64,000 nucleotides of DNA from contig NZ_FNJL01000005.1 of NCBI RefSeq assembly GCF_900104515.1, positions 1 through 64,000 on the forward strand. The letters are read 5' to 3'. Of this stretch, positions 1 through 64,000 are shown in pieces. A model generated the notes under the pieces. The model was given only the letters and a program-made list of their open reading frames with translations. It was not told the origin of the DNA and searched no databases. Source of the DNA: Paracidovorax cattleyae. Lineage in GTDB: Bacteria > Pseudomonadota > Gammaproteobacteria > Burkholderiales > Burkholderiaceae_C. Within the stretch, counting starts at the first letter, position 1. Each line of letters begins with the position of its first letter. Both the position numbers and the translations under genes were made by a program.

Positions 1-1704
1 AACCGCCTGCCCGCGCCCCTGGATGCGCGCGCAGCCGGCCCCTCCAGCGCCGAGCGCCAGGACTGGGCGCGGCAGGTGCGCGAGAACCTGCACGATGCGG
101 ACTTCGACCTGCTGCGCGCGGGCGACGGTCCCGGCGAGGGCGCAGGCCCGGTCAAGCGCTGGCCGGGCAACCGCATCGGGTGGAACACGCCCGAGCCGGA
201 TGCCGATGGAGCCGGCAGCAATGGCAGCAATGGCAGCGACGGCAAGGGCATCCTGATCCGCTACCGCTACGACGCCTTCGGCAACCGGGTGCAGGCGCTG
301 CATGCCGACGGCCGGGCGCAGCGGTTGCGCTACGACGCGCTGCACCAATTGCGCGAGGTCTGGCAGCGCGAAGCCGGGGCGGCCGGATGGCGAAGGGTGG
401 CCTGCTACCGCTACGACCCCTTCGGGCGTCGGCTGGCCAAGACCGTCTTCAGGCATGGCAACGACAACAGCAACGCAGCTGCGGAGCCTTCGACCACCAC
501 CTACGCCGGCTGGGACGGCGACCGCCTCGTGCACGCCGAAGGCCCGCAGGGACTGCAGCACGTGCTCTATGAGCCTGGCTCCTTCGCGCCGCTGCTGCGC
601 CTGGAGCGTGAGCAAGCCATCCCTACGGCCATGCAGGCCCTGCTCGCCATGGAGGGTAGCGAAGGAAAGGACGATGTGGGCCACATCCATGGCCCGGGCG
701 AAGCGCAGGCGTTCTTCGCGGCGCTGCCACCATCGCAGCGCGACATGCTGCAGGACGCCCTGCAGGGCGCCATGGGGCCGGACCGAGAGGGGCTGATCGC
801 GTGCATGCAGGGCGTGCTGCCCGCCGAGGTGGCCAGGCTGCTGGCATCCGGACTGCAGGAGGTCGGCAGGCGGCGGCAGTCCGCCGCCCGGTCCGCATCC
901 ACGCGCATCCGCCATTTCCTGTGCGACCACCTGGGCACGCCCATCGCCCTGGTAGATGCCAACGGCCCGCAGGCGGGCCTGGTCACCTGGGCCGCCACGT
1001 ACCACGCCTGGGGTGCCGTGCGCGAGGAATACGACCCGCATGGCATCGGCCAGCCGATCCGCTTCCAGGGCCAGCAGTTCGATGCCGAGACGGGACTGCA
1101 CTACAACCGTCACCGATATTACGACCCCCTGTTGGGGCAGTATGTGACGCAGGATCCGATCGGGCTGGAAGGTGGATTGCATTCGTCGATCTACCCGCTG
1201 TCTCCGACAACGGAAGTCGATCCGCTCGGCTTGTTGGCATCGTCAACGGTCGACATGAATTTCTTTCCACACAATGAACCCATCCGGGCCGCCGCGAACA
1301 AGCTCCGTGGTTCCGACACCCTGTACCTCATCGCTGGACACGGAAACAGGCATGGTCTCCATGACGAACATGGCAAACTCATCCCGGTTGACAAGCTGGC
1401 TCAGATGATCCGCCGCGATCCGAATTACAAGCCTGGCATACCCATCGCATTGCTTTCCTGCAATACCGGATGGAAGAACAGTGCCTACGCGCAGGGGCTG
1501 GCCAACGCCATGAAGGCGATTGTCGTGGCGCCAGACCAATACGTCTGGTACGACCTCCAAACGGGGCGCATGACGGAAATGGGGGGAAACATCATCACCA
1601 CGCATAGTTTCGGCTTCGAATTCCAGAAGCTGGTGAAAGATCCGTCCCGGCCAGGCAAATACAACGCATTCTTCCCGGAGCGCCCCTCACAGCCCCAGCT
1701 TTGA
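1..1704 (+). CDS. Rhs/YD-repeat polymorphic toxin-like protein, C-terminal part (5' end outside window)
   Basis: Reading frame 1 is open from the first base, so only the last 567 codons of a larger Rhs protein are present. Visible are YD-type repeats (YRYDAFGNRV, YRYDPFGRRL), the Rhs core signature (HLGTPIALVD, then FDAETGLHYNRHRYYDP and GQYVTQDPIGL) and a terminal DPLGL boundary near residue 410. After the boundary the DNA becomes visibly less GC-rich and encodes a unique tip of about 155 residues containing LYLIAGHGNRHG and IALLSCNTG. A His-Gly and Cys pair in this context recalls clan CD (caspase/C80-like) cysteine peptidases, but that is inference. Rhs proteins form cocoon-like shells that deliver the tip domain, often through type VI secretion. 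A stretch of about 100 residues between the repeats and the core (HIHGPGEAQ onwards) is lineage-specific. No immunity gene follows within the next 1.2 kb. Confidence 0.85.
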   Translation, partial: NRLPAPLDARAAGPSSAERQDWARQVRENLHDADFDLLRAGDGPGEGAGPVKRWPGNRIGWNTPEPDADGAGSNGSNGSDGKGILIRYRYDAFGNRVQALHADGRAQRLRYDALHQLREVWQREAGAAGWRRVACYRYDPFGRRLAKTVFRHGNDNSNAAAEPSTTTYAGWDGDRLVHAEGPQGLQHVLYEPGSFAPLLRLEREQAIPTAMQALLAMEGSEGKDDVGHIHGPGEAQAFFAALPPSQRDMLQDALQGAMGPDREGLIACMQGVLPAEVARLLASGLQEVGRRRQSAARSASTRIRHFLCDHLGTPIALVDANGPQAGLVTWAATYHAWGAVREEYDPHGIGQPIRFQGQQFDAETGLHYNRHRYYDPLLGQYVTQDPIGLEGGLHSSIYPLSPTTEVDPLGLLASSTVDMNFFPHNEPIRAAANKLRGSDTLYLIAGHGNRHGLHDEHGKLIPVDKLAQMIRRDPNYKPGIPIALLSCNTGWKNSAYAQGLANAMKAIVVAPDQYVWYDLQTGRMTEMGGNIITTHSFGFEFQKLVKDPSRPGKYNAFFPERPSQPQL

Positions 1705-1783
1705 CGGCGCCACACCAATGCGCCCGCGCCAACCTTCGTTGATGCCCGCCGATATTCACCGCTATTCATCCAAGGAATAGCGA

Positions 1784-2236
1784 ATGCCTCCCTCCTCCGC
1801 CTCCCGCCCGGCCACCCTCAGCCTCGCCCACATCTGTGCCCTGCTGGCCGCCGCGGTCCTCGCACTGGCCTGCGCCACCGCCCGCGCGGGCGAGGTACCG
1901 GTAGCCGCCGCGTTCGAGCAGGACAGTGGCCACAAGGCGGTGCTGTCGTTCGGCTCCACCGGCAAGTTCTACGCCCAGATCCTCAACGGTGCGCCGTTCC
2001 AGGTCTTCCTGGCGGCGGACGACACCACGCCCCGGCGCATGGAGAGCGAAGGCCTGGGCGTGCAGGGCTCGCGCTGCACCGATACCGTCGGCAGGCATGC
2101 GATGCACGAACCCATCCGCCAGGACGCGGTCCTGCTCGCCACCGGCAAGGACAACGCGGCTGCCGCGGCGCTGATGCAGTACCTGCGCGGCGACAAGGCG
2201 CGCGAGATCATCCGCCGGTACGGCTGCGGCTTCTGA
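1784..2236 (+). pseudogene. modA: modA remnant (molybdate-binding periplasmic protein, internally deleted)
   Basis: The 150-codon frame starts with a signal-peptide-like segment (LAAAVLALACATARAG) and keeps the ModA N-terminal features: VAAAFEQDSG, LSFGSTGKFYAQI and VFLAADDTTP. It then jumps to the C-terminal end (DAVLLATGKDN, MQYLRGDKAREIIRRYGC). An intact ModA is about 250 residues, so roughly 100 central residues are missing. These include much of the oxyanion pocket, so the product should not bind molybdate. Fragments of modB and modC follow in the right order. The signal peptide and frame are intact, so some protein could still be made. Confidence 0.75.
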
Positions 2237-2245
2237 CGCCGGGGC

Positions 2246-2368
2246 GTGCCGCTGTCGTCCAAAGACCTCGCCGCCCTCGGGCTGACGCTGCGGCTGGCGG
2301 GGCTCACCACGCTGCTGCTGCTCGTGCTCTGCAAGCCCCCTGCGCGGCGGCGGGTGCCGCTGGAGTAG
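2246..2368 (+). pseudogene. modB: modB remnant (molybdate permease N-terminus)
   Basis: A GTG-started 40-codon frame reads PLSSKDLAALGLTLRLAG followed by a Leu-rich first membrane helix and then breaks off with a TAG stop. The start resembles the ModB N-terminus, and the position between modA and modC remnants supports the call. The rest of the permease, normally about 225 residues, is gone. Confidence 0.55.
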
Positions 2369-2858
2369 GCGGTGGAGTTGCTGGGCATCGGCCACCTGCC
2401 CGGGCGGCGCACCCATGCGCTGTCGGGCGGCGAGCGCCAGTGCGTGGCGATCGCGCGCGCCCTGGCCGCCAGCCCCCGGTGCTGTTCATGGACGAGCCCC
2501 AGGCCGACGGCTACGCCGCCGCCGACCGCATCGCGACCGTGCGACTGCCGGGCGGCCAGGCCCTGCTGCTGGCAGTCGGGCGTGCACTGCCCCCGGGCAC
2601 GCCGGTGCGGTTGCGCGTGCAGGCGCGCGACGTGAGCCTGGCGCTGGCGCCACCGGCGGCGGCCAGCGTGCTCAACCTGCTGCCCGCCCGCGTGCTGGCC
2701 CTGCACGGCGAGCCTGCGGGCCAGGTGCTGGTGGCCCTGGACGCCACGGGTATGCCGCTGCTGGCGCGCATCACCGGGCCGGTCCGCCCGCACGCTCCGG
2801 CCTGGCGCCGGGCCTGGAGGGGGTGGCACGGGTCAAGGGCGTGGCCCTGCTGGGCTGA
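2369..2858 (+). pseudogene. modC: modC remnant (molybdate ABC ATPase, frameshifted and deleted)
   Basis: Three frames must be combined to read this fragment. It begins at the ABC signature region ([20 protein letters not shown], then RALAASP). It shifts frame near 2478 just before LFMDEP, apparently by loss of one G. It then jumps directly into the C-terminal molybdate-binding TOBE-type region ([31 protein letters not shown]). It shifts again before ending in VKGVALLG at a TGA. The Walker A half and the D-loop/H-loop segment are missing, so the ATPase is dead. With the two preceding fragments this is a decayed modABC operon. Confidence 0.75.
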
Positions 2859-3006
2859 AAAACGCCCCGCAGCCGGTACCCAGGCAATCGGGATTCAGGT
2901 GACCGGGATTCATGGCAGGAATAAATGGAAGCAGCGGCGGCAATGCCCGCAAAGCCCGGTTGCGCCATGAGAATTTCGCGCTTCGCCATCGCCGAGAATT
3001 CGCTCC

Positions 3007-4368
3007 ATGCCCGTTTCCGTTTTCGACATGCAGTCGCTCCAGCATCTCTGGTGCACGGACGAAGTCCGCACCATCTTTGGCGAGGAGAACCGCGTGCAGA
3101 AGTGGCTCGACGTCGAGGCCGCGCTGGCGTCGGCCCAGGCCGACATGGGGATCATTCCCCAGGACGCGGCCCGCGAGATCGCCGACAAGGCCAGGGTCCG
3201 GCATATCGACATCGGCAGGATGTCTGCCGATATCCGGCGCATCAAGCATTCGCTGGTGCCGGCGCTGCGGCAGTTGCAGGCCGCATGCTCCGGCGACCAC
3301 GGCGAGTGGATCCACTACGGTGCCACGACCCAGGACGTGATCGATACCGGCGTCGCGCTGCAGCTCAAGGAATTCCACGCGGTCGCGCTGCGCGACATGC
3401 GGGCCGTGGGACGGGAACTGGCCCGCCTGGCGGTGGAGCACCGAGACACGCCGATGGCCGGCCGCACGCATGGCGTGCAGGCGCTGCCGATCACCTTCGG
3501 CCACAAGTGCGCCGTGTGGCTCGACGAACTCGGCCGCCACCACGAGCGCCTCGTCCAGGCCGCGCCGCGCGTGCTGGTGGGCATGCTGGCCGGCGCGGTG
3601 GGAAGCCAGGCCGCCTTCGGCCCGAAGGCCGCGGAGCTCGAGGAGCGCATGCTGCGCAGGCTGGGCCTGGGCGTGCCATCGATCAGCTGGGCGCCGGCGC
3701 GCGACCGCTTCGCGGAGTACGCCAACCTGCTGGCGCTGATCGGCAGCACGCTGTCGAAGATCGGCAACGAGCTGTTCAACATGCAGCGCGACGAGTGCGC
3801 CGAAGTGGAGGAAGGCTTCCCCGAGGGCAAGCTGGGCTCGTCCACGATGCCCCACAAGCGCAACCCCGTCTCGGCCGAGAACCTCGCCGGACTCTCGCGG
3901 CCGCTGCGCTACAGCGCCGCCATGATGGTCGAGGGCATGGTGCAGGAAAGCGAGCGCGACGGCATCGCCTGGAAGGTCGAATGGAAGGCGCTTCCCGAGG
4001 CCTGCATGATCGCCGGGGCCATGCTGCTCCAGGCCAGGCACCTGCTGGCGGGTCTGAAGGTGAACGCCGCCGCGATGGCGGCCAACCTCGACCGGATGCA
4101 CGGCTATCTGCTCTCCGAACGGGTGATGCTCGAACTCTCCAGCCGCGTGGGCAAGCAGACCGCCCACGAGTGGATCTACGAGGCATCGATGCACGGCATC
4201 ACCCACAAGCTCGGCTTTGCCGAAGCGATGCGCCACCACGAAAGCCTGGGCCGGCTCCTGACGGAGGACGAGATCCACGACATGACCGATCCCGCCGGCT
4301 ACCTGGGCCAGTGCGGGCCCTCGGTGGACCGTGTGGTGGCGGCGCACGGGGCGTGGTTGCAGGGCTGA
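3007..4368 (+). CDS. Adenylosuccinate lyase-family protein (aspartase/fumarase superfamily)
   Basis: The 453-residue soluble protein carries the superfamily hallmarks: an early TTQDVIDTG segment, GRTHGVQALPITFG with the conserved Thr-His, and the signature loop GSSTMPHKRNP at residues 277-287 that holds the catalytic serine. Members catalyse elimination or cycloisomerisation (adenylosuccinate, argininosuccinate, fumarate, 3-carboxymuconate). The short PurB-like layout and the MPHKRNP form fit the adenylosuccinate lyase/3-carboxy-cis,cis-muconate cycloisomerase branch. The exact substrate cannot be read from the sequence. The gene stands alone, with no purine gene beside it, so a catabolic lyase role is as likely as purine synthesis. 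It ends 88 bp before the broken BCCT gene. Confidence 0.8.
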   Translation: MPVSVFDMQSLQHLWCTDEVRTIFGEENRVQKWLDVEAALASAQADMGIIPQDAAREIADKARVRHIDIGRMSADIRRIKHSLVPALRQLQAACSGDHGEWIHYGATTQDVIDTGVALQLKEFHAVALRDMRAVGRELARLAVEHRDTPMAGRTHGVQALPITFGHKCAVWLDELGRHHERLVQAAPRVLVGMLAGAVGSQAAFGPKAAELEERMLRRLGLGVPSISWAPARDRFAEYANLLALIGSTLSKIGNELFNMQRDECAEVEEGFPEGKLGSSTMPHKRNPVSAENLAGLSRPLRYSAAMMVEGMVQESERDGIAWKVEWKALPEACMIAGAMLLQARHLLAGLKVNAAAMAANLDRMHGYLLSERVMLELSSRVGKQTAHEWIYEASMHGITHKLGFAEAMRHHESLGRLLTEDEIHDMTDPAGYLGQCGPSVDRVVAAHGAWLQG

Positions 4369-4456
4369 ATTCCCGCCCGGGCCTGGCGCCCCCGGGCTCA
4401 TCCGTTTCCGGCTTCGGCTGACAGACCGGGGGCCTGCCGTCGCACACACTGCGCAG

Positions 4457-5948
4457 ATGCACTCCTCATCCGTGCCACCGCCGCCGCCAGGGCGCTCCTC
4501 ACCGCTCGTGCGCGCCCGGAACGCGGCGCTCGGCAACCTCCAGCTCACGGTCTCGGCCGGGGTGATCGCGGCCGTGGTGCTCTGGGGGCTGGCGTCCCCT
4601 GCCAGCCTTGGCGCCTTCTTCGGCATGCTGCTGTCGGACATCACGCGGAACTTCGGATGGCTGTACCTGTGGGTGGTGCTGGGGCTGGTCGTGCCGGCCC
4701 TCTTCCTGGCCCTGAGCCGCTACGGTGATCTGAGGCTGCGCGACGAGGACGGCGAGCCCGGGTTTTCCACCCCCACGTGGTTCGAGATGCTGTTCGCCGC
4801 CGGTGGGGATCGGCCTGGTGTTCTGGGGCGTGGCGGAGCCGGTCTCGCACTACGGCCTGCCGCCACCCGGCATCCAGCCGCAGACGCCCGAGGCCGCGGG
4901 CGCCGCCATGCGCTATGCCTTCTTCCACTGGGGGCTGCACCCCTGGGCCATCTACGGCATCGTCGGGCTGGCGATAGCCTTCTTCCAGTTCCGCCGGCAG
5001 GCGCCGGCGCTGGTGAGTTCCGCCACCGAATCGCTGCCCTGGCGCGGCATGCGCCGGCTCTCGCCGGTGGTCAACGTGCTGGCGGTGGTCGCCACCGCCT
5101 TCGGCGTGGCGGCCTCGCTCGGCATGGGCGCGGCGCAGATCAACGGCGGCCTGCAGGCGGTGTTCGGCGTTCCCGTCGGTCCGTGGTCGCAGGCAGCGAT
5201 CATCGTGGTGACCACGGCGCTGTTCATCACCTCCGCCGTCAGCGGCGTGGACCGGGGCATCAAGTGGCTCTCCAGCGTCAACGTGCTGCTCGCGGCCTTT
5301 CTGGCGCTGGTGGTGTTCCTGCTGGGGCCCACGGTATCGCTGGTGAACACCTTTACCAACACGCTGGGCGCCTACCTGAGCGAATTCGTGCGCACCAGCC
5401 TGCGCATGTCGCCGTTCCGGGACAGCAGCTGGGTGGGCGGCCGGACCATCTTCTACTGGTCGTGGTGGATCGCATGGTCGCCATTCGTGGGCCTTTTCAT
5501 CGCGCGCGTCTCGCGCGGGCGCACCATCCGCCCGTTCGTGCCCGGCACAGTGGTCGCCCCCACGCTCCCGGGCTTCCTGTGGTTCTCCATCTTCGGCGGC
5601 ACCGCGCTGCACCTGGAGATCTTCCAGCAGTTGCCCCTGGCGGCGGCCGCGCAGGCCGATCCGGCCACCGCGATGTTCACGATGTTCGACACCATGCCGC
5701 TGGGGCTGGCGATGACCATCATGGCCACGGTGCTGGTGGTGGTGTTCTTCGTCACCTCGGGCGACCCGGCCACACTGGTGCTGGGCACCATGAGCACGCG
5801 CGGCGATCCCGATCCCTCCGCGCGCGTGAAGATCGTCTGGGGCCTGCTAGCGGCGCTGCTGCGCGCTGTGCGCGAAGACTGCGAGGCGGAACGCCAGCGC
5901 GAGCGTGCCCTGCGCCGCCGCATGCGCGAGATGGTGATGCGCGATTGA
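4457..5948 (+). pseudogene. BCCT-family betaine/choline/carnitine transporter, frameshifted
   Basis: Two frames join to give one BCCT protein of about 497 residues. The first frame (ATG 4457) supplies the N-terminal helices and ends its homology at WFEMLFAAG. The second resumes with GIGLVFWGVAEPVSHYG and continues to the end, including the family signature YWSWWIAWSPFVGLFIARVS. At 4802-4812 the expected coding for Ala-Gly-Met-Gly-Ile appears to have lost the two bases AT, which moves the frame. BCCT carriers take up quaternary amines driven by Na+ or H+ and usually serve osmoprotection. The loss falls in the Gly-Met-Gly-Ile-Gly substrate-site segment. It could be a genuine inactivation or a sequencing error, because the rest of both frames is undamaged. 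Confidence 0.8.
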
Positions 5949-6120
5949 CGGGCACGGTGGGCGGGCCGCCGCCATGCGGCCCCGTCCTACAGCTCCAATC
6001 GCCGCCGCCGCGCGAGCTCGACCGGGCAGGCCGTGCGCCAATGGCTTTCAGCCGACGCGGTCATGCGGAAGCCATGCCGTTGCCCCTTCTTTCCCTCCAC
6101 GACCTATCCAGGATTCCACC

Positions 6121-8073
6121 GTGCCGTCCAACGATTCCACCCTGCTGACCGCCCATGATGCCTACCTGCTGCGCGAAGGAACGCATGCGCGGCTCTACCA
6201 ATCCCTCGGCTGCCACCTGCGGCGCGAGGCAGGCACCGCGGCCCGCGACGCGCGCGGCGCCGATTTCTCGGTCTGGGCGCCCAACGCCGCCTCGGTCTCG
6301 GTGATCGGCGACTGGAACGGCTGGAACGGCGATGCCGACACGCTGGCCGCACGCAACGACGGCAGCGGCGTGTGGGAAGGCTTCGTGCCCCATGCCGCGC
6401 ACGGACAGGCCTACAAGTTCCGCATCGTCTCGCGCAACGGCGGCCGCGTGCTGGAGAAGGCCGACCCGCTGGCCATCTGCTCCGAACTGCCGCCGCGCAC
6501 CGCATCCCGCGTCTGGGACCTCGACTACACCTGGAACGACGGCGAATGGATGGCGTCGCGCGGTCCGCACAACGCGCTCGATGCACCGATGTCGATCTAC
6601 GAGGTGCACGCGGGCTCCTGGCGCCGCAAGGACGGACAGTTCATGGACTACCGCGAACTCGCCCACGCGCTGGGCGAGTACGTGCAGTCGATGGGCTTCA
6701 CGCACGTCGAGCTGATGCCCGTCACCGAGCACCCGTTCTACGGCTCCTGGGGCTACCAGACCACGGGCTATTTCGCGCCGACCGCTCGCTACGGCACGCC
6801 GCAGGATTTCATGTATTTCGTAGACCACCTGCACCAGCTGGGCATCGGCGTGCTATTGGACTGGGTGCCCTCGCACTTTCCCATGGACGGCCACGGGCTC
6901 GCCGAATTCGACGGCACGCACCTCTACGAGCATTCGGACCCGCGCCAGGGCTTCCACCCCGAATGGAACTCGGCCATCTTCAACTACGGCCGGCACGAAG
7001 TGCGCAGCTTCCTCATCTCGTCGGGCCTGTTCTGGCTCGACAAATACCACCTGGACGGCCTGCGCGTGGACGCGGTGGCTTCCATGCTCTACCTCGACTA
7101 CGCGCGCAAGCACGGCGAGTGGATTCCCAACCGGCACGGCGGGCGCGAGAACCTGGAGGCGATCGAGTTCATGCGCCTGCTGAACCGCTCGCTCTACCGC
7201 GACCATCCCGACACCGTGAGCATCGCGGAAGAATCCACCGCCTGGCCGATGGTCTCGCGGCCGCTGGAGATGAACGGCCTCGGGTTCGGCATGAAGTGGA
7301 ACATGGGCTGGATGCACGACACGCTGGCCTACTTCAAGGAAGACCCGGTCAACCGCCGCTACCACCACCACAAGCTCACGTTCTCGCTGGTGTATGCCTT
7401 CAACGAGAACTTCGTTCTGCCGCTCTCGCACGACGAGGTGGTGTACGGCAAGGGCTCGCTGATCAACAAGATGCCCGGCGACGACTGGCAGCAGTTCGCC
7501 AACCTGCGCGCGCTCTTCGGCCTGATGTGGGCCCACCCCGGCAAGAAGCTGCTCTTCATGGGCGGCGAATTCGGCCAGCGCCGCGAATGGACGCACGAGG
7601 GCGAGCTCGAATGGTGGGTGTGCGACGGCCCGCTGCACGGTGGCCTGCAGCGCATGGTGCGCGAGCTCAACCGCGTCTACCGCAGCGAGCGGGCCCTGCA
7701 CGATCTCGACTTCTCGCCCGAGGGCTTCCAGTGGGTCGAGGCCGACGATGCCGACCGCAGCGTGTTCGCCTTCCTGCGCAAGCCGGGGCCCGAGGCCCAG
7801 CGCCAGGGCGCCGGCCCGGTGCTGGTGGTCTGCAACCTGACGCCCGTGCCGCGCGAGAACTACCTCGTCGGCGTGCCCACCGCCGGCTACTGGCAGGAGC
7901 TGTTCAACAGCGATGCCCGCGAATTCGGCGGCGCCGGCTGGGGCAACCTGGGCGGCCTGCAAGCCGCGCCGGTGCGTTCGCACCACTGGGAGCAGTCGAT
8001 CTGCCTCACGCTGCCGCCGCTGTCCACCCTCATCCTTCGACAGGAGCCCGCACGCCATGCCCTCACCCCGTGA
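6121..8073 (+). CDS. glgB: 1,4-alpha-glucan branching enzyme
   Basis: GlgB moves segments of linear alpha-1,4-glucan to make alpha-1,6 branches. The GTG at 6121 is preceded by AGGA at suitable spacing. Upstream in-frame codons look non-coding, giving 650 residues. A CBM48-type N-terminal module ([20 protein letters not shown], residues 49-68) precedes the GH13 barrel. The nucleophile is Asp317 in GLRVDAVAS, the acid/base Glu370 in SIAEES and the third carboxylate Asp438 in LSHDE. The short N-terminus fits the single-module GlgB form. The stop overlaps the start of glgE by 17 bp, so the two are probably translationally coupled. It is the first gene of a GlgE-pathway operon. Confidence 0.95.
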
Positions 8074-10300
8074 ATCCGCGCCCTCGTCCTCGCCGCCTTC
8101 CTCCCGCGCCCCGGCTTCTGTGGCTCCTGCGCCATCGGCACTGCAGCGCGCCGCGGCGGCTCCTTCCGGGCAGAGCGCGGAGAGCCGCCAGCCCGCGGTG
8201 ACGGCATCCGCCACCGCACCGCAAGCCGGCTCCCGGGGGGATTCCGGCGCCATGCCGCCCGGTGACGAAGGCCGCGGCCGCGCCGTGATCGATGCGGTGC
8301 TGCCGGCCGTGAACGGCGGGCGCTTCCCCGTCAAGCGCGTGGCCGGCGAGCCGGTGCGCATCACCGCCCACTGCTTCACCGACGGGCACGACGTGCCGCG
8401 CGCGATGCTGCAGTGGTGGAAGGATCCCGAGGACGGATCGCCAGCCCCGGAGGCGCCTGCCGAGGTGCCGATGCAGCCGGAGGTGAACGACGAGTGGTGG
8501 GCCGAGTTCACGCCCGAAGAGCCGGGCCTATACCGCTACACCGTGGCGGCCTGGGTGGACACCTTCGAATCCTGGCGGCACGACATGGAGCGCCGCGTGG
8601 ATGCGGCCGACATCCGCGTGGCGGGCCGCGTGGGCGCCGCCGAGGCGCGAGCCGCCGCCATGCGCGCGGCGTCGCACACCGCCCCCGCCGACGCCCGGCT
8701 GCTGGAGGCCTGGGCCGCGGACCTGGAACAGGGCGCGCAGGGCCCGGACAACGGCGCGGAGGCGCTCAAGGCGCTGGCGCTGCAGGACGATGCCGCCGAG
8801 GCGATGCGCCGCCACCCGGACCGCAGCCTGCAGACCGTCCACCCCGTGTCCCTGCCGCTGCGCGCGGACCGGGAGCGTGCCCGCTTCGGCAGCTGGTACG
8901 AGCTCTTTCCGCGTTCGGCCTCGCCCGTGCCCGGCATGCACGGCACCTTCCTCGACGTGGAGGAGCGCCTTCCCGGCATCGCCGAAATGGGCTTCGACGT
9001 GCTGTACCTGCCGCCCATCCACCCGATCGGCCGCGTGCAGCGCAAGGGCCCCAACAACGCGCTCACCGCCGGCCCCGACGACGTGGGCAGCCCCTGGGCG
9101 ATCGGCGCCGACGAGGGCGGCCACAAGTCGATCCACCCGGATTTGGGCACGGCGGAGGACTTCCGCCGGCTGGTGGCCCGCGCGCGCGAACACGGCATCG
9201 AAGTCGCGATGGACATCGCCTTCCAGTGCGCGCCCGACCACCCCTACGTGCGCGAGCACCCGGACTGGTTCCGATGGCGCCCCGACGGCACGGTGCAGTA
9301 CGCCGAGAACCCGCCCAAGAAGTACCAGGACATCTACCCCTTCCACTTCGAGTGCGAGGACTGGCGCGGACTCTGGCAGGAACTGCGCAGCGTGTTCGCG
9401 CACTGGATCGGCCAGGGCGTGCAAATCTTCCGGGTGGACAACCCGCACACCAAGGCGTTCGCGTTCTGGGAATGGGTGATCCAGGACATCCAGCGCGAAT
9501 ACCCGGGCACGATCTTCCTGGCCGAGGCGTTCACGCGACCCAAGGTGATGCACGGCCTCGCCAAGCGCGGGTTCACGCAGTCGTACACCTACTTCACCTG
9601 GCGCACCACGCGGCAGGAACTCACCGACTACTTCACGGAACTCAACACCGCGCCGGGCTGCGACTACTTCCGGCCCAACGCCTGGCCCAACACGCCCGAC
9701 ATCCTGCCGGCCCACCTGCAGGGCGGCGAGCCCGCCGTGTTCGCGTACCGCCTGGTGCTGGCCGCCACGCTCTCGGCCAACTACGGCATCTACGGCCCGG
9801 CCTACGAGTTGCTGGAGCACGAGCCGCGCGCTCCCGGCGGCGAGGAATACCGCGATTCCGAGAAGTACCAGCTGCGCCACTGGGACCTGGACCGGCCCGG
9901 CAGCCTGCGCCCGCTGATCGCCTGCGTGAACCGCATCCGCCGCGAGCATGCCGCGCTGCAGTCCGACCACAGCCTGCGCTTCCTGCCCGTCGACAACGAG
10001 ATGCTGCTGGCCTACATGAAGCGCTCGCCCGACGGCCGCGAGGTGATCGTGACGGTGGTCAACCTCGATCCGCACCATGCGCAATCGGGCTGGATGCGCC
10101 TCTCGCCCGCGGACATCGCCATCGCGGAAGGCGATCCGCCCGCGGCCGACTGGCAGATGCACGACCTGCTGAGCCAGCAGCGCTTCGTCTGGCAGGGCGA
10201 GCACCACTACATCCTGCTCGACCCGCGCCGCGCGCCGGCCCACATCTTCGCCGTGCGGCGCCGCGTTGCGGACGCCGGAAGCCTCGACCCTTTCCAGTGA
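8057..10300 (+). CDS. glgE: Alpha-1,4-glucan:maltose-1-phosphate maltosyltransferase
   Basis: GlgE extends alpha-glucan chains using maltose 1-phosphate as donor (GH13_3). The 747-residue frame from ATG 8057 has an Ala/Ser/Pro-rich N-terminal stretch of about 75 residues that looks disordered. It is followed by the domain-N beta sandwich (residues around 80-200) and the barrel ([18 protein letters not shown]). Catalytic residues are visible as Asp461 in [10 protein letters not shown] and Glu490 in FLAEAFTRP. Family members are usually about 650-700 residues, and the extra length is the N-terminal tail. A start further downstream, for example the methionine in GAMPPGDEG, cannot be excluded. 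The overlap with glgB and the 4 bp gap before the treS-maltokinase gene show a tight operon. Confidence 0.93.
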
Positions 10301-10304
10301 TGCC

Positions 10305-13790
<3,486 letters not shown>

Positions 13791-13794
13791 CCGC

Positions 13795-13827
13795 ACGGGG
13801 GCCGGCCTCCCGGCGGTCCCCCGTTTC
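13795..13827 (+). terminator. GC-rich hairpin after the glg/tre operon
   Basis: ACGGGGG (13795-13801) pairs with CCCCCGT (13818-13824), with an inner CCGG pairing and TTTC after it. It lies just after the treS stop and before the next gene, so it may end the glg operon or reduce read-through. The T tract is short. Confidence 0.4.
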
Positions 13828-13888
13828 TGCCGCCTTCCCACCCGATAGCCCCCTTGCGGGCCCCACTCCTTTCGCCGAGGCTTCATCC

Positions 13889-14629
13889 ATGGAACATTTC
13901 GCCTTTCCCCTCGAGCCCGTCCGCGCCATGCTGTTCCAGCTCGGCGCCTTCCTGCCACGCCTGCTGGTGGCCCTGGTCGTCGTCGCGGTGGGCTGGCTGG
14001 TCGCCAAGGCCGCGCGCTTCGCGGTGACGCGCGGCCTGCGCGCCATCAACGTCCAGGTGCTCGCCGAGCGCGCGGGCCTCGACGGCTTCCTGCGGCAGGC
14101 CGGCTCCAAGACCGACACCATCGGCCTCTTCGGTTTGCTGGCCTACGGCATCGTGCTGCTCGCCGCGCTGCTGATCGCCTTCAACGGCATGGGCCTGAGC
14201 TACGTCACGGCCCTGCTCAGCCGGGTGCTCTGGTTCATCCCGAACCTGTTCATCGCGCTGCTGATCCTTGCGCTGGGCGCATACTTCGCGCGCTTCGTGG
14301 GCGACATGGTGTCGGCCTACTGCCGGCGCGCGGGCATGGCGGACACCGTGCTGCTCGGCAAGGTCGCGCAGTACGCGATCGTCATCTTCTCGGTGCTGAT
14401 CGCGCTCGACCAGCTCGGCATCGGCGGCGACATCGTGCGCCAGAGCTTCCTGATCCTGCTGGGCGGCATTGTCTTCGGCCTGGCGCTCGCCTTCGGCCTG
14501 GGCGGGCGCGAACGCGCCGCCGAATGCATCGAACAGTGGTGGCCGCGCCGCCGCGGCGATGCGCCCGCCAGCCGGGAGCCGCTGGTTCCGCCGCGCGATC
14601 CCCGTGATCCGCGCGATCCGGGGTTCTGA
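13889..14629 (+). CDS. Small mechanosensitive-channel-like membrane protein (conserved TM-helix type)
   Basis: The 246-residue protein has about five hydrophobic helices (LLVALVVVAVGWLVAKAARF; LLAYGIVLLAALLIAF; FIPNLFIALLILALGAYFAR; YAIVIFSVLIALDQLGI; FLILLGGIVFGLALAFGLGG). The helix pairs joined by charged turns are typical of the conserved TM-helix repeat found in MscS-related proteins. The last helix with its Gly/Ala pattern resembles a pore helix. The cytoplasmic beta domain of true MscS is absent: the protein ends in a short Arg/Asp/Pro tail (RDPRDPRDPGF). A role in osmotic pressure relief is inferred from the family and from its place next to glucan/trehalose and betaine-transport genes. 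Confidence 0.75.
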   Translation: MEHFAFPLEPVRAMLFQLGAFLPRLLVALVVVAVGWLVAKAARFAVTRGLRAINVQVLAERAGLDGFLRQAGSKTDTIGLFGLLAYGIVLLAALLIAFNGMGLSYVTALLSRVLWFIPNLFIALLILALGAYFARFVGDMVSAYCRRAGMADTVLLGKVAQYAIVIFSVLIALDQLGIGGDIVRQSFLILLGGIVFGLALAFGLGGRERAAECIEQWWPRRRGDAPASREPLVPPRDPRDPRDPGF

Positions 14630-14673
14630 CGGCTGCGCTGCCCCTTTCCTTTTTTCTGCGCTTTCCCTGCCTG

Positions 14674-14715
14674 AACGGCCCGTGTCTTCGGACGGCACGG
14701 GCCGTTTCCTTTTCT
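14674..14715 (+). terminator. Intrinsic terminator
   Basis: AACGGCCCGTG (14674-14684) pairs perfectly over 11 bp with CACGGGCCGTT (14696-14706), followed by the pyrimidine/T-rich run TCCTTTTCTC. It lies 45 bp after the channel-like gene and before the TRAP genes. Confidence 0.85.
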
Positions 14716-14875
14716 CTCACGCACTTCCACGCACGGGAAAACCCCAGGCCCCCGCGTCAGCCTTTTCTCAGCCCGGGCGCCGTACGATCCGCTCTAATGC
14801 CGGGCGGACGCGGCGCCAGGTTTTTTGTCGCGCGCGTCTACCCACAACACCAACGAACGACAGGAGACAGCAAGC

Positions 14876-15415
14876 GTGACAGGACTCCTCCAACTGGCCC
14901 GGGGCATGGACTGGGTTTCCACCAAGCTCAGCAAGGTCGCGGGCTGGGCCGTGCTCGCCGCCGCCCTGATTTCCGCCGGCAACGCCCTCGTGCGCTACGG
15001 GCTCGACATGAGCTCGAACGCGTGGCTCGAGATCCAGTGGTACCTCTTCGGCACCACCGTGATGCTCGGCGCGCCCGTGGTGCTGAAGCTCAACGAACAC
15101 GTGCGCGTGGACATCATCTACGGCAAGCTGCGCGGCCGCGGCCCGGTGTTCGTCGATCTCTTCGGCCTCATCTTCTTCCTGCTGCCCGTGATGGGCCTGC
15201 TCACCTGGCTCACCTGGCCCTTCTTCTGGAACATGTATGTCACCAAGGAGATGTCCGGCAACATCGGCGGCCTGATCCGCTGGCCCGCGGCGCTGCTGCT
15301 GCCCGTGGGCTTCGGCGCGGTCTTCCTGCAGGGCCTGGCCGAGATCGTCAAGCGCGTGGCCTACCTGACGGGCCACCTGCAGATCAGCACGCATTACGAG
15401 AAGCCGGTGCAGTAA
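14876..15415 (+). CDS. dctQ: TRAP transporter small membrane subunit (DctQ)
   Basis: The GTG at 14876 has a good Shine-Dalgarno (CAGGAGACAG) and gives 179 residues. An upstream in-frame ATG lacks such a site. Four hydrophobic helices and the motif around EIQWYLFGTTVMLG followed by EHVRVDIIYGKL match the DctQ family. The DctQ subunit pairs with DctM in the inner membrane to form a Na+-dependent secondary importer fed by a periplasmic binding protein. The dctM gene follows 54 bp downstream. The matching dctP gene is not in this operon but on the opposite strand at 18446-19525. Confidence 0.92.
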   Translation: MTGLLQLARGMDWVSTKLSKVAGWAVLAAALISAGNALVRYGLDMSSNAWLEIQWYLFGTTVMLGAPVVLKLNEHVRVDIIYGKLRGRGPVFVDLFGLIFFLLPVMGLLTWLTWPFFWNMYVTKEMSGNIGGLIRWPAALLLPVGFGAVFLQGLAEIVKRVAYLTGHLQISTHYEKPVQ

Positions 15416-15469
15416 ACGCATCGACAAAAAAGCGCCGACCGACCCGACTTCTCCAGGAAGACTCTCCCC

Positions 15470-17052
<1,583 letters not shown>

Positions 17053-17056
<4 letters not shown>

Positions 17057-17592
17057 AGGACCATGGACTGCTCCCGCCCGAGGCCGGCGGGGCCGCCATC
17101 GACATCGAAAGCGCCGCCTTCCCGCCCCTGGTGCGGCTGCTCGCCGTGGCCATCGTGGGCGGGCTGGCGGCCTTCGCGCTCTGGTCCATTCCCGCACTGC
17201 GCGGCGCGCAATGGACCTTTCCTGCCCTGGCGACCTTCGGCCTTGCGGCCGTGCTCATCGGCTGGGTGGGCTGGTGGATGGTCTTCAGCCGCACGCGCTT
17301 CTCGGACGCGGAGGGCGGCGTGATCGTGCAGACCTGGCTCTGGGACAAGCGCGTGCGCGCGGCCGACGTGGCCAGCTTCAAGATCGTGCACTGGCCATGG
17401 TTCCAGGCCGTCATCGCGCCGCGGATCCTGCTGCGGCGCAGGGGCGGCGGAATCACGTGGGTGCATGCGGCGGATGCGGGGTTGCTGGTGGCGTTCGGGG
17501 AGAGTGTGGTGAGGGCGGGGGCTGTGAATGGGCTTTCACGGGAGCCTTCTTCTGCATCTGCATCTGCACCTGCACCTGCTTCCATGCACTGA
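17053..17592 (+). CDS. Conserved membrane protein of unknown function, co-transcribed with dctQM
   Basis: The 179-residue protein overlaps dctM by 4 bp, so coupling is likely. Two hydrophobic helices (LLAVAIVGGLAAFALWSI and a second around FGLAAVLIGWVGWWMVF) are followed by a soluble C-terminal part. Its pattern (DAEGGVIVQTWLWDKRVRAADVASFKI) looks like a small beta-rich, PH-like membrane-associated domain. That is a guess from the layout. The last 15 residues are Ser/Ala/Pro-rich. No catalytic motif was found. A link to TRAP transport is suggested only by operon position. Confidence 0.7.
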
Positions 17593-17623
17593 TTCATTGG
17601 CGGGTTGGGTTTGCTTTCCGGAG

Positions 17624-18332
17624 CCGGGATTTCGCCCCGGCGGGCGAGTCACTTTCTTTCGCTTCGCCGAAAGAAAGTAACCAAAGAAAGGGCGACCCTG
17701 CTGTCTGCGACCCCGTTCGCCCGCGGGGCGAACGGGGCAACCTGGGGTGCTCGGGGACGGGGTGTGCCGTGGAACTCACTGCGCGCTTGCGCGCTACGTT
17801 CGGACAGCCACGGCAGATCAGTTCACGATGCAGGCGTGTCCTGCGGCACGCCCGCCACCCCGCCCCCTGCGCGCCCCAGGCGCATCCAGAAGGGAGTGAC
17901 TCGGGCCATTGCTTCGCTCGGCCTTAGGGAAGACAGGCCGTCGCTGCGCTCGGCCAAAGACCAGCAGCGCTCCGCCCACCAGTCGGGTGCGCGGTGCGAA
18001 GCACTCGCGCACCAAAGGCCGAGCAAAGCAATGGCCCGTCTGCTGCCCCCCGCCCTTGTGTCTGCGCCGAGGAGCGCAGGGCGCGGGGCGGGCAGGCGTG
18101 CCGCAGGACACGCCTGCTTCGTGATCTGACTCGCCGGGGATGTCAGAGCGCAGCGCACACCGTGCGCGAAGCGAGTTCCACGGCGCCGCCCCGCGACCGA
18201 GCACCACAGGCTGCCCCCTTCGCCCCACAGGGGCGAAGGGGGACGCAGACACCAGGGCTCGCCTTTTCTTTGCCTACTTTCTTTTGGCGAAGCAAAAGAA
18301 AGTAGGTGCGCCGCCGGGCGCACATCCCGGCC
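17624..18332. repeat. Giant imperfect palindrome, copy 1 (dispersed intergenic element)
   Basis: The left half (17624 to about 17923) and the reverse complement of the right half (about 18017 to 18332) align almost end to end. Shared blocks include the GCCGGGAT ends, the hairpins near the ends, GGCGACCCTG versus GGCGAGCCCTG, CGTGGAACTC, GGCGTGTCCTGCGGCACGCC and the inner GGGCCATTGCTT. Each arm ends in a small perfect hairpin: ACTTTCTTTCG paired at 17651-17678, and CTACTTTCTTTTG paired at 18274-18305. A central loop of about 90 bases contains a further hairpin (GTGCGCG...CGCGCAC). Frames inside it are by-products of the symmetry. A second copy lies at 37540-38236. Both sit between convergent genes. 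Confidence 0.85.
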
Positions 18333-18445
18333 CCGGGAAACAAACCCACCCCGCCCCAAAAAACAAAAAGGGAACGGCCCCAAAGGACCGTCCCCCAACC
18401 AAAACGCAGCTTCTTCTTATGCCAAAGAAAAGCCCATACCAGACA

Positions 18446-19525
18446 TCACAGCTTCTGCGCCTGCATGAACCGATCGAACGTCCCTTCCGTGAACCGGAAC
18501 CACGCGTTCTCGTCCGCCAGGAACTTCGCGTAATCCGTATAGACCTTCTTCCACTCCGGATTGGTATTGTTCAGGTCCGCATAGATCTGCTGCGCGGACT
18601 TGAACGCCGCATTCATCACGTCCTGCGTGAACGGCCGCAGCTTGGTGCCCGAGCCCACGAGCTGCTTGATCGCCACGGGGTTGCGCGCGTCGTACTTGGA
18701 CAGCATCGTGACGTGGGCGTGCGAGGCGGCAGCCTCCACCACGGCCTTGTACTCGGCCGGCAGGCCTTCCCAGGCCTTGGTGTTGATGTAGAAGTCCAGC
18801 TGCGGGCCGCCTTCCCACCAGCCGGGGTAGTAGTAGAACGGCGCGACCTTGTTGAAGCCCAGCTTCTGGTCGTCGTAGGGGCCCACCCATTCCAGCGCGT
18901 CGATCGTGCCCTTCTCCAGCGCGGGATACAGGTCGGCTCCGGGGATGGATTGCGGGATCACGCCGAAGGGCTCGAGCACCTTGCCGGCGAACGGGTTGGT
19001 GCGGAACTTCAGGCCCTTGAGGTCGGCGACGGACTTGATCTCCTTGCGGAACCAGCCGCCCATCTGCGCGCCCGTGTTGCCGCCGGGGAAGCTGATGATG
19101 TTGTACTTGGCGTAGAACTCGCGCATGAGCTTCAGGCCGTTACCCTCATACATCCATGCGTTCATCTGGCGTGCGTTCAGGCCGAAGGGCACGGCGCAGC
19201 CGAGGCAGAACGTGGGGTCCTTGCCGTAGAAGTAGTAGGGCGCCGTGTGCGCCATCTCGACGGAGGCGTTCTGCACGCCGTCCACCACGCCGAAAGCAGG
19301 CATCAGCTCACCGCCGGCATGCACCGAGATCTGGAACTTGCCGCTGGTGGCTTCGCTGACCTTCTTGGAGAACACTTCCGCCGTGCCATAGATGGTGTCC
19401 AGCGATTTCGGGAAGCTGGACGCAAGGCGCCAGCGGATGCTGGCCTGGGCATGCACAGCGGGGGCTGCGCCGGCCGCCAGCACGCCGGCGATGCCTGCGT
19501 GCCTGAGGATGGAACGACGATCCAT
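18446..19525 (-). CDS. dctP: TRAP transporter periplasmic binding protein (DctP/TakP-like)
   Basis: The 359-residue protein begins MDRRSILRHAG with a twin-arginine-like signal and a probable cut after AVHA. A GGAG site precedes the ATG on the minus strand. The mature part opens with WRLASSFPKSLDTIYG and contains GLKFRTNPFAGKVLEPFG and GTIDALEWVGPYDD, typical of the DctP fold. The SSFPKSLDTIYG start recalls the alpha-keto-acid binding proteins (TakP type), so 2-oxo acids or related organic acids are plausible ligands. It is the natural partner of dctQM at 14876-17056 but is convergent with them across the 0.7 kb palindrome and therefore has its own promoter. Confidence 0.88.
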   Translation of the reverse strand: MDRRSILRHAGIAGVLAAGAAPAVHAQASIRWRLASSFPKSLDTIYGTAEVFSKKVSEATSGKFQISVHAGGELMPAFGVVDGVQNASVEMAHTAPYYFYGKDPTFCLGCAVPFGLNARQMNAWMYEGNGLKLMREFYAKYNIISFPGGNTGAQMGGWFRKEIKSVADLKGLKFRTNPFAGKVLEPFGVIPQSIPGADLYPALEKGTIDALEWVGPYDDQKLGFNKVAPFYYYPGWWEGGPQLDFYINTKAWEGLPAEYKAVVEAAASHAHVTMLSKYDARNPVAIKQLVGSGTKLRPFTQDVMNAAFKSAQQIYADLNNTNPEWKKVYTDYAKFLADENAWFRFTEGTFDRFMQAQKL

Positions 19526-19714
19526 GGGTGGTCTCCGGTAATTGATTGCGAGCGAACGGCCGCGGGGCTCCGGATCACGGGGCGCCGGGACGGACTGTTT
19601 CAGCCGGAAACGATTGTAGGAATGGGCCACTCCGGGCCGTTGGGGGTTTTCCCGCGAAAGAAAAACGCCGTACGCGCAGCCCTCAGCCTTCTGCAAGCTT
19701 GCCGCGCGGTCCGG

Positions 19715-19734
19715 GCCCGGCCGTGCGGCCGGGC
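19715..19734 (-). terminator. Strong hairpin just after dxs
   Basis: GCCCGGCC (19715-19722) pairs with GGCCGGGC (19727-19734) around a 4-base loop, immediately downstream of the dxs stop on the minus strand. No T tract follows, so it may act as a transcript-end stabiliser or a factor-assisted terminator. Confidence 0.4.
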
Positions 19735-19742
19735 GCCCTGCG

Positions 19743-21611
19743 TCAGCCTGCGGCGGGACCGAAGCGCGCGGTGATGGACCGCACGAGGCCCTCTGCGTCG
19801 AGGCCCTGCAGCGCGAGCAGGCGGGCAGGGTCGCCGTGTTCGATGAACATGTCGGGCAGGCCGAGCTGCAGCACGGGTTTCTGGATGCCCGCGGCGTTCA
19901 GTGCCTCGCACACGGCGCTGCCGGCACCGCCCAGCACGGCGCCCTCTTCCACCGTCACCAGGGCGTCGTGCCCGGCCGCGATTTCCAGCAGCAGCGCGGT
20001 GTCCAGCGGCTTGGCCCAGCGCATGTTGGCCACCGTGGCGTCCAGCGTGTCGCCGGCCTGCAGCGCGGGGTACAGCAGCGTGCCGAACGCCAGGATCGCG
20101 ATGCGCTGCCCGGTGCGGCGCACTTCGCCCTTGCCGAAGGGAAGCCCCTCCAGCCCCGGCAGGGGCGCCACGCCCGCGCCGCTGCCGCGCGGATAGCGCA
20201 CGGCCACGGGATGGTCCTGCCCGAAGGCGGTGGACAGCAGCTGCCGGCACTCGCGCTCGTCCGCCGGACAGGCGATGCTCATGTTGGGAATGCAGCGCAC
20301 GAAGGGGATGTCGTAGGCACCCGCATGCGTGGCGCCGTCGGCACCGACAAGGCCCGCGCGGTCCAGCGCGAACACCACCGGCAGGTTCTGCAGCGCCACG
20401 TCGTGGATCAGCTGGTCGTAGGCGCGCTGCAGGAAGGTGGAATAGATCGCCACCACGGGCTTCACGCCCTCGCAGGCCATCCCTGCGGCGAAGGTCACGG
20501 CATGCTGCTCGGCGATGCCCACGTCGTAGTAGCGGCCGGGAAAGCGCTTTTCGAACTCCACCATGCCCGAACCCTCGCGCATGGCCGGCGTGATGCCCAC
20601 GAGCCGGTCGTCCTGCGCGGCCATGTCGCAGAGCCACTGGCCGAACACTTGCGTGAAGGTCTGCTTCGGCGGCGTGGCGGGAGGGGTGATGCCGACGCTG
20701 GGGTCGAACTTGCCCGGGCCGTGGTAGGCGACGGGATCGGCCTCGGCCAGCTTGTAGCCCTGCCCCTTCTTCGTGACCACGTGCAGGAACTGCGGCCCTT
20801 TCAGGCCCTTGATGTTCTCCAGCGTGGGAATGAGCGAATCGAGGTCGTGCCCGTCGATCGGGCCGATGTAGTTGAAGCCGAACTTCTCGAACAGCGTGGC
20901 GGGCACCACCATGCCCTTGGCCTGCTGCTCGAAGCGCTTGGCGAGTTCGAGCAGCGGCGGCACGGGTTTGAGCACCGTCTTGCCGACGTTCTTCGCGGCG
21001 GCGTAGAAGTGCCCGCTCATGAGCTGCGCCAGGTAGCGGTTGAGCGCGCCCACGGGCGGGCTGATGCTCATGTCGTTGTCGTTGAGGATGACCAGCAGGT
21101 CGGCATCGGCCACGCCCGCGTTGTTCAGCGCCTCGAAGGCCATGCCGGCGGTCATGGCGCCGTCGCCGATGATGGCCACGGCGCGGCGGTCCTCGCCCCG
21201 CTGGCGTGCGGCCAGCGCCATGCCCAGGGCCGCAGAGATGCTGGTGCTCGAATGCGCGGTGCCGAACGTGTCGTATTCGCTCTCCGTGCGCAGGGGAAAG
21301 CCCGAGAGGCCGCCCAGCTGGCGCAGCGTGGGCATGCGGTCGCGCCGGCCGGTGAGTATCTTGTGGGGATAGGTCTGGTGGCCGACGTCCCACACGAGCC
21401 GGTCGCGCGGGGTGTCGAACACGGCATGCAGCGCCACCGTGAGCTCCACCGTCCCGAGGTTGGAACTGAGATGTCCCCCCGTCTTGGACACACTGTCCAG
21501 CACGAACGCGCGCAGTTCCGCGGCCAGCTCTTTCAGCTGGGCGCGCGACATGCGGCGCAGGTCGGCCGGGTCGTTCACGGTCTGCAGGAGAGGGAAGGAA
21601 TTCGTGGACAT
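19743..21611 (-). CDS. dxs: 1-deoxy-D-xylulose-5-phosphate synthase
   Basis: Dxs condenses pyruvate and glyceraldehyde 3-phosphate in the first step of the MEP isoprenoid pathway, with thiamine diphosphate. The 622-residue length is normal. Visible are the ThDP motif [18 protein letters not shown] leading to [24 protein letters not shown] with the conserved His, the transketolase-like centre [16 protein letters not shown] with its catalytic Glu, and the C-terminal domain start RYPRGSG. It is the last gene of an xseB-ispA-dxs operon, separated from ispA by 76 bp. Confidence 0.97.
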
Positions 21612-21687
21612 ATTGCTCTTGGTTGGGTGGCGCCGGCACGCATGCGCCGGGGAACGGGGCGGGACACGGCGCGGTCCGGCCCCAGTC

Positions 21688-22608
21688 TCAGCGGGATCGG
21701 TCGATCACCATGTCGGCCAGCGCCGCCAGCACGCGCGTGCCTGCCAGGCCGCTGACCTGCAGGGCGGCATGCGCCTCGTCGCGCAGCGCGGCCGCGTAGG
21801 CGCGTGCGCGGCCCAGCCCCAGCAGCGAGACGTAGGTGGGCTTGTCGCTGGCCGCGTCCTTGCCGGCCGTCTTGCCCAGCGTGGCGGAATCGGCCACCAC
21901 GTCGAGCACGTCGTCCACCACCTGGAAGGCGAGCCCCAGGGCCGCGCCGTAGCGCGACAGGGCATCCCGGGCGGCGGGCGCCACCGCCCCGCAGGCCGCG
22001 CCCATCAGCACGCTGGACTGCAGCAGTGCCCCGGTCTTGAGGCGGTGCATGCGGCGCAACTCTTCTTCCGAGAGGGCAACGCCCACGCTGGCCAGGTCGA
22101 TCGCCTGGCCGCCCGCCATGCCGTCGGCGCCCGCGGCCCGTGCCAGCAAGCGGCACAGCCGGGCCTGCATCGCCTCGGGTACGTCGTCCTCGGGCGTGAG
22201 CAGTTCGAAGGCCAGGGCCTGCAGCGCATCGCCCGCGAGCAGGGCCTGGGCCTGGCCGAACTGCACGTGCACCGTGGGCTTGCCGCGGCGCAGCACGTCG
22301 TTGTCCATGCAGGGCATGTCGTCGTGCACCAGCGAATAGGCGTGGATCAGCTCCACCGAGCAGGCGGCACGCAGGGCCGCGCCGGCATGGCCCGACACGG
22401 CCTCGGCCGCGGCGAGCAGCAGCAGCGGGCGCAGGCGCTTGCCGGCGCCCAGCACCGCGTAGCGCATGGCATCGCCCAGGCCGCCCGGCGCATCGGCGGG
22501 CACCCAGGCCTCCAGGGCCTCCTCCACGCGCTGCAGCGCCTGTGCGCTCCAGGCGGAAAGGTCGAAGCCGGCGTCGCCGACGTGCGGGGAAAGCGCAGCG
22601 GTGCCCAT
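21688..22608 (-). CDS. ispA: Farnesyl diphosphate synthase (polyprenyl synthetase family)
   Basis: The 306-residue protein (ATG at 22608, overlapping the xseB stop as ATGA) carries the first Asp-rich motif DDMPCMDND and the second, FQVVDDVLD. It also has GKRLRPLL near the N-terminus and GLAFQVVDD, as expected for short-chain trans-prenyltransferases. It joins isopentenyl diphosphate to allylic diphosphates to make farnesyl diphosphate for quinone and undecaprenyl synthesis. An upstream extension of the frame exists, but it runs through xseB and is not the start. The neighbour dxs supplies the same pathway. Confidence 0.95.
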
Positions 22609-22856
22609 CAGTCTTGCGTCCACGGTTGCAGCGTGCCGTTCTCCAGCACCTTGATCTGGTCCTGCACGGCCTCCAGGCGGCCGCGGCAGAACGCCAGCAG
22701 CTCCGCACCGCGCTGGTAGCCGGCCAGCATCTGCTCGAGCGGCAGCTGGCCCGACTCGATGCGGCCCACCAGCTGTTCCAGTTCCTCGAGCGCGGCTTCG
22801 TAGCTTGCGGGCTCGGCGGACGGGGGGGCGGAAGCGGGAGGGGAGGCCTTGGGCAT
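22608..22856 (-). CDS. xseB: Exodeoxyribonuclease VII small subunit
   Basis: The 82-residue protein has the XseB core [20 protein letters not shown] followed by [18 protein letters not shown], a two-helix hairpin that binds the large subunit XseA in multiple copies. A Pro/Ala/Ser-rich N-terminal stretch of about 18 residues precedes it. Exonuclease VII degrades single-stranded DNA from both ends. It overlaps ispA by 4 bp, the usual order in proteobacteria. The xseA gene is not in this window. Confidence 0.95.
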
Positions 22857-23000
22857 GGAAAGCAGCCGCGCCGGCGGGCGCGGGTAAAACAGGCCATTTT
22901 AGGCGCATGGCCGCGACGGCAGCGTCGCGCATGCGGCCGTCACGCGCCGGCCACGGAAACCCAATACACGCACGCGGGGCGCGGAAATAACCCCATTGGC

Positions 23001-23006
23001 TACAAT
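23001..23006 (+). promoter_or_regulatory. Possible -10 box upstream of the Rieske gene
   Basis: TACAAT at 23001-23006 in a relatively AT-rich spot (ATTGGCTACAATCCCATTTC) would start a transcript near 23013. No good -35 hexamer is visible 17 bases upstream, so an activator or a weak promoter is implied. Confidence 0.35.
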
Positions 23007-23019
23007 CCCATTTCTTCGT

Positions 23020-23061
23020 CGAACCGGCTGTGGGTACTTTGCTCGGCCGGTTTCGTTTTTT
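23020..23061 (+). terminator. Hairpin with T6 tract in the leader of the Rieske gene
   Basis: CGAACCGGC (23020-23028) pairs with GCCGGTTTCG (23046-23055) with one bulge, followed directly by six T residues. It lies within 15 bases of the expected transcript start and 59 bp before the coding start. It is therefore either the end of an upstream transcript or an attenuator. Confidence 0.6.
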
Positions 23062-23119
23062 CCACGTCCCCGCGCACGCGCGCACCCTCCCTGTGGGGAG
23101 TCTTTAGGTCAGGTCACCC

Positions 23120-24259
23120 ATGTCTGATTTAAGTCTTCAACTGCAGCAGGCCGCAAGCCAACTACCAGTTTCAAGCTACTTCGATGATGCGCTGTTCCGG
23201 CGCGAGCTGGACACCATCTTTCAGCGCGGGCCCCGCTATGTGGGGCACCAGCTGAGCGTGCCCGAGCCGGGCGATTATTACGCGCTGCCGCAGGAAGGAC
23301 AGGGCCGTGCCCTGGTGCGCAACGCGCAGGGCGGCATCGAACTGGTCTCCAACGTGTGCCGCCACCGCCAGGCGGTGATGCTGCAGGGCCGGGGCAACCT
23401 GCGCACGAACGGCAAGGGCCACGCCGCGGGGAACATCGTCTGCCCGCTGCACCGCTGGACTTACTCGCCCCAGGGCGAGCTGCTGGGCGCGCCGCACTTC
23501 TCGCACGATCCCTGCCTGAACCTGAACAACTACGTGCTGCGCGAGTGGAACGGCCTGCTCTTCGAGGACAACGGCCGCGACATCGCCGCCGACCTCGCCG
23601 GCATGGGCCCGCTCGCGGAGCTGTCGTTCGACGGCTACGTGCTCGACAAGGTCGAGCTGCACGAGTGCAACTACAACTGGAAGACCTTCATCGAGGTCTA
23701 TCTGGAGGACTACCACGTGGGCCCGTTCCACCCGGGGCTGGGCAACTTCGTCACCTGCGACGACCTGCGCTGGGAGTTCCAGAAGCACTATTCCGTGCAG
23801 ACCGTGGGCGTGGCCTCCACCTTCGGCAAGCCCGGCTCGGATGTGTACCGCAAGTGGCACGAGGTGCTGCTGAACTACCGCGAGGGCCGCATGCCCGAGC
23901 GCGGCGCGATCTGGCTCACCTACTACCCGCACATCATGGTCGAGTGGTACCCGCACGTGCTGACGGTGTCCACGCTGCACCCCGTGAGCCCGACGAAGAC
24001 GCTCAACGTGGTGGAGTTCTACTACCCCGAGGAGATCGCCGCCTTCGAGCGCGAGTTCGTCGATGCGCAGCAGGCCGCCTACATGGAGACCTGCATCGAG
24101 GACGACGAGATCGGCGAGCGCATGGATGCGGGCCGCCGGGCGCTGTTCGACCGCGGCGACAACGAGGTCGGCCCCTACCAGAGCCCGATGGAAGACGGCA
24201 TGCAGCACTTCCACGAGTGGTACCGCGACGCCATGGGCGCCGCCGTGCCGCGCGGCTGA
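23120..24259 (+). CDS. Rieske-type aromatic ring-hydroxylating oxygenase, alpha subunit family
   Basis: The 379-residue protein has an N-terminal Rieske [2Fe-2S] domain with ligands Cys80, His82, Cys108 and His111 (VCRHR and CPLHRWTY). The C-terminal catalytic domain has mononuclear-iron ligands around His199 and His204 in EVYLEDYHVGPFHPG. The gap between the two Rieske pairs is 25 residues, longer than the usual 15-17. No beta subunit, ferredoxin or reductase gene is adjacent. Such stand-alone proteins oxygenate aromatics or demethylate or hydroxylate small amines (choline or betaine monooxygenase types); the substrate here is unknown. AGGTCAGGT lies ahead of the ATG. Confidence 0.85.
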   Translation: MSDLSLQLQQAASQLPVSSYFDDALFRRELDTIFQRGPRYVGHQLSVPEPGDYYALPQEGQGRALVRNAQGGIELVSNVCRHRQAVMLQGRGNLRTNGKGHAAGNIVCPLHRWTYSPQGELLGAPHFSHDPCLNLNNYVLREWNGLLFEDNGRDIAADLAGMGPLAELSFDGYVLDKVELHECNYNWKTFIEVYLEDYHVGPFHPGLGNFVTCDDLRWEFQKHYSVQTVGVASTFGKPGSDVYRKWHEVLLNYREGRMPERGAIWLTYYPHIMVEWYPHVLTVSTLHPVSPTKTLNVVEFYYPEEIAAFEREFVDAQQAAYMETCIEDDEIGERMDAGRRALFDRGDNEVGPYQSPMEDGMQHFHEWYRDAMGAAVPRG

Positions 24260-24412
24260 CCGGCACGGCGGCGGCACGGGCGCCCGGAGTCCGGCCGCCG
24301 CGAATCCCGGAAGGTGGGCTTTCGCGGCCCATCTTTCCGGACCGGGCCCTGCGGCCTGGCCTAACATCGGCGGGACTCCCCGCCCGCCCCTCATCTTCCG
24401 CCCTCACGCCCC

Positions 24413-25330
24413 ATGCAAGCCCTCTGGATGGTCCTCGCCGCATTCCTCTTCGCGAGCATGGGGGTCTGCGTGAAGCTGGCGTCGGCCTATTTCAACGCGG
24501 CCGAACTGGTGTGCTACCGGGGCATCATCGGCATGGCCATCCTGTGGGCGCTGGCGCGGCGCCAGGGCGTGGGGCTGGGCACGCGCTACCCGGGCATGCA
24601 TGCCTGGCGCAGCCTGATCGGCGTGGCCTCCCTGGGTGCCTGGTTCTACGCCATCGCGCACCTGCCGCTCGCCACCGCCATGACCCTCAACTACATGAGC
24701 AGCGTGTGGATCGCCGCCTTCATCGTGGGCGGGGCCCTGCTGGCCTGGCGGCCTTCGGGCGGCGACGGCGGCACCCGTCCGCCTTTGCAGGCGCCGCTCG
24801 TGATGACCGTGATGGCCGGCTTCGCGGGCGTGGTCATGATGCTGCGCCCCAGCCTGGACGCCCACCAGATGTTCGCGGGCCTCATCGGCCTGCTGTCGGG
24901 CCTGTCCGCCGCCTTCGCCTACATGCAGGTGATGGCGCTGTCGCGCATCGGCGAGCCGGAAACGCGCACGGTGTTCTATTTCGCGGTGGGCTCGGCCGTG
25001 GCGGGCGGCGCGGCCATGCTGCTCACGGGCGCCTCGGCGTGGCCGGGCTGGCCGGGCCTGTGGCTGCTGCCCATCGGATTCCTAGCCGCCGCCGGCCAGC
25101 TCTGCATGACGCGGGCCTACGCGCGGGCGGGCTCGCAGCGCGGCACCCTGGTGGTCGCCAACCTGCAGTACTCCGGCATCGTCTTCGCCGCTGTCTACAG
25201 CGTGGTGCTGTTCGGCGACGACATCCCGCCCATCGGCTGGACAGGCATGGCACTCATCATCGCCAGCGGCATCGTCGCCACCGTGCTGCGTGCCCGCGCG
25301 GCCCCCGGCGCACCGGCCGAAGAGCACTGA
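24413..25330 (+). CDS. DMT-superfamily (EamA) transporter
   Basis: The 305-residue protein has ten predicted membrane helices arranged as two EamA repeats. The first begins MQALWMVLAAFLFASMGVCV and ends near MMLRPSL. The second begins around AGLIGLLSGLSAAFAYMQVM and ends IASGIVATVL. Internal features typical of the family are YRGIIGMAILW and YMSSVWIAAFIVG. Members export amino acids, nucleosides or other small metabolites. The substrate cannot be told. It follows the Rieske gene by 153 bp and may be separately expressed. Confidence 0.85.
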   Translation: MQALWMVLAAFLFASMGVCVKLASAYFNAAELVCYRGIIGMAILWALARRQGVGLGTRYPGMHAWRSLIGVASLGAWFYAIAHLPLATAMTLNYMSSVWIAAFIVGGALLAWRPSGGDGGTRPPLQAPLVMTVMAGFAGVVMMLRPSLDAHQMFAGLIGLLSGLSAAFAYMQVMALSRIGEPETRTVFYFAVGSAVAGGAAMLLTGASAWPGWPGLWLLPIGFLAAAGQLCMTRAYARAGSQRGTLVVANLQYSGIVFAAVYSVVLFGDDIPPIGWTGMALIIASGIVATVLRARAAPGAPAEEH

Positions 25331-25448
25331 CGCCCTGGGGCCGAAGCGCACCGGCGCCCGCGTCCTCGGGCAAGATGGAGGCCCTGCGCGTCCGTGCCGC
25401 CGGCCGGGCAACGCACTTTCCACGCCACCTTCCTCCTTTCGACGCAAC

Positions 25449-26348
25449 ATGGCCTACACGACCCTCATTTCCGCCGACGAACTGAAGGCGCTGCGCGCGA
25501 GCGGCGCGCCGCTGATGGTCTTCGACTGCAGCTTCGACCTGGCGCACCCTTCGCGCGGGCAGCAGCAATACCTCGAATCGCACATTCCCGGCGCGGTGTA
25601 CGCGCACCTCGACGAATCGCTCAGCGCCCGGCACGGCGCGCCCGGCGCGGGCGGCACGATCGTGGCGACGGAGGGCGACATGCCGGTGTCCGGCGGACGC
25701 CATCCCCTGCCCCACCCCGAGCGCTTCGCGGCCTGGCTCTCCTCGGTGGGCTTTTCCAACGCGATGCAGGCCGTGGTGTACGATCGCAACGGCACCAATT
25801 TCTGCGGGCGCCTGTGGTGGATGCTGCAGTGGGTCGGCCACGAGGCCGTGGCAGTGCTCGACGGCGGACTGCAGGCCTGGGAGCAGGCCGGCGGCGAACT
25901 CGCGCATGGCGAAGAGCCCGCGCACTTCCAGGCGAACTTCGCCCTGGGCGAGCCCCTGCAGCGGCTGGCCACGGCCGCCGAGGTTCGGGCCGCGCTGGGC
26001 CGGCCGGACCAGACGGTGGTGGATGCGCGCGCGCCCGCGCGCTACCGCGGCGAACTGGAGCCGCTCGATCCCGTCGCCGGGCATATTCCGGGCGCGCTCA
26101 ACCGTCCGTTCTCCGACAACCTCGGGCCCGACGGCCGCTTCAAGCCGGCCGCGCAGTTGCGGGCCGAATTCGAATCGCTGCTCGCGGGCCGCGACCCTGC
26201 CACCGTGGTGCACCAGTGCGGCAGCGGCGTGAGCGCCACGCCCAATGTGCTGGCCATGCAGGTCGCCGGGCTGGGCGGCACCGCGCTCTTCGCGGGCAGC
26301 TGGAGCGAGTGGTGCAGCGATCCGTCCCGCCCCGTCGAACGCGGCTGA
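25449..26348 (+). CDS. Two-domain sulfurtransferase (rhodanese / thiosulfate or mercaptopyruvate type)
   Basis: The 299-residue protein has two rhodanese domains. The N-terminal one (residues 5-150) contains SHIPGAVYAHLDES and VVYDRNGTNFCGRLWW and is catalytically silent. The C-terminal one (175-290) contains VDARAPARYRGE and the active loop HQCGSGVSATPN with Cys257 as the persulfide carrier. CGSGV-type loops are found in 3-mercaptopyruvate sulfurtransferases and thiosulfate sulfurtransferases. The SseA-like layout fits, but the substrate is not certain. The start is ATG 25449, because the longer frame upstream is non-coding. It lies directly upstream of the sulfur-acquisition genes. Confidence 0.88.
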   Translation: MAYTTLISADELKALRASGAPLMVFDCSFDLAHPSRGQQQYLESHIPGAVYAHLDESLSARHGAPGAGGTIVATEGDMPVSGGRHPLPHPERFAAWLSSVGFSNAMQAVVYDRNGTNFCGRLWWMLQWVGHEAVAVLDGGLQAWEQAGGELAHGEEPAHFQANFALGEPLQRLATAAEVRAALGRPDQTVVDARAPARYRGELEPLDPVAGHIPGALNRPFSDNLGPDGRFKPAAQLRAEFESLLAGRDPATVVHQCGSGVSATPNVLAMQVAGLGGTALFAGSWSEWCSDPSRPVERG

Positions 26349-26481
26349 CGGCACCGCGGCGGCGGGCCTGAGCCGCCGCCGCGTTCGCGGAAAAAACGCA
26401 TAAGCTAGTCCGCAAATCTTCGTTCCCGCACGGTGGAGCCGGTCCCGAGAATGGCCGCATCACTTGCCCGAGGACCGAAGA

Positions 26482-27312
26482 ATGACCGCATCCGTTTCCC
26501 GCCGCCGCCTGCTCGCGGCCGCCGCCTCCGCGCCGCTGGGCCTGGGCGCGCTCCCCCTCGCGTTCGCGGCCGACCGCCTGCGCATCGGCGTGGTGCCCGG
26601 CGCCTATGCCGACTCCGTCGGCGTGGCCGCCAAGGAGGCCCGCGCCCAGGGGCTGCAGGTCGAAGTGATCGAATTCACCGACTGGACCACGCCCAACGTG
26701 GCGCTGAACGCGGGCGACATCGACATCAACTATTTCCAGCACCAGCCCTTCCTCGCCAACGCGATCAAGAAGCAGGGTTTCCAGCTCGCGAGCGCCGGCA
26801 CCGGCATCCTGGCCAACGTGGGCCTGTATTCGCTGAAGCACAAGAAAGTGGAGGACGTGCCCGCCGGCGGCAAGGTGGGCATCGCCAACGATCCGGTCAA
26901 CCAGGGCCGGGGCCTGCTGCTCCTGCAGAAAGTGGGCCTCATCCGGCTCAAGCCCGACGTGGGCTACCTGGGCACCCTGGCCGACATCGTGGACAACCCG
27001 AAGAAGCTCCGCTTCGTGGAGGTCGAAGGCCCGCAGCTGGTGCGCATCACGCCCGACGTGGACATCGCCCAGGGCTATCCGCATTTCATCGTGGCGGCCA
27101 AGGCGTTCGATCCGTCCAGCGGGCTGGCCTACTCGGGCATCGAGGACGCGCAGTTCGCGATCCAGTTCGTGGTCCGGCAGGACCGCGTGAACGATCCGGT
27201 GGTGCAGCGTTTCGTGCGCCTCTACCAGAACTCGCCCGCGGTGAAGAGCGAGACGCGGCGCGCGTTCGCCAACGACGACCGGCTCTACACGCTGGCCTGG
27301 GCGCGTTCGTGA
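26482..27312 (+). CDS. metQ: MetQ/NlpA-family substrate-binding protein of a methionine-type ABC transporter
   Basis: The 276-residue protein has the MetQ fold: [56 protein letters not shown] and LEPSGLAYSG-like [10 protein letters not shown]. The N-terminus has consecutive arginines ([13 protein letters not shown]) with cleavage near AFAAD, suggesting Tat-type export. It lacks the lipobox cysteine normal for MetQ, so it should be free in the periplasm rather than a lipoprotein. A GAGGA site precedes the ATG at 26482. The metN and metI genes follow in the order Q-N-I, not the common N-I-Q. Ligands may be methionine, its sulfoxide or another organosulfur compound. Confidence 0.88.
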
Positions 27313-27329
27313 GGCAGGAGGTGCTCCGC

Positions 27330-28595
27330 ATGGCCTTCGCCTCCGTGCTGCGCCGCGCTCCAGCGTTCCCGGGGCCTGGCGGGCCTGCGGCCACCGCGCT
27401 GCTGCGCACCGGCGTCGCGGCATCGGCCGCCGTACCCTCCTTTCCCGCCGCGGACGCAACTCCTGCGGCCGACGGCACGGATACGCCGCGAGGCACCGTC
27501 GCCCTGCGCGGCGTCGGCAAGATCTATGCGTCTCCCGCCGGCGACGTGGCCGCGCTGCAGGACATCGACCTGGACATCCCGGCCGGCAGCATCTTCGGCA
27601 TCATCGGCCGCAGCGGCGCAGGCAAATCCAGCCTGCTGCGCACCATCAACCGGCTGGAGACGCCGTCGCACGGGCAGGTGCTCATCGACGGCGTGGACAT
27701 CGGCACGCTCGACGAGGACGGCCTCGTCACGCTGCGCCGCCGCATCGGCATGGTCTTCCAGCACTTCAACCTGCTGTCCGCGAAGACGGTGTTCGACAAC
27801 ATCGCCCTGCCGCTGCGCGTGGCGGGCGCGCGCCCCGCGCAGATCACGCGGCGGGTGAACGAACTGCTGGAACTCGTGGGCCTGCAGGACAAGCACCGCA
27901 GCTACCCGGGCCGGCTGTCCGGCGGACAGAAGCAGCGCGTGGGCATCGCGCGCGCCCTGGCCACCGACCCGGAGATCCTGCTGTGCGACGAGGCCACGTC
28001 GGCCCTGGACCCCGAAACCACGCACGCCATCCTGCAACTGCTGAAGGACATCAACCGGCGCCTGGGCATCACCATCATCCTGATCACGCACGAGATGCGC
28101 GTGATCCGCGAGATCGCCGACCAGGTGCTGGTGCTCGAGCAGGGGCGCATCGCCGAGCAGGGCCCCGTCTGGCAGGTGTTCGGTGCGCCGCGCCACGATG
28201 CCACGCGGGCGCTGCTGGCCCCGTTGCGCCAGGGCCTGCCCCCCGACCTGCGCGCGCAGTTGCAGGCGCATCCGCCGCAGGGCGGCCCGTTCGCGGCCAT
28301 CGTGCAGCTGGGCTACAGCGGCGAAGGCGGCCTCGAGCCCGAACTCGCGCGCATCGCCGCGGCCCTGCCCCCCGGCGCACGGCTGGTGCACGGCGGCGTG
28401 GACCGCATCCAGGGGCACGCGCAGGGCGAGCTGTTGCTGGCCGTGGACGGCGGCGCCGCGCTGGCCGACCTCGCCCCGCTCACCAGCGGCCCCGGCGCGA
28501 TCGCCCACTCCATCCAGGTGATCGGCTACCTGCCCCACGGCCCGTGGCAGCCTCCGGCAGCACATCCATCCACGCATCCATCCGCCCACCCATGA
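27330..28595 (+). CDS. metN: Methionine-type ABC transporter ATP-binding protein
   Basis: The ATPase core has Walker [10 protein letters not shown] (from residue 93), Q-loop [10 protein letters not shown], signature [16 protein letters not shown], Walker [13 protein letters not shown] and the switch His in LITHEM. The C-terminal region (about residues 330-405) has the pattern of the NIL regulatory domain that senses methionine in MetN. The protein is 421 residues against about 340 for typical MetN. The excess is a 55-residue Ala/Pro/Gly-rich N-terminal extension before [10 protein letters not shown]. The chosen ATG has AGGAGG upstream; a GTG at 27321 or 27309 is also possible. It overlaps metI by 4 bp. 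Confidence 0.9.
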
Positions 28596-29254
28596 GCCTT
28601 TCGCTGTCCATTCCCGCCGAACGCTACGGCCAGGCCCTGGCCGACACCCTGCTGATGGTCGGGGTCTCCGGCACGGCCGCGTTCCTCGCCGGCATTCCGC
28701 TGGCCCTGCTGCTCATCGTGACCGCTCCCGGCGGCTTTCTCGCCTCGCCCCGCGTGCACCGCGTGGCCGGCAGCGTGATCAACGGCTTCCGGGCCACGCC
28801 CTTCATCGTGCTGCTGGTGGCGCTCATTCCCTTCACGCGCATCGTGGCCGGCACCACCATCGGCGTCTGGGCGGCGATCGTGCCGCTGTCGATCAGCGCC
28901 ACGCCGTTCTTCGCGCGCATCGCGGAAGTCAGCCTGCGCGAGGTGGACCACGGCCTGATCGAGGCCGCGCAGGCCATGGGCTGCCGCAAGTGGCACATCG
29001 TGCGGCACGTCTATCTGCCCGAAGCGCTGCCCGGCATCGTGGGCGGCTTCACGATCACGCTGGTGGCGCTGATCGGCGCGTCCGCCATGGCCGGCGCGGT
29101 GGGCGCGGGCGGCCTGGGCGACCTGGCGATCCGATATGGCTACCAGCGCTTCGACACGCAGGTGATGGTGGTCGTGATCGCCGTGCTGATCGCGCTGGTC
29201 ACCGTGGTGCAGTCCACCGGCGACATCTGCGTGCGGCGCCTGCGCGAGCGCTGA
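28592..29254 (+). CDS. metI: Methionine-type ABC transporter permease
   Basis: The 220-residue permease has five or six membrane helices and the EAA loop ([20 protein letters not shown]) that docks on MetN, followed by [20 protein letters not shown] and [17 protein letters not shown], both diagnostic for MetI. It starts inside the metN stop codon (ATGA). It forms the homodimeric channel of the importer. The monooxygenase genes follow 36 bp later on the same strand, so the transporter probably imports their sulfur substrates. Confidence 0.93.
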
Positions 29255-29290
29255 GCCCGTCCCCTGACCGACCGAGGAGCCCACACGCCC

Positions 29291-30541
29291 ATGGCACATC
29301 CTTCCGCCGAAGGCCGCGCGGCCGCCACCCGCCTGCCCCTGCCGCCGCGCACGCCGCACCGCATCGCCAGCGAGGCCGAAGCCATCGACACCGCCCGCTC
29401 CCTGGCGCTCGAATTCCGCCAGGACGCGGCATCGCGCGACCGCGAGCGCCGCCTGCCCTGGGACGAGATCGAGCGCTACACCGCGAGCGGCCTTGGCGGC
29501 ATCGGCGTGCCGCGGACCCACGGAGGCATCGGCGCCTCGTTCCGCACGCGGATGGAGGTGTTCGCCATCCTGTGCGCGGCCGATCCATCGCTGGGACAGA
29601 TCCCGCAGAACCACCATGCGCTCATCCATCACCTGGTGGAGTTCGGAAACCCGCCGCTGCAGCGCCGCATCTTCGCGGACGTGCTCGCGGGGCACCGGCT
29701 GGGCAATGCCGGCCCGGAACGCAAGGCCCGCGCGGCCGCGGTCCACCACGCGACGGCGCGGCTGCGGCGGGACGCGCAGGGAACGCTGCGCGCCAGCGGC
29801 ACGCGCCACTATTCCACCGGGGCGCTGTTCGCGCACTGGGTGCCGTTCCGCGCCGAGGACGAACTCGGCCGCCCCGTGCAGGTCTGGGTGCGCCGCACGG
29901 CGCCCGGGCTGCAGGTGATCGACGACTGGGACGCCTTCGGCCAGCGCACCACGGCCAGCGGAAGCGTCGTGCTGCAGGACGTGCCCGTGGAGGAAGACAA
30001 CGTAGTCGCCCTCCACGCCGCGCCGGACCGGCCCACGCTGACGGGGCCGTTCTCGCAGCTGCTGCAAGCCTCCATCGATCTGGGGATCGCCGAGGGCGCG
30101 CTCGCCGACGCGCTCGCCTACGTGCGCGAGAAGACCCGGCCCTGGGTGGATTCCGGCGTGGAGCACGCCCACGACGATCCGCACATCCTGCGCGAGGTCG
30201 GCGAACTGGCCATCGACGTGCACGCCGCGCGCGAGATGCTGGCCGAGGCCGCGGACCTGCTGGATGCACTGGCCCGGGCGCCCCTCACCGACGCCGGGAG
30301 CGCCGAGGCCTCGGTGGCGGTCGCACGCGCGAAGGTGCTCACCACGGAGGCCGCGCTGCGCGCCGGGGAACACCTGCTGGAACTGGCCGGCACCTCGGCG
30401 TCGCGCACCGTGCACAACCTCGACCGGCACTGGCGCAATGCGCGCGTCCACACTCTGCACGACCCGGTGCGCTGGAAATACCACCTCATCGGCCGCTACG
30501 TGCTGAACGGCCAGGCGCCCCGGCGCCACCAGTGGAACTAG
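29291..30541 (+). CDS. SfnB-like flavin monooxygenase (acyl-CoA dehydrogenase fold), first paralogue
   Basis: The 416-residue protein has the acyl-CoA dehydrogenase fold but no CoA-chemistry glutamate loop. The motifs RDRERRLPWDEIERYTASGL, IPQNHHALIHHLVEFG, RHYSTGALFAHW and the C-terminal HTLHDPVRWKYHLIGRYVLNG match the SfnB/DszC group. These flavin monooxygenases use reduced FMN to oxidise organosulfur compounds during sulfur starvation. The next gene encodes a clear paralogue, and an FMN monooxygenase of the DszA/NtaA class follows. The neighbouring ABC transporter supports a role in sulfur scavenging. The substrate (sulfone, sulfoxide or thioether) is not known. Confidence 0.82.
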   Translation: MAHPSAEGRAAATRLPLPPRTPHRIASEAEAIDTARSLALEFRQDAASRDRERRLPWDEIERYTASGLGGIGVPRTHGGIGASFRTRMEVFAILCAADPSLGQIPQNHHALIHHLVEFGNPPLQRRIFADVLAGHRLGNAGPERKARAAAVHHATARLRRDAQGTLRASGTRHYSTGALFAHWVPFRAEDELGRPVQVWVRRTAPGLQVIDDWDAFGQRTTASGSVVLQDVPVEEDNVVALHAAPDRPTLTGPFSQLLQASIDLGIAEGALADALAYVREKTRPWVDSGVEHAHDDPHILREVGELAIDVHAAREMLAEAADLLDALARAPLTDAGSAEASVAVARAKVLTTEAALRAGEHLLELAGTSASRTVHNLDRHWRNARVHTLHDPVRWKYHLIGRYVLNGQAPRRHQWN

Positions 30542-30552
30542 AAGAACCGCCC

Positions 30553-31791
30553 ATGACCGCCCATACCCTCCAGGAACGACACTCCCTCCAGCAGGCCCGG
30601 ACCATCCCGCCCGTACTGGCCACGGCTGCGGAGATCCTCCAGACCGCCTCCGCACTCGCCCGCGAATGGGCGCCACAGGCATTGGCGCGCGACCGGGAGC
30701 GCCGACTGCCCTGGGTGGAAATCGAGGCCTACAGCGCCAGCGGGCTGTGGGGCATCACCGTGCCGCGCGCTCACGGCGGCCCGGGCGCCGACGCCTGGAC
30801 GCTCGCGCAGGCCATCGCCACGGTCTCGGCGGCGGACGGATCGCTGGGCCATATCCCGCAGAACCATTTCTACGCCCTCGAAGTGCTGCGCGTGGGCGGC
30901 ACCGAAGCCCAGCAGCGCTTCTTCCACGGGCGGGTGCTGCAGGGCGAGCGCTTCGGCAACGCGCTCTCCGAAACCGGCCACCGCGACTACCGGCGTCGCA
31001 CCCGGCTGGAGCGCTCCGGCGGCGGCTGGGTGCTGCAGGGGCGCAAGTCCTATTGCACCGGCGCGCTCTTCGCGCACTGGATTCCCACGCAGGCCATGCA
31101 GCAGCGGGACGACGGCAGCGAGACGGGCGTGATCGTCTTCGTGCCGCGCCATGCGCCCGGCGTCACGGTGGAAGACGACTGGGACGGCATGGGCCAGCGT
31201 GTGACGGGCAGCGGATCGGTGGCGCTGGACGGTGTGCGGGTGGAGCCCGAATGGATCGTGCCGTTCCAGGCCAGCTTCGAGCGGCCCACGGCCATCGGGC
31301 CGTTCGCCCAGATCATGCATGCCGCCATCGACCTCGGCATCGGCGAGGGGGCGCTGCAGGCCGCCCTGCCCTTCATCCGCACCCGGGCGCGCCCCTGGAT
31401 CGACGCCCAGGTGGAACATGCCACGGACGACCCCCTCACCCTGCATGCAGTGGGCGACGTGGACCTGCGCCTGCGCGCGGCCCGGGCGCTCGTGCGCCGC
31501 GCAGGGGCCTTCGTCGATACCGCACGGCAGGCACCCGATGAAGACACCGTGGCCGCCGCCTCGGTGGCCGTGGCCGAGGCGCGCGCCATGGCGCACCGCG
31601 CCGGCCTGCTCGCGGCCAACAAGCTGCTGGAGCTGGGCGGCACTTCCGCCACCGCGGCGGAACACGGCTTCGACCGCTTCTGGCGCAACGTGCGCACCCA
31701 CACGCTGCACGATCCCGTGCGCTGGAAGTACCACGCCGTGGGCAACTACCTGCTCAACGGCATCCGGCCGCCGCGCCACGGAGCCCTGTGA
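30553..31791 (+). CDS. SfnB-like flavin monooxygenase (acyl-CoA dehydrogenase fold), second paralogue
   Basis: This 412-residue protein follows its paralogue by 11 bp. It shares the layout RDRERRLPWVEIEAYSASGL, GHIPQNHFYALEVLRVGG, SYCTGALFAHWIP and THTLHDPVRWKYHAVGNYLLNG. Conservation of the last block in both points to a common active-site wall. Divergence elsewhere suggests different substrates or a heteromer rather than a recent duplication. The family is the DszC/SfnB type, which hydroxylates sulfur with reduced flavin. Its TGA overlaps the following ATG (TGATG), so the DszA-like gene is translationally coupled. Confidence 0.82.
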   Translation: MTAHTLQERHSLQQARTIPPVLATAAEILQTASALAREWAPQALARDRERRLPWVEIEAYSASGLWGITVPRAHGGPGADAWTLAQAIATVSAADGSLGHIPQNHFYALEVLRVGGTEAQQRFFHGRVLQGERFGNALSETGHRDYRRRTRLERSGGGWVLQGRKSYCTGALFAHWIPTQAMQQRDDGSETGVIVFVPRHAPGVTVEDDWDGMGQRVTGSGSVALDGVRVEPEWIVPFQASFERPTAIGPFAQIMHAAIDLGIGEGALQAALPFIRTRARPWIDAQVEHATDDPLTLHAVGDVDLRLRAARALVRRAGAFVDTARQAPDEDTVAAASVAVAEARAMAHRAGLLAANKLLELGGTSATAAEHGFDRFWRNVRTHTLHDPVRWKYHAVGNYLLNGIRPPRHGAL

Positions 31792-33194
31792 TGCCCGGCA
31801 CGCAACGCAACCGGCCGATCATCCTCAACGCGTTCAACATGAACGCGGTGGGGCACATCAACCATGGCCTCTGGACGCATCCCCGCGACCGGTCGAGCGA
31901 TTACCACTCGCTGGACTACTGGACCGGGCTCGCGCGCGAACTGGAGCGCGGCCTCTTCGACAGCCTCTTTCTGGCCGACATCGTCGGCGTATACGACACC
32001 TACGGGCAGTCGGCGGACGTCACGCTGCGCGAATCGGTGCAACTGCCGGTGAACGACCCCCTGCTCGTCGTGCCCGCCATGGCCGCCGCCACGCGGCACC
32101 TGTCGTACGGCGTCACCGTGAACCTGAGCTACGAGCAGCCCTACCTGCTGGCCCGCCGGTTCTCGACGCTGGACCACCTCACGCGGGGCCGCGTGGGCTG
32201 GAACATCGTCACCGGCTACCTCGATTCGGCCGCGCGCGCCATGGGCGTGGCGCAGCAGATCCCGCACGACGAGCGCTACGACCGGGCCGACGAATTCATG
32301 GACGTGGCCTACCAGCTCTGGGAAGGCAGCTGGGACGACGACGCCGTCCTGCGCGACCGCGCCCGGCGCATCTATGCCGACCCGGCCCGCGTGCGCCCGG
32401 TGCGCCACCACGGCACGCACTACCGGGTCGAGGGATACCACCTCTGCGAGCCGTCTCCGCAGCGCACGCCGGTGCTCCTGCAGGCCGGCAGCTCCGGCCG
32501 CGGACTGCGCTTCGCCGCCCGGCACGCGGAGTGCGTGTTCATGTCCACCCAGGACAAGGCCTCCACGCGGGAACTGGTCCGCGCCCTGCGCGCGGAGGTG
32601 GTCCGCGCGGGCCGCCATCCCGATGACGTGAAGGTGGTGGTGGGGCTCACCGCCGTGCCCGGCGCCACCCGCCGCGAAGCCGAAGACAGGTACCAGGAAT
32701 ACTGCCGCCATGCCAGCCCGGAGGCGGCGCTCGCCCACCTCTCGGCCGGCGCAGGCATCGATTTCTCCACGTACCGGCAGGGCACGCCTCTGCTGGGCCA
32801 GCACCGCAGCAACGGCATCGAGAACAGCCTGCGGCGCCTGGCCAACGGCCGCGACCACTACACCCTGGGCGACCTGCTGGAGGAACTGGCCCTGGGCGGC
32901 CGCTACGCCACCGTGGTCGGCTCGCCGCAGGACATCGCGGACGAGATGCAGTCCTGGCTGGACGAGGCCGGGGTGGACGGGTTCAACCTCGCGCGCACCG
33001 TGGTGCCCGAGAGCTACACGGACTTCATCGACCTCGTGGTGCCCGAACTGCAGAACCGCGGCCTGCACAAGACCGCCTACGCCGAAGGCACGCTGCGCCA
33101 CAAGCTCGCCGGCCGGGGCGACCGGCTGGCACCCACGCACCACGGGGCGGGCTTCCGCCCTGCCGCAGGCACGCCCGCCATGCGCGCGGCGTAA
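31791..33194 (+). CDS. NtaA/SnaA/DszA-family FMN-dependent monooxygenase
   Basis: The 467-residue luciferase-like protein contains ILNAFNMNAVGHINHGLW, SLDYWTGLARELERGLFDSL, a DPLLVVPAMAAATRHL segment and the long-insert features WNIVTGYLDSAARAMG and HHGTHYRVEGYHLCEPSPQR, all typical of this family. Such enzymes use FMNH2 from a separate reductase to cleave C-S or C-N bonds (DszA, SfnG, NtaA). The ATG at 31791 overlaps the previous TGA, and a GTG one codon upstream is possible. Following two SfnB-type oxygenases and a Met-type importer, it probably performs the C-S cleavage step. No flavin reductase gene is present nearby. Confidence 0.85.
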   Translation: MPGTQRNRPIILNAFNMNAVGHINHGLWTHPRDRSSDYHSLDYWTGLARELERGLFDSLFLADIVGVYDTYGQSADVTLRESVQLPVNDPLLVVPAMAAATRHLSYGVTVNLSYEQPYLLARRFSTLDHLTRGRVGWNIVTGYLDSAARAMGVAQQIPHDERYDRADEFMDVAYQLWEGSWDDDAVLRDRARRIYADPARVRPVRHHGTHYRVEGYHLCEPSPQRTPVLLQAGSSGRGLRFAARHAECVFMSTQDKASTRELVRALRAEVVRAGRHPDDVKVVVGLTAVPGATRREAEDRYQEYCRHASPEAALAHLSAGAGIDFSTYRQGTPLLGQHRSNGIENSLRRLANGRDHYTLGDLLEELALGGRYATVVGSPQDIADEMQSWLDEAGVDGFNLARTVVPESYTDFIDLVVPELQNRGLHKTAYAEGTLRHKLAGRGDRLAPTHHGAGFRPAAGTPAMRAA

Positions 33195-33565
33195 GGCGGC
33201 CCCTCTTCCCGCAGAGCATCCGGCCGGCGGCGCGTTCGCCGCAACCTCCCTGGCGGATGCCCATCCAGGCCATGGCCGAGCTGCGGCCGAGCCATAGGCA
33301 GCCCATATCCAGCCGATAGCCGTGCCTGCCCCCCGACCGCGGCCGGCGCCCCCGCGCAGCACGCGGCCCCTCGCATTCCCGTTCCAACGCTGGCGCGCCT
33401 GTAAGGCAAATTCCTACAAGCCCGGCTTGCCGGCGAGACACGACGCACCTCCAAACCCCGACTTAATTTCCGATTGGACCGAATTCACAATCCATTTCAA
33501 CGGATCGCGACACACCTGCACACCGCCAGGGCCCCCGCGATCTGCTAACGGAAAAGGAATGCACC
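33195..33565 (+). promoter_or_regulatory. flhDC upstream region with inverted-repeat operator candidate
   Basis: This 371 bp stretch has no gene. Its second half is unusually AT-rich for the window. TGTAAGG (33400-33406) and CCTACA (33413-33418) form a near-perfect inverted repeat around CAAATT, a good candidate regulator site. Further down, TTAATT (33463-33468) and CACAAT (33486-33491) are 17 bases apart and could be a weak promoter. AAAAGGA just before the flhD start is its ribosome-binding site. Confidence 0.45.
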
Positions 33566-33895
33566 ATGACCTCGGAACAACTTCTCGCTGAAATCCGCGA
33601 AGCCAACCTCACCTACCTGATGCTGGCCCAGACGCTGATCCGCCAGGACAAGGCCGAAGCCGTGTTCCGCCTGGGCATCAACGAAGACGCCGCAGACATC
33701 CTGGCCTCCCTCTCGGCGGCGCAGGTGCTCAAGCTGGCCTCCCGCAACACCCTGCTGTGCAGCTTCCGCGTGGACGACAACCTCGTCTGGAGCCTGCTCA
33801 CCAACCACAACACGCCCAAGAAGGTCGGCAACGAAGCCACCAATACGCTGCACGCCAACATCCTCATGGCCAGCCGCGTGTCGGAAGTGCTCTGA
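33566..33895 (+). CDS. flhD: Flagellar transcriptional activator FlhD
   Basis: FlhD combines with FlhC into the FlhD4C2 activator that switches on the class II flagellar genes. The 109-residue length is normal. The FlhD pattern is clear: LLAEIREANLTYLMLAQTLI, RQDKAEAVFRLGI and LASRNTLLCSFRVDDN. Its strong ribosome-binding site fits a master regulator. The flhC gene follows 54 bp downstream. No other flagellar genes are in the window, except possibly the FlgO-like lipoprotein beyond flhC. Confidence 0.95.
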   Translation: MTSEQLLAEIREANLTYLMLAQTLIRQDKAEAVFRLGINEDAADILASLSAAQVLKLASRNTLLCSFRVDDNLVWSLLTNHNTPKKVGNEATNTLHANILMASRVSEVL

Positions 33896-33949
33896 GCCTT
33901 CTCCTCCGCAGTCCGACCTTCCCGCCCCTTCCGCCTCCGAAAGACCGCC

Positions 33950-34501
33950 ATGACCGCAGCTGCCGCCCCCGTGAAGAGCGTCCTGAACGAATCCAAGCAG
34001 ATCGAGCGCGCCGCCATGCTGATCCAGATGGGCGCCCGCATGCAGGTGCTGGAGTCGGAAACCTCCCTGTCGTACGAGCGGCTGATCCGTCTCTACAAGG
34101 AAATCGCGGGCAAGTCGCCTTCCAAGGGCCAGCTGCCGTTCTCCACCGACTGGTTCCTCACCTGGCAGGAGAACGTCCACAGTTCCCTGTTCCTGAACAT
34201 CTACGAGTACCTGTCCAAGGGCGTGAGCCTGGATTCCGTGGAACTGCTGACCAAGGCCTACCGGCTCTACAGCGAGCAGGTCGCCACCGCAGAGATCGAA
34301 CCCCTGCTGTCCTTCACCCGCGCATGGCGCCTCGTGAAGTTCGTGGATGCCGGTATGCTCACGCGCACCAAGTGTTCGCAGTGCGGCGGCCATTTCGTCA
34401 CCGAAATGTATGAAAATCCTCGCGCTTACACCTGCGGACTGTGCAATCCCCCGGCGCGCGCCGGCAAGAGCAAGTCGGCCGGCGCACTGATGCTGCACTG
34501 A
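33950..34501 (+). CDS. flhC: Flagellar transcriptional activator FlhC
   Basis: FlhC is the zinc-binding partner that gives the FlhD4C2 complex DNA specificity. The 183-residue protein contains the FlhC blocks SLSYERLIRLYKEIAGKSP, KGQLPFSTDWFLTWQENVHS and the zinc site with Cys142, Cys145, Cys162 and Cys165 (CSQCGGHFV, YTCGLCNPP). It follows flhD in the standard order. An intrinsic terminator lies 58 bp after the stop. Confidence 0.95.
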   Translation: MTAAAAPVKSVLNESKQIERAAMLIQMGARMQVLESETSLSYERLIRLYKEIAGKSPSKGQLPFSTDWFLTWQENVHSSLFLNIYEYLSKGVSLDSVELLTKAYRLYSEQVATAEIEPLLSFTRAWRLVKFVDAGMLTRTKCSQCGGHFVTEMYENPRAYTCGLCNPPARAGKSKSAGALMLH

Positions 34502-34558
34502 TCCCTTCCCGGGGCCCGAGCCCCCGGCACCATTTTTCCAACCGCGAGTTCCCCTTGT

Positions 34559-34583
34559 CCCGGCCCTGTGCCGGGATTTTTTT
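34559..34583 (+). terminator. Intrinsic terminator of flhDC
   Basis: CCCGGC (34559-34564) pairs with GCCGGG (34570-34575) around CCTGT and is followed by a long T tract (ATTTTTTT). It separates flhDC from the convergent lipoprotein genes. Confidence 0.85.
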
Positions 34584-34605
34584 GGGCGGCAGCCCGCGGG
34601 GGAGG

Positions 34606-35229
34606 TCAGCGCATGGACAGCAGGATGCGCACGTTGTCGTCCACGGGCACCACGTAGTCGTGGGCGGCCAGCACGGCATTGCCCTCGGGCCCCACCAGCT
34701 TCAGGCTCACGAACACCGATTGCGCCGTGGCGGCATAGGTGCCCACGACCACGGCCTGCGCGGCCTGCGCGCGGCTCACGTCCCGCACCTCGCGCGACAG
34801 CAGCAACTCGCCCTGCCCGGGCACCATCACCAGGTTCTGCCGCAGCTTCAGCTCCGTCACCCGCACGCCGCGCTGCACCAGGCGCCCGGCGATCTGCTCG
34901 GAGAAAAGGCGGCCCAGGCGCGACGCCTCGTCCAGCCGGTCGATGTGCACCAGCGTCGCCACCAGCACGGGCTGGCGCGGATCGAGCTGCGGCACCTGCC
35001 GCAGCAGCGCATCGGCCGCGGCCTGGTTGGTCTCCAGCAGCGACTCCGCCGGCGAGCCGCCCATGCCCAGCGCGCCCATCACGCCGCTGCCGCCAGCGGA
35101 CGGAGCGGCCGCGGCGCCATAGTAGTAGCGGGCACAGCCCGGCAGGCAGGCCGCGGCGGCCACCGCCAGGCCCATGCGCAGCCAGGCGCGCCGTGGCGCC
35201 TGCCGCAGGATGGAATCCGAGTTCTTCAT
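34606..35229 (-). CDS. FlgO-like outer-membrane lipoprotein
   Basis: The 207-residue protein has an N-terminal signal ending in a lipobox (AAACLPGC), so it is a lipoprotein. The body has the FlgO-type pattern: ADALLRQVPQLDPRQPVLVATLVHIDRLDEASRLGR, written here as adjoining blocks ADALLRQVPQL, VLVATLVHIDRLD and FSEQIAGRLVQRG, then QAVVVGTYAATAQSVFVSLKLV. FlgO homologues are outer-membrane proteins needed for flagellar assembly or motility in Vibrio, consistent with the convergent flhDC. Equally it may belong to the broader family of envelope lipoproteins with an FlgO domain. Its start overlaps the stop of the upstream lipoprotein gene. Confidence 0.75.
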   Translation of the reverse strand: MKNSDSILRQAPRRAWLRMGLAVAAAACLPGCARYYYGAAAAPSAGGSGVMGALGMGGSPAESLLETNQAAADALLRQVPQLDPRQPVLVATLVHIDRLDEASRLGRLFSEQIAGRLVQRGVRVTELKLRQNLVMVPGQGELLLSREVRDVSRAQAAQAVVVGTYAATAQSVFVSLKLVGPEGNAVLAAHDYVVPVDDNVRILLSMR

Positions 35230-35975
35230 GGCGCCACCACCTGCCAGGTCTTGACCGCCGGCGCGGGGCCGGCAAGGGACGGGGAAGCCAGCGGCGCGGG
35301 CGGCGGCAGGTACAGGGCCGCGTCGGCCTGGTCGATGAAATAGACGTCGCTCGTGCGGGCGAGGTAGCGGCCTTCGCTCTCCAGCGAGGTGGTAACGAGG
35401 ATCTCGGTCCGCGCCGGCCCGCGCGCCAGTCCCTGAGGTGTGGTGCCCGCGGCCACCGGAGCCGGCTGCGCAGCCAGCAGGTAATCGCCGTTTTCCATGG
35501 AGGCATCCCGTGCGACGCGCACGCCGTCGCCGAGCAGCACCGGCCGCGCGCCGTCGCCAGGGGGCGCCACGTGCTGCACCAGTTGGACGCCCACGGCGAG
35601 CCGCACGCCGGAAGGCTGCGTGGACAGCGCGAGGCCGCGCTCGACCAGATGGGTGATCAGCAGCGTCCGGAATCCGGCGACGAAGCCCGCCACGTCCGGG
35701 CCATCGGCCGCCGGCACCACATAGATCGGATGCGCCCCGGCGGGCCATTCGCGCAGCTTCACGGCCGTGCGCTCCGCGACGTCGGCGGCCAGCACGTCCC
35801 AGTGGTGCACGGCCCGCGCGGTCCTCTGCATGGACGGGGCATGCGCCGCGGGCTGCGGCAGGTCCGGGGGCGCCACGCAGCCGGCCAGCCCGGCGGTGCA
35901 CAACAGCGCCGCCACCAGCGACGGCCCGCTGCGGCGGGCGTTCGAAAATGGCGGAAATTCCGCAACGGGGGTCAT
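35226..35975 (-). CDS. Lipoprotein of unknown function, paired with the FlgO-like gene
   Basis: The 249-residue protein has a signal ending in the lipobox TAGLAGC and is preceded by AGGAAAGG on the minus strand. The start at 35975 is chosen over an upstream ATG for that reason. The mature part has a conserved-looking alpha/beta segment (IYVVPAADGPDVAGFVAGF, RTLLITHLVERGLALST, GVRLAVGVQLVQHV) and later RYLARTSDVYFIDQADAALY. No enzyme motif is seen. It overlaps the FlgO-like gene by 4 bp, so the two lipoproteins probably work together in the envelope. Confidence 0.7.
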   Translation of the reverse strand: MTPVAEFPPFSNARRSGPSLVAALLCTAGLAGCVAPPDLPQPAAHAPSMQRTARAVHHWDVLAADVAERTAVKLREWPAGAHPIYVVPAADGPDVAGFVAGFRTLLITHLVERGLALSTQPSGVRLAVGVQLVQHVAPPGDGARPVLLGDGVRVARDASMENGDYLLAAQPAPVAAGTTPQGLARGPARTEILVTTSLESEGRYLARTSDVYFIDQADAALYLPPPAPLASPSLAGPAPAVKTWQVVAP

Positions 35976-36203
35976 GCGCGCGCACCTTTCCTCGGAATGC
36001 ATGGGCTGGATGCTAACGGCCCCGCGCCGGGCAAATGGCCCGAACAAAGGCGCTTTCCCTGCCCAGTCCTGCGCCTGCCGCCACAACGCCGGCTGCGGCG
36101 CCGGACGAGCGGCGTTTCTGGGTTCGCCGACGGCGTCCTGCCGATGCCATGGCCGGGTGCCCGCCTACGCCCGGACGGGCTCCGGCCGCGCCACAATCCG
36201 CGC

Positions 36204-37511
36204 ATGCAGCTTTCCGCCCCCGCTCCGGACTCCCCGCCCGATACCACTGCCACGCGTGCCTCGGCGGCGCCGCCGCCTCCGGCAGGCGACCCTCCCGCCG
36301 AACCACCACCCGCGGGAGATCCCCCGCCCGCGTCGCCTCCCTCCGGCGATCCGCCCGCTCCCGCCCCGGGCCCCGCGGAGCCGCCCCCGCCGCCGTCCGG
36401 CGTCTCCGCCCCGCCCCTGGTGCTGCACATGCCGGTGGACGTGCGCAACCTCTCGCTGGCCCTGCTGGCCCTCTTCGCCGCCGTGGCCCTGCTCCACTGG
36501 GCCAGCGCCGTCTTCATTCCGCTGATGCTGAGCGTGCTGCTCACCATCGCGCTGCAACCCATCGTGACCGCGCTGCGGCGCTGGTATGTCCCGCGCTGGC
36601 TTGGCGCCGGCGTGCTGCTGCTGGGCATCGTGGGCGGCCTCGGCGGCACGGCCTGGTCGCTGTCGGACGGCGCGGCCGAACTGGTGGATTCGCTGCCCGT
36701 GGCCGCCCGCAAGGTGCGCGATGCCATGCGCTTGAACATGCGCGGCCCGAGCCCGCTCGACACCATGCAGAAGGCCGCCAGCCAGATCGAGCAGGCCGCC
36801 ACCGAGAGCATCCCGCCCCAGACGCGGCGGGGCGTGCAGCGCGTGGTGATCGAACGTGCGCCCTTCAACATCCGGGACTACGTATGGACCGGCACCATGG
36901 GCCTGGCATCGGCCGCGGGCCAGCTCACCGTGGTGGTCTTCCTCACCTTCTTCTCGCTCGCCTCGGGCAACCTCTTTCGCCGCAAGCTGGTGCGCATCGC
37001 GGGCCAGAGCCTCGAGCGCCGCAAGATCACCATGGAAGTGCTCGACGACATCACCGGGCAGATCCAGCGCTACCTGCTCGTGCAGGTGGCCACCAGCGTC
37101 CTGGTGGGCATCGGCACCGGCGTGGCCTATGCCCTGCTCGGGCTGGAAAACGCGGCCGTCTGGGGAGTGGTGGCCGGCGTGCTCAACCTCGCTCCGTATG
37201 TCGGCTCCATCGTCGTCACGGGTGCCTCCGCCCTCGTCGCCTTCCTGCAGTTCGGCACCGTGGACATGGCCCTGGCGGTCGGCGGCGCCTCCCTGCTCAT
37301 CCACACCATCGTGGGCAACCTGCTCACCCCCTGGCTCACCAGCCGCACCAGCCGCATGAGCCCCGTCGCGGTGTTCGTCAGCGTGCTGGCCTGGGGGTGG
37401 CTGTGGGGCTTGTGGGGGGTGTTGCTGGGGATACCAGTGATGATGGTGGTGAAGGCTGTGTGTGATCGGGTGGAGGATCTGAGGCCTATCGGGGAGTTGT
37501 TGGGGGATTGA
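36204..37511 (+). CDS. AI-2E-family (PerM/TqsA) membrane protein with proline-rich N-terminus
   Basis: The 435-residue protein starts with about 75 residues dominated by Pro with repeating GDPP units (PPPAGDPPAEPPPAGDPPPA), followed by a canonical AI-2E core. It has about eight membrane helices, LALLALFAAVALLHWASAVF first, the soluble stretch with TMQKAASQIEQAATES, then WGVVAGVLNLAPYVGSIVV and IVGNLLTPWLTSRTSRMSP, both family signatures. Members include TqsA (autoinducer-2 exporter), Na+/H+ antiporters and transporters of unknown substrate. The Pro-rich tail is probably a flexible cytoplasmic linker. The last 60 bases use unusually G-rich codons just before the palindromic element. Confidence 0.85.
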   Translation: MQLSAPAPDSPPDTTATRASAAPPPPAGDPPAEPPPAGDPPPASPPSGDPPAPAPGPAEPPPPPSGVSAPPLVLHMPVDVRNLSLALLALFAAVALLHWASAVFIPLMLSVLLTIALQPIVTALRRWYVPRWLGAGVLLLGIVGGLGGTAWSLSDGAAELVDSLPVAARKVRDAMRLNMRGPSPLDTMQKAASQIEQAATESIPPQTRRGVQRVVIERAPFNIRDYVWTGTMGLASAAGQLTVVVFLTFFSLASGNLFRRKLVRIAGQSLERRKITMEVLDDITGQIQRYLLVQVATSVLVGIGTGVAYALLGLENAAVWGVVAGVLNLAPYVGSIVVTGASALVAFLQFGTVDMALAVGGASLLIHTIVGNLLTPWLTSRTSRMSPVAVFVSVLAWGWLWGLWGVLLGIPVMMVVKAVCDRVEDLRPIGELLGD

Positions 37512-37539
37512 GGTTTTGGTTTTTGTTTTGGGGCGGGGG

Positions 37540-38236
37540 CCGGGTCTCGCCCCGGCGGGCGAGTTACTTTCTTTCGCTTCGCCGAAAGAAAGTAACCAAA
37601 GAAAGGGCGACCCTGCTGTCTGCGACCCCGTTCGCCCGATGGGCGAACGGGGCAACCTGGGGTGCTCGGGGGTGGGGTGTGCCGTGGAACTCGCTGCGCG
37701 CTTGCGCGCTACGCTCGGACAACCACGGCAAGTCAGTTCACGAAGCGGGCGTGTCCTTCGGCACGCCCGCCACCCCACCCCCTGCGCGCCCCAGGCGCAT
37801 CCAGAAGGGGTGACCCGGGCCTTCGCGTTGCTCGGCCCCAAGGCCGTCGCTGCGCTCGGCCAAAGCCCCAGCGCTCCGCCCCAGGAAAAACGGTGCGCGG
37901 TGCAACGCACTCGCGCACCCCGGGCCGAGCGAAGCAATGGCCCGTATGCGGCACCCCGCCCTCGTGGCTGCGCCGAGGAGCGCAGGAGGCAAGGCGCGCA
38001 GGCGTGCCGCAGGACACGCCTGCTTCGTGATCTGACTGGCTGCGGTTGTCCGAGCGCAGCGCGCCAGCGCGCAGCGAGTTCGCAGCCGCGCCTTGCCTCC
38101 GAGCACCGCAGGCTGCCCCCTTCGCCCCCAACGGGGCGAAGGGGGACGCAGACACCAGGGCTCGCCTTTTCTTTGCCTGCTTTCTTTTGGCGAAGCAAAA
38201 AAAAGCAGGTGCACCGCCGGGCGCACCCCCCGGCCC
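37540..38236. repeat. Giant imperfect palindrome, copy 2
   Basis: This is a near-copy of 17624-18332 in the same orientation relative to its left-end blocks (GCGAGTTACTTTC, GGGCGACCCTGCTGTCTGC, CGTGGAACTCGCTGCGCG, GGCGTGTCC). It also carries arm-to-arm symmetry. The left terminal hairpin is ACTTTCTTTCG paired at 37566-37593 and the right is CTGCTTTCTTTTG paired imperfectly at 38177-38208. The two copies differ by many substitutions and small indels, so they are not recent duplicates. Like copy 1 it lies between two convergent genes (stop at 37511 and stop at 38248). Confidence 0.85.
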
Positions 38237-38247
38237 CCGGCCAAAAA

Positions 38248-40521
38248 TCACCCCAACAACGCCCGCGCAGCCCCCTCGATCACCCCGATCTGCCGGCACA
38301 CCAGCGCCAGCTGCGTCTGCAGGATCCGCAGCGTTTCCGCAGAGACGTCCGCCACGCCCCCATCCCCCCGCAGCGCCATGGCATCCGCCGCCTGCTCCAG
38401 CGACTCCGCCAGCGCCCGCGCGCGTCCGGCATCCTCCAGCGCCGCGCCTTCCTGCCGGCGCAGTGCAGCCGCCAGCGCCTCCAGCCGCCCGGCCGCATGC
38501 GCCCCGGCCTCCTGGGCCAGGTCCGCGGCAGGCCCTGCAGGCCCCGCCCGGTGCGCGCCCAGTGCGGAGAGATAGCTCAGCAGGGTGTGCGAGGCCACCA
38601 GCATGCGCATGCCGGCCAGCGAATGCGAGCGCACGTGGCGCGGCTCCTGCAGCAGGTGCGAGAGGGTGGTGGAAAACGCCGCATCCGCGTTGTGCGCGTT
38701 GCGCCGCGCGAGCCGGTAGTCCAGGTCGTCGGCCTTGCCGGCGGCGTACTGCGAGAGGATCTCGCGCAGGTAGTGGGCATGCGCGGCCAGGGCCTGGGCC
38801 GCCACGGCCGCCAGGCGGCGCCCTTGCCAGTCCGGCAGCACCCACAGCATCGCCACCGCGGCGATGGCGCTGCCGATCATGGTGTCCATCAGGCGCGGCA
38901 GGATCAGCCCGTGCGCCGCGCCGGTGGCCTGGTTGAAGCACATGAGCACCAGCAGCGTGATGGCGGCCGTGGCCGTGAGGTAGTGGCTGGTGCGGGTCAC
39001 GAAGAACAGCACCCCCGCCGCCACGGCGAAGAGCGCCTGCAGCGGCAGGCTGGGGAACAGGCGCAGCAGCGCCCAGCCCACGACCAGGCCGACGGCCGTG
39101 CCGGCGATGCGCTGCGCCACGCGCGACAGCGTCGCGCCATAGGTGGGCTGGCACACGAACAGCGTGGCCAGCGGAATCCAGTAGCCGTGCACGGGATCGA
39201 TCAGCTGCATCACGCCATGGCCCGCCGCCAGGGCCAAAGACAGCCGCGCTGCGTGCCGGAAGAGCGGCGAGCCGCGGTGCAGCTGTGCCCGCACGCGGCC
39301 CCACGCATCGGCCAGCGAGCGCGGGGAGCGGTCCAGCAGGCTGCTGTCCCCCGCCCGCTCCCCGCCGTCGGGATGGGTCGCGGCGTCGAACTGCGCATCC
39401 AGCGTGGCGAGGTTGCGCGCCAGCGCGCGCAGGCTGCGCAGGGGGCGCTGCCATTCGGCCCGGTCCTGGGCTTCCAGGTAGGCGATGGCGTCGCGGAGAT
39501 CGGCCATGGCCCGCGCCACGGCCCCGTCCCGCTCGAAAGGCTGGTGCATCTGCAGCGCATGGGCGATGCGCGCGCATTCCACGCCCTGCAACTGCAGGAC
39601 GCGCTGGCAGCGGTAGAGCACGTCGCTATGGAACAGCACGTCCGCCCACTCGTTGTAGTGGTGGTGCGAGGAGCTGGCGCGCTCGTGGATGTCCTGCGCG
39701 ATGAAATAGAGATTCAGGTGCCGCAGCATCCGCCCCGTGGGCAGGGCACGCGCGCCGGCGCCCCAGCGGCTGAAGATGCTCTCCTTCGTGGCGTTGAGGG
39801 CCGCCACCAGGCGGCCGTTCGTCTGCGCCAGCGCCAGGCGCCGCCGCTCCACGTCCACGCCGCGCACCGGCTCGAACAGGCTGGCCTTGAGCCGCAGGTA
39901 GGCCCCCAGCTGGTCGTAGAGCCCCGCCAGGTTCTGCCGCACCCGCTGGTGCGGGAACGCCGCGCACCACAGCAACGACAGCAGCGCATACCACGCGGCG
40001 CCGGACAGCAGCAGCAGCGGCACCTGCCACGGGCCGCCGGCCGGCACATGCCCGGCCACCGAGCCGGGCGAAGCGCTGATGGCCGCATAGAGCGCCAGGA
40101 TCACGGTCGCCGAGGCGATGGCCCGGTAACGCTCGCCGATGGCACCCAGCATGGTGAAGCCGAACGTCGAACATGCCAGCCCCGCCACGAACCACGCCGG
40201 ATGGGGAAGCAGCAACTGCACCGAGAACGCCGCGAGCGCGAAGCACGCGAGCATGACCAGCGCCGCGCGCAGGCGCCCGCGCCAGCTGTCGTCGGTTTCG
40301 GCGATCGCGCTGGCGATGATGCCCAGGAAGATCGGCGTCACCAGCGCCACCTGGTCGCGCCACCAGCACAGCGCCATCGCGCCGCTCAATGCGATGAAAA
40401 CGCGCAGGCTGTAGACGAAGGCATCCTGCGCCCACAGCCGGCGCAGCCAGCCGGCACGGCCGCGCTCCGCCGCCGGCCCGGGCGCCGCGGCCATCGTGGT
40501 TGTCGTTGTTCTCGGTTCCAT
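38248..40521 (-). CDS. FUSC/YccS-family integral membrane protein
   Basis: The 757-residue protein has the YccS layout: an N-terminal block of about six helices (FVYSLRVFIALSGAMALCWW, ALVTPIFLGIIASAIAETDD), a central cytoplasmic region, and a second helix block (ARLSLALAAGHGVMQLIDPV, YWIPLATLFVCQPTYGAT, GTAVGLVVGWALL). The tandem halves are typical of the aromatic-acid-exporter-like FUSC superfamily. The transported compound is unknown. It is transcribed away from ppc, which lies 82 bp upstream on the same strand. Its 3' end faces the palindromic element. Confidence 0.88.
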   Translation of the reverse strand: MEPRTTTTTMAAAPGPAAERGRAGWLRRLWAQDAFVYSLRVFIALSGAMALCWWRDQVALVTPIFLGIIASAIAETDDSWRGRLRAALVMLACFALAAFSVQLLLPHPAWFVAGLACSTFGFTMLGAIGERYRAIASATVILALYAAISASPGSVAGHVPAGGPWQVPLLLLSGAAWYALLSLLWCAAFPHQRVRQNLAGLYDQLGAYLRLKASLFEPVRGVDVERRRLALAQTNGRLVAALNATKESIFSRWGAGARALPTGRMLRHLNLYFIAQDIHERASSSHHHYNEWADVLFHSDVLYRCQRVLQLQGVECARIAHALQMHQPFERDGAVARAMADLRDAIAYLEAQDRAEWQRPLRSLRALARNLATLDAQFDAATHPDGGERAGDSSLLDRSPRSLADAWGRVRAQLHRGSPLFRHAARLSLALAAGHGVMQLIDPVHGYWIPLATLFVCQPTYGATLSRVAQRIAGTAVGLVVGWALLRLFPSLPLQALFAVAAGVLFFVTRTSHYLTATAAITLLVLMCFNQATGAAHGLILPRLMDTMIGSAIAAVAMLWVLPDWQGRRLAAVAAQALAAHAHYLREILSQYAAGKADDLDYRLARRNAHNADAAFSTTLSHLLQEPRHVRSHSLAGMRMLVASHTLLSYLSALGAHRAGPAGPAADLAQEAGAHAAGRLEALAAALRRQEGAALEDAGRARALAESLEQAADAMALRGDGGVADVSAETLRILQTQLALVCRQIGVIEGAARALLG

Positions 40522-40603
40522 TCACGCTGCCTTCGCCGCCAGTGTCCATGCACGGCGCCATCGCGCGCCGGCACCATCGCGAGCAAGAAGCAGGCCCGCG
40601 TCC

Positions 40604-43459
40604 TCAGCCGGTATTGCGCAGCCCCGCGGCGATGCCGTTGATGCAGATGTGGATACCGGTCTGCACGCGCTCGCTGCCTTCGCCCGCGCGCCAGCGCCGC
40701 ACCAGTTCCACCTGCAGGTGGTGCAGCGGATCGATGTAGGGAAAGCGGTGCCGGATCGAGCGCGCCAGCGCCGTGTTGTGCGCCAGCCGCTGCCGGTCGC
40801 CCGTGATGCGCGCCAGCGCGTCCACCGTGCGCTGCCATTCGGCCTCTATCGCGCCGAACACCTTGCGGCGCAGGCGCGCATCCGCCACCAGTTCGCTGTA
40901 GCGCGACGCCAGGGCCAGGTCGCTCTTGGCCAGCACCATGTCCATGTTGGACAGCAGCGTGCGAAAGAACGGCCACTGCCGGTACATCTTCTGCAGCAGC
41001 GCCATGCGCGCCTTCGGATCCTCGCCTGGCGCCTTCACGAAGGCCTCCACGGCCGCGCCGAAACCGTACCAGCCCGGCAGGGTGAGCCGGCACTGCCCCC
41101 AACTGAACCCCCAGGGAATGGCGCGCAGGTCCTCGATCTTCTGGCTCGGCTTGCGCGAGGCCGGGCGCGAGCCGATGTTGAGCTCGGCGATCTCCCGGAT
41201 CGGCGTGGAATTGAAGAAATAGTCGGCGAAGCCCGGGGTGTCGTACACCAGGGCGCGGTAGGCCGCCATGCTCGCCTGCGAGAGTTCGGCCGCGGCATCG
41301 TGGAAGGCCTTGGTGGCAGGCTTGGTGGGCTGCAGCAGCGTGGCCTCCAGCGTGGCCGCCACCAGGGTCTCCAGGTTGCGCCGGCCGATCTCCGGGTTGG
41401 CGTATTTGGAAGCGATCACCTCGCCCTGCTCCGTCAGGCGGATCTGCCCGCGCACCGTGCCTGGCGGCTGCGCCAGGATGGCCTGGTAGCTCGGCCCCCC
41501 GCCGCGCCCCACCGTGCCGCCGCGCCCGTGGAAGAGCCGCAGGCGGATGCGGTGGCGCGACTCCAGCACATCGAACAGTTCCACCAGCGCGATCTCGGCG
41601 CGGTAGAGCTCCCAGTTGCTGGTGAAGATGCCGCCGTCCTTGTTGCTGTCGGAGTAGCCCAGCATGATGTCCTGCTCGGCCCCGCCGCGCTGCACCATGG
41701 CCGCGAAGCCCGGCACCTCGTAGAGCGCGCTCATGATGGGCCGGGCATTGCGCAGGTCGCCGATGGTCTCGAAGAGCGGCACCACGATCAGGTCGGCGCG
41801 TGCATCGGGCCCGTCCAGCGTGCCATGCATCAGGCCCACTTCCTTCTGCAGCAGCAGCACCTCGAGCAGGTCGCTCACCGTCTCGGTGTGGCTGATGATG
41901 TAGTGCCGGATGGCCTGGGCGCCGTAGCGCTCGCGCATGTGCCGCGCGGTCTCGAAGATGGCGATCTCGCCGCGTGAGTGCTCCGAATATTCCGCCCCTA
42001 CCACGCGCAGCGGACGGGCGTCGCACAGCAGGCGCACCAGCAGCGCCTGGCGCGCGTCCTCCGGCAGGGCCGCGTAATCGGCCTCGATCCGGGCCGTGGC
42101 CAGCAGTTCCGCCACCACGCGCTCGTGCTGGTCGGAGCTCTGCCGCAGGTCCACCGTGGCCAGGTGGAAGCCGAACACCTCCACGGCCCGCACCAGCGGA
42201 TGCAGCCGCTGCGCCGCCAGCGGCGCCCCGCGGTGCGACCGCAGCGAGGCCTCGATGACGCGCAGGTCCGCGAGAAACTCCGAGGCGTCGCCATAAGGGT
42301 TCTGGGGCGCCACGGCATGGCGCGCCGCCTCGCCGCCCGTCAGTTCGCGCAGCGTGGCCGCGAGCCGCGCATAGATGCCGGTGAGCGCGCGGCGGTAGGG
42401 CTCGTCCTGGCGGTGCTCGCTGGTGTCGGGTGAGCGCTCGGCGAGCTGCTGCATCTCGGGAGAGACCTGCACCAGCCGGGCCGACAGCGACAGTTCGCCG
42501 CCCAGGTAATGCACCTCGGTCAGGTAGTGGCGCAGGGCCACCTCGGCCTGGCGACGCAGCGCCAGCTCCAGCGTTTCGGCGCTCACGTTGGGGTTGCCAT
42601 CGCGGTCCCCGCCGATCCACTGGCCCATGCGCAGGAAGCTCGCCACCGGCTGGCTGCCCAGCGCCCGCTCCAGGTCCTCGTACAGGCGCGGGATCTCGCG
42701 CAGGAAGGTCGATTCGTAATAGGAAAGTGCGTTCTCGATCTCGTCGGCCACCGTGAGCTTCGTGTAGCGCAGCAGGCGGGTCTGCCACAGCTGCGCGACT
42801 CGGGCGCGCAGCCGCGCCTCGTTGGCCGCCAGTTCGCGCGGCGTGAGCGCGTCGCGCGTGGACTTGTAGAACAGCCCCCGCGCCTGGATCTCGTCGCGCT
42901 CGGCCAGCAGTTCGGCGATGTCGCGCTCCGCATCCAGGATGCTCTTGCGCTGCACCTCCGTCGGGTGCGCGGTCAGCACCGGCGAAACGTAGCTGCGCGC
43001 CAGCGTCTGCGCCACCGCGCGCGGCGCGATGCCCGCCCAGCGCAGCCGGGCCAGCGCCACTTCGATGCTGCCCTCCTGCGTGCTGCCGGCCCGCTCGTGC
43101 ACGGTGCGGCGCCGGATGTGGTGCCGGTCCTCGGCCAGGTTCGCCAGATGGCTGAAATACGTGAAGGCGCGGATCACGCTCACCGTCTGGTTGCCCGACA
43201 GGCCCTTGAGCAGCTTCTTGAGCGCCTTGTCCGCCTCCTGGTCCGCATCGCGGCGGAACGCCACCGACAGCTTGCGCACCTGCTCCACCAGGTCGTAGGC
43301 AGCCACGCCCTCCTGCTCGCGGATCACATCGCCCAGGATGCGCCCGAGCAGGCGGATGTCCTGGATCAGCGGCTGGTCCTTGTCGGCGCGGCGTCCGGGC
43401 GACGGGGCGGCCTGCGGCTCGGACACGGAATCGGTCTTGCGGGAAGGCGTCGCATTCAT
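40604..43459 (-). CDS. ppc: Phosphoenolpyruvate carboxylase
   Basis: This enzyme adds bicarbonate to phosphoenolpyruvate to form oxaloacetate and so replenishes the TCA cycle. The 951-residue length fits the bacterial form. Signatures seen are [15 protein letters not shown] with the catalytic His, the [20 protein letters not shown] motif and the catalytic loop [20 protein letters not shown]. The C-terminus ends RNTG, as in other PEP carboxylases. It is divergent from hemC across 113 bp. Confidence 0.97.
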
Positions 43460-43572
43460 GCGGAAAAGTCTCCTGGAGGCGCCCCGGCGGAAGGACGGGT
43501 GCTGCGGCGCAGCATGCTAGCATCCCCGCCAGGCCCGCCGAGCCTTCCGCCCGCCCGGCCTGGAACACTGCG

Positions 43573-44529
43573 ATGCATCCCTCTTCCCCCCCCACGACCC
43601 CCGCCTCCTCCGGCCTTCCCCCCATCGTCATCGCCACGCGCGAAAGCCGCCTCGCGCTCTGGCAGGCCGAGCACGTGCAGGCCCTGCTGCGCGCCCGCGG
43701 GCACCACGTGGCGCTGCTCGGCATGACCACCAAGGGCGACCAGATCCTCGACCGCACCCTGTCCAAGGTGGGCGGCAAGGGCCTCTTCGTGAAGGAACTG
43801 GAAGTCGCCCTGGAGGAAGGCCGCGCCCACGTGGCCGTGCATTCGCTCAAGGACGTGCCCATGGAACTGCCCGAGGGCTTCGAGCTGGCCTGCGTGATGG
43901 AGCGCGAGGATCCGCGCGACGCCTTCGTCTCGCCGCGCCACGCCTGCCTCGCCGACCTGCCCCGGGGCGCCGTGGTCGGCACCTCCAGCCTGCGCCGGCA
44001 GGTGCTGCTGCAGGCGCTGCGCCCCGACCTCGTCATCCAGCCGCTGCGCGGCAACCTGGATACCCGCCTGCGCAAGCTCGACGAAGGCCAGTACGACGCC
44101 ATCGTGCTCGCGGCCGCGGGCCTCAAGCGGCTGGGCCTGGAAGGCCGCATCCGCGCCCTGTTCGAGCCCGACGAGATGCTGCCGGCCGCCGGCCAGGGCG
44201 CGCTGGGCCTGGAGATACGCTCCGAACGCCATGACCTGCTGCAGGCCGTGGCACCACTCGCCCACCAGGCCACCTGGCTCTGCGTGGCCGCCGAGCGCGC
44301 CGTGAGCCGCGCACTGGGCGGCAGCTGCTCCGTGCCGCTCGCGGCCCACGGCCGGTGGACGGACGCCAGCACGCTGCGCCTGGACGGTGCCTGGGGCGAT
44401 CCCGAAGGCATCCGTCCCCTGGTGCGCGTGCAGGTGTCCGCGCCGGTCGCCTCCCTGCCCGAAGCCGAGGCGCTCGGCTCCGCCGTCGCGGCGCAGCTGC
44501 GCGCGGACGGCGCGCAGATCCCGGCCTGA
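43573..44529 (+). CDS. hemC: Porphobilinogen deaminase (hydroxymethylbilane synthase)
   Basis: HemC joins four porphobilinogens into hydroxymethylbilane. The 318-residue protein has [54 protein letters not shown] and the cofactor-attachment site [12 protein letters not shown] with Cys252, which carries the dipyrromethane. It heads a hemC-hemD-hemX-hemY operon that is divergent from ppc. Confidence 0.97.
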
Positions 44530-44562
44530 CCGCAGCGCCCCCCACCGAGCCCGCATCACCCC

Positions 44563-45402
44563 GTGCACCGCTCCCCCCCGCCTCCGGCCCCGCGCCGCGC
44601 CATCGTCACCCGCCCGGAGCGCGACGCCACGCAGTGGGTCGTGCACCTGCATGCGCGCGGCATCGACGCCGTGGCCCTGCCCCTCATCGCCATCCACGGA
44701 TGCGCCCATCCCGAAGCCCGCGCAGCGCTGCAGGCGGCCCGCGAAGCCTGGCACCGCTGGCGGGCGGTCATGTTCGTGAGCAGCAACGCGGCCCACTATT
44801 TCCTGGATCCGCCAGGAACCGGCGCCACGCTGTTCGCGGGCGATCCGGCCGCGCTTCCGCGGATCTGGGCGCCCGGCCCCGGCACCGCCCAGGCGCTGCG
44901 GCAGGCCGGCGTGCCCGCCGAGGCCATCGACCGGCCCGCGCCCGACGCCACGCAGTTCGACTCCGAATCCCTCTGGACGCAGGTGGGGCCACAGGTGCGG
45001 CACGGCGACCGCATCCTCATCGTGCGTGGCGCGCAGGCCGACGGCGACGGCACGGACACCGTCGCGGGCACGGGCCGCGAATGGCTCGCGCAGCAGATCG
45101 CCGCCGCCGGCGGGCAGGCCGAATTCGTCGCAGCCTACGAACGCGGCGCCCCCGACCTCGGCACGGAGCAACTGGCCCTCGCCCGCGCCGCGGCCACGGA
45201 CGGATCGCTCTGGCTCTTCAGCAGCTCCGAGGCGGTGGCGCACCTGAGTGCAGCGCTGCCGGGGCAGGACTGGTCCGGTGCGCGCGCGCTTGCCACCCAC
45301 CCCCGCATCGCGCAGGCCGCGCAGGACGCCGGCTTCGGGGCCGTGCGCCAGTGCCGCCCGGCCCTGAACGACGTGGTGGCATCGATAGAATCCCACCCAT
45401 GA
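44563..45402 (+). CDS. hemD: Uroporphyrinogen-III synthase
   Basis: HemD cyclises and isomerises hydroxymethylbilane to uroporphyrinogen III. The 279-residue frame starts with GTG 44563, 33 bp after hemC. HemD sequences vary greatly, but RRAIVTRPERDATQWVVHL, ALPLIAIHG, VMFVSSNAAHYFL and LWLFSSSEAVAHL follow the two-domain family pattern. Position directly after hemC strengthens the call. Its stop overlaps the next ATG (ATGA). Confidence 0.92.
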   Translation: MHRSPPPPAPRRAIVTRPERDATQWVVHLHARGIDAVALPLIAIHGCAHPEARAALQAAREAWHRWRAVMFVSSNAAHYFLDPPGTGATLFAGDPAALPRIWAPGPGTAQALRQAGVPAEAIDRPAPDATQFDSESLWTQVGPQVRHGDRILIVRGAQADGDGTDTVAGTGREWLAQQIAAAGGQAEFVAAYERGAPDLGTEQLALARAAATDGSLWLFSSSEAVAHLSAALPGQDWSGARALATHPRIAQAAQDAGFGAVRQCRPALNDVVASIESHP

Positions 45403-46481
45403 GTTCCGAGCCCCACCAAGCACCTTCCGCGCCTCCCGCAACCCCGGCGCCCCAGGCCTCCGGCGTGCAGCGCGCCGTGCTGGCGCTGCTCGGCGTCGTG
45501 GCCGTCGCCGGCCTCGCAACCAGCGTCATGCTGTGGCAGCGCCTCGGCAGCATCCAGGAACAGCTCGCACGCCAGTCGGCCGATGCGGGCGCGCAGTCCA
45601 TCGAGGCCCGCACCCTCGCCAACCAGGCGCTGGACATGGCGCGCGACGTCTCGGCGCGCATCGCCGTGAACGAAACCCGCGTGAGCGAAGTCGCCCTGCA
45701 GCGCAGCCAGCTCGAGGAACTCATGCAGAGCCTCTCGCGCTCGCGCGACGAGAACCTCGTGGTGGACATCGAATCCGCGCTGCGCCTCGCGCAGCAGCAG
45801 GCCCAGCTCACCGGCAGCCTGGAACCCGTCATGGCCGCTCTCAAGAGCGCCAGCCAGCGCATCGAGCGGGCCGCCCAGCCGCGCCTGGCCCCGGTGGCGC
45901 GCGCCATCGGCCGCGACCTCGACCGCGTGGGCTCGGCGCAGGTCACCGACACGGCCGGCCTGCTGGCCCGCCTGGACGACCTCATGCGCCAGGTGGACGA
46001 GCTGCCCCTGCAGAACGCCGTCGCGCAGGCCGCGGCCACGCGCCGCATGAATGCCGCCGCCCGCCCGTCCGAGGGCCCGGCGGCAGCCGGCGCGGACGGC
46101 ACCCTGCCCTGGTGGCAGGCCACGCTGCAGCGCGCCTGGGAAGTCGTGCGCGACGAGGCCCGCCAGTTGCTGCGCGTGACCCGCATCGACCGCCCGGAGG
46201 CCATCCTCATCGCGCCCGACCAGGCCTTCTTCCTGCGCGAGAACCTCAAGCTCCAGCTGATGAACGCCCGCCTCGCGCTGCTCGCGCGCCAGTACGAATC
46301 GGCGCGCGCCGACCTCTCCGCCGCGAACAACGCCCTGGGCCGGTACTTCGATCCCGCGTCGCGCCGCACGCAGACGGCGGCCGCGGTGCTGCAGCAGGCA
46401 CAGGTCCACCTCAAGGGCGCGGCCCTGCCCACGCTGGACGAAACCTTCGCCGCGCTGGCCACCGCCGCCGCCGGCCGCTGA
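45399..46481 (+). CDS. hemX: HemX-like membrane-anchored protein
   Basis: The 360-residue protein has a Pro/Ala-rich N-terminus, one membrane helix (AVLALLGVVAVAGLATSVML), a long helical coiled-coil-like region (residues 55-190) and the C-terminal signature DEARQLLRVTRIDRPEAILI with FFLRENLKLQLMNARLALLA. This family is often labelled uroporphyrinogen-III C-methyltransferase, but it lacks the SAM-binding methyltransferase domain. Its role next to hemD is thought to be structural or regulatory. It starts within the hemD stop codon and is followed by hemY after 23 bp. Confidence 0.88.
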   Translation: MSSEPHQAPSAPPATPAPQASGVQRAVLALLGVVAVAGLATSVMLWQRLGSIQEQLARQSADAGAQSIEARTLANQALDMARDVSARIAVNETRVSEVALQRSQLEELMQSLSRSRDENLVVDIESALRLAQQQAQLTGSLEPVMAALKSASQRIERAAQPRLAPVARAIGRDLDRVGSAQVTDTAGLLARLDDLMRQVDELPLQNAVAQAAATRRMNAAARPSEGPAAAGADGTLPWWQATLQRAWEVVRDEARQLLRVTRIDRPEAILIAPDQAFFLRENLKLQLMNARLALLARQYESARADLSAANNALGRYFDPASRRTQTAAAVLQQAQVHLKGAALPTLDETFAALATAAAGR

Positions 46482-46504
46482 CCCGCGCAGGAGACCACCC
46501 ACCC

Positions 46505-47782
46505 ATGCGCGCAGCACTCTGGTTCCTGGTACTTTTCGGCACGGCCGTGGCCGCCGCCCTGTTCGCGGGCAACAACCAGGGCACCGTGACCCTGTTCTGG
46601 CCACCCTACCGCGTAGACCTGTCGCTCAACTTCGTGCTGCTGCTGTTCTTCGGCGGCTTCGCGATCCTCTATGCCGCACTGCGCGCGCTGTCCGCGCTGC
46701 TCGAGCTGCCGGGCCAGGCGCGGCGCTGGCGCGTGCAGCAGAAGGAGCGCTCCATGCATGCGGCCCTGCTCGACGCGCTCTCGCAGTTGCTGGCCGGGCG
46801 CTTCCTGCGCTCGCGCAAGGCCGCCATGGCCGCCCTCGCCCAGGAAAACGCCCTGGAAGCCGCCGGAGAAGCCGTGCCACACGGTCGCCAGCTGCGCACG
46901 CTGGCCCACCTCGTCGCCGCCGAAAGCTCCCACGCCCTGCAGGACCGCGCCACCCGCGAGGCCCACCTGCGCAATGCCCTGGACAACATCCCGGCTCGCG
47001 CCCCCGTGAGCGAGCTGGAACTGCGCGAAGGCGCGCAGCTGCGCGCCGCCCGCTGGTCGCTCGACGAACGCGACGCGACCACCGCGCTCGAGCACCTCGC
47101 CGCCCTGCCACAAGGCGCGGCACGGCGCACGCTGGCACTGCGGGCGCGCCTCAAGGCCACACGCCTTTCGCACCAGACCCAGGAGGCGCTGGAAACCGCC
47201 CGCCTGCTCGGCAAGCACCGTGCCTTCTCGCCCGCCGCGGCGCAGAGCATCGTGCGCGGCCTCGCCATCGAACTGCTCAACGGCGCACACGACCCCGCCC
47301 AGCTGCAGCAGACCTGGATGGCGTTCGAGCCGGCGGAGCGTGCCATGCCCGAACTGGCCATCCATGCCGCGCAGCGCCTCACCGCCCTCGGCGGCGACCA
47401 CGGCCAGGTGCGCACCTGGCTGCTGCCCGCCTGGGAACGCATGGTGGACATCGCCAACCCGCTACCCGACGCCCACGCATTCAAGCTCGTGCGCGTGCTG
47501 GAAAGCAACCTCGACGCGCTCGACGCGGCCTGGCTGGCACGCATCGAATCCGCCCAGCAGGCCAACCCGCGCGACGCGCGCCTGCAGTACCTGTCCGGCA
47601 TGGCCTGCCTGCGCCGCCAGCTCTGGGGCAAGGCCCAGCAGCTGTTCACCCAAGCCACGCAGCAGCTCGACGAAGGCCCGCTGCGCTGCCGCGCCTGGCG
47701 CCACCTCGCCGACCTCGCTGAACAGCGCGGCGACACGGAAGCCGCGGCCACGGCCTGGAAGCACGCCGCACTCGCCTCCTGA
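46505..47782 (+). CDS. hemY: HemY-like TPR membrane protein
   Basis: The 425-residue protein starts with two membrane helices (LWFLVLFGTAVAAALFAG and FVLLLFFGGFAILYAALR) that make up the HemY N-terminal domain. TPR-like helical repeats follow (RDARLQYLSGMACLRRQLW, GKAQQLFTQATQQL, CRAWRHLADLAEQRGD). Proteins of this kind are encoded at the end of proteobacterial hemCDX operons and are implicated in late heme synthesis. They are unrelated to the HemY protoporphyrinogen oxidase of Gram-positives. It converges with the ABC-F gene across about 50 bp. Confidence 0.9.
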   Translation: MRAALWFLVLFGTAVAAALFAGNNQGTVTLFWPPYRVDLSLNFVLLLFFGGFAILYAALRALSALLELPGQARRWRVQQKERSMHAALLDALSQLLAGRFLRSRKAAMAALAQENALEAAGEAVPHGRQLRTLAHLVAAESSHALQDRATREAHLRNALDNIPARAPVSELELREGAQLRAARWSLDERDATTALEHLAALPQGAARRTLALRARLKATRLSHQTQEALETARLLGKHRAFSPAAAQSIVRGLAIELLNGAHDPAQLQQTWMAFEPAERAMPELAIHAAQRLTALGGDHGQVRTWLLPAWERMVDIANPLPDAHAFKLVRVLESNLDALDAAWLARIESAQQANPRDARLQYLSGMACLRRQLWGKAQQLFTQATQQLDEGPLRCRAWRHLADLAEQRGDTEAAATAWKHAALAS

Positions 47783-47833
47783 GCCGCGGTCTGGCAGCCG
47801 CCGCGGATGGCGGGCGGGGCTCTCTTGCACCCG

Positions 47834-49564
47834 TCAGCGCGCGGCCTCCGGCGCACCGTCGAGATGCCAGCACCCGTCCTCCCAGGTCCAGGCCACCTGC
47901 GGCGCCAGCGCCTGCAGGAAATGCCGGTCGTGCGACACCACCACCATCGCCCCGGTGAACGATGACAGCGCTTCCTGCAGCGCCTGCACCGCGCGGGCAT
48001 CCAGGTGATTGGAGGGCTCATCCAACAGCAGCAGCTGCGCCGGCGCTCCACCCCACAGGGCACAGGCCAGCGCCGCCCGCACGCGCTCGCCGCCGCTGAG
48101 GCTGCCGGACGGGCGCAGCACGCGGTCCGCCCCCAGGCCGAGCTGCGCCAGGCGCGTGCGCAGTTCCGCCGTGGGCAGCGGCGATTCCGCCAGCGCGAGC
48201 GCTTCCATCACACTGTGCTCCGGCGGCAGCAGGGCCCCGGCATCCTGGTCCAGCCAGACCGCACGCACCAGACAGTCAACGCGGCCCGCCGCCGGCGGCA
48301 CGTGCCCGGCCAGCATGCGCAGCAAGGTGCTCTTGCCGCAACCGTTGGGCCCGGTCACGGCGATGCGCACCGGCCCGCTCCAGACCCCGTCGAGCGGCGC
48401 CTGTGGCCCGAACGGCGGCACCGCCCCCTCCAGCCGCAGCACCGGCTTGCCCGCCGGGACAGCGCTGGCAGGCAGCGGCAGCGCCACGGTGGCCTCCGCG
48501 CCCACCCGGGCGAATGCCTCGCGCACGGTGTCCTGCAGTTGTTCACGCGCCTGCTGCCGGCGCACGTCCTCCCGCCCCGCATGCGCTTCGGCCTGGTCCT
48601 TCATGCGGTCCAGCACCAGGGGCGACTGGTTCGCCACCCGGCGTGCCGCGTCCCCGAGCGCATTGCGCCGCGCCTGGGCCTCCTGCTGGCGGCGCAGGTC
48701 CCGCAGCGCGCCATCGCGCTGTGCACGCGCCTGCCGCAGCGCTTCGTGCGCGGCCTGGGTCTCTGCCGCCTTCTGCGCGGCATACGCGCTCCAGCCGCCA
48801 CCGTGCAACCGCAGGCCGCGCGATGACAGTTCCGCGATGCGGTCCGCGCCCTCCAGCAGCACCCGGTCATGGCTTGCCACCAGCACGGCGCGCGGCCCGC
48901 CACGCCCGACATCCAGCGCCTGCTGCAGCCAGCGCCGTGCTTCGCCATCCAGGTGGTTGGTGGGCTCGTCCAGCAGCAGCACCTCGGCCTGCGAAAAAAA
49001 GGCCCCGGCCAGCGCCACGCGCACACGTTCTCCGCCGCTGAGGTGGTTGGCATCGGCATCGCCCTGCAGGTGGCCGAGCCCGGCATCCTCCAGCGCCTGT
49101 CGCCAGCGGGCCGGCCAGTCCCAGCGGCCGTCCGCCAGAAGCAGGTCCTCGGCGGTGCCCTGGCCGCACTCCAGCCGCCACAATGCCTCCAGCTCGCGGT
49201 CGAGGCCTGCCAGCGCGGCCAGGGTCGCGCCCGGCGGATGCTGGCCCACGGCCCGCAATGTCCCCGTGCACAGCACATTGCCGGAAGACGGCTGCACAGC
49301 GCCGGCCGCGATCGACAGCAGCACGCTCTTGCCCACGCCGTTGTCCCCCACCAGGCCGGTGACGCCGGGCGGCAGGCTCAGCGTCGGCGGCTCGGCCCAC
49401 AGCGGTTCGCCACCTGGAGTGCACCACTGCACCTGGCGCAACTGCAGCCATGCGGCCGCCCCCTCCACGCCACGGGAGGACAAGGTCGGGTCGGAAAAGG
49501 AAGAGGCAGCGCGCGCTGCGCTGCGGGAAGAAAGCGGGCGTCTGCCCGCGTTGAAGGTCGCCAT
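47834..49564 (-). CDS. ABC-F family ATPase
   Basis: The 576-residue protein holds two ABC domains in one chain and no membrane segment. The first has Walker A GDNGVGKS, signature HLSGGERVRVALA and Walker B LLLDEPTNHLDGEA. The second has GPNGCGKSTLL, SLSGGERVRAALACAL and LLLDEPSNHLDARA. An Ala/Arg/Gln-rich helical linker lies between them. ABC-F proteins act on ribosomes (translation factors or antibiotic resistance). The subgroup cannot be fixed by eye. The start at 49564 (MATFNAGRR) is preferred over an upstream one without coding character. It is divergent from the VOC gene. Confidence 0.88.
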   Translation of the reverse strand: MATFNAGRRPLSSRSAARAASSFSDPTLSSRGVEGAAAWLQLRQVQWCTPGGEPLWAEPPTLSLPPGVTGLVGDNGVGKSVLLSIAAGAVQPSSGNVLCTGTLRAVGQHPPGATLAALAGLDRELEALWRLECGQGTAEDLLLADGRWDWPARWRQALEDAGLGHLQGDADANHLSGGERVRVALAGAFFSQAEVLLLDEPTNHLDGEARRWLQQALDVGRGGPRAVLVASHDRVLLEGADRIAELSSRGLRLHGGGWSAYAAQKAAETQAAHEALRQARAQRDGALRDLRRQQEAQARRNALGDAARRVANQSPLVLDRMKDQAEAHAGREDVRRQQAREQLQDTVREAFARVGAEATVALPLPASAVPAGKPVLRLEGAVPPFGPQAPLDGVWSGPVRIAVTGPNGCGKSTLLRMLAGHVPPAAGRVDCLVRAVWLDQDAGALLPPEHSVMEALALAESPLPTAELRTRLAQLGLGADRVLRPSGSLSGGERVRAALACALWGGAPAQLLLLDEPSNHLDARAVQALQEALSSFTGAMVVVSHDRHFLQALAPQVAWTWEDGCWHLDGAPEAAR

Positions 49565-49746
49565 GCCGGGCACTCCAAACCATCGTGATCGGCCACCCCG
49601 CAACGAGCAAGGGGTGGAACGGATGGGAAGGGGCTCACAGGCGCATCGGCGGATACCTCGACAGAAAAGCGAAAAGGAAGGCAGGCGGCCTCGACAGCCT
49701 CGAGCGAGGACTATACGTCGGCACCAGGGACTTCAGCAAGTTGCTT

Positions 49747-49796
49747 TATATGAAACTGATTACGGATAGTACAATTCAGATATCCATTCCAAGGAG
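49747..49796 (+). promoter_or_regulatory. AT-rich promoter region of the VOC gene
   Basis: An abrupt AT-rich stretch (49741-49785) contains TACAAT at 49770-49775 with the poor hexamer TATATG 17 bases upstream. AAGGAGAC then sits at a good distance from the ATG at 49803. A -35 this weak suggests activation or stress control. Confidence 0.45.
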
Positions 49797-49802
49797 ACAG
49801 CC

Positions 49803-50432
49803 ATGAGCGCACTGCCCCGCCCCGATCTGGCCACCCTGCCCGCGCCTGCCGCGGTGCAGCAGCTGCACCACTACGCCTACCGGGCACGCGACGCCGAGGA
49901 AACGCGGCATTTCTACGAAGACATCCTCGGCCTGCCGCTCTACCACATCATCCAGAGCGACTACGTGCCCAGCACCGGTGAGTACTGCCCCTACACCCAC
50001 TTCTTCTTCCGGCTGCGGGACGGCTCCTTCATTGCCTTCTTCGACCTGGGCGACGACGTAAAGCCCGAGCCCTCCCCCAACACACCTGCCTGGGTCAACC
50101 ACATCGCCTTCCGCGTCGATACAGTCGAGGAACTGGAGAACACGAAGGCCCGCCTGCAGGCGCACGGCGTCGAGGTGCTCGGCGTGACCGATCACCACAT
50201 CTTCAAGAGCATCTATTTCTTCGACCCGAACGGCATCCGGCTCGAACTGGCTGCCCAGCTGGCCGACGAAGAGCACATGGCCAAGGACAGCAAGGTGGCC
50301 CATCAGCGCCTTGCCGAATGGGCGGCCCGCAAGGAACAATGGCGCCGTGAGCGCGCCGAAGGCAGGTCGGCAGCCCCGCTCAAGCCCCAGTCCAACGACC
50401 GGCCGGAGTACGTGCCGGGCACCTCCACCTGA
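49803..50432 (+). CDS. VOC-family (glyoxalase/extradiol dioxygenase-like) protein
   Basis: The 209-residue protein has one vicinal-oxygen-chelate domain (residues about 19-155): VQQLHHYAYRARDAEETRHF with an early His, FIAFFDLGDD, WVNHIAFRVDTVEELE with a central His and YFFDPNGIRLELAAQ with the terminal Glu. These are candidate metal ligands. A charged helical tail of about 50 residues follows (AEWAARKEQWRRERAEG). Family members isomerise, cleave aromatic rings or bind antibiotics. Nothing here picks one. It has its own promoter and converges with the M48 peptidase locus. Confidence 0.8.
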   Translation: MSALPRPDLATLPAPAAVQQLHHYAYRARDAEETRHFYEDILGLPLYHIIQSDYVPSTGEYCPYTHFFFRLRDGSFIAFFDLGDDVKPEPSPNTPAWVNHIAFRVDTVEELENTKARLQAHGVEVLGVTDHHIFKSIYFFDPNGIRLELAAQLADEEHMAKDSKVAHQRLAEWAARKEQWRRERAEGRSAAPLKPQSNDRPEYVPGTST

Positions 50433-50497
50433 AACAGGCACCCAGGCCGGCCTGCCGCACGGCCGGTGCGGTACCGTAGACGGGACGCAGCCGGAAC

Positions 50498-50785
50498 TCA
50501 GCCTTCGGCCTGGTGCATGCGCATCACCTGGTGGCGCTGCCAGTAGGCACCCACCACGGCCTTGAACCGGTCCTTCTCGGACCGCATGCCCGCCAGCGCG
50601 ATCCTGGTCGTGCGGTGCCGCAGCAAGTGCTTTTCAGGGTGCGTGACCACCAGCGCGTTCGTGAACGCGCTCTCGCTGAACCGCAGCGCCTTCACGGCGT
50701 CCCAGGGCACATGCTGGTCGCCCCGCGTGGCACGGATGCCGTCGATGCTGACCTCCCCCGTATTGCCGCCCCTGACCCCGAGAGA
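50498..50785 (-). pseudogene. Separated C-terminal segment of the M48 peptidase gene, beyond an in-frame TAG
   Basis: Downstream of the TAG at 50786-50788 the same frame stays open for 95 codons to a stop at 50498. It encodes a plausible protein segment (NTGEVSIDGIRATRGDQHVP, then WDAVKALRFSESAFTNALVV and AVVGAYWQRHQVMRMHQ). The composition is that of real coding sequence in this genome. It therefore looks like the original C-terminal domain cut off by a nonsense mutation. Confidence 0.65.
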
Positions 50786-51976
50786 CTACGGTGGAAAGTA
50801 CTGCAGCACGATCGCCCGCTCCGCATCGTTCGCGGGCTCGTAGCGGTAGGCCAGGCTGCGTTCGTGGTTTTCCGCGAAAGCCGCCTCGTACTCCGGCCAC
50901 AGCCGCGCCTCGATCGCCTCCACCGTGAGGATCTCCTGTGCCCAGGTGGATGCCGGCGCACGCTGCACGATGGCGCCGTAATCGGCCTCGTCCAGCAATA
51001 CTCCCACGCGCCCGATGCGCTCGGGAATGGGCGGATGCGAATCGAAGGGATGCAGCACGAGGGCCGAGCGCATGGCCTCGGCAAAACCGGGCGACTCCGC
51101 ATAGGGCCCCAGCCCCTGCGCGATGAAGCCCGCGATGCCGAGCGCCTGGCCGTGGCGCTGGTCCCGGCCGAACAGGTCCTCCTCGATGCGGTGCCGGTAC
51201 TGCGCGTAGGCGGCAATCTTCACGAGCGACCGGGCGATGCCCTCGGGCGACACCGCCTCCGCGGCCGTGCGGTCGGCCCGGAATTCGCGCTCGCGGCTGT
51301 CCCGCGCGAGGGCAATCTCGAAGATGGTTCGGTAGAGGATGAGCAGCGGCGACGCCAGCGCCGACAGGCCACCCTCGCGCACCGCATGCAGGTAGTGGTC
51401 GAACTGCACCAGCTTGGGGCCCAGCCGGGCGCTGCTGCGCGTATCGCCGCCGCCCAGGTGGGCCAGCTCGTGCGCCAGCACCGCATCGGCCTCGTGCTGG
51501 TCCAGCACCCGCAGCAGCGGAAGGCTGATGAACAGCGAGCGGCCCGTGAGTTCGCGCCCCTGCACCGTCAGCGGCGCCTCGGTCACGAAGAAATTGGCAT
51601 CGATGCCGCCCACGATGTGGCGAGGAGGCTCCGTGCCCAGGCGCGCGGCCAGGGCACGCACCCGCTGCCGGAGCTGCGGCGCATCGGCTTCGGCGATGGT
51701 CTCGCCCGTCACCGCATTGTCCCGCGGCAGCCTGCGGAAGATCGCCGCCACGGCCAGGTAAACGGCCACGGCCATGCCCAGCGCCACCACGAGGATGAGC
51801 TTGGGCGAGTACCTGTGGAAGAAGACCGCCGGCACCCAGAACGCCAGCCACGTCAGCATGGCGCCCTGCACGACCAGCGACATCGCGATCGCCCACGTGG
51901 TGAGCCGCCATACCGCCACGAAGCTCGCATGCTGCAGCGGCCGGTTCACGAACGCCAGCGCCCCCAGCCCGAGCAC
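50786..51976 (-). CDS. M48-family metallopeptidase (truncated by in-frame TAG)
   Basis: The 396-residue product has four N-terminal membrane helices ([52 protein letters not shown]). The zinc-protease motif is HELAH at residues 169-173, inside [19 protein letters not shown], with a further metal-ligand Glu in [13 protein letters not shown]. This matches the HtpX/Ste24-like M48 family of membrane-bound quality-control proteases. It ends LQYFPP at a TAG after which the frame continues for 95 more codons. The catalytic domain is whole, so activity is possible. The start is uncertain: GTG 51976 is the first usable codon, although coding-like residues extend a little further upstream. Confidence 0.8.
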
Positions 51977-52241
51977 GGCGAACAGCAGGGCGCCGCCAGC
52001 CGCGAGCGTCGCGGCTGAAAGACGGCCGGCCAGGTCGGGCGGCCCCCTCCGGGCCGCCGCCGGTGGCGGAGCCGCGAATTATTCGCAGCCGGTGCGGCGC
52101 GGTCCACCGCCAGCACGTAACAAAACGAGACACCGCCCGCCGCACGCTCCGGAGCCGGCCCGTAGAATCCCCCGTTCAGCCCATTCCCCACGCGACAGCG
52201 CCTCTTTCCGGAGGCGCCGCACCTCCCTCGTTTCCACGCCC

Positions 52242-55127
52242 ATGAGCTCGCCCCTGCACCAGCCCGGCCTTGAAAGCCTGTCCAAGTCCTTCGAACCCTC
52301 CGCCCTGGAAGCCCGCTGGGGCCCCGAGTGGGAGCGCCGGGGCTACGGCGCGGCGGGCTACCGCGGCACCGGCGCGCCGGACGCCGGCGCCGCGGCCCGC
52401 GGCGAGAACTTCGCCATCCAACTGCCGCCGCCCAACGTGACCGGCACGCTGCACATGGGCCATGCGTTCAACCAGACCGTCATGGACAGCCTGGCGCGCT
52501 ACCACCGCATGCGGGGCCACAACACGCTGTGGGTGCCGGGCACCGACCACGCCGGCATCGCCACGCAGATCGTGGTGGAGCGCCAGCTGCAGGAACAGGG
52601 CGTGAGCCGCCACGACCTGGGCCGCGAGGCCTTCACCCGCAAGGTCTGGGAATGGAAGGAAAAGAGCGGCAACACCATCACCACGCAGATGCGCCGCCTG
52701 GGCGACAGCGTGGACTGGAGCCGCGAATACTTCACCATGGACGACAAGCTCTCGAAGGTCGTCACCGACACCTTCGTGCGCCTTTATGAGCAGGGCCTGA
52801 TCTACCGCGGCAAGCGGCTCGTGAATTGGGACCCGGTGCTGCAGTCCGCCGTGTCCGACCTGGAAGTGGAAAGCGAGGAAAAGGACGGTTCGCTCTGGCA
52901 CATCGCCTACCCGCTCACGGATGGTTCCGGCAGCCTCACGGTGGCCACCACGCGGCCCGAGACCATGCTGGGCGACGTGGCGCTGATGGTCCACCCCGAG
53001 GACGAGCGCTACACGGCCCTGGTCGGCAAGACCGTCACCCTGCCCCTGGTGGGCCGCGAGATCCCCATCATCGCCGACGCCTACGTCGACAAGGAATTCG
53101 GCACCGGCGTCGTCAAGGTCACGCCCGCGCACGACCCCAACGACTACCAGGTAGGCCAGCGCCACGGCCTGGCCATGATCGTGGTGCTGACCCTGCAGGC
53201 CACCATCAACGAGAACGCCCCCGAGAAATACCGCGGCATGGACCGCTTCGTGGCCCGCAAGGCCATCGTGGCCGACCTGGAAGCGGCAGGTGCCCTGGTC
53301 GAGACCAGGAAGCACAAGCTCATGGTCCCCATCTGCACCCGCACCGGCCAGGTCGTGGAGCCCATGCTGACCGACCAGTGGTTCGTCGCCATGGGCGAGG
53401 TGGGCAAGGGCGACCCGACGGGCAAGTCGATCGCGCAGAAGGCCATCGATGCCGTGGCCTCCGGCCAGGTGCAGTTCGTGCCCGAGAACTGGGTCAACAC
53501 CTACAACCAGTGGATGAACAACATCCAGGACTGGTGCATCAGCCGCCAGCTCTGGTGGGGCCACCAGATCCCCGCCTGGTACGACGAGGCCGGCAAGGTC
53601 TACGTGGCCCGCAGCGAGGCCGACGCCCAGGCCCAGGCCGGCGCGGGCGCCAGGCTCACGCGCGACGCCGACGTGCTGGACACCTGGTACTCCTCCGCGC
53701 TCGTGCCCTTCTCGTCGCTGGGCTGGCCCGAAGCGCTGGACGACACTTCCGCCACGAAAGACTACGACCTCTACCTGCCCTCCTCCGTGCTGGTCACGGG
53801 CTACGACATCATCTTCTTCTGGGTCGCCCGGATGATCATGATGAGCACGCACTTCACGGGCCGCGTGCCGTTCAGGCACGTGTACATGCACGGCCTCGTG
53901 CGCGATGCCCAGGGCAAGAAGATGTCCAAGTCCGAGGGCAACGTGCTCGATCCGGTGGACCTGATCGACGGCATCGCGCTCGAGCCCCTGCTGGAAAAGC
54001 GCACCACCGGCCTGCGCCGCCCCGAGACCGCTCCCCAGGTGCGCAAGAACACGCAGAAGGAGTTCCCCGAAGGCATCCCCGCCTACGGCGCCGACGCGCT
54101 GCGCTTCACCTTCGCCGCGCTCGCCAGCCTGGGCCGCAGCATCAACTTCGACAGCAAGCGCTGCGAGGGCTACCGCAATTTCTGCAACAAGCTCTGGAAC
54201 GCCAGCCGCTTCGTGCTGATGAACTGTGAAGGCCATGACTGCGGCCTCTCGGACCACACCCAGGCCGACTGCGACGGCGGCTACCTGCAGTTCAGCCAGC
54301 CCGACCGCTGGATCGTCTCCGTCCTGCAGAAGGTGGAGGCGGAAGTCGCCAGGGGCTTCGAGGACTACCGTCTCGACCACGTCGCCCAGGCCATCTACGA
54401 ATTCGTCTGGAACGAGTTCTGCGACTGGTACCTCGAGATCGCCAAGGTGCAGATCCAGACCGGCAGCGAAGCACAGCAGCGCGCTACCCGCCGCACGCTG
54501 ATCCGCACGCTGGAAACCATCCTGCGCCTCGCGCACCCGCTGATCCCGTTCATCACCGAGGAACTCTGGCAGAAGGTCGCGCCGGTGGCCGGACGCGAGG
54601 GCGCGTCGGTCAGCGTCGCACCCTATCCGCAGGCGCAGCCCGAGCGCATCGACGAGGCCGCCATCGCCCATGTCGGCCGCCTCAAGGCCCTGGTCGATGC
54701 CTGCCGCACGCTGCGCGGCGAAATGAACGTGTCCCCGGCCACGCGGCTGCCGCTCTACGCCGTCGGCGACGCCGATTTCATGCGCGCGGCTGCCCCGGCA
54801 CTGCAGGCCCTGGCCAAGCTCAGCGAAGTCAAGGTGTTCGACGACGAAGCCACCTGGGCCGTCGCCGCACAGGCCGCGCCCGTGGCCGTGGTCGGCGAGG
54901 CCCGCCTGTGCCTGCACATGGAAATCGACGTGGCCGCCGAGAAGGCACGTCTTTCCAAGGAGATCGGCCGCATCGAGGGCGAGATCGCCAAGGCGCGCGG
55001 CAAGCTCGCGAACGAAGCCTTCGTCGCCAAGGCACCGCCGGCCGTCATCGAGCAGGAGCAAAAGCGCGTCGCGGACTTCGGCGCCACGCTCGAGCGCCTG
55101 CGCGACCAGCTCGCGCGGCTCGGATGA
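52242..55127 (+). CDS. valS: Valyl-tRNA synthetase
   Basis: ValS charges tRNA-Val and edits misactivated threonine. The 961-residue class I enzyme has the HIGH-type motif HMGH at residues 71-74 ([19 protein letters not shown]), the editing-domain entry [20 protein letters not shown], and KMSKS at 560-564. A C-terminal coiled-coil arm is visible ([20 protein letters not shown]). The start is ATG 52242. Longer in-frame sequence upstream is non-coding. It stands alone, 149 bp before galU. Confidence 0.97.
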
Positions 55128-55170
55128 GCCGGGAAACCGCACGTCGTGGTGCTCCGCGCTGGCGGGGCGC

Positions 55171-55184
55171 CATGGGTACCCATG
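55171..55184. other. Perfect 14-bp palindrome between valS and galU
   Basis: CATGGGTACCCATG is fully self-complementary and is followed by a further overlapping CATGGGTGTAACC. It lies 105 bp before galU and could be an operator or a stable hairpin. There is no direct evidence for either. Confidence 0.3.
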
Positions 55185-55275
55185 GGTGTAACCAGGTGCA
55201 GTTTCGGTTGAAGGCCTGCGGTGGCGTCCCCACCCTCCTTCGACAATGATCCAACTTCGAACCGAGGAATCTTCA

Positions 55276-56163
55276 ATGAGCGACAACTCCGCGATCCGCA
55301 AAGCCGTCTTCCCCGTGGCCGGGCTGGGAACCCGATTCCTGCCCGCCACGAAGGCATCCCCCAAGGAGATGCTGCCGGTGGTGGACAAGCCGCTGATCCA
55401 GTACGCCGTCGAGGAAGCCTATTCGGCCGGCATCCGCCACATGATCTTCGTCACCGGCCGCAGCAAGCGCGCCATCGAGGATCACTTCGACACCGCCTAC
55501 GAACTCGAGAACGAACTGGAAACCGCCGGCAAGAACGACCTGCTGCAGCTCGTGCGCTCGGTCGCGCCCAACGACATGGACTGCGCCTTCGTGCGCCAGC
55601 CCCGCTCGCTCGGGCTGGGCCATGCCGTGCTCTGCGCCGAGCCGCTCGTGGGCCGTGAGCCCTTCGCCGTGCTGCTCGCCGACGACCTCATGGTGGGACC
55701 TCCCGGCGGCCAGCCCGTCATGGCCCAGATGGCGGCCGCCTTCCGCAAGCAGGGCCGCTCGCTGCTGGCCGTGCAGGAAGTGCCGCAGGACCAGGTGCGC
55801 CGCTACGGCATCGTGGCCGGCGAGCCCGCCGGCGGCCCGCTGATCCGCATCGAGCGCATCGTCGAGAAGCCGGCCCCTGAAGACGCGCCCTCGCGCATGG
55901 GCGTGGCCGGCCGCTACATCCTCACGCCGGGCGTGTTCGACGAGATCCGCAACCAGCCCCAGGGCGTGGGCGGCGAGATCCAGCTCACCGACGCCATCGC
56001 GCGCCTCATGTCTCGCGAAGCCGTCTATGCCTTCCGCTACGAAGGCAAGCGCTACGACTGCGGCAGCAAGGAAGGCTTCCTGGAAGCCACCGTCGAACTG
56101 GCCCTGCAGCATCCCCAGGTGGGCGCCGCCTTCCGCGAATACCTCAAGACCGTGGAAATCTGA
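55276..56163 (+). CDS. galU: UTP-glucose-1-phosphate uridylyltransferase
   Basis: GalU makes UDP-glucose for LPS, exopolysaccharide and related glycans. The 295-residue protein shows the nucleotidyltransferase start [39 protein letters not shown], the metal-site segment [10 protein letters not shown] and [11 protein letters not shown]. The ATG at 55276 with CGAGGAATC upstream is preferred to one 10 codons earlier. A strong bidirectional terminator follows. Confidence 0.96.
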
Positions 56164-56196
56164 GGCTCGGACTGGGCCGGCACCCGCTGCCATCGG

Positions 56197-56226
56197 AAAA
56201 AAGGCGCTCCCGGGGAGCGCCTTTTT
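56197..56226. terminator. Bidirectional intrinsic terminator between galU and tusA
   Basis: AAAAAGGCGCTCC and GGAGCGCCTTTTT form a 13-bp stem around a very short loop, with A and T runs that give a U tract on either strand. It serves galU from the left and the tusA operon from the right. Confidence 0.9.
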
Positions 56227-56279
56227 GCTGGTCTCGCCGCCCCGTCCGCGGGGCGTGGCCGCATCCCGGGCAGCCCGAC

Positions 56280-56507
56280 TCAGCGCCGCCGCAGCACGTG
56301 AGTGTATTCCTCGCCCGCCGTGCTCTGGTCCAGCAGTTCGTTGCCGGTCTGCTTGGCGAACGCCTGGAAGTCGCGCAGCGAGCCGTTGTCGGTGGACACC
56401 ACCTTGAGCACCTCGCCGCTGGCCATGGAAGCGAGCGCCTTCTTGGCTTTCAGGATGGGCAGCGGGCAGTTGAGCCCGCGGGTGTCGATTTCCTTGTGGA
56501 TGTGCAT
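56280..56507 (-). CDS. tusA: TusA/SirA-family sulfur carrier
   Basis: The 75-residue protein has the family motif DTRGLNCPLPILKAKKAL with Cys14 in the CPxP loop, which carries a persulfide. It passes sulfur to tRNA thiolation, molybdenum-cofactor or other pathways. It is the last gene of a minus-strand group behind the nudix gene (34 bp) and cysM, so its expression may follow cysteine supply. Confidence 0.92.
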   Translation of the reverse strand: MHIHKEIDTRGLNCPLPILKAKKALASMASGEVLKVVSTDNGSLRDFQAFAKQTGNELLDQSTAGEEYTHVLRRR

Positions 56508-56541
56508 CGTCGTCGGCTTCCTGGCGAAGAGAGAAAGAATT

Positions 56542-57168
56542 CTAGAGCGGCCCGGGCCGCGCTACGCCTGCCGCCGGGTCTGAGGCAGCATCTGCTGTCA
56601 CCGAGAGGATAGGTGCAGGCGCAGTCACGGGCGCCTCGCTGCGCTGGCCCGGCCATTCCATGAAGGTGGGTTCGATGCCGAGTCCGCGCAGCCAGTCGGC
56701 CAGCGCCTGGCCCGTGCCGGCGGGCCAGCACCGCAGGTTCTCCGGCGCGATCAGCCGGTAGTCCACCAGTTCGGGCGAGAGCCGCACCGTGCCGTGCGCC
56801 ACCGCATGGTAGGCCACGATGACCTGGTTCATGCGCTGGAAGTCATACACCCCGATCAGCGAGAGCTCGCTCACGTCGAGGTTCGTCTCTTCCTTCACCT
56901 CGCGCACGATGCCTTCCTGCGGCGTCTCGCCGGCCTCCATGAAGCCGGTGATGAGCGCAAACGCCTTGTGCTCCCACGCGGCATTGCGCGCCAGCAGCAC
57001 GCGCCCGTCCAGCTCGACGACCGCAGCCAGCACCGGCGTGGGATTGTTCCAGTGCGTCCAGCCGCAGGCCGGGCAGCGCAGGCGCTGCCGCTCCCCGCCG
57101 TCCTCCAGGGCCGTGACCCAGGCCAGCGGCGTGGCGCACTGGGTGCAGAAACGCGGTTCGGAGTGCAT
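56542..57168 (-). CDS. Zinc-ribbon NUDIX hydrolase (NADH pyrophosphatase-like)
   Basis: The 208-residue protein starts with a four-cysteine zinc ribbon (FCTQCATPL and LRCPACGWTHWNNPTP). The NUDIX domain follows, with the Nudix box GFMEAGETPQEGIVREVKEE coordinating Mg2+. The C-terminal 35 residues are Ala/Pro-rich and probably disordered. Related proteins hydrolyse NADH, NAD caps or other nucleotide diphosphates. The short form with only an N-terminal zinc ribbon is common in proteobacteria, and its substrate is often unknown. It follows cysM by 23 bp. Confidence 0.88.
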   Translation of the reverse strand: MHSEPRFCTQCATPLAWVTALEDGGERQRLRCPACGWTHWNNPTPVLAAVVELDGRVLLARNAAWEHKAFALITGFMEAGETPQEGIVREVKEETNLDVSELSLIGVYDFQRMNQVIVAYHAVAHGTVRLSPELVDYRLIAPENLRCWPAGTGQALADWLRGLGIEPTFMEWPGQRSEAPVTAPAPILSVTADAASDPAAGVARPGPL

Positions 57169-57191
57169 GGTGCAGTTGCCGGCCGGGCCGC

Positions 57192-58112
57192 TCAGGCGGG
57201 AAACACCCCGGTGGACAGGTAGCGGTCGCCCCGGTCGCACACGACGAAGACGATGGTCGCATCCCGCTCGCGCCGCGCGATCTCCTGCGCGGCCCAGCAG
57301 GCGCCCGCCGCGGAGATGCCCGCGAAGATGCCCTCCTCGCGCGCGAGGCGGCGGCACATGTCCTCGGCATCGTCCTGGCCGACATTGATCGTCTCGTCCA
57401 CCGCGCGCGGATCGTAGATCTTGGGCAGGTATTCCTGCGGCCACTTGCGGATGCCCGGAATGCGCGACCCTTCCTTGGGCTGCGCACCGATGATCTGGAT
57501 GGCGGGGTTCTTTTCCTTCAGGAAGCGCGACACGCCCGTGATCGTGCCGGTCGTGCCCATGGCGCTCACGAAGTGCGTGATGCGCCCGCCCGTCTGCTCC
57601 CACAGCTCGGGCCCGGTGGTTTCGTAATGGATGCGCGGATTGTCCGGGTTGGCGAACTGGTCGAGCACCACGCCCTTGCCCTGCCGCACCATGGTCTCGG
57701 CCAGGTCGCGCGCATATTCCATGCCGCCGCTCTTGGGCGTGAGGATCAGCTCCGCGCCGAACGCCTTCATCGTCTGGGCACGCTCCACCGACAGGTCTTC
57801 GGGCATCACCAGCACCATCCGGTAGCCCTTGATCGCCGCCGCCATCGCCAACGCGATGCCGGTATTGCCCGACGTGGCCTCGATGAGCGTGTCACCCGGC
57901 TTGATCTCCCCACGCTCCTCCGCGCGCCGGATCATGGACAACGCAGGGCGATCCTTCACGGAACCCGCCGGGTTGTTGCCCTCCAGCTTGCCCAGCACGA
58001 CCGTGCCGCGCTCGGCGTTCTCCCGCGCGCCGATGCGCTGCAGGGCGACCAGCGGCGTGCGGCCGATCGCGTCTTCGATGGTGGGATAGGAGGGGGAAGG
58101 GGTGGTAGCCAT
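57192..58112 (-). CDS. cysM: Cysteine synthase B (O-acetylserine sulfhydrylase, CysM type)
   Basis: CysM makes cysteine, or S-sulfocysteine when thiosulfate is the sulfur donor, from O-acetylserine. The 306-residue protein has the PLP lysine Lys53 in NNPAGSVKDRPAL, the phosphate-binding loop EATSGNTGIALAMAAA and GTTGTITGVSRFL. AQPKEGSRIPGIRKWP fits the CysM rather than the CysK subgroup. It heads a cysM-nudix-tusA group and is divergent from the tRNA-Leu gene 43 bp away. Confidence 0.95.
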   Translation of the reverse strand: MATTPSPSYPTIEDAIGRTPLVALQRIGARENAERGTVVLGKLEGNNPAGSVKDRPALSMIRRAEERGEIKPGDTLIEATSGNTGIALAMAAAIKGYRMVLVMPEDLSVERAQTMKAFGAELILTPKSGGMEYARDLAETMVRQGKGVVLDQFANPDNPRIHYETTGPELWEQTGGRITHFVSAMGTTGTITGVSRFLKEKNPAIQIIGAQPKEGSRIPGIRKWPQEYLPKIYDPRAVDETINVGQDDAEDMCRRLAREEGIFAGISAAGACWAAQEIARRERDATIVFVVCDRGDRYLSTGVFPA

Positions 58113-58124
58113 AGCCCCCTACTG

Positions 58125-58133
58125 TGCCATAAT
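58125..58133 (+). promoter_or_regulatory. Extended -10 promoter element for tRNA-Leu
   Basis: TGCCATAAT forms an extended -10 (TG, one base, CATAAT at 58128-58133) 22 bases before the mature tRNA 5' end, leaving a leader of about 15 bases as usual for tRNA genes. The -35 region is poor, which an extended -10 tolerates. Confidence 0.45.
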
Positions 58134-58155
58134 CCCGGGCTTCCTTCTTCGCGTC

Positions 58156-58240
58156 GCCCGGGTGGTGAAATTGGTAGACGCAGGGGACTCAAAATCCCCC
58201 GCCGCAAGGCGTGCCGGTTCGATTCCGGCCCCGGGCACCA
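58156..58240 (+). tRNA. tRNA-Leu (anticodon CAA)
   Basis: The 85-base gene folds into a class II tRNA. The acceptor stem is GCCCGGG (58156-58162) with CCCGGGC (58230-58236). The D arm contains TGGTAGAC. The anticodon stem GGGGA/TCCCC encloses the loop CTCAAAA with anticodon CAA, which reads UUG. There is a long variable arm and a TPsiC arm GGTTCGATTCC. CCA is encoded at 58238-58240. It marks the left edge of a lower-GC stretch. Confidence 0.97.
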
Positions 58241-58257
58241 TGGCTGCAGCGCCATGG
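58238..58257 (+). other. Hairpin directly after the tRNA 3' end
   Basis: CCATGGC (58238-58244) and GCCATGG (58251-58257) form a perfect 7-bp stem around TGCAGC, starting in the encoded CCA. It could help end or process the precursor tRNA. A TTTT run lies 9 bases further on. Confidence 0.4.
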
Positions 58258-58260
58258 TTC

Positions 58261-58679
58261 TAGCGCGTTTTCCGCATTCAATTTCGCGCGTTCCGTACAG
58301 CGCCCGACTGGGTACGGTTTCCCCTACCACTTCTTGAAACCCTGCTTGGCTAAGAGCCCAGCAGCGTGCACCGTGCTCTCTGACGCCAACCCGCCGCGGA
58401 TCGGTTCGGGCGGTGCGGGTTGCCGGTGCCATCGCTTCTCTACAAGCTCTTGCTCGATCCGACACGGGTAAGAGTTGGGCCCGCTGGCAGTAAAGCGGAC
58501 CTAGCGCTACAGTGTCGTGGCCGATTTCGCTCAACGATGTAGAGCAGAGTACGGGTTAGAACTATCCTCTAAAGGTAGGTACTTAACTCAAGGCTACCCG
58601 TCGACAGAGCCGTGCGGCATCACCCAACGGCGAGGCCTCACTACAAAAACAGATCCATACAAGTACTTAAGGGAGGGAC
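58261..58679. other. Stretch without a supported gene, left part of the tRNA-linked islet
   Basis: About 420 bases of visibly lower GC than the flanks. Short open frames exist on both strands, for example 58517-58708 on the plus strand, but lack ribosome-binding sites or recognisable protein features. GTACTTAA-type AT-rich sequence (58580-58672) and GGGAGGGAC just before 58680 probably hold the promoter and ribosome-binding site of the next gene. No repeat of the tRNA 3' end and no integrase remnant was recognised. Confidence 0.5.
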
Positions 58680-59144
58680 ATGGACACCCTTACAAGGGCG
58701 GAGGCTGAGGCAATCCTGTCAGAGCCCCACTACTGCGAAGACGCATCGCCGGACGACTGGGTGCTCTTGGAACGACCCAAGGGAGCATTTAGTTTTGAAC
58801 TGGGGCTACTGAATTCGAGAGGTGAGAACGCAGGGCTCGTGGTGGCGATCCATTTCTTCCGCCAGCCGACCACACGTCTCATCACCATCAAGATGACGGT
58901 GTTCAAACAGCATCGCAAGCAGCCACCGGCCAGGGTCTATCAACTCCAGATTACGGCCAAGAGTTACTGTCCAGACGACTGGCACGACGAAGCCCATGAG
59001 CACTTCGGAGATGGACGCGATCCAGTCCCACAGTGGAGAGAGTGGCGGTCCTTTCCTGATATCCTGAAATTTTTCTCCCATCGAACCAACATCCAGTTCC
59101 GCCCTCCACTTGAGGACCCCGAATACCTGAGGCTCAAGCCATGA
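58680..59144 (+). CDS. Uncharacterised protein, first gene of the tRNA-linked module
   Basis: The 154-residue soluble protein is not recognised with certainty. It begins MDTLTRAEAEAILSEPHY and has a beta-rich central part (FSFELGLLNSRGE, LITIKMTVFKQHR, VYQLQIT). These are followed by a notable His/Glu cluster, DWHDEAHEHFGDGRD, and then WRSFPDILKFFSHRTNI. The strand-rich layout with a late HxxxxHxH cluster recalls small proteins from toxin-antitoxin or defence loci, but that resemblance is only impressionistic. Its GC content is clearly lower than the core genes. It overlaps the next gene by 4 bp (ATGA), so the two are almost certainly one functional unit. Confidence 0.75.
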   Translation: MDTLTRAEAEAILSEPHYCEDASPDDWVLLERPKGAFSFELGLLNSRGENAGLVVAIHFFRQPTTRLITIKMTVFKQHRKQPPARVYQLQITAKSYCPDDWHDEAHEHFGDGRDPVPQWREWRSFPDILKFFSHRTNIQFRPPLEDPEYLRLKP

Positions 59145-59893
59145 TCTGCAGCAACCTACTCAAATTAACCGGATTTGCTTGCCACCCCATTGACGAGCAG
59201 GGTTCGCTTGCGCAGATTGTGACCCCGTTTTCTTTTGCTGATGGTGACCCTTTTCCTGTGTACGTTGAGACGTTCAGCAATGATGTTCATCGGTTCTTTG
59301 ACGATGGGTTGACGTTGCTCCATTTCATGGGACGCGGCATGAAATTCGAGTCTGGGCACAAGTTGCGGTTCTTGAGCAACATTGCGAGCAAGCACGGTGC
59401 GACCCTCAACGAGGGTGGAGTGCTAGAGGTACTGTCTAAAGCGTCGCAGCCCGCAGAAGCGTTTGCGCGGTACATAGCGTGTTTGGTAGCAATCACGACC
59501 TGGGAAGAAGAGCACCAAGGCGTAGATGCTGATGGGTCAGCTTTCGCTACCATGGTGGCGCATGCACTCATGCAACTCCACCCTGAGCAGGAATTGGAGC
59601 AGCGGCCTAGCTATGTCGGAAGCTCAGGAAAGCGGCATGAACTGGACTTTAAGATCGGTGGGACGGGATACGTCGCAGTCAAGCCATCGCCGCAGTCGGC
59701 AGCTCCGGCACTATACAAACTGGTGGATATAACCAACCGCGAAAGCAACGCGCATGAATCCCTCGCCGTCGTGGTAGACGACAGGTTCGATCAGGAAGGG
59801 GCGAAAAGTACCCAACAGGTTTTTAGAGGCATTGCGAGCCGGGTCATCGGCTATAGCAAGATTGCACCTCCAGAGCCTTCTGTAGTTCAATAA
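59141..59893 (+). CDS. DUF1828/DUF1829-type protein, second gene of the tRNA-linked module
   Basis: The 250-residue protein matches the DUF1828-DUF1829 architecture as I remember it. The N-terminal part (about 20-125) has IVTPFSFADGDPFPVYVET, HRFFDDGLTLLHFMGRG and a later EAFARYIACLVAIT. The C-terminal part (about 150-240) has YVGSSGKRHELDFKIGGTG, then ALYKLVDITNRESNAHESLA and VVVDDRF. In the first block DDG after an acidic run is the conserved core. The biochemical role of these domains is not established. They are seen patchily across bacteria, often on variable DNA. It is translationally coupled to the gene before it and closed by a terminator. Confidence 0.75.
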   Translation: MICSNLLKLTGFACHPIDEQGSLAQIVTPFSFADGDPFPVYVETFSNDVHRFFDDGLTLLHFMGRGMKFESGHKLRFLSNIASKHGATLNEGGVLEVLSKASQPAEAFARYIACLVAITTWEEEHQGVDADGSAFATMVAHALMQLHPEQELEQRPSYVGSSGKRHELDFKIGGTGYVAVKPSPQSAAPALYKLVDITNRESNAHESLAVVVDDRFDQEGAKSTQQVFRGIASRVIGYSKIAPPEPSVVQ

Positions 59894-59913
59894 GCATTCT
59901 TACCCATCCACAG

Positions 59914-59939
59914 AGCCCGTCTCGCGCGGGCTTTCTTTA
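59914..59939 (+). terminator. Intrinsic terminator of the two-gene module
   Basis: AGCCCG (59914-59919) pairs with CGGGCT (59927-59932), followed by TTCTTTA. It lies 21 bases after the second gene and shows that the pair forms a complete transcription unit. Confidence 0.75.
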
Positions 59940-60071
59940 GGCTTCCACCGGCCCAGCGTCGTACGCGCCCATCAACGCCAAGAAAGAAAACTTCGATACT
60001 CTGCAATTTGCCACCCGCGCACCATCCAAGCGCCACAAGATCGCCAAATTAAAGCAGCGCCAAAGCAGTGC

Positions 60072-60299
60072 TCACCGCGACCACTTCCGCTCGGCCTTCG
60101 GCTCCACCGTGATATCCACTTGCTTCTGCACTTCCGGCCGGCCGGTACGGGGATTGGTGTCCACCACATCCTCCAGCGTGATCTTGCTCACCTCGGCCTG
60201 GGTGTCTGTCTCCAGATCCTCCAGCACCTCACCCACCCGCTTCTCTGCGGCATCCACCTGTTGCTGCGTGGCGGGAGACGGGGTGGTGCGAGACAGCAT
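60072..60299 (-). CDS. Small hydrophilic protein of unknown function (75 residues)
   Basis: The start at 60299 is preceded by AAGGAACT on the minus strand. The protein is rich in Glu, Asp, Val and Lys (VDAAEKRVGEVLEDLETDTQ, VSKITLEDVVDTNPRTGRPE, QVDITVEPKAERKW) with a helical first half and a more extended second half. No motif was recognised. Its high GC and codon use match the core genome, unlike the neighbouring two-gene module. Confidence 0.6.
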   Translation of the reverse strand: MLSRTTPSPATQQQVDAAEKRVGEVLEDLETDTQAEVSKITLEDVVDTNPRTGRPEVQKQVDITVEPKAERKWSR

Positions 60300-60532
60300 G
60301 GCGGAGTTCCTTGGCAGAGAGACGGAAGGAAGGGATTGGGGCCGTCAGGACAGAACCTGTGCAACGGCCGAAGAGCCCGTCAGCCACCCGCAATGGGGAG
60401 GCAGATCGGCCGGCTCCGGTGGTGGCGCCGGAATGTCGGGCTCGACGGGCTGGTCGCCCTTGTCGGCAGGGGAGCGGTGCAGGGAAGGCATGGGGAATGG
60501 GAGCGAGGGAGAGCTAGGACGTAAGGGCCTGA

Positions 60533-60625
60533 TCAGAATCCACTCATGACGGATGCCGCGAAGTAGGCGATTCCCAGGCTGGAGAAAAGCACGAATCCGG
60601 CCACGACAGTCAGCATTTCTTTCAT
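60533..60625 (-). CDS. Very small single-pass membrane protein (30 residues)
   Basis: On the minus strand ATG 60625, preceded by GAAGGAC at ideal spacing, opens a 31-codon frame that encodes MKEMLTVVAGFVLF and then SSLGIAYFAASVMSGF. That is two charged residues followed by one membrane helix of about 20 residues and a short tail. This is the layout of small regulatory or accessory membrane proteins such as CydX or AcrZ, but no sequence match to one is claimed. It is shorter than normal gene-calling limits. The Shine-Dalgarno site and clean hydrophobic helix are the evidence. Confidence 0.6.
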   Translation of the reverse strand: MKEMLTVVAGFVLFSSLGIAYFAASVMSGF

Positions 60626-60972
60626 GTTCGTCCTTCAATGGGGAACATTGCCCGGCCGGGGTGGATGCGAAACGCATCGACATGGCGCCACGGCCGGCGC
60701 AGAATTCCTGGAGAACGGCTGGTGGCAATGCCGCCCGAACCGCCTCCACTACGGCCCGCCGCGGGACGATCCGTCACCGGGCCTGGCCACTCGTTTTCAA
60801 TCTCCGGGCACCTGCCGGAGGAGGGGAACAATTCCCGTCTCATGCAGGCACAGCCGATACTGTATGAAAACCCCGAATTCCGCGGTGTAGGACGAATGCC
60901 GGTTCGGTGTCGGACGGGTGGGCGGAAAAGAAAAAGCCGGGGTGCGCCCCCCGCCTGGCGCACGGCGGCGGG
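60626..60972. other. Stretch without a supported gene
   Basis: About 350 bases between two small minus-strand genes. Open frames here on both strands have Arg/Pro/Gly-rich shadow composition. The left end carries the ribosome-binding site of the 30-residue protein, and the right end carries the terminator of the 76-residue gene. ATACTGTAT at about 60857-60865 is a small palindrome in a more AT-rich spot that may be part of a promoter reading to the left. Confidence 0.4.
60926..60963 (-). terminator. Intrinsic terminator on the minus strand
   Basis: On the minus strand the arms at 60957-60963 and 60942-60948 (GTGCGCC/GGCGCAC) pair over 7 bp. They are followed, after GGGGC-type sequence, by the T-rich run complementary to 60927-60935. 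It lies just after the stop of the 76-residue gene. Confidence 0.7.
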
Positions 60973-61203
60973 TCAGCCTTCCTGGCGGCGGATGACGGCG
61001 CGGCCGCTGTCGGTGATGACCAGGTCGCCGGTGGCGTTCTTCGCGATGTAGCCGCGCTCGTAAAGGCGGCCCGACAGGTGGTGGCGCAGCGCCGCCGGCA
61101 CGCTGATGGCGCGGCCGATCTCCAGTTGCTTGAGGGCTTCGAGCTCATCGACGGTCGGGTCGAAATGGGGGGCGTGGTAGGTGCCGCTCGTGTGGTTTTG
61201 CAT
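60973..61203 (-). CDS. Small protein of unknown function, winged-helix-like (76 residues)
   Basis: The start at 61203 has AAGGAG upstream on the minus strand. The protein reads FDPTVDELEALKQLEIGRAI, SVPAALRHHLSGRLYERGYI and then GDLVITDSGRAVIRRQE. Two or three helices followed by a short beta hairpin with ITDSGRAVI are typical of the end of a winged-helix DNA-binding domain, where the strand pair forms the wing. A DNA-binding role is inferred only from this pattern. It is a single gene with its own terminator. Confidence 0.7.
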   Translation of the reverse strand: MQNHTSGTYHAPHFDPTVDELEALKQLEIGRAISVPAALRHHLSGRLYERGYIAKNATGDLVITDSGRAVIRRQEG

Positions 61204-61328
61204 GTGCCGGTACTCCTTGTTGTGACGATGGGCAGGGAAACAGAGCCTGCAAGCGCCTGCTCTACAGCAGGCAGGTACAGCCTAGCCCGGGGTGGCAGCC
61301 GATGCAACCGGACAGGGTGCCGCCCGAG

Positions 61329-62228
61329 TCAAGTCGCGGCCATGTCCTGCAACCATGCGGCAAAGGCCGAGACGACAGGAGACTGAGGCTGCGCGGGGGT
61401 GACGAAGTAGTAGCCCCGCCCTCCCCGCGGCGGCCGGTCGCAGGCCGGCACGAGTTCGCCCCGGGCGCGCTCGGGCTCGATCAGCATCAGCGGCACCAGC
61501 GCCACGCCCAGGCCGTGGGCGGCCGCCACGGCGGACATGGAAAAGAGTTCATAGCGCGGGCCGTCCAGGGCGTGCTGGGGAGCGTGGACGCCCATGGACT
61601 CGAACCACTGGCGCCATGCCAGGGGCCGCGTCGTCTGCTGCAGCAGCGGCAATCCCGCCAGGGCTTCCGGCGGCAGGGGCCTGCCGTCCGGCAGCAGCGA
61701 CGGGCTGCAGACGGGCGCCACGTCTTCCTGCAGCAGCCACATGGCCTGGGTGCCGGGCCAGTTGGCCACCTGCTCGGGCGTGCCGGCGTAGAGGGCCGCA
61801 TCGAAGCCGGCGTCCGAAAAAAGGAAGGGCCGGACCTGGGTCTCGATGTGGACGACGATGTCGGGATGCCGTTGGGCCAGTTGCGGCAGCCGGGGCATCA
61901 GCCAGCGGGTGGCGAACGTGGGCACGGCGGCGAGCCGGATGGAGCCGCCCTGCCCCTGGTGGGCCATGACGTCCAGCGTGTCGCGCTCCAGCCCTTCCAG
62001 CCAGCGCCCGACCTGCGCAGCATAGTGGGTTCCGGCAGGCGTCAGGGCCACGCCGTGGCGGGTGCGGCGGAACAGGGCCACGCCCAGGAATTCCTCCAGC
62101 GCCATGATCTGCCGTGATACGGCGCTTTGCGTGAGGAACAGCTCCTGGGCCGCGCGCGTGTAGCTTTCGTGGCGGGCGGCAGCTTCGAAGCAGGCCAGGG
62201 CCTGGGTGGACGGCAGGGTGCGGCGCAT
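61329..62228 (-). CDS. LysR-family transcriptional regulator (GcvA-like)
   Basis: The 299-residue protein has an N-terminal winged helix-turn-helix ([55 protein letters not shown]). The effector domain contains [18 protein letters not shown] and [16 protein letters not shown]. The [11 protein letters not shown] pattern is typical of the GcvA-like branch. It is divergent from glutaryl-CoA dehydrogenase across 152 bp, the usual place for its target promoter, so it probably regulates that gene and itself. Confidence 0.9.
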
Positions 62229-62380
62229 GGGGGAATGCTACACAGGTATTCCATAACTTCATTTCTGGATGCAACTTCATCGCTTGCCGCAGCCCATCTG
62301 CAAGGCATAGCATCCACGCATCCCGAGTGACATGCCGAACCGGCAAATCACATCCTTCGCCCGATTTCAGGAGACACACC
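62229..62380. promoter_or_regulatory. Divergent promoter region of the LysR gene and gcdH
   Basis: The region is AT-richer than its flanks. ATTCCATAAC and TTCTGGATGCAA form a loose inverted repeat (CCAT and ATGG-like ends) near 62248-62275, compatible with a LysR site of the T-N11-A kind. CAGGAGACAC directly precedes the gcdH start. Confidence 0.4.
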
Positions 62381-63580
62381 ATGGCCCGCCCTGCCGCCTT
62401 CCACTGGGAAGACCCCTTCCTGCTCGACCAGCAGCTCAGCGACGACGAGCGCATGGTGCGTGATGCCGCAGAGGCCTACTGCCGCGACCGGCTGGCGACG
62501 CGCGTGCTCGAGCAGTTCCGCCACGAAAAAACCGATACGGCCATCTTCCGCGAGATGGGCGAGCTGGGCCTGCTGGGCCCGACCATTCCCGAGCAGTACG
62601 GCGGCCCGGGCCTGAACTACGTGGCCTACGGGCTGATCGCGCGGGAGATCGAGCGGGTCGATTCCGGCTACCGCTCGATGGCAAGCGTGCAGAGCTCGCT
62701 GGTGATGGTGCCGATCTTCGAGTTCGGCACCGAGGCGCAGAAGCAGAAGTACCTGCCGAAGTTGGCGAGCGGCGAATGGATCGGCTGTTTCGGCCTGACC
62801 GAGCCCGACCATGGCTCCGACCCCGGCAGCATGGCCACGCGCGCCTACAGGACCGCCGGCGGCTACAAGCTCAAGGGCAGCAAGATGTGGATCACCAACA
62901 GCCCGATCGCCGACGTGTTCGTCGTCTGGGCCAAGGAGGTGAGCGAGGCCGGCGCCGTGGGCCCGATCCGCGGCTTCGTGCTGGAAAAGGGCATGCAGGG
63001 TCTGACCGCGCCGGCCATCCACGGCAAGGTGGGCCTGCGCGCCTCGATCACCGGCGAGATCGTGATGGACGACGTGTTCGTACCCGAGGAAAACGCATTC
63101 CCCGAGGTGCAGGGCCTGAAGGGCCCGTTCACCTGCCTGAACAGCGCGCGCTACGGCATCGCCTGGGGCGCATTGGGCGCGGCCGAGTTCTGCTGGCACA
63201 CGGCGCGCCAGTACACGCTGGACCGCAAGCAGTTCGGCCGACCGCTGGCCGCCAACCAGCTCATCCAGAAAAAGCTGGCCGACATGCAGACCGAGATCGC
63301 CATCGGCCTGCAGGCCTGCCTGCGGCTGGGCCGCATGAAGGACGAAGGCACGGCCGCCGTGGAGGCCACCTCCATCATCAAGCGCAACAGCTGCGGCAAG
63401 GCGCTGGACATCGCCCGCATGGCGCGCGACATGATGGGCGGCAACGGCATCAGCGACGAGTTCGGCGTGGCACGGCACCTGGTGAACCTGGAGGTGGTCA
63501 ACACCTACGAGGGCACGCACGACGTGCACGCGCTCATCCTGGGCCGCGCCCAGACGGGCATCGCCGCGTTCGCGAACTGA
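62381..63580 (+). CDS. gcdH: Glutaryl-CoA dehydrogenase
   Basis: The 399-residue acyl-CoA dehydrogenase oxidises and decarboxylates glutaryl-CoA to crotonyl-CoA with FAD. Seen are [39 protein letters not shown], the FAD/substrate loop [20 protein letters not shown] and the C-terminal [20 protein letters not shown] with the catalytic Glu in YEGTHD. This pattern is specific for GcdH. The ATG at 62381 has a strong ribosome-binding site. It lies between a LysR gene and a CoA-transferase, the common arrangement for degradation of lysine or aromatics through glutarate. Confidence 0.94.
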
Positions 63581-63587
63581 CGGCGCC

Positions 63588-64000
63588 ATGCACGCGGCGC
63601 TCCCATCCGTCTCTTCGCCCGCCCCTGCACCCGCGGGCGGCGCGCTCGCCGGCATCCGGGTGCTCGACCTCTCGCGCGTGCTGGCCGGGCCATGGTGCAC
63701 CCAGGTGCTGGCCGACCTGGGCGCGGATGTGGTCAAGGTCGAGCGCCCCGGCCTGGGCGACGACACGCGCCAGTGGGGCCCGCCGTTTTTGAAGGACGCC
63801 CAGGGCCGCGAGACGGACCAGGCGGCCTACTTCACGGCCTGCAATCGCAACAAGCGGTCCATCACGATCGACATGGCCCACCCGGAAGGCCAGGCGCTGA
63901 TCCGGGACATGGCACTGCGGGCGGACGTGGTGGTGGAAAACTTCAAGGTGGGCGGGCTGAAGCAGTACGGCCTGGACCACGCAAGCCTGCGGGCCCTGAA
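63588..64000 (+). CDS. Class III (CaiB/BaiF) CoA-transferase, N-terminal part
   Basis: The gene starts 7 bp after gcdH and runs out of the window, leaving 137 codons. The family N-terminus is clear: LAGIRVLDLSRVLAGPWCTQ, VLADLGADVVKVERPGLGDD, TRQWGPPF, YFTACNRNKRSITIDMAHPE and VVENFKVGGLKQYGLD. The catalytic aspartate lies beyond the cut. CaiB-type enzymes linked to gcdH often move CoA from succinyl-CoA to glutarate, providing its substrate. That role is inferred from the pairing. Confidence 0.9.
   Translation, partial: MHAALPSVSSPAPAPAGGALAGIRVLDLSRVLAGPWCTQVLADLGADVVKVERPGLGDDTRQWGPPFLKDAQGRETDQAAYFTACNRNKRSITIDMAHPEGQALIRDMALRADVVVENFKVGGLKQYGLDHASLRAL

What the first reader, a model, noticed from the sequence alone, without database searches (positions are those of the whole stretch)
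17624..18332. About 700-bp imperfect giant palindrome with terminal hairpins
Reading the right half in reverse complement reproduces the left half nearly end to end, with arms of about 300 bases and a 90-base centre. Each arm also starts with its own small hairpin (ACTTTCTTTCG type). Sequence this long with arm-to-arm similarity could fold as a single RNA stem or a DNA cruciform. It carries no convincing gene, and the arms have diverged while keeping pairing blocks. Candidates are a non-autonomous mobile element, a structured RNA, a bidirectional transcription or replication barrier, or a recombination substrate.
Basis: seen in the sequence. Interest (0 to 1): 0.7.

Follow-up and report, generated by a model that had tools for sequence, protein, structure and literature searches.

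The report
Mobile palindrome with folded DNA ends
A 755-base palindrome between two facing genes is one copy of a repeat family in which each half folds on its own into a conserved structure; related ends occur in many bacteria and a few copies carry genes between the halves, so it is probably a mobile piece of DNA with folded ends rather than one giant hairpin.

Summary
The palindrome is real (17600-18354; score 580 against at most 58 in 200 shuffles), but it is not one long stem. Across 51 copies, pairs are conserved inside each arm (112 pairs, 97.4% Watson-Crick), not between arms (299 pairs, 77.9%). Each ~300-nt arm is its own fold: two hairpins with pseudoknot-type pairings, then a branched domain. 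Changes come on both sides together (257 cells against 4 one-sided), and G-T pairs are rare (0.38% in variable pairs, against 13.4% in RNase P RNA of the same genomes), which points to constraint or correction at DNA level. Copies sit downstream of genes, about half between convergent genes, and evolve in concert within genomes. A model of the end unit matches 54 of 398 sampled genomes of the phylum; neighbouring units face inward (31 inward, 0 outward, 5 tandem). Six copies hold extra DNA between matching arms, one a PAAR-Tae4 module with 97% identical arms. Best reading (0.5): the empty form of a non-autonomous, REPIN-like element with folded single-strand ends; the enzyme is unknown. Main rival (0.25): bidirectional inward termination.

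The parts
17600..17905 (+). left arm, read inward
17623..17647 (+). left end hairpin PK1: stem 17632-17635/17644-17647, with a possible outer stem 17623-17628/17636-17641 that would make it a pseudoknot
   Evidence: covariation in the genus; across taxa inner stem 39 of 54, outer stem 33 of 56, the latter no better than the best shuffle
17648..17695 (+). left hairpin PK2 (ACTTTCTTT...AAAGAAAGT) with a loop pairing to 17691-17695 (pseudoknot)
   Evidence: stem; loop-tail pairing across taxa: 75 of 92 classes
17711..17737 (+). left hairpin P3
   Evidence: perfect 12-bp inverted repeat
17747..17874 (+). left branched domain: long-range helix 17747-17763/17857-17874 around hairpins 17765-17815 and 17831-17854
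   Evidence: covarying pairs
17906..18048 (.). central part; in other genomes the place of extra genes
18049..18354 (-). right arm, read inward on the minus strand, same fold
18258..18336 (-). right end hairpins PK1 and PK2
18075..18201 (-). right branched domain (helix 18075-18091/18188-18201 around 18132-18185 and 18094-18115)
   Evidence: covarying pairs
17053..17592 (+). upstream neighbour gene, 179 aa, no Pfam match
18369..18396 (-). terminator-like hairpin of the neighbouring dctP, outside the element
18446..19696 (-). convergent neighbour, DctP family
   Evidence: PF03480, E 7.8e-63
37526..38246 (+). second copy of the element, also between convergent genes

Best explanation
It is the empty form of a non-autonomous mobile DNA element whose ends are long inverted arms. 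Each arm, as a single strand, folds by itself into two hairpins with pseudoknot-type pairings plus a branched domain, so that either strand presents a folded end when single-stranded. An enzyme supplied in trans (inferred; a Y1/HUH transposase of the REP-IS200 kind is the model, none is tied to it) or recombination between copies spreads and homogenises it. Insertions persist mainly just downstream of genes. Other genes sometimes lie between the arms and may travel as cargo. Shown: the family, the arm folds, near-absence of G-T pairs in the home genus, inward pairing, 3' context, concerted evolution, gene-bearing copies, a gain at one site. Inferred: recognition as single-strand DNA, the enzyme, transport of cargo.
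For: Intra-arm pairs 97.4% Watson-Crick, 53 of 59 variable pairs with two or more Watson-Crick types; slid controls 31-38%. 257 two-sided against 4 one-sided cells, 0 of 500 shuffles as high. G-T 0.38% and A-C 0.77% in variable arm pairs against 13.36% and 2.30% in RNase P RNA of the same genomes. Across taxa, allowing G-T adds no more loop-tail stems (75 of 92) than allowing A-C (76 of 92). 31 inward, 0 outward, 5 tandem neighbours. Context 26 convergent, 29 tandem, 2 divergent. Concerted evolution in 26 of 38. Six gene-bearing copies. One site filled in G010 and, at a contig end, G012, with both flanks but no element in 11 other genomes. RAYT-type proteins (NF047646) occur in 41 of 47 unit-positive and 54 of 90 unit-negative genomes of the class (p = 0.0009, not corrected for kinship).
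Against: No enzyme tied to it: no copy beside ten of the 18 Y1 genes of relatives; 6 of 47 unit-positive genomes of the class have no NF047646 match. No target-site duplication found. Few copies, stable sites shared by up to 12 genomes. A Burkholderiaceae arm set gave 9.4% G-T, though on 17 pairs of a poor alignment; alifold on whole elements gave 3.2%. The inner domain is recognised by model mainly in Comamonadaceae. Selection on RNAs of both strands would also remove G-T pairs.
Confidence: 0.5

Rival explanations
1. A bidirectional transcription stop or mRNA 3'-end module: each arm begins with a GC-rich hairpin followed by a T-rich tract facing inward, so transcripts entering from either neighbour stop or are processed there.
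For: Terminator-like hits face inward at both ends (17631-17648 + and 18323-18306 -; 4 hits in the region against 1.1 expected). 55 of 57 copies are not between divergent genes and 26 are between convergent ones. Two related units in a Clostridium bin lie directly after tRNA genes on the same strand. In G004 and G007 an ordinary terminator-like hairpin stands at the empty site.
Against: The T tract is interrupted by C. dctP has its own terminator outside the element. G-T pairs are missing where an RNA would tolerate them. Termination does not need ~600 bases of branched structure, concerted evolution or gene-bearing copies. REPs show the same context (PMC3733652, passages).
Confidence: 0.25
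2. Templated self-correction: hairpin-forming DNA is kept self-complementary by template switching, and dispersed copies by gene conversion, with little selected function.
For: All mismatch classes are about equally rare (G-T 0.23%, A-C 0.47%, other 0.58%), two-sided changes without intermediates, homogenised copies.
Against: Many unpaired bases are invariant in 32 arms; the two arms of one element are not homogenised (76% in the window); an end unit similar across phyla.
Confidence: 0.15
3. One giant hairpin or cruciform formed by the two arms.
For: The arms are about 76% complementary.
Against: No mirrored arm-to-arm pair among the 250 strongest covariations; 77.9% Watson-Crick between arms, with 22% mismatches or G-T.
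Confidence: 0.03

Closest known systems
REPINs (inverted REP doublets) and RAYT/TnpAREP transposases
   Same: Extragenic, inverted pair of hairpin-bearing ends, located between convergent or same-direction genes, compensatory changes (PMC3116915, PMC3733652, PMC8266576: passages).
   Different: End unit ~105 nt with pseudoknot-type pairings inside arms of ~300 nt; no GTAG/CGTC tag before the hairpin; few copies; no linked RAYT; gene-bearing versions.
Intergenic dyad sequences of Haemophilus influenzae
   Same: Named in PMC4144887 (passages) as intergenic elements thought to help move gene loci; H. aegyptius has an inward pair of this end unit.
   Different: Their sequence was not seen (papers not held), so identity is unproven.
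MITEs / non-autonomous transposons (from general knowledge)
   Same: Short, without a gene of their own, inverted ends.
   Different: No parent transposon or target-site duplication found; each end folds independently; few copies at conserved sites.
Intrinsic (bidirectional) terminators
   Same: GC-rich hairpin and T-rich tract, 3' location.
   Different: Interrupted T tract, very large, concerted evolution, near-absence of G-T pairs.

Membership tests
REPIN / REP | inverted doublet of hairpin-bearing ends in extragenic DNA | tested here: met
   31 inward, 0 outward, 5 tandem neighbours; copies between genes
[quoted passage not shown]
   In alignment A2 the bases before the ACTTTC hairpin vary (GTC, GTT, CTC, CCT, GAT) and the conserved unit is longer; definition from PMC8266576
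REPIN / REP | high copy number (over 100 per genome is usual) | tested here: not met
   6 places in the own genome; 2-21 unit matches in 14 genomes; definition from the abstract of PMC2817692
REPIN / REP | linked single-copy RAYT gene | tested here: inconclusive
   One Y1 gene in each of 18 relatives but no copy beside the ten examined; NF047646 in 41 of 47 unit-positive against 54 of 90 unit-negative genomes of the class, not corrected for kinship
Intrinsic terminator | GC-rich hairpin followed by a run of T | tested here: inconclusive
   Inward hits at both ends with C-interrupted T tracts; activity not testable
Rfam structured RNA | match to a described family | tested here: not met
   no match over this element or over the units in nine other loci
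H. influenzae intergenic dyad sequence | sequence identity with the published element | not testable with these tools
   Original papers not held
DNA transposon / MITE | target-site duplication and precise empty site | tested here: inconclusive
   Empty sites found but flanks are too diverged (about 80% at the left flank) to see a duplication

The most novel reading that the evidence does not exclude
A widespread, so far unnamed class of mobile gene cassette: inward-facing ~300-nt ends that fold as single-stranded DNA with pseudoknots, mostly empty but able to carry genes such as interbacterial effector modules, spread over several bacterial phyla and kept uniform within each genome.
Probability: 0.3. 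Interest if true: 0.82.

Novelty: new variant of a known kind. Interest (0 to 1): 0.62.

Why it matters
If the DNA-level reading holds, this is an extragenic element with pseudoknot-type single-strand ends across several phyla, a possible carrier of small gene cassettes including a type VI effector module, and a natural system for asking how a genome keeps dispersed palindromes alike. It also warns annotators that long open frames across these repeats are probably not genes.

Tried and rejected
Single stem/cruciform: rejected by covariation. Coding: no Pfam match, indels mostly not in threes, although long stop-free runs persist. Rfam: none. RAYT as mobiliser: followed because each of 18 relatives has one Y1 gene and because L296 holds a RAYT between its arms. 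Against: no copy beside the ten Y1 loci examined, and the L296 gene sits in its own repeat cassette, which in G093 lies outside the palindrome. A first comparison (12 of 14 core-positive and 10 of 14 core-negative genomes with PF01797) was a poor test: 8 of those 14 negatives carry the unit by model R1, and G164 and G406, without PF01797, do have an NF047646 match, so all 14 positives have a Y1-type protein by one or the other model. The larger comparison favours a link, so I leave RAYT open. My odds did not change with this mend.

Insertion inside an arm (L228; read by eye as an IS256-like transposase, no family search) is not cargo. Phage link: no match in the phage collection; 8 stretches of 7 viral contigs with the core, of which I looked at one. 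Inner-domain model R2: 13 matches over 81 loci; 8 strong ones in five loci (Comamonas, Acidovorax, Paracidovorax, Xenophilus, an unclassified Comamonadaceae); weak ones in L057, L301, L158; Haemophilus not matched. Burkholderiaceae arm fold: poor alignment, 17 pairs, 9.4% G-T. Greedy longest-ORF gene calls were wrong for the window and were replaced by codon-trained ones. Row L193 of A2 was taken at wrong coordinates; it stayed in model R1 and was left out of the PK1 test. For one search I dropped 8 of the 124 rows (seven 32-33-nt antisense echoes and one 37-nt partial match more than 4 kb from any other unit). Literature searches; the library lacks most subscription journals. No listing showed a paper describing this element outside Haemophilus.

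Full report
Observation. The element is at 17600-18354. Its self-reverse-complement alignment scores 580 against a maximum of 58 in 200 dinucleotide shuffles. It lies between a + gene ending at 17592 and a convergent DctP-family gene whose 3' end is at 18446. dctP has a terminator-like hairpin of its own at 18369-18396. A second copy lies at 37526-38246, again between convergent genes.

Family in the genus. DNA search finds six places in the own genome, two of them at contig ends that may be halves of one copy, and matches in 24 of 40 relatives, including all 16 of the same genus. I fetched 60 further stretches holding matches, three of them from the own genome. With the window copy 61 were scored for context by a gene call trained on five window ORFs and not otherwise validated; 57 had both neighbours: 26 convergent, 29 tandem, 2 divergent. 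The gaps of the whole window are 6, 37 and 6, the two element gaps included; other gaps in the fetched stretches are 4, 79 and 8. Copies of one site are not independent: flanks group 43 of the 61 into eight sites shared by 2 to 12 genomes, and leave 18 singles.

Concerted evolution. Of 51 full-length copies in a tree, 38 are at sites shared between genomes. For 26 of these the most similar sequence is another copy of the same genome, for 12 the same site in another species; two of the 12 had no second copy in the set, and a few are near ties. Sites 1 and 2 of G006 are 99% alike, while their best matches at the same site in another species are 68% and 85%.

Each arm folds alone. Mutual information over the 51 copies gives helices inside each arm, including a long-range helix 17747-17763/17857-17874 around two hairpins, mirrored on the right; none of the top 250 column pairs is at mirrored arm-to-arm positions. 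On 32 non-redundant arms the consensus has 56 pairs, 31 with changes on both sides. 98.1% of cells pair; 257 cells are changed on both sides and 4 on one side; 0 of 500 shuffles reach the number of two-sided changes; slid versions pair 39-50%. One measure, further pair types, is not above the shuffles (487 of 500 as high), as expected when types are few and strict. On full copies, intra-arm pairs are 97.4% Watson-Crick and inter-arm pairs 77.9%. The left arm folds as single-strand DNA 6.3 standard deviations better than 200 shuffles.

Pseudoknots. Among 151 non-redundant end units found by an exact core pattern (92 loop/tail classes), the loop of the ACTTTCTTT hairpin is complementary over at least 4 bases to the bases after CAAAGAAA in 75 of 92 with G-T allowed (shuffles: mean 36, maximum 46) and in 70 of 92 with Watson-Crick pairs alone. 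For the first hairpin the inner stem pairs in 39 of 54 (shuffles: mean 20.8, maximum 29); the outer stem, which would make it a pseudoknot, in 33 of 56 (mean 23.9, maximum 33), which is weak. In the home genus the second hairpin's pseudoknot stem is nearly invariant, so its support is cross-taxon.

DNA or RNA. In variable arm pairs G-T makes up 0.38% of cells and A-C 0.77%. In RNase P RNA of relatives in the family, through the same script, G-U is 13.36% and A-C 2.30% (17 non-redundant of 23 sequences, 34 pairs, 13 variable). On full copies the intra-arm figures are 0.66% and 0.93%. Across taxa, allowing G-T adds no more loop-tail stems (75) than allowing A-C (76). This argues for constraint or correction at DNA level, or on both strands. 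Against it: a Burkholderiaceae set gave 9.4% G-T on 17 pairs of a poor alignment, and the consensus fold of whole elements gave 3.2%. REP authors cite the frequency of G-T pairing in favour of RNA function (PMC3733652, passages); here that sign is nearly missing.

Spread. Its fixed letters make the core look more constant than it is. In a sample of 398 genomes of the phylum the exact core is in 16 and model R1 (105 positions) in 54 at E 1e-5, with only nine candidates scored per genome. In 14 core-positive genomes 116 units give 31 inward, 0 outward and 5 tandem neighbours within 4 kb; 28 inward pairs span 387-834 bases and 3 span 1467-2320. The inner domain is recognised by model mainly in Comamonadaceae.

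Genes between the arms. Six copies hold extra DNA between arms that match each other: L116 (255-aa ORF; arms 207 of 241 identical), L136 (two ORFs; 240 of 281), L294 (173 of 221), L295 (152 of 213), L296 (66% over 182 bases) and L352 (246 of 253). The tested ORFs of L116, L136, L294 and L295 have no convincing family hit (PADLOC for L116 and L136 only). L296 holds a REP-associated tyrosine transposase (NF047646, 94 bits, cut-off 80) in its own repeat cassette, which in G093 lies beside the palindrome instead. L352 holds about 2.7 kb with a PAAR protein, a Tae4 amidase effector and a DUF6402 C-terminal match; Tae4 proteins act on other bacteria (general knowledge). Whether such genes move with the arms is not shown. 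[quoted passage not shown] H. aegyptius has an inward pair of this unit, but I could not compare sequences.

Movement. The dctP site is filled in G000, G002, G008, G009, G010 and G013 and, at contig ends, in G012 and G015. It is empty in four genomes where both neighbours were found (G004, G007, G011, G016); in the other genomes the site was not comparable or the stretch examined did not reach it. G004 and G007 have an ordinary terminator-like hairpin there, read by eye. The L194 site is filled in G010 and, at a contig end, in G012; in 11 other genomes both flanks match with no match to the element. In G010 and G012 about 100 further flanking bases recur beside other copies. No target duplication could be defined.

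Enzyme. RAYT-type proteins (NF047646) occur in 41 of 47 genomes of the class with an R1 unit and in 54 of 90 without (p = 0.0009, not corrected for kinship; whole sample 46 of 54 against 175 of 344). Six of the 47 have none. No copy lies beside ten of the 18 single Y1 genes of relatives. A link is possible but not shown.

Judgement. The evidence best fits a non-autonomous, REPIN-like element with folded single-strand DNA ends, mostly empty. It fails the tag/size and copy-number tests of REPINs, and a linked RAYT is not shown, so it is not filed as one. The strongest rival is termination from both sides.

Noticed in passing
L352:1305-4542 (G359:C1): A PAAR-Tae4-DUF6402 type VI secretion module lies between two 97% identical inward arms.
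   Followed up: partly
L087:3848 and 4216: In a Clostridium bin two units start a few bases after the 3' ends of two tRNA genes, on the same strand.
   Followed up: no
L296:1865-2647 and L298:1-783: A 783-bp cassette with a RAYT gene lies inside the palindrome in one genome and beside it in another (90% identical).
   Followed up: partly
L238 and L242, upstream of the dctP match: At the dctP site, where other species have the palindrome, G011 and G016 show CRISPR-like repeats (by eye, no search).
   Followed up: no
G357:C6:521835-522739 and C8:268922-270079: Units doubled in tandem, giving nested palindromes in one Burkholderiales-order genome.
   Followed up: no
L139:4438-7576: Two inward units 3 kb apart in a distant locus with a MutS-like gene (PF00488) between them; arm similarity not tested.
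   Followed up: no
G000:C24 and C26 ends; several relatives: Contigs end inside copies of the element, so draft assemblies undercount it.
   Followed up: no
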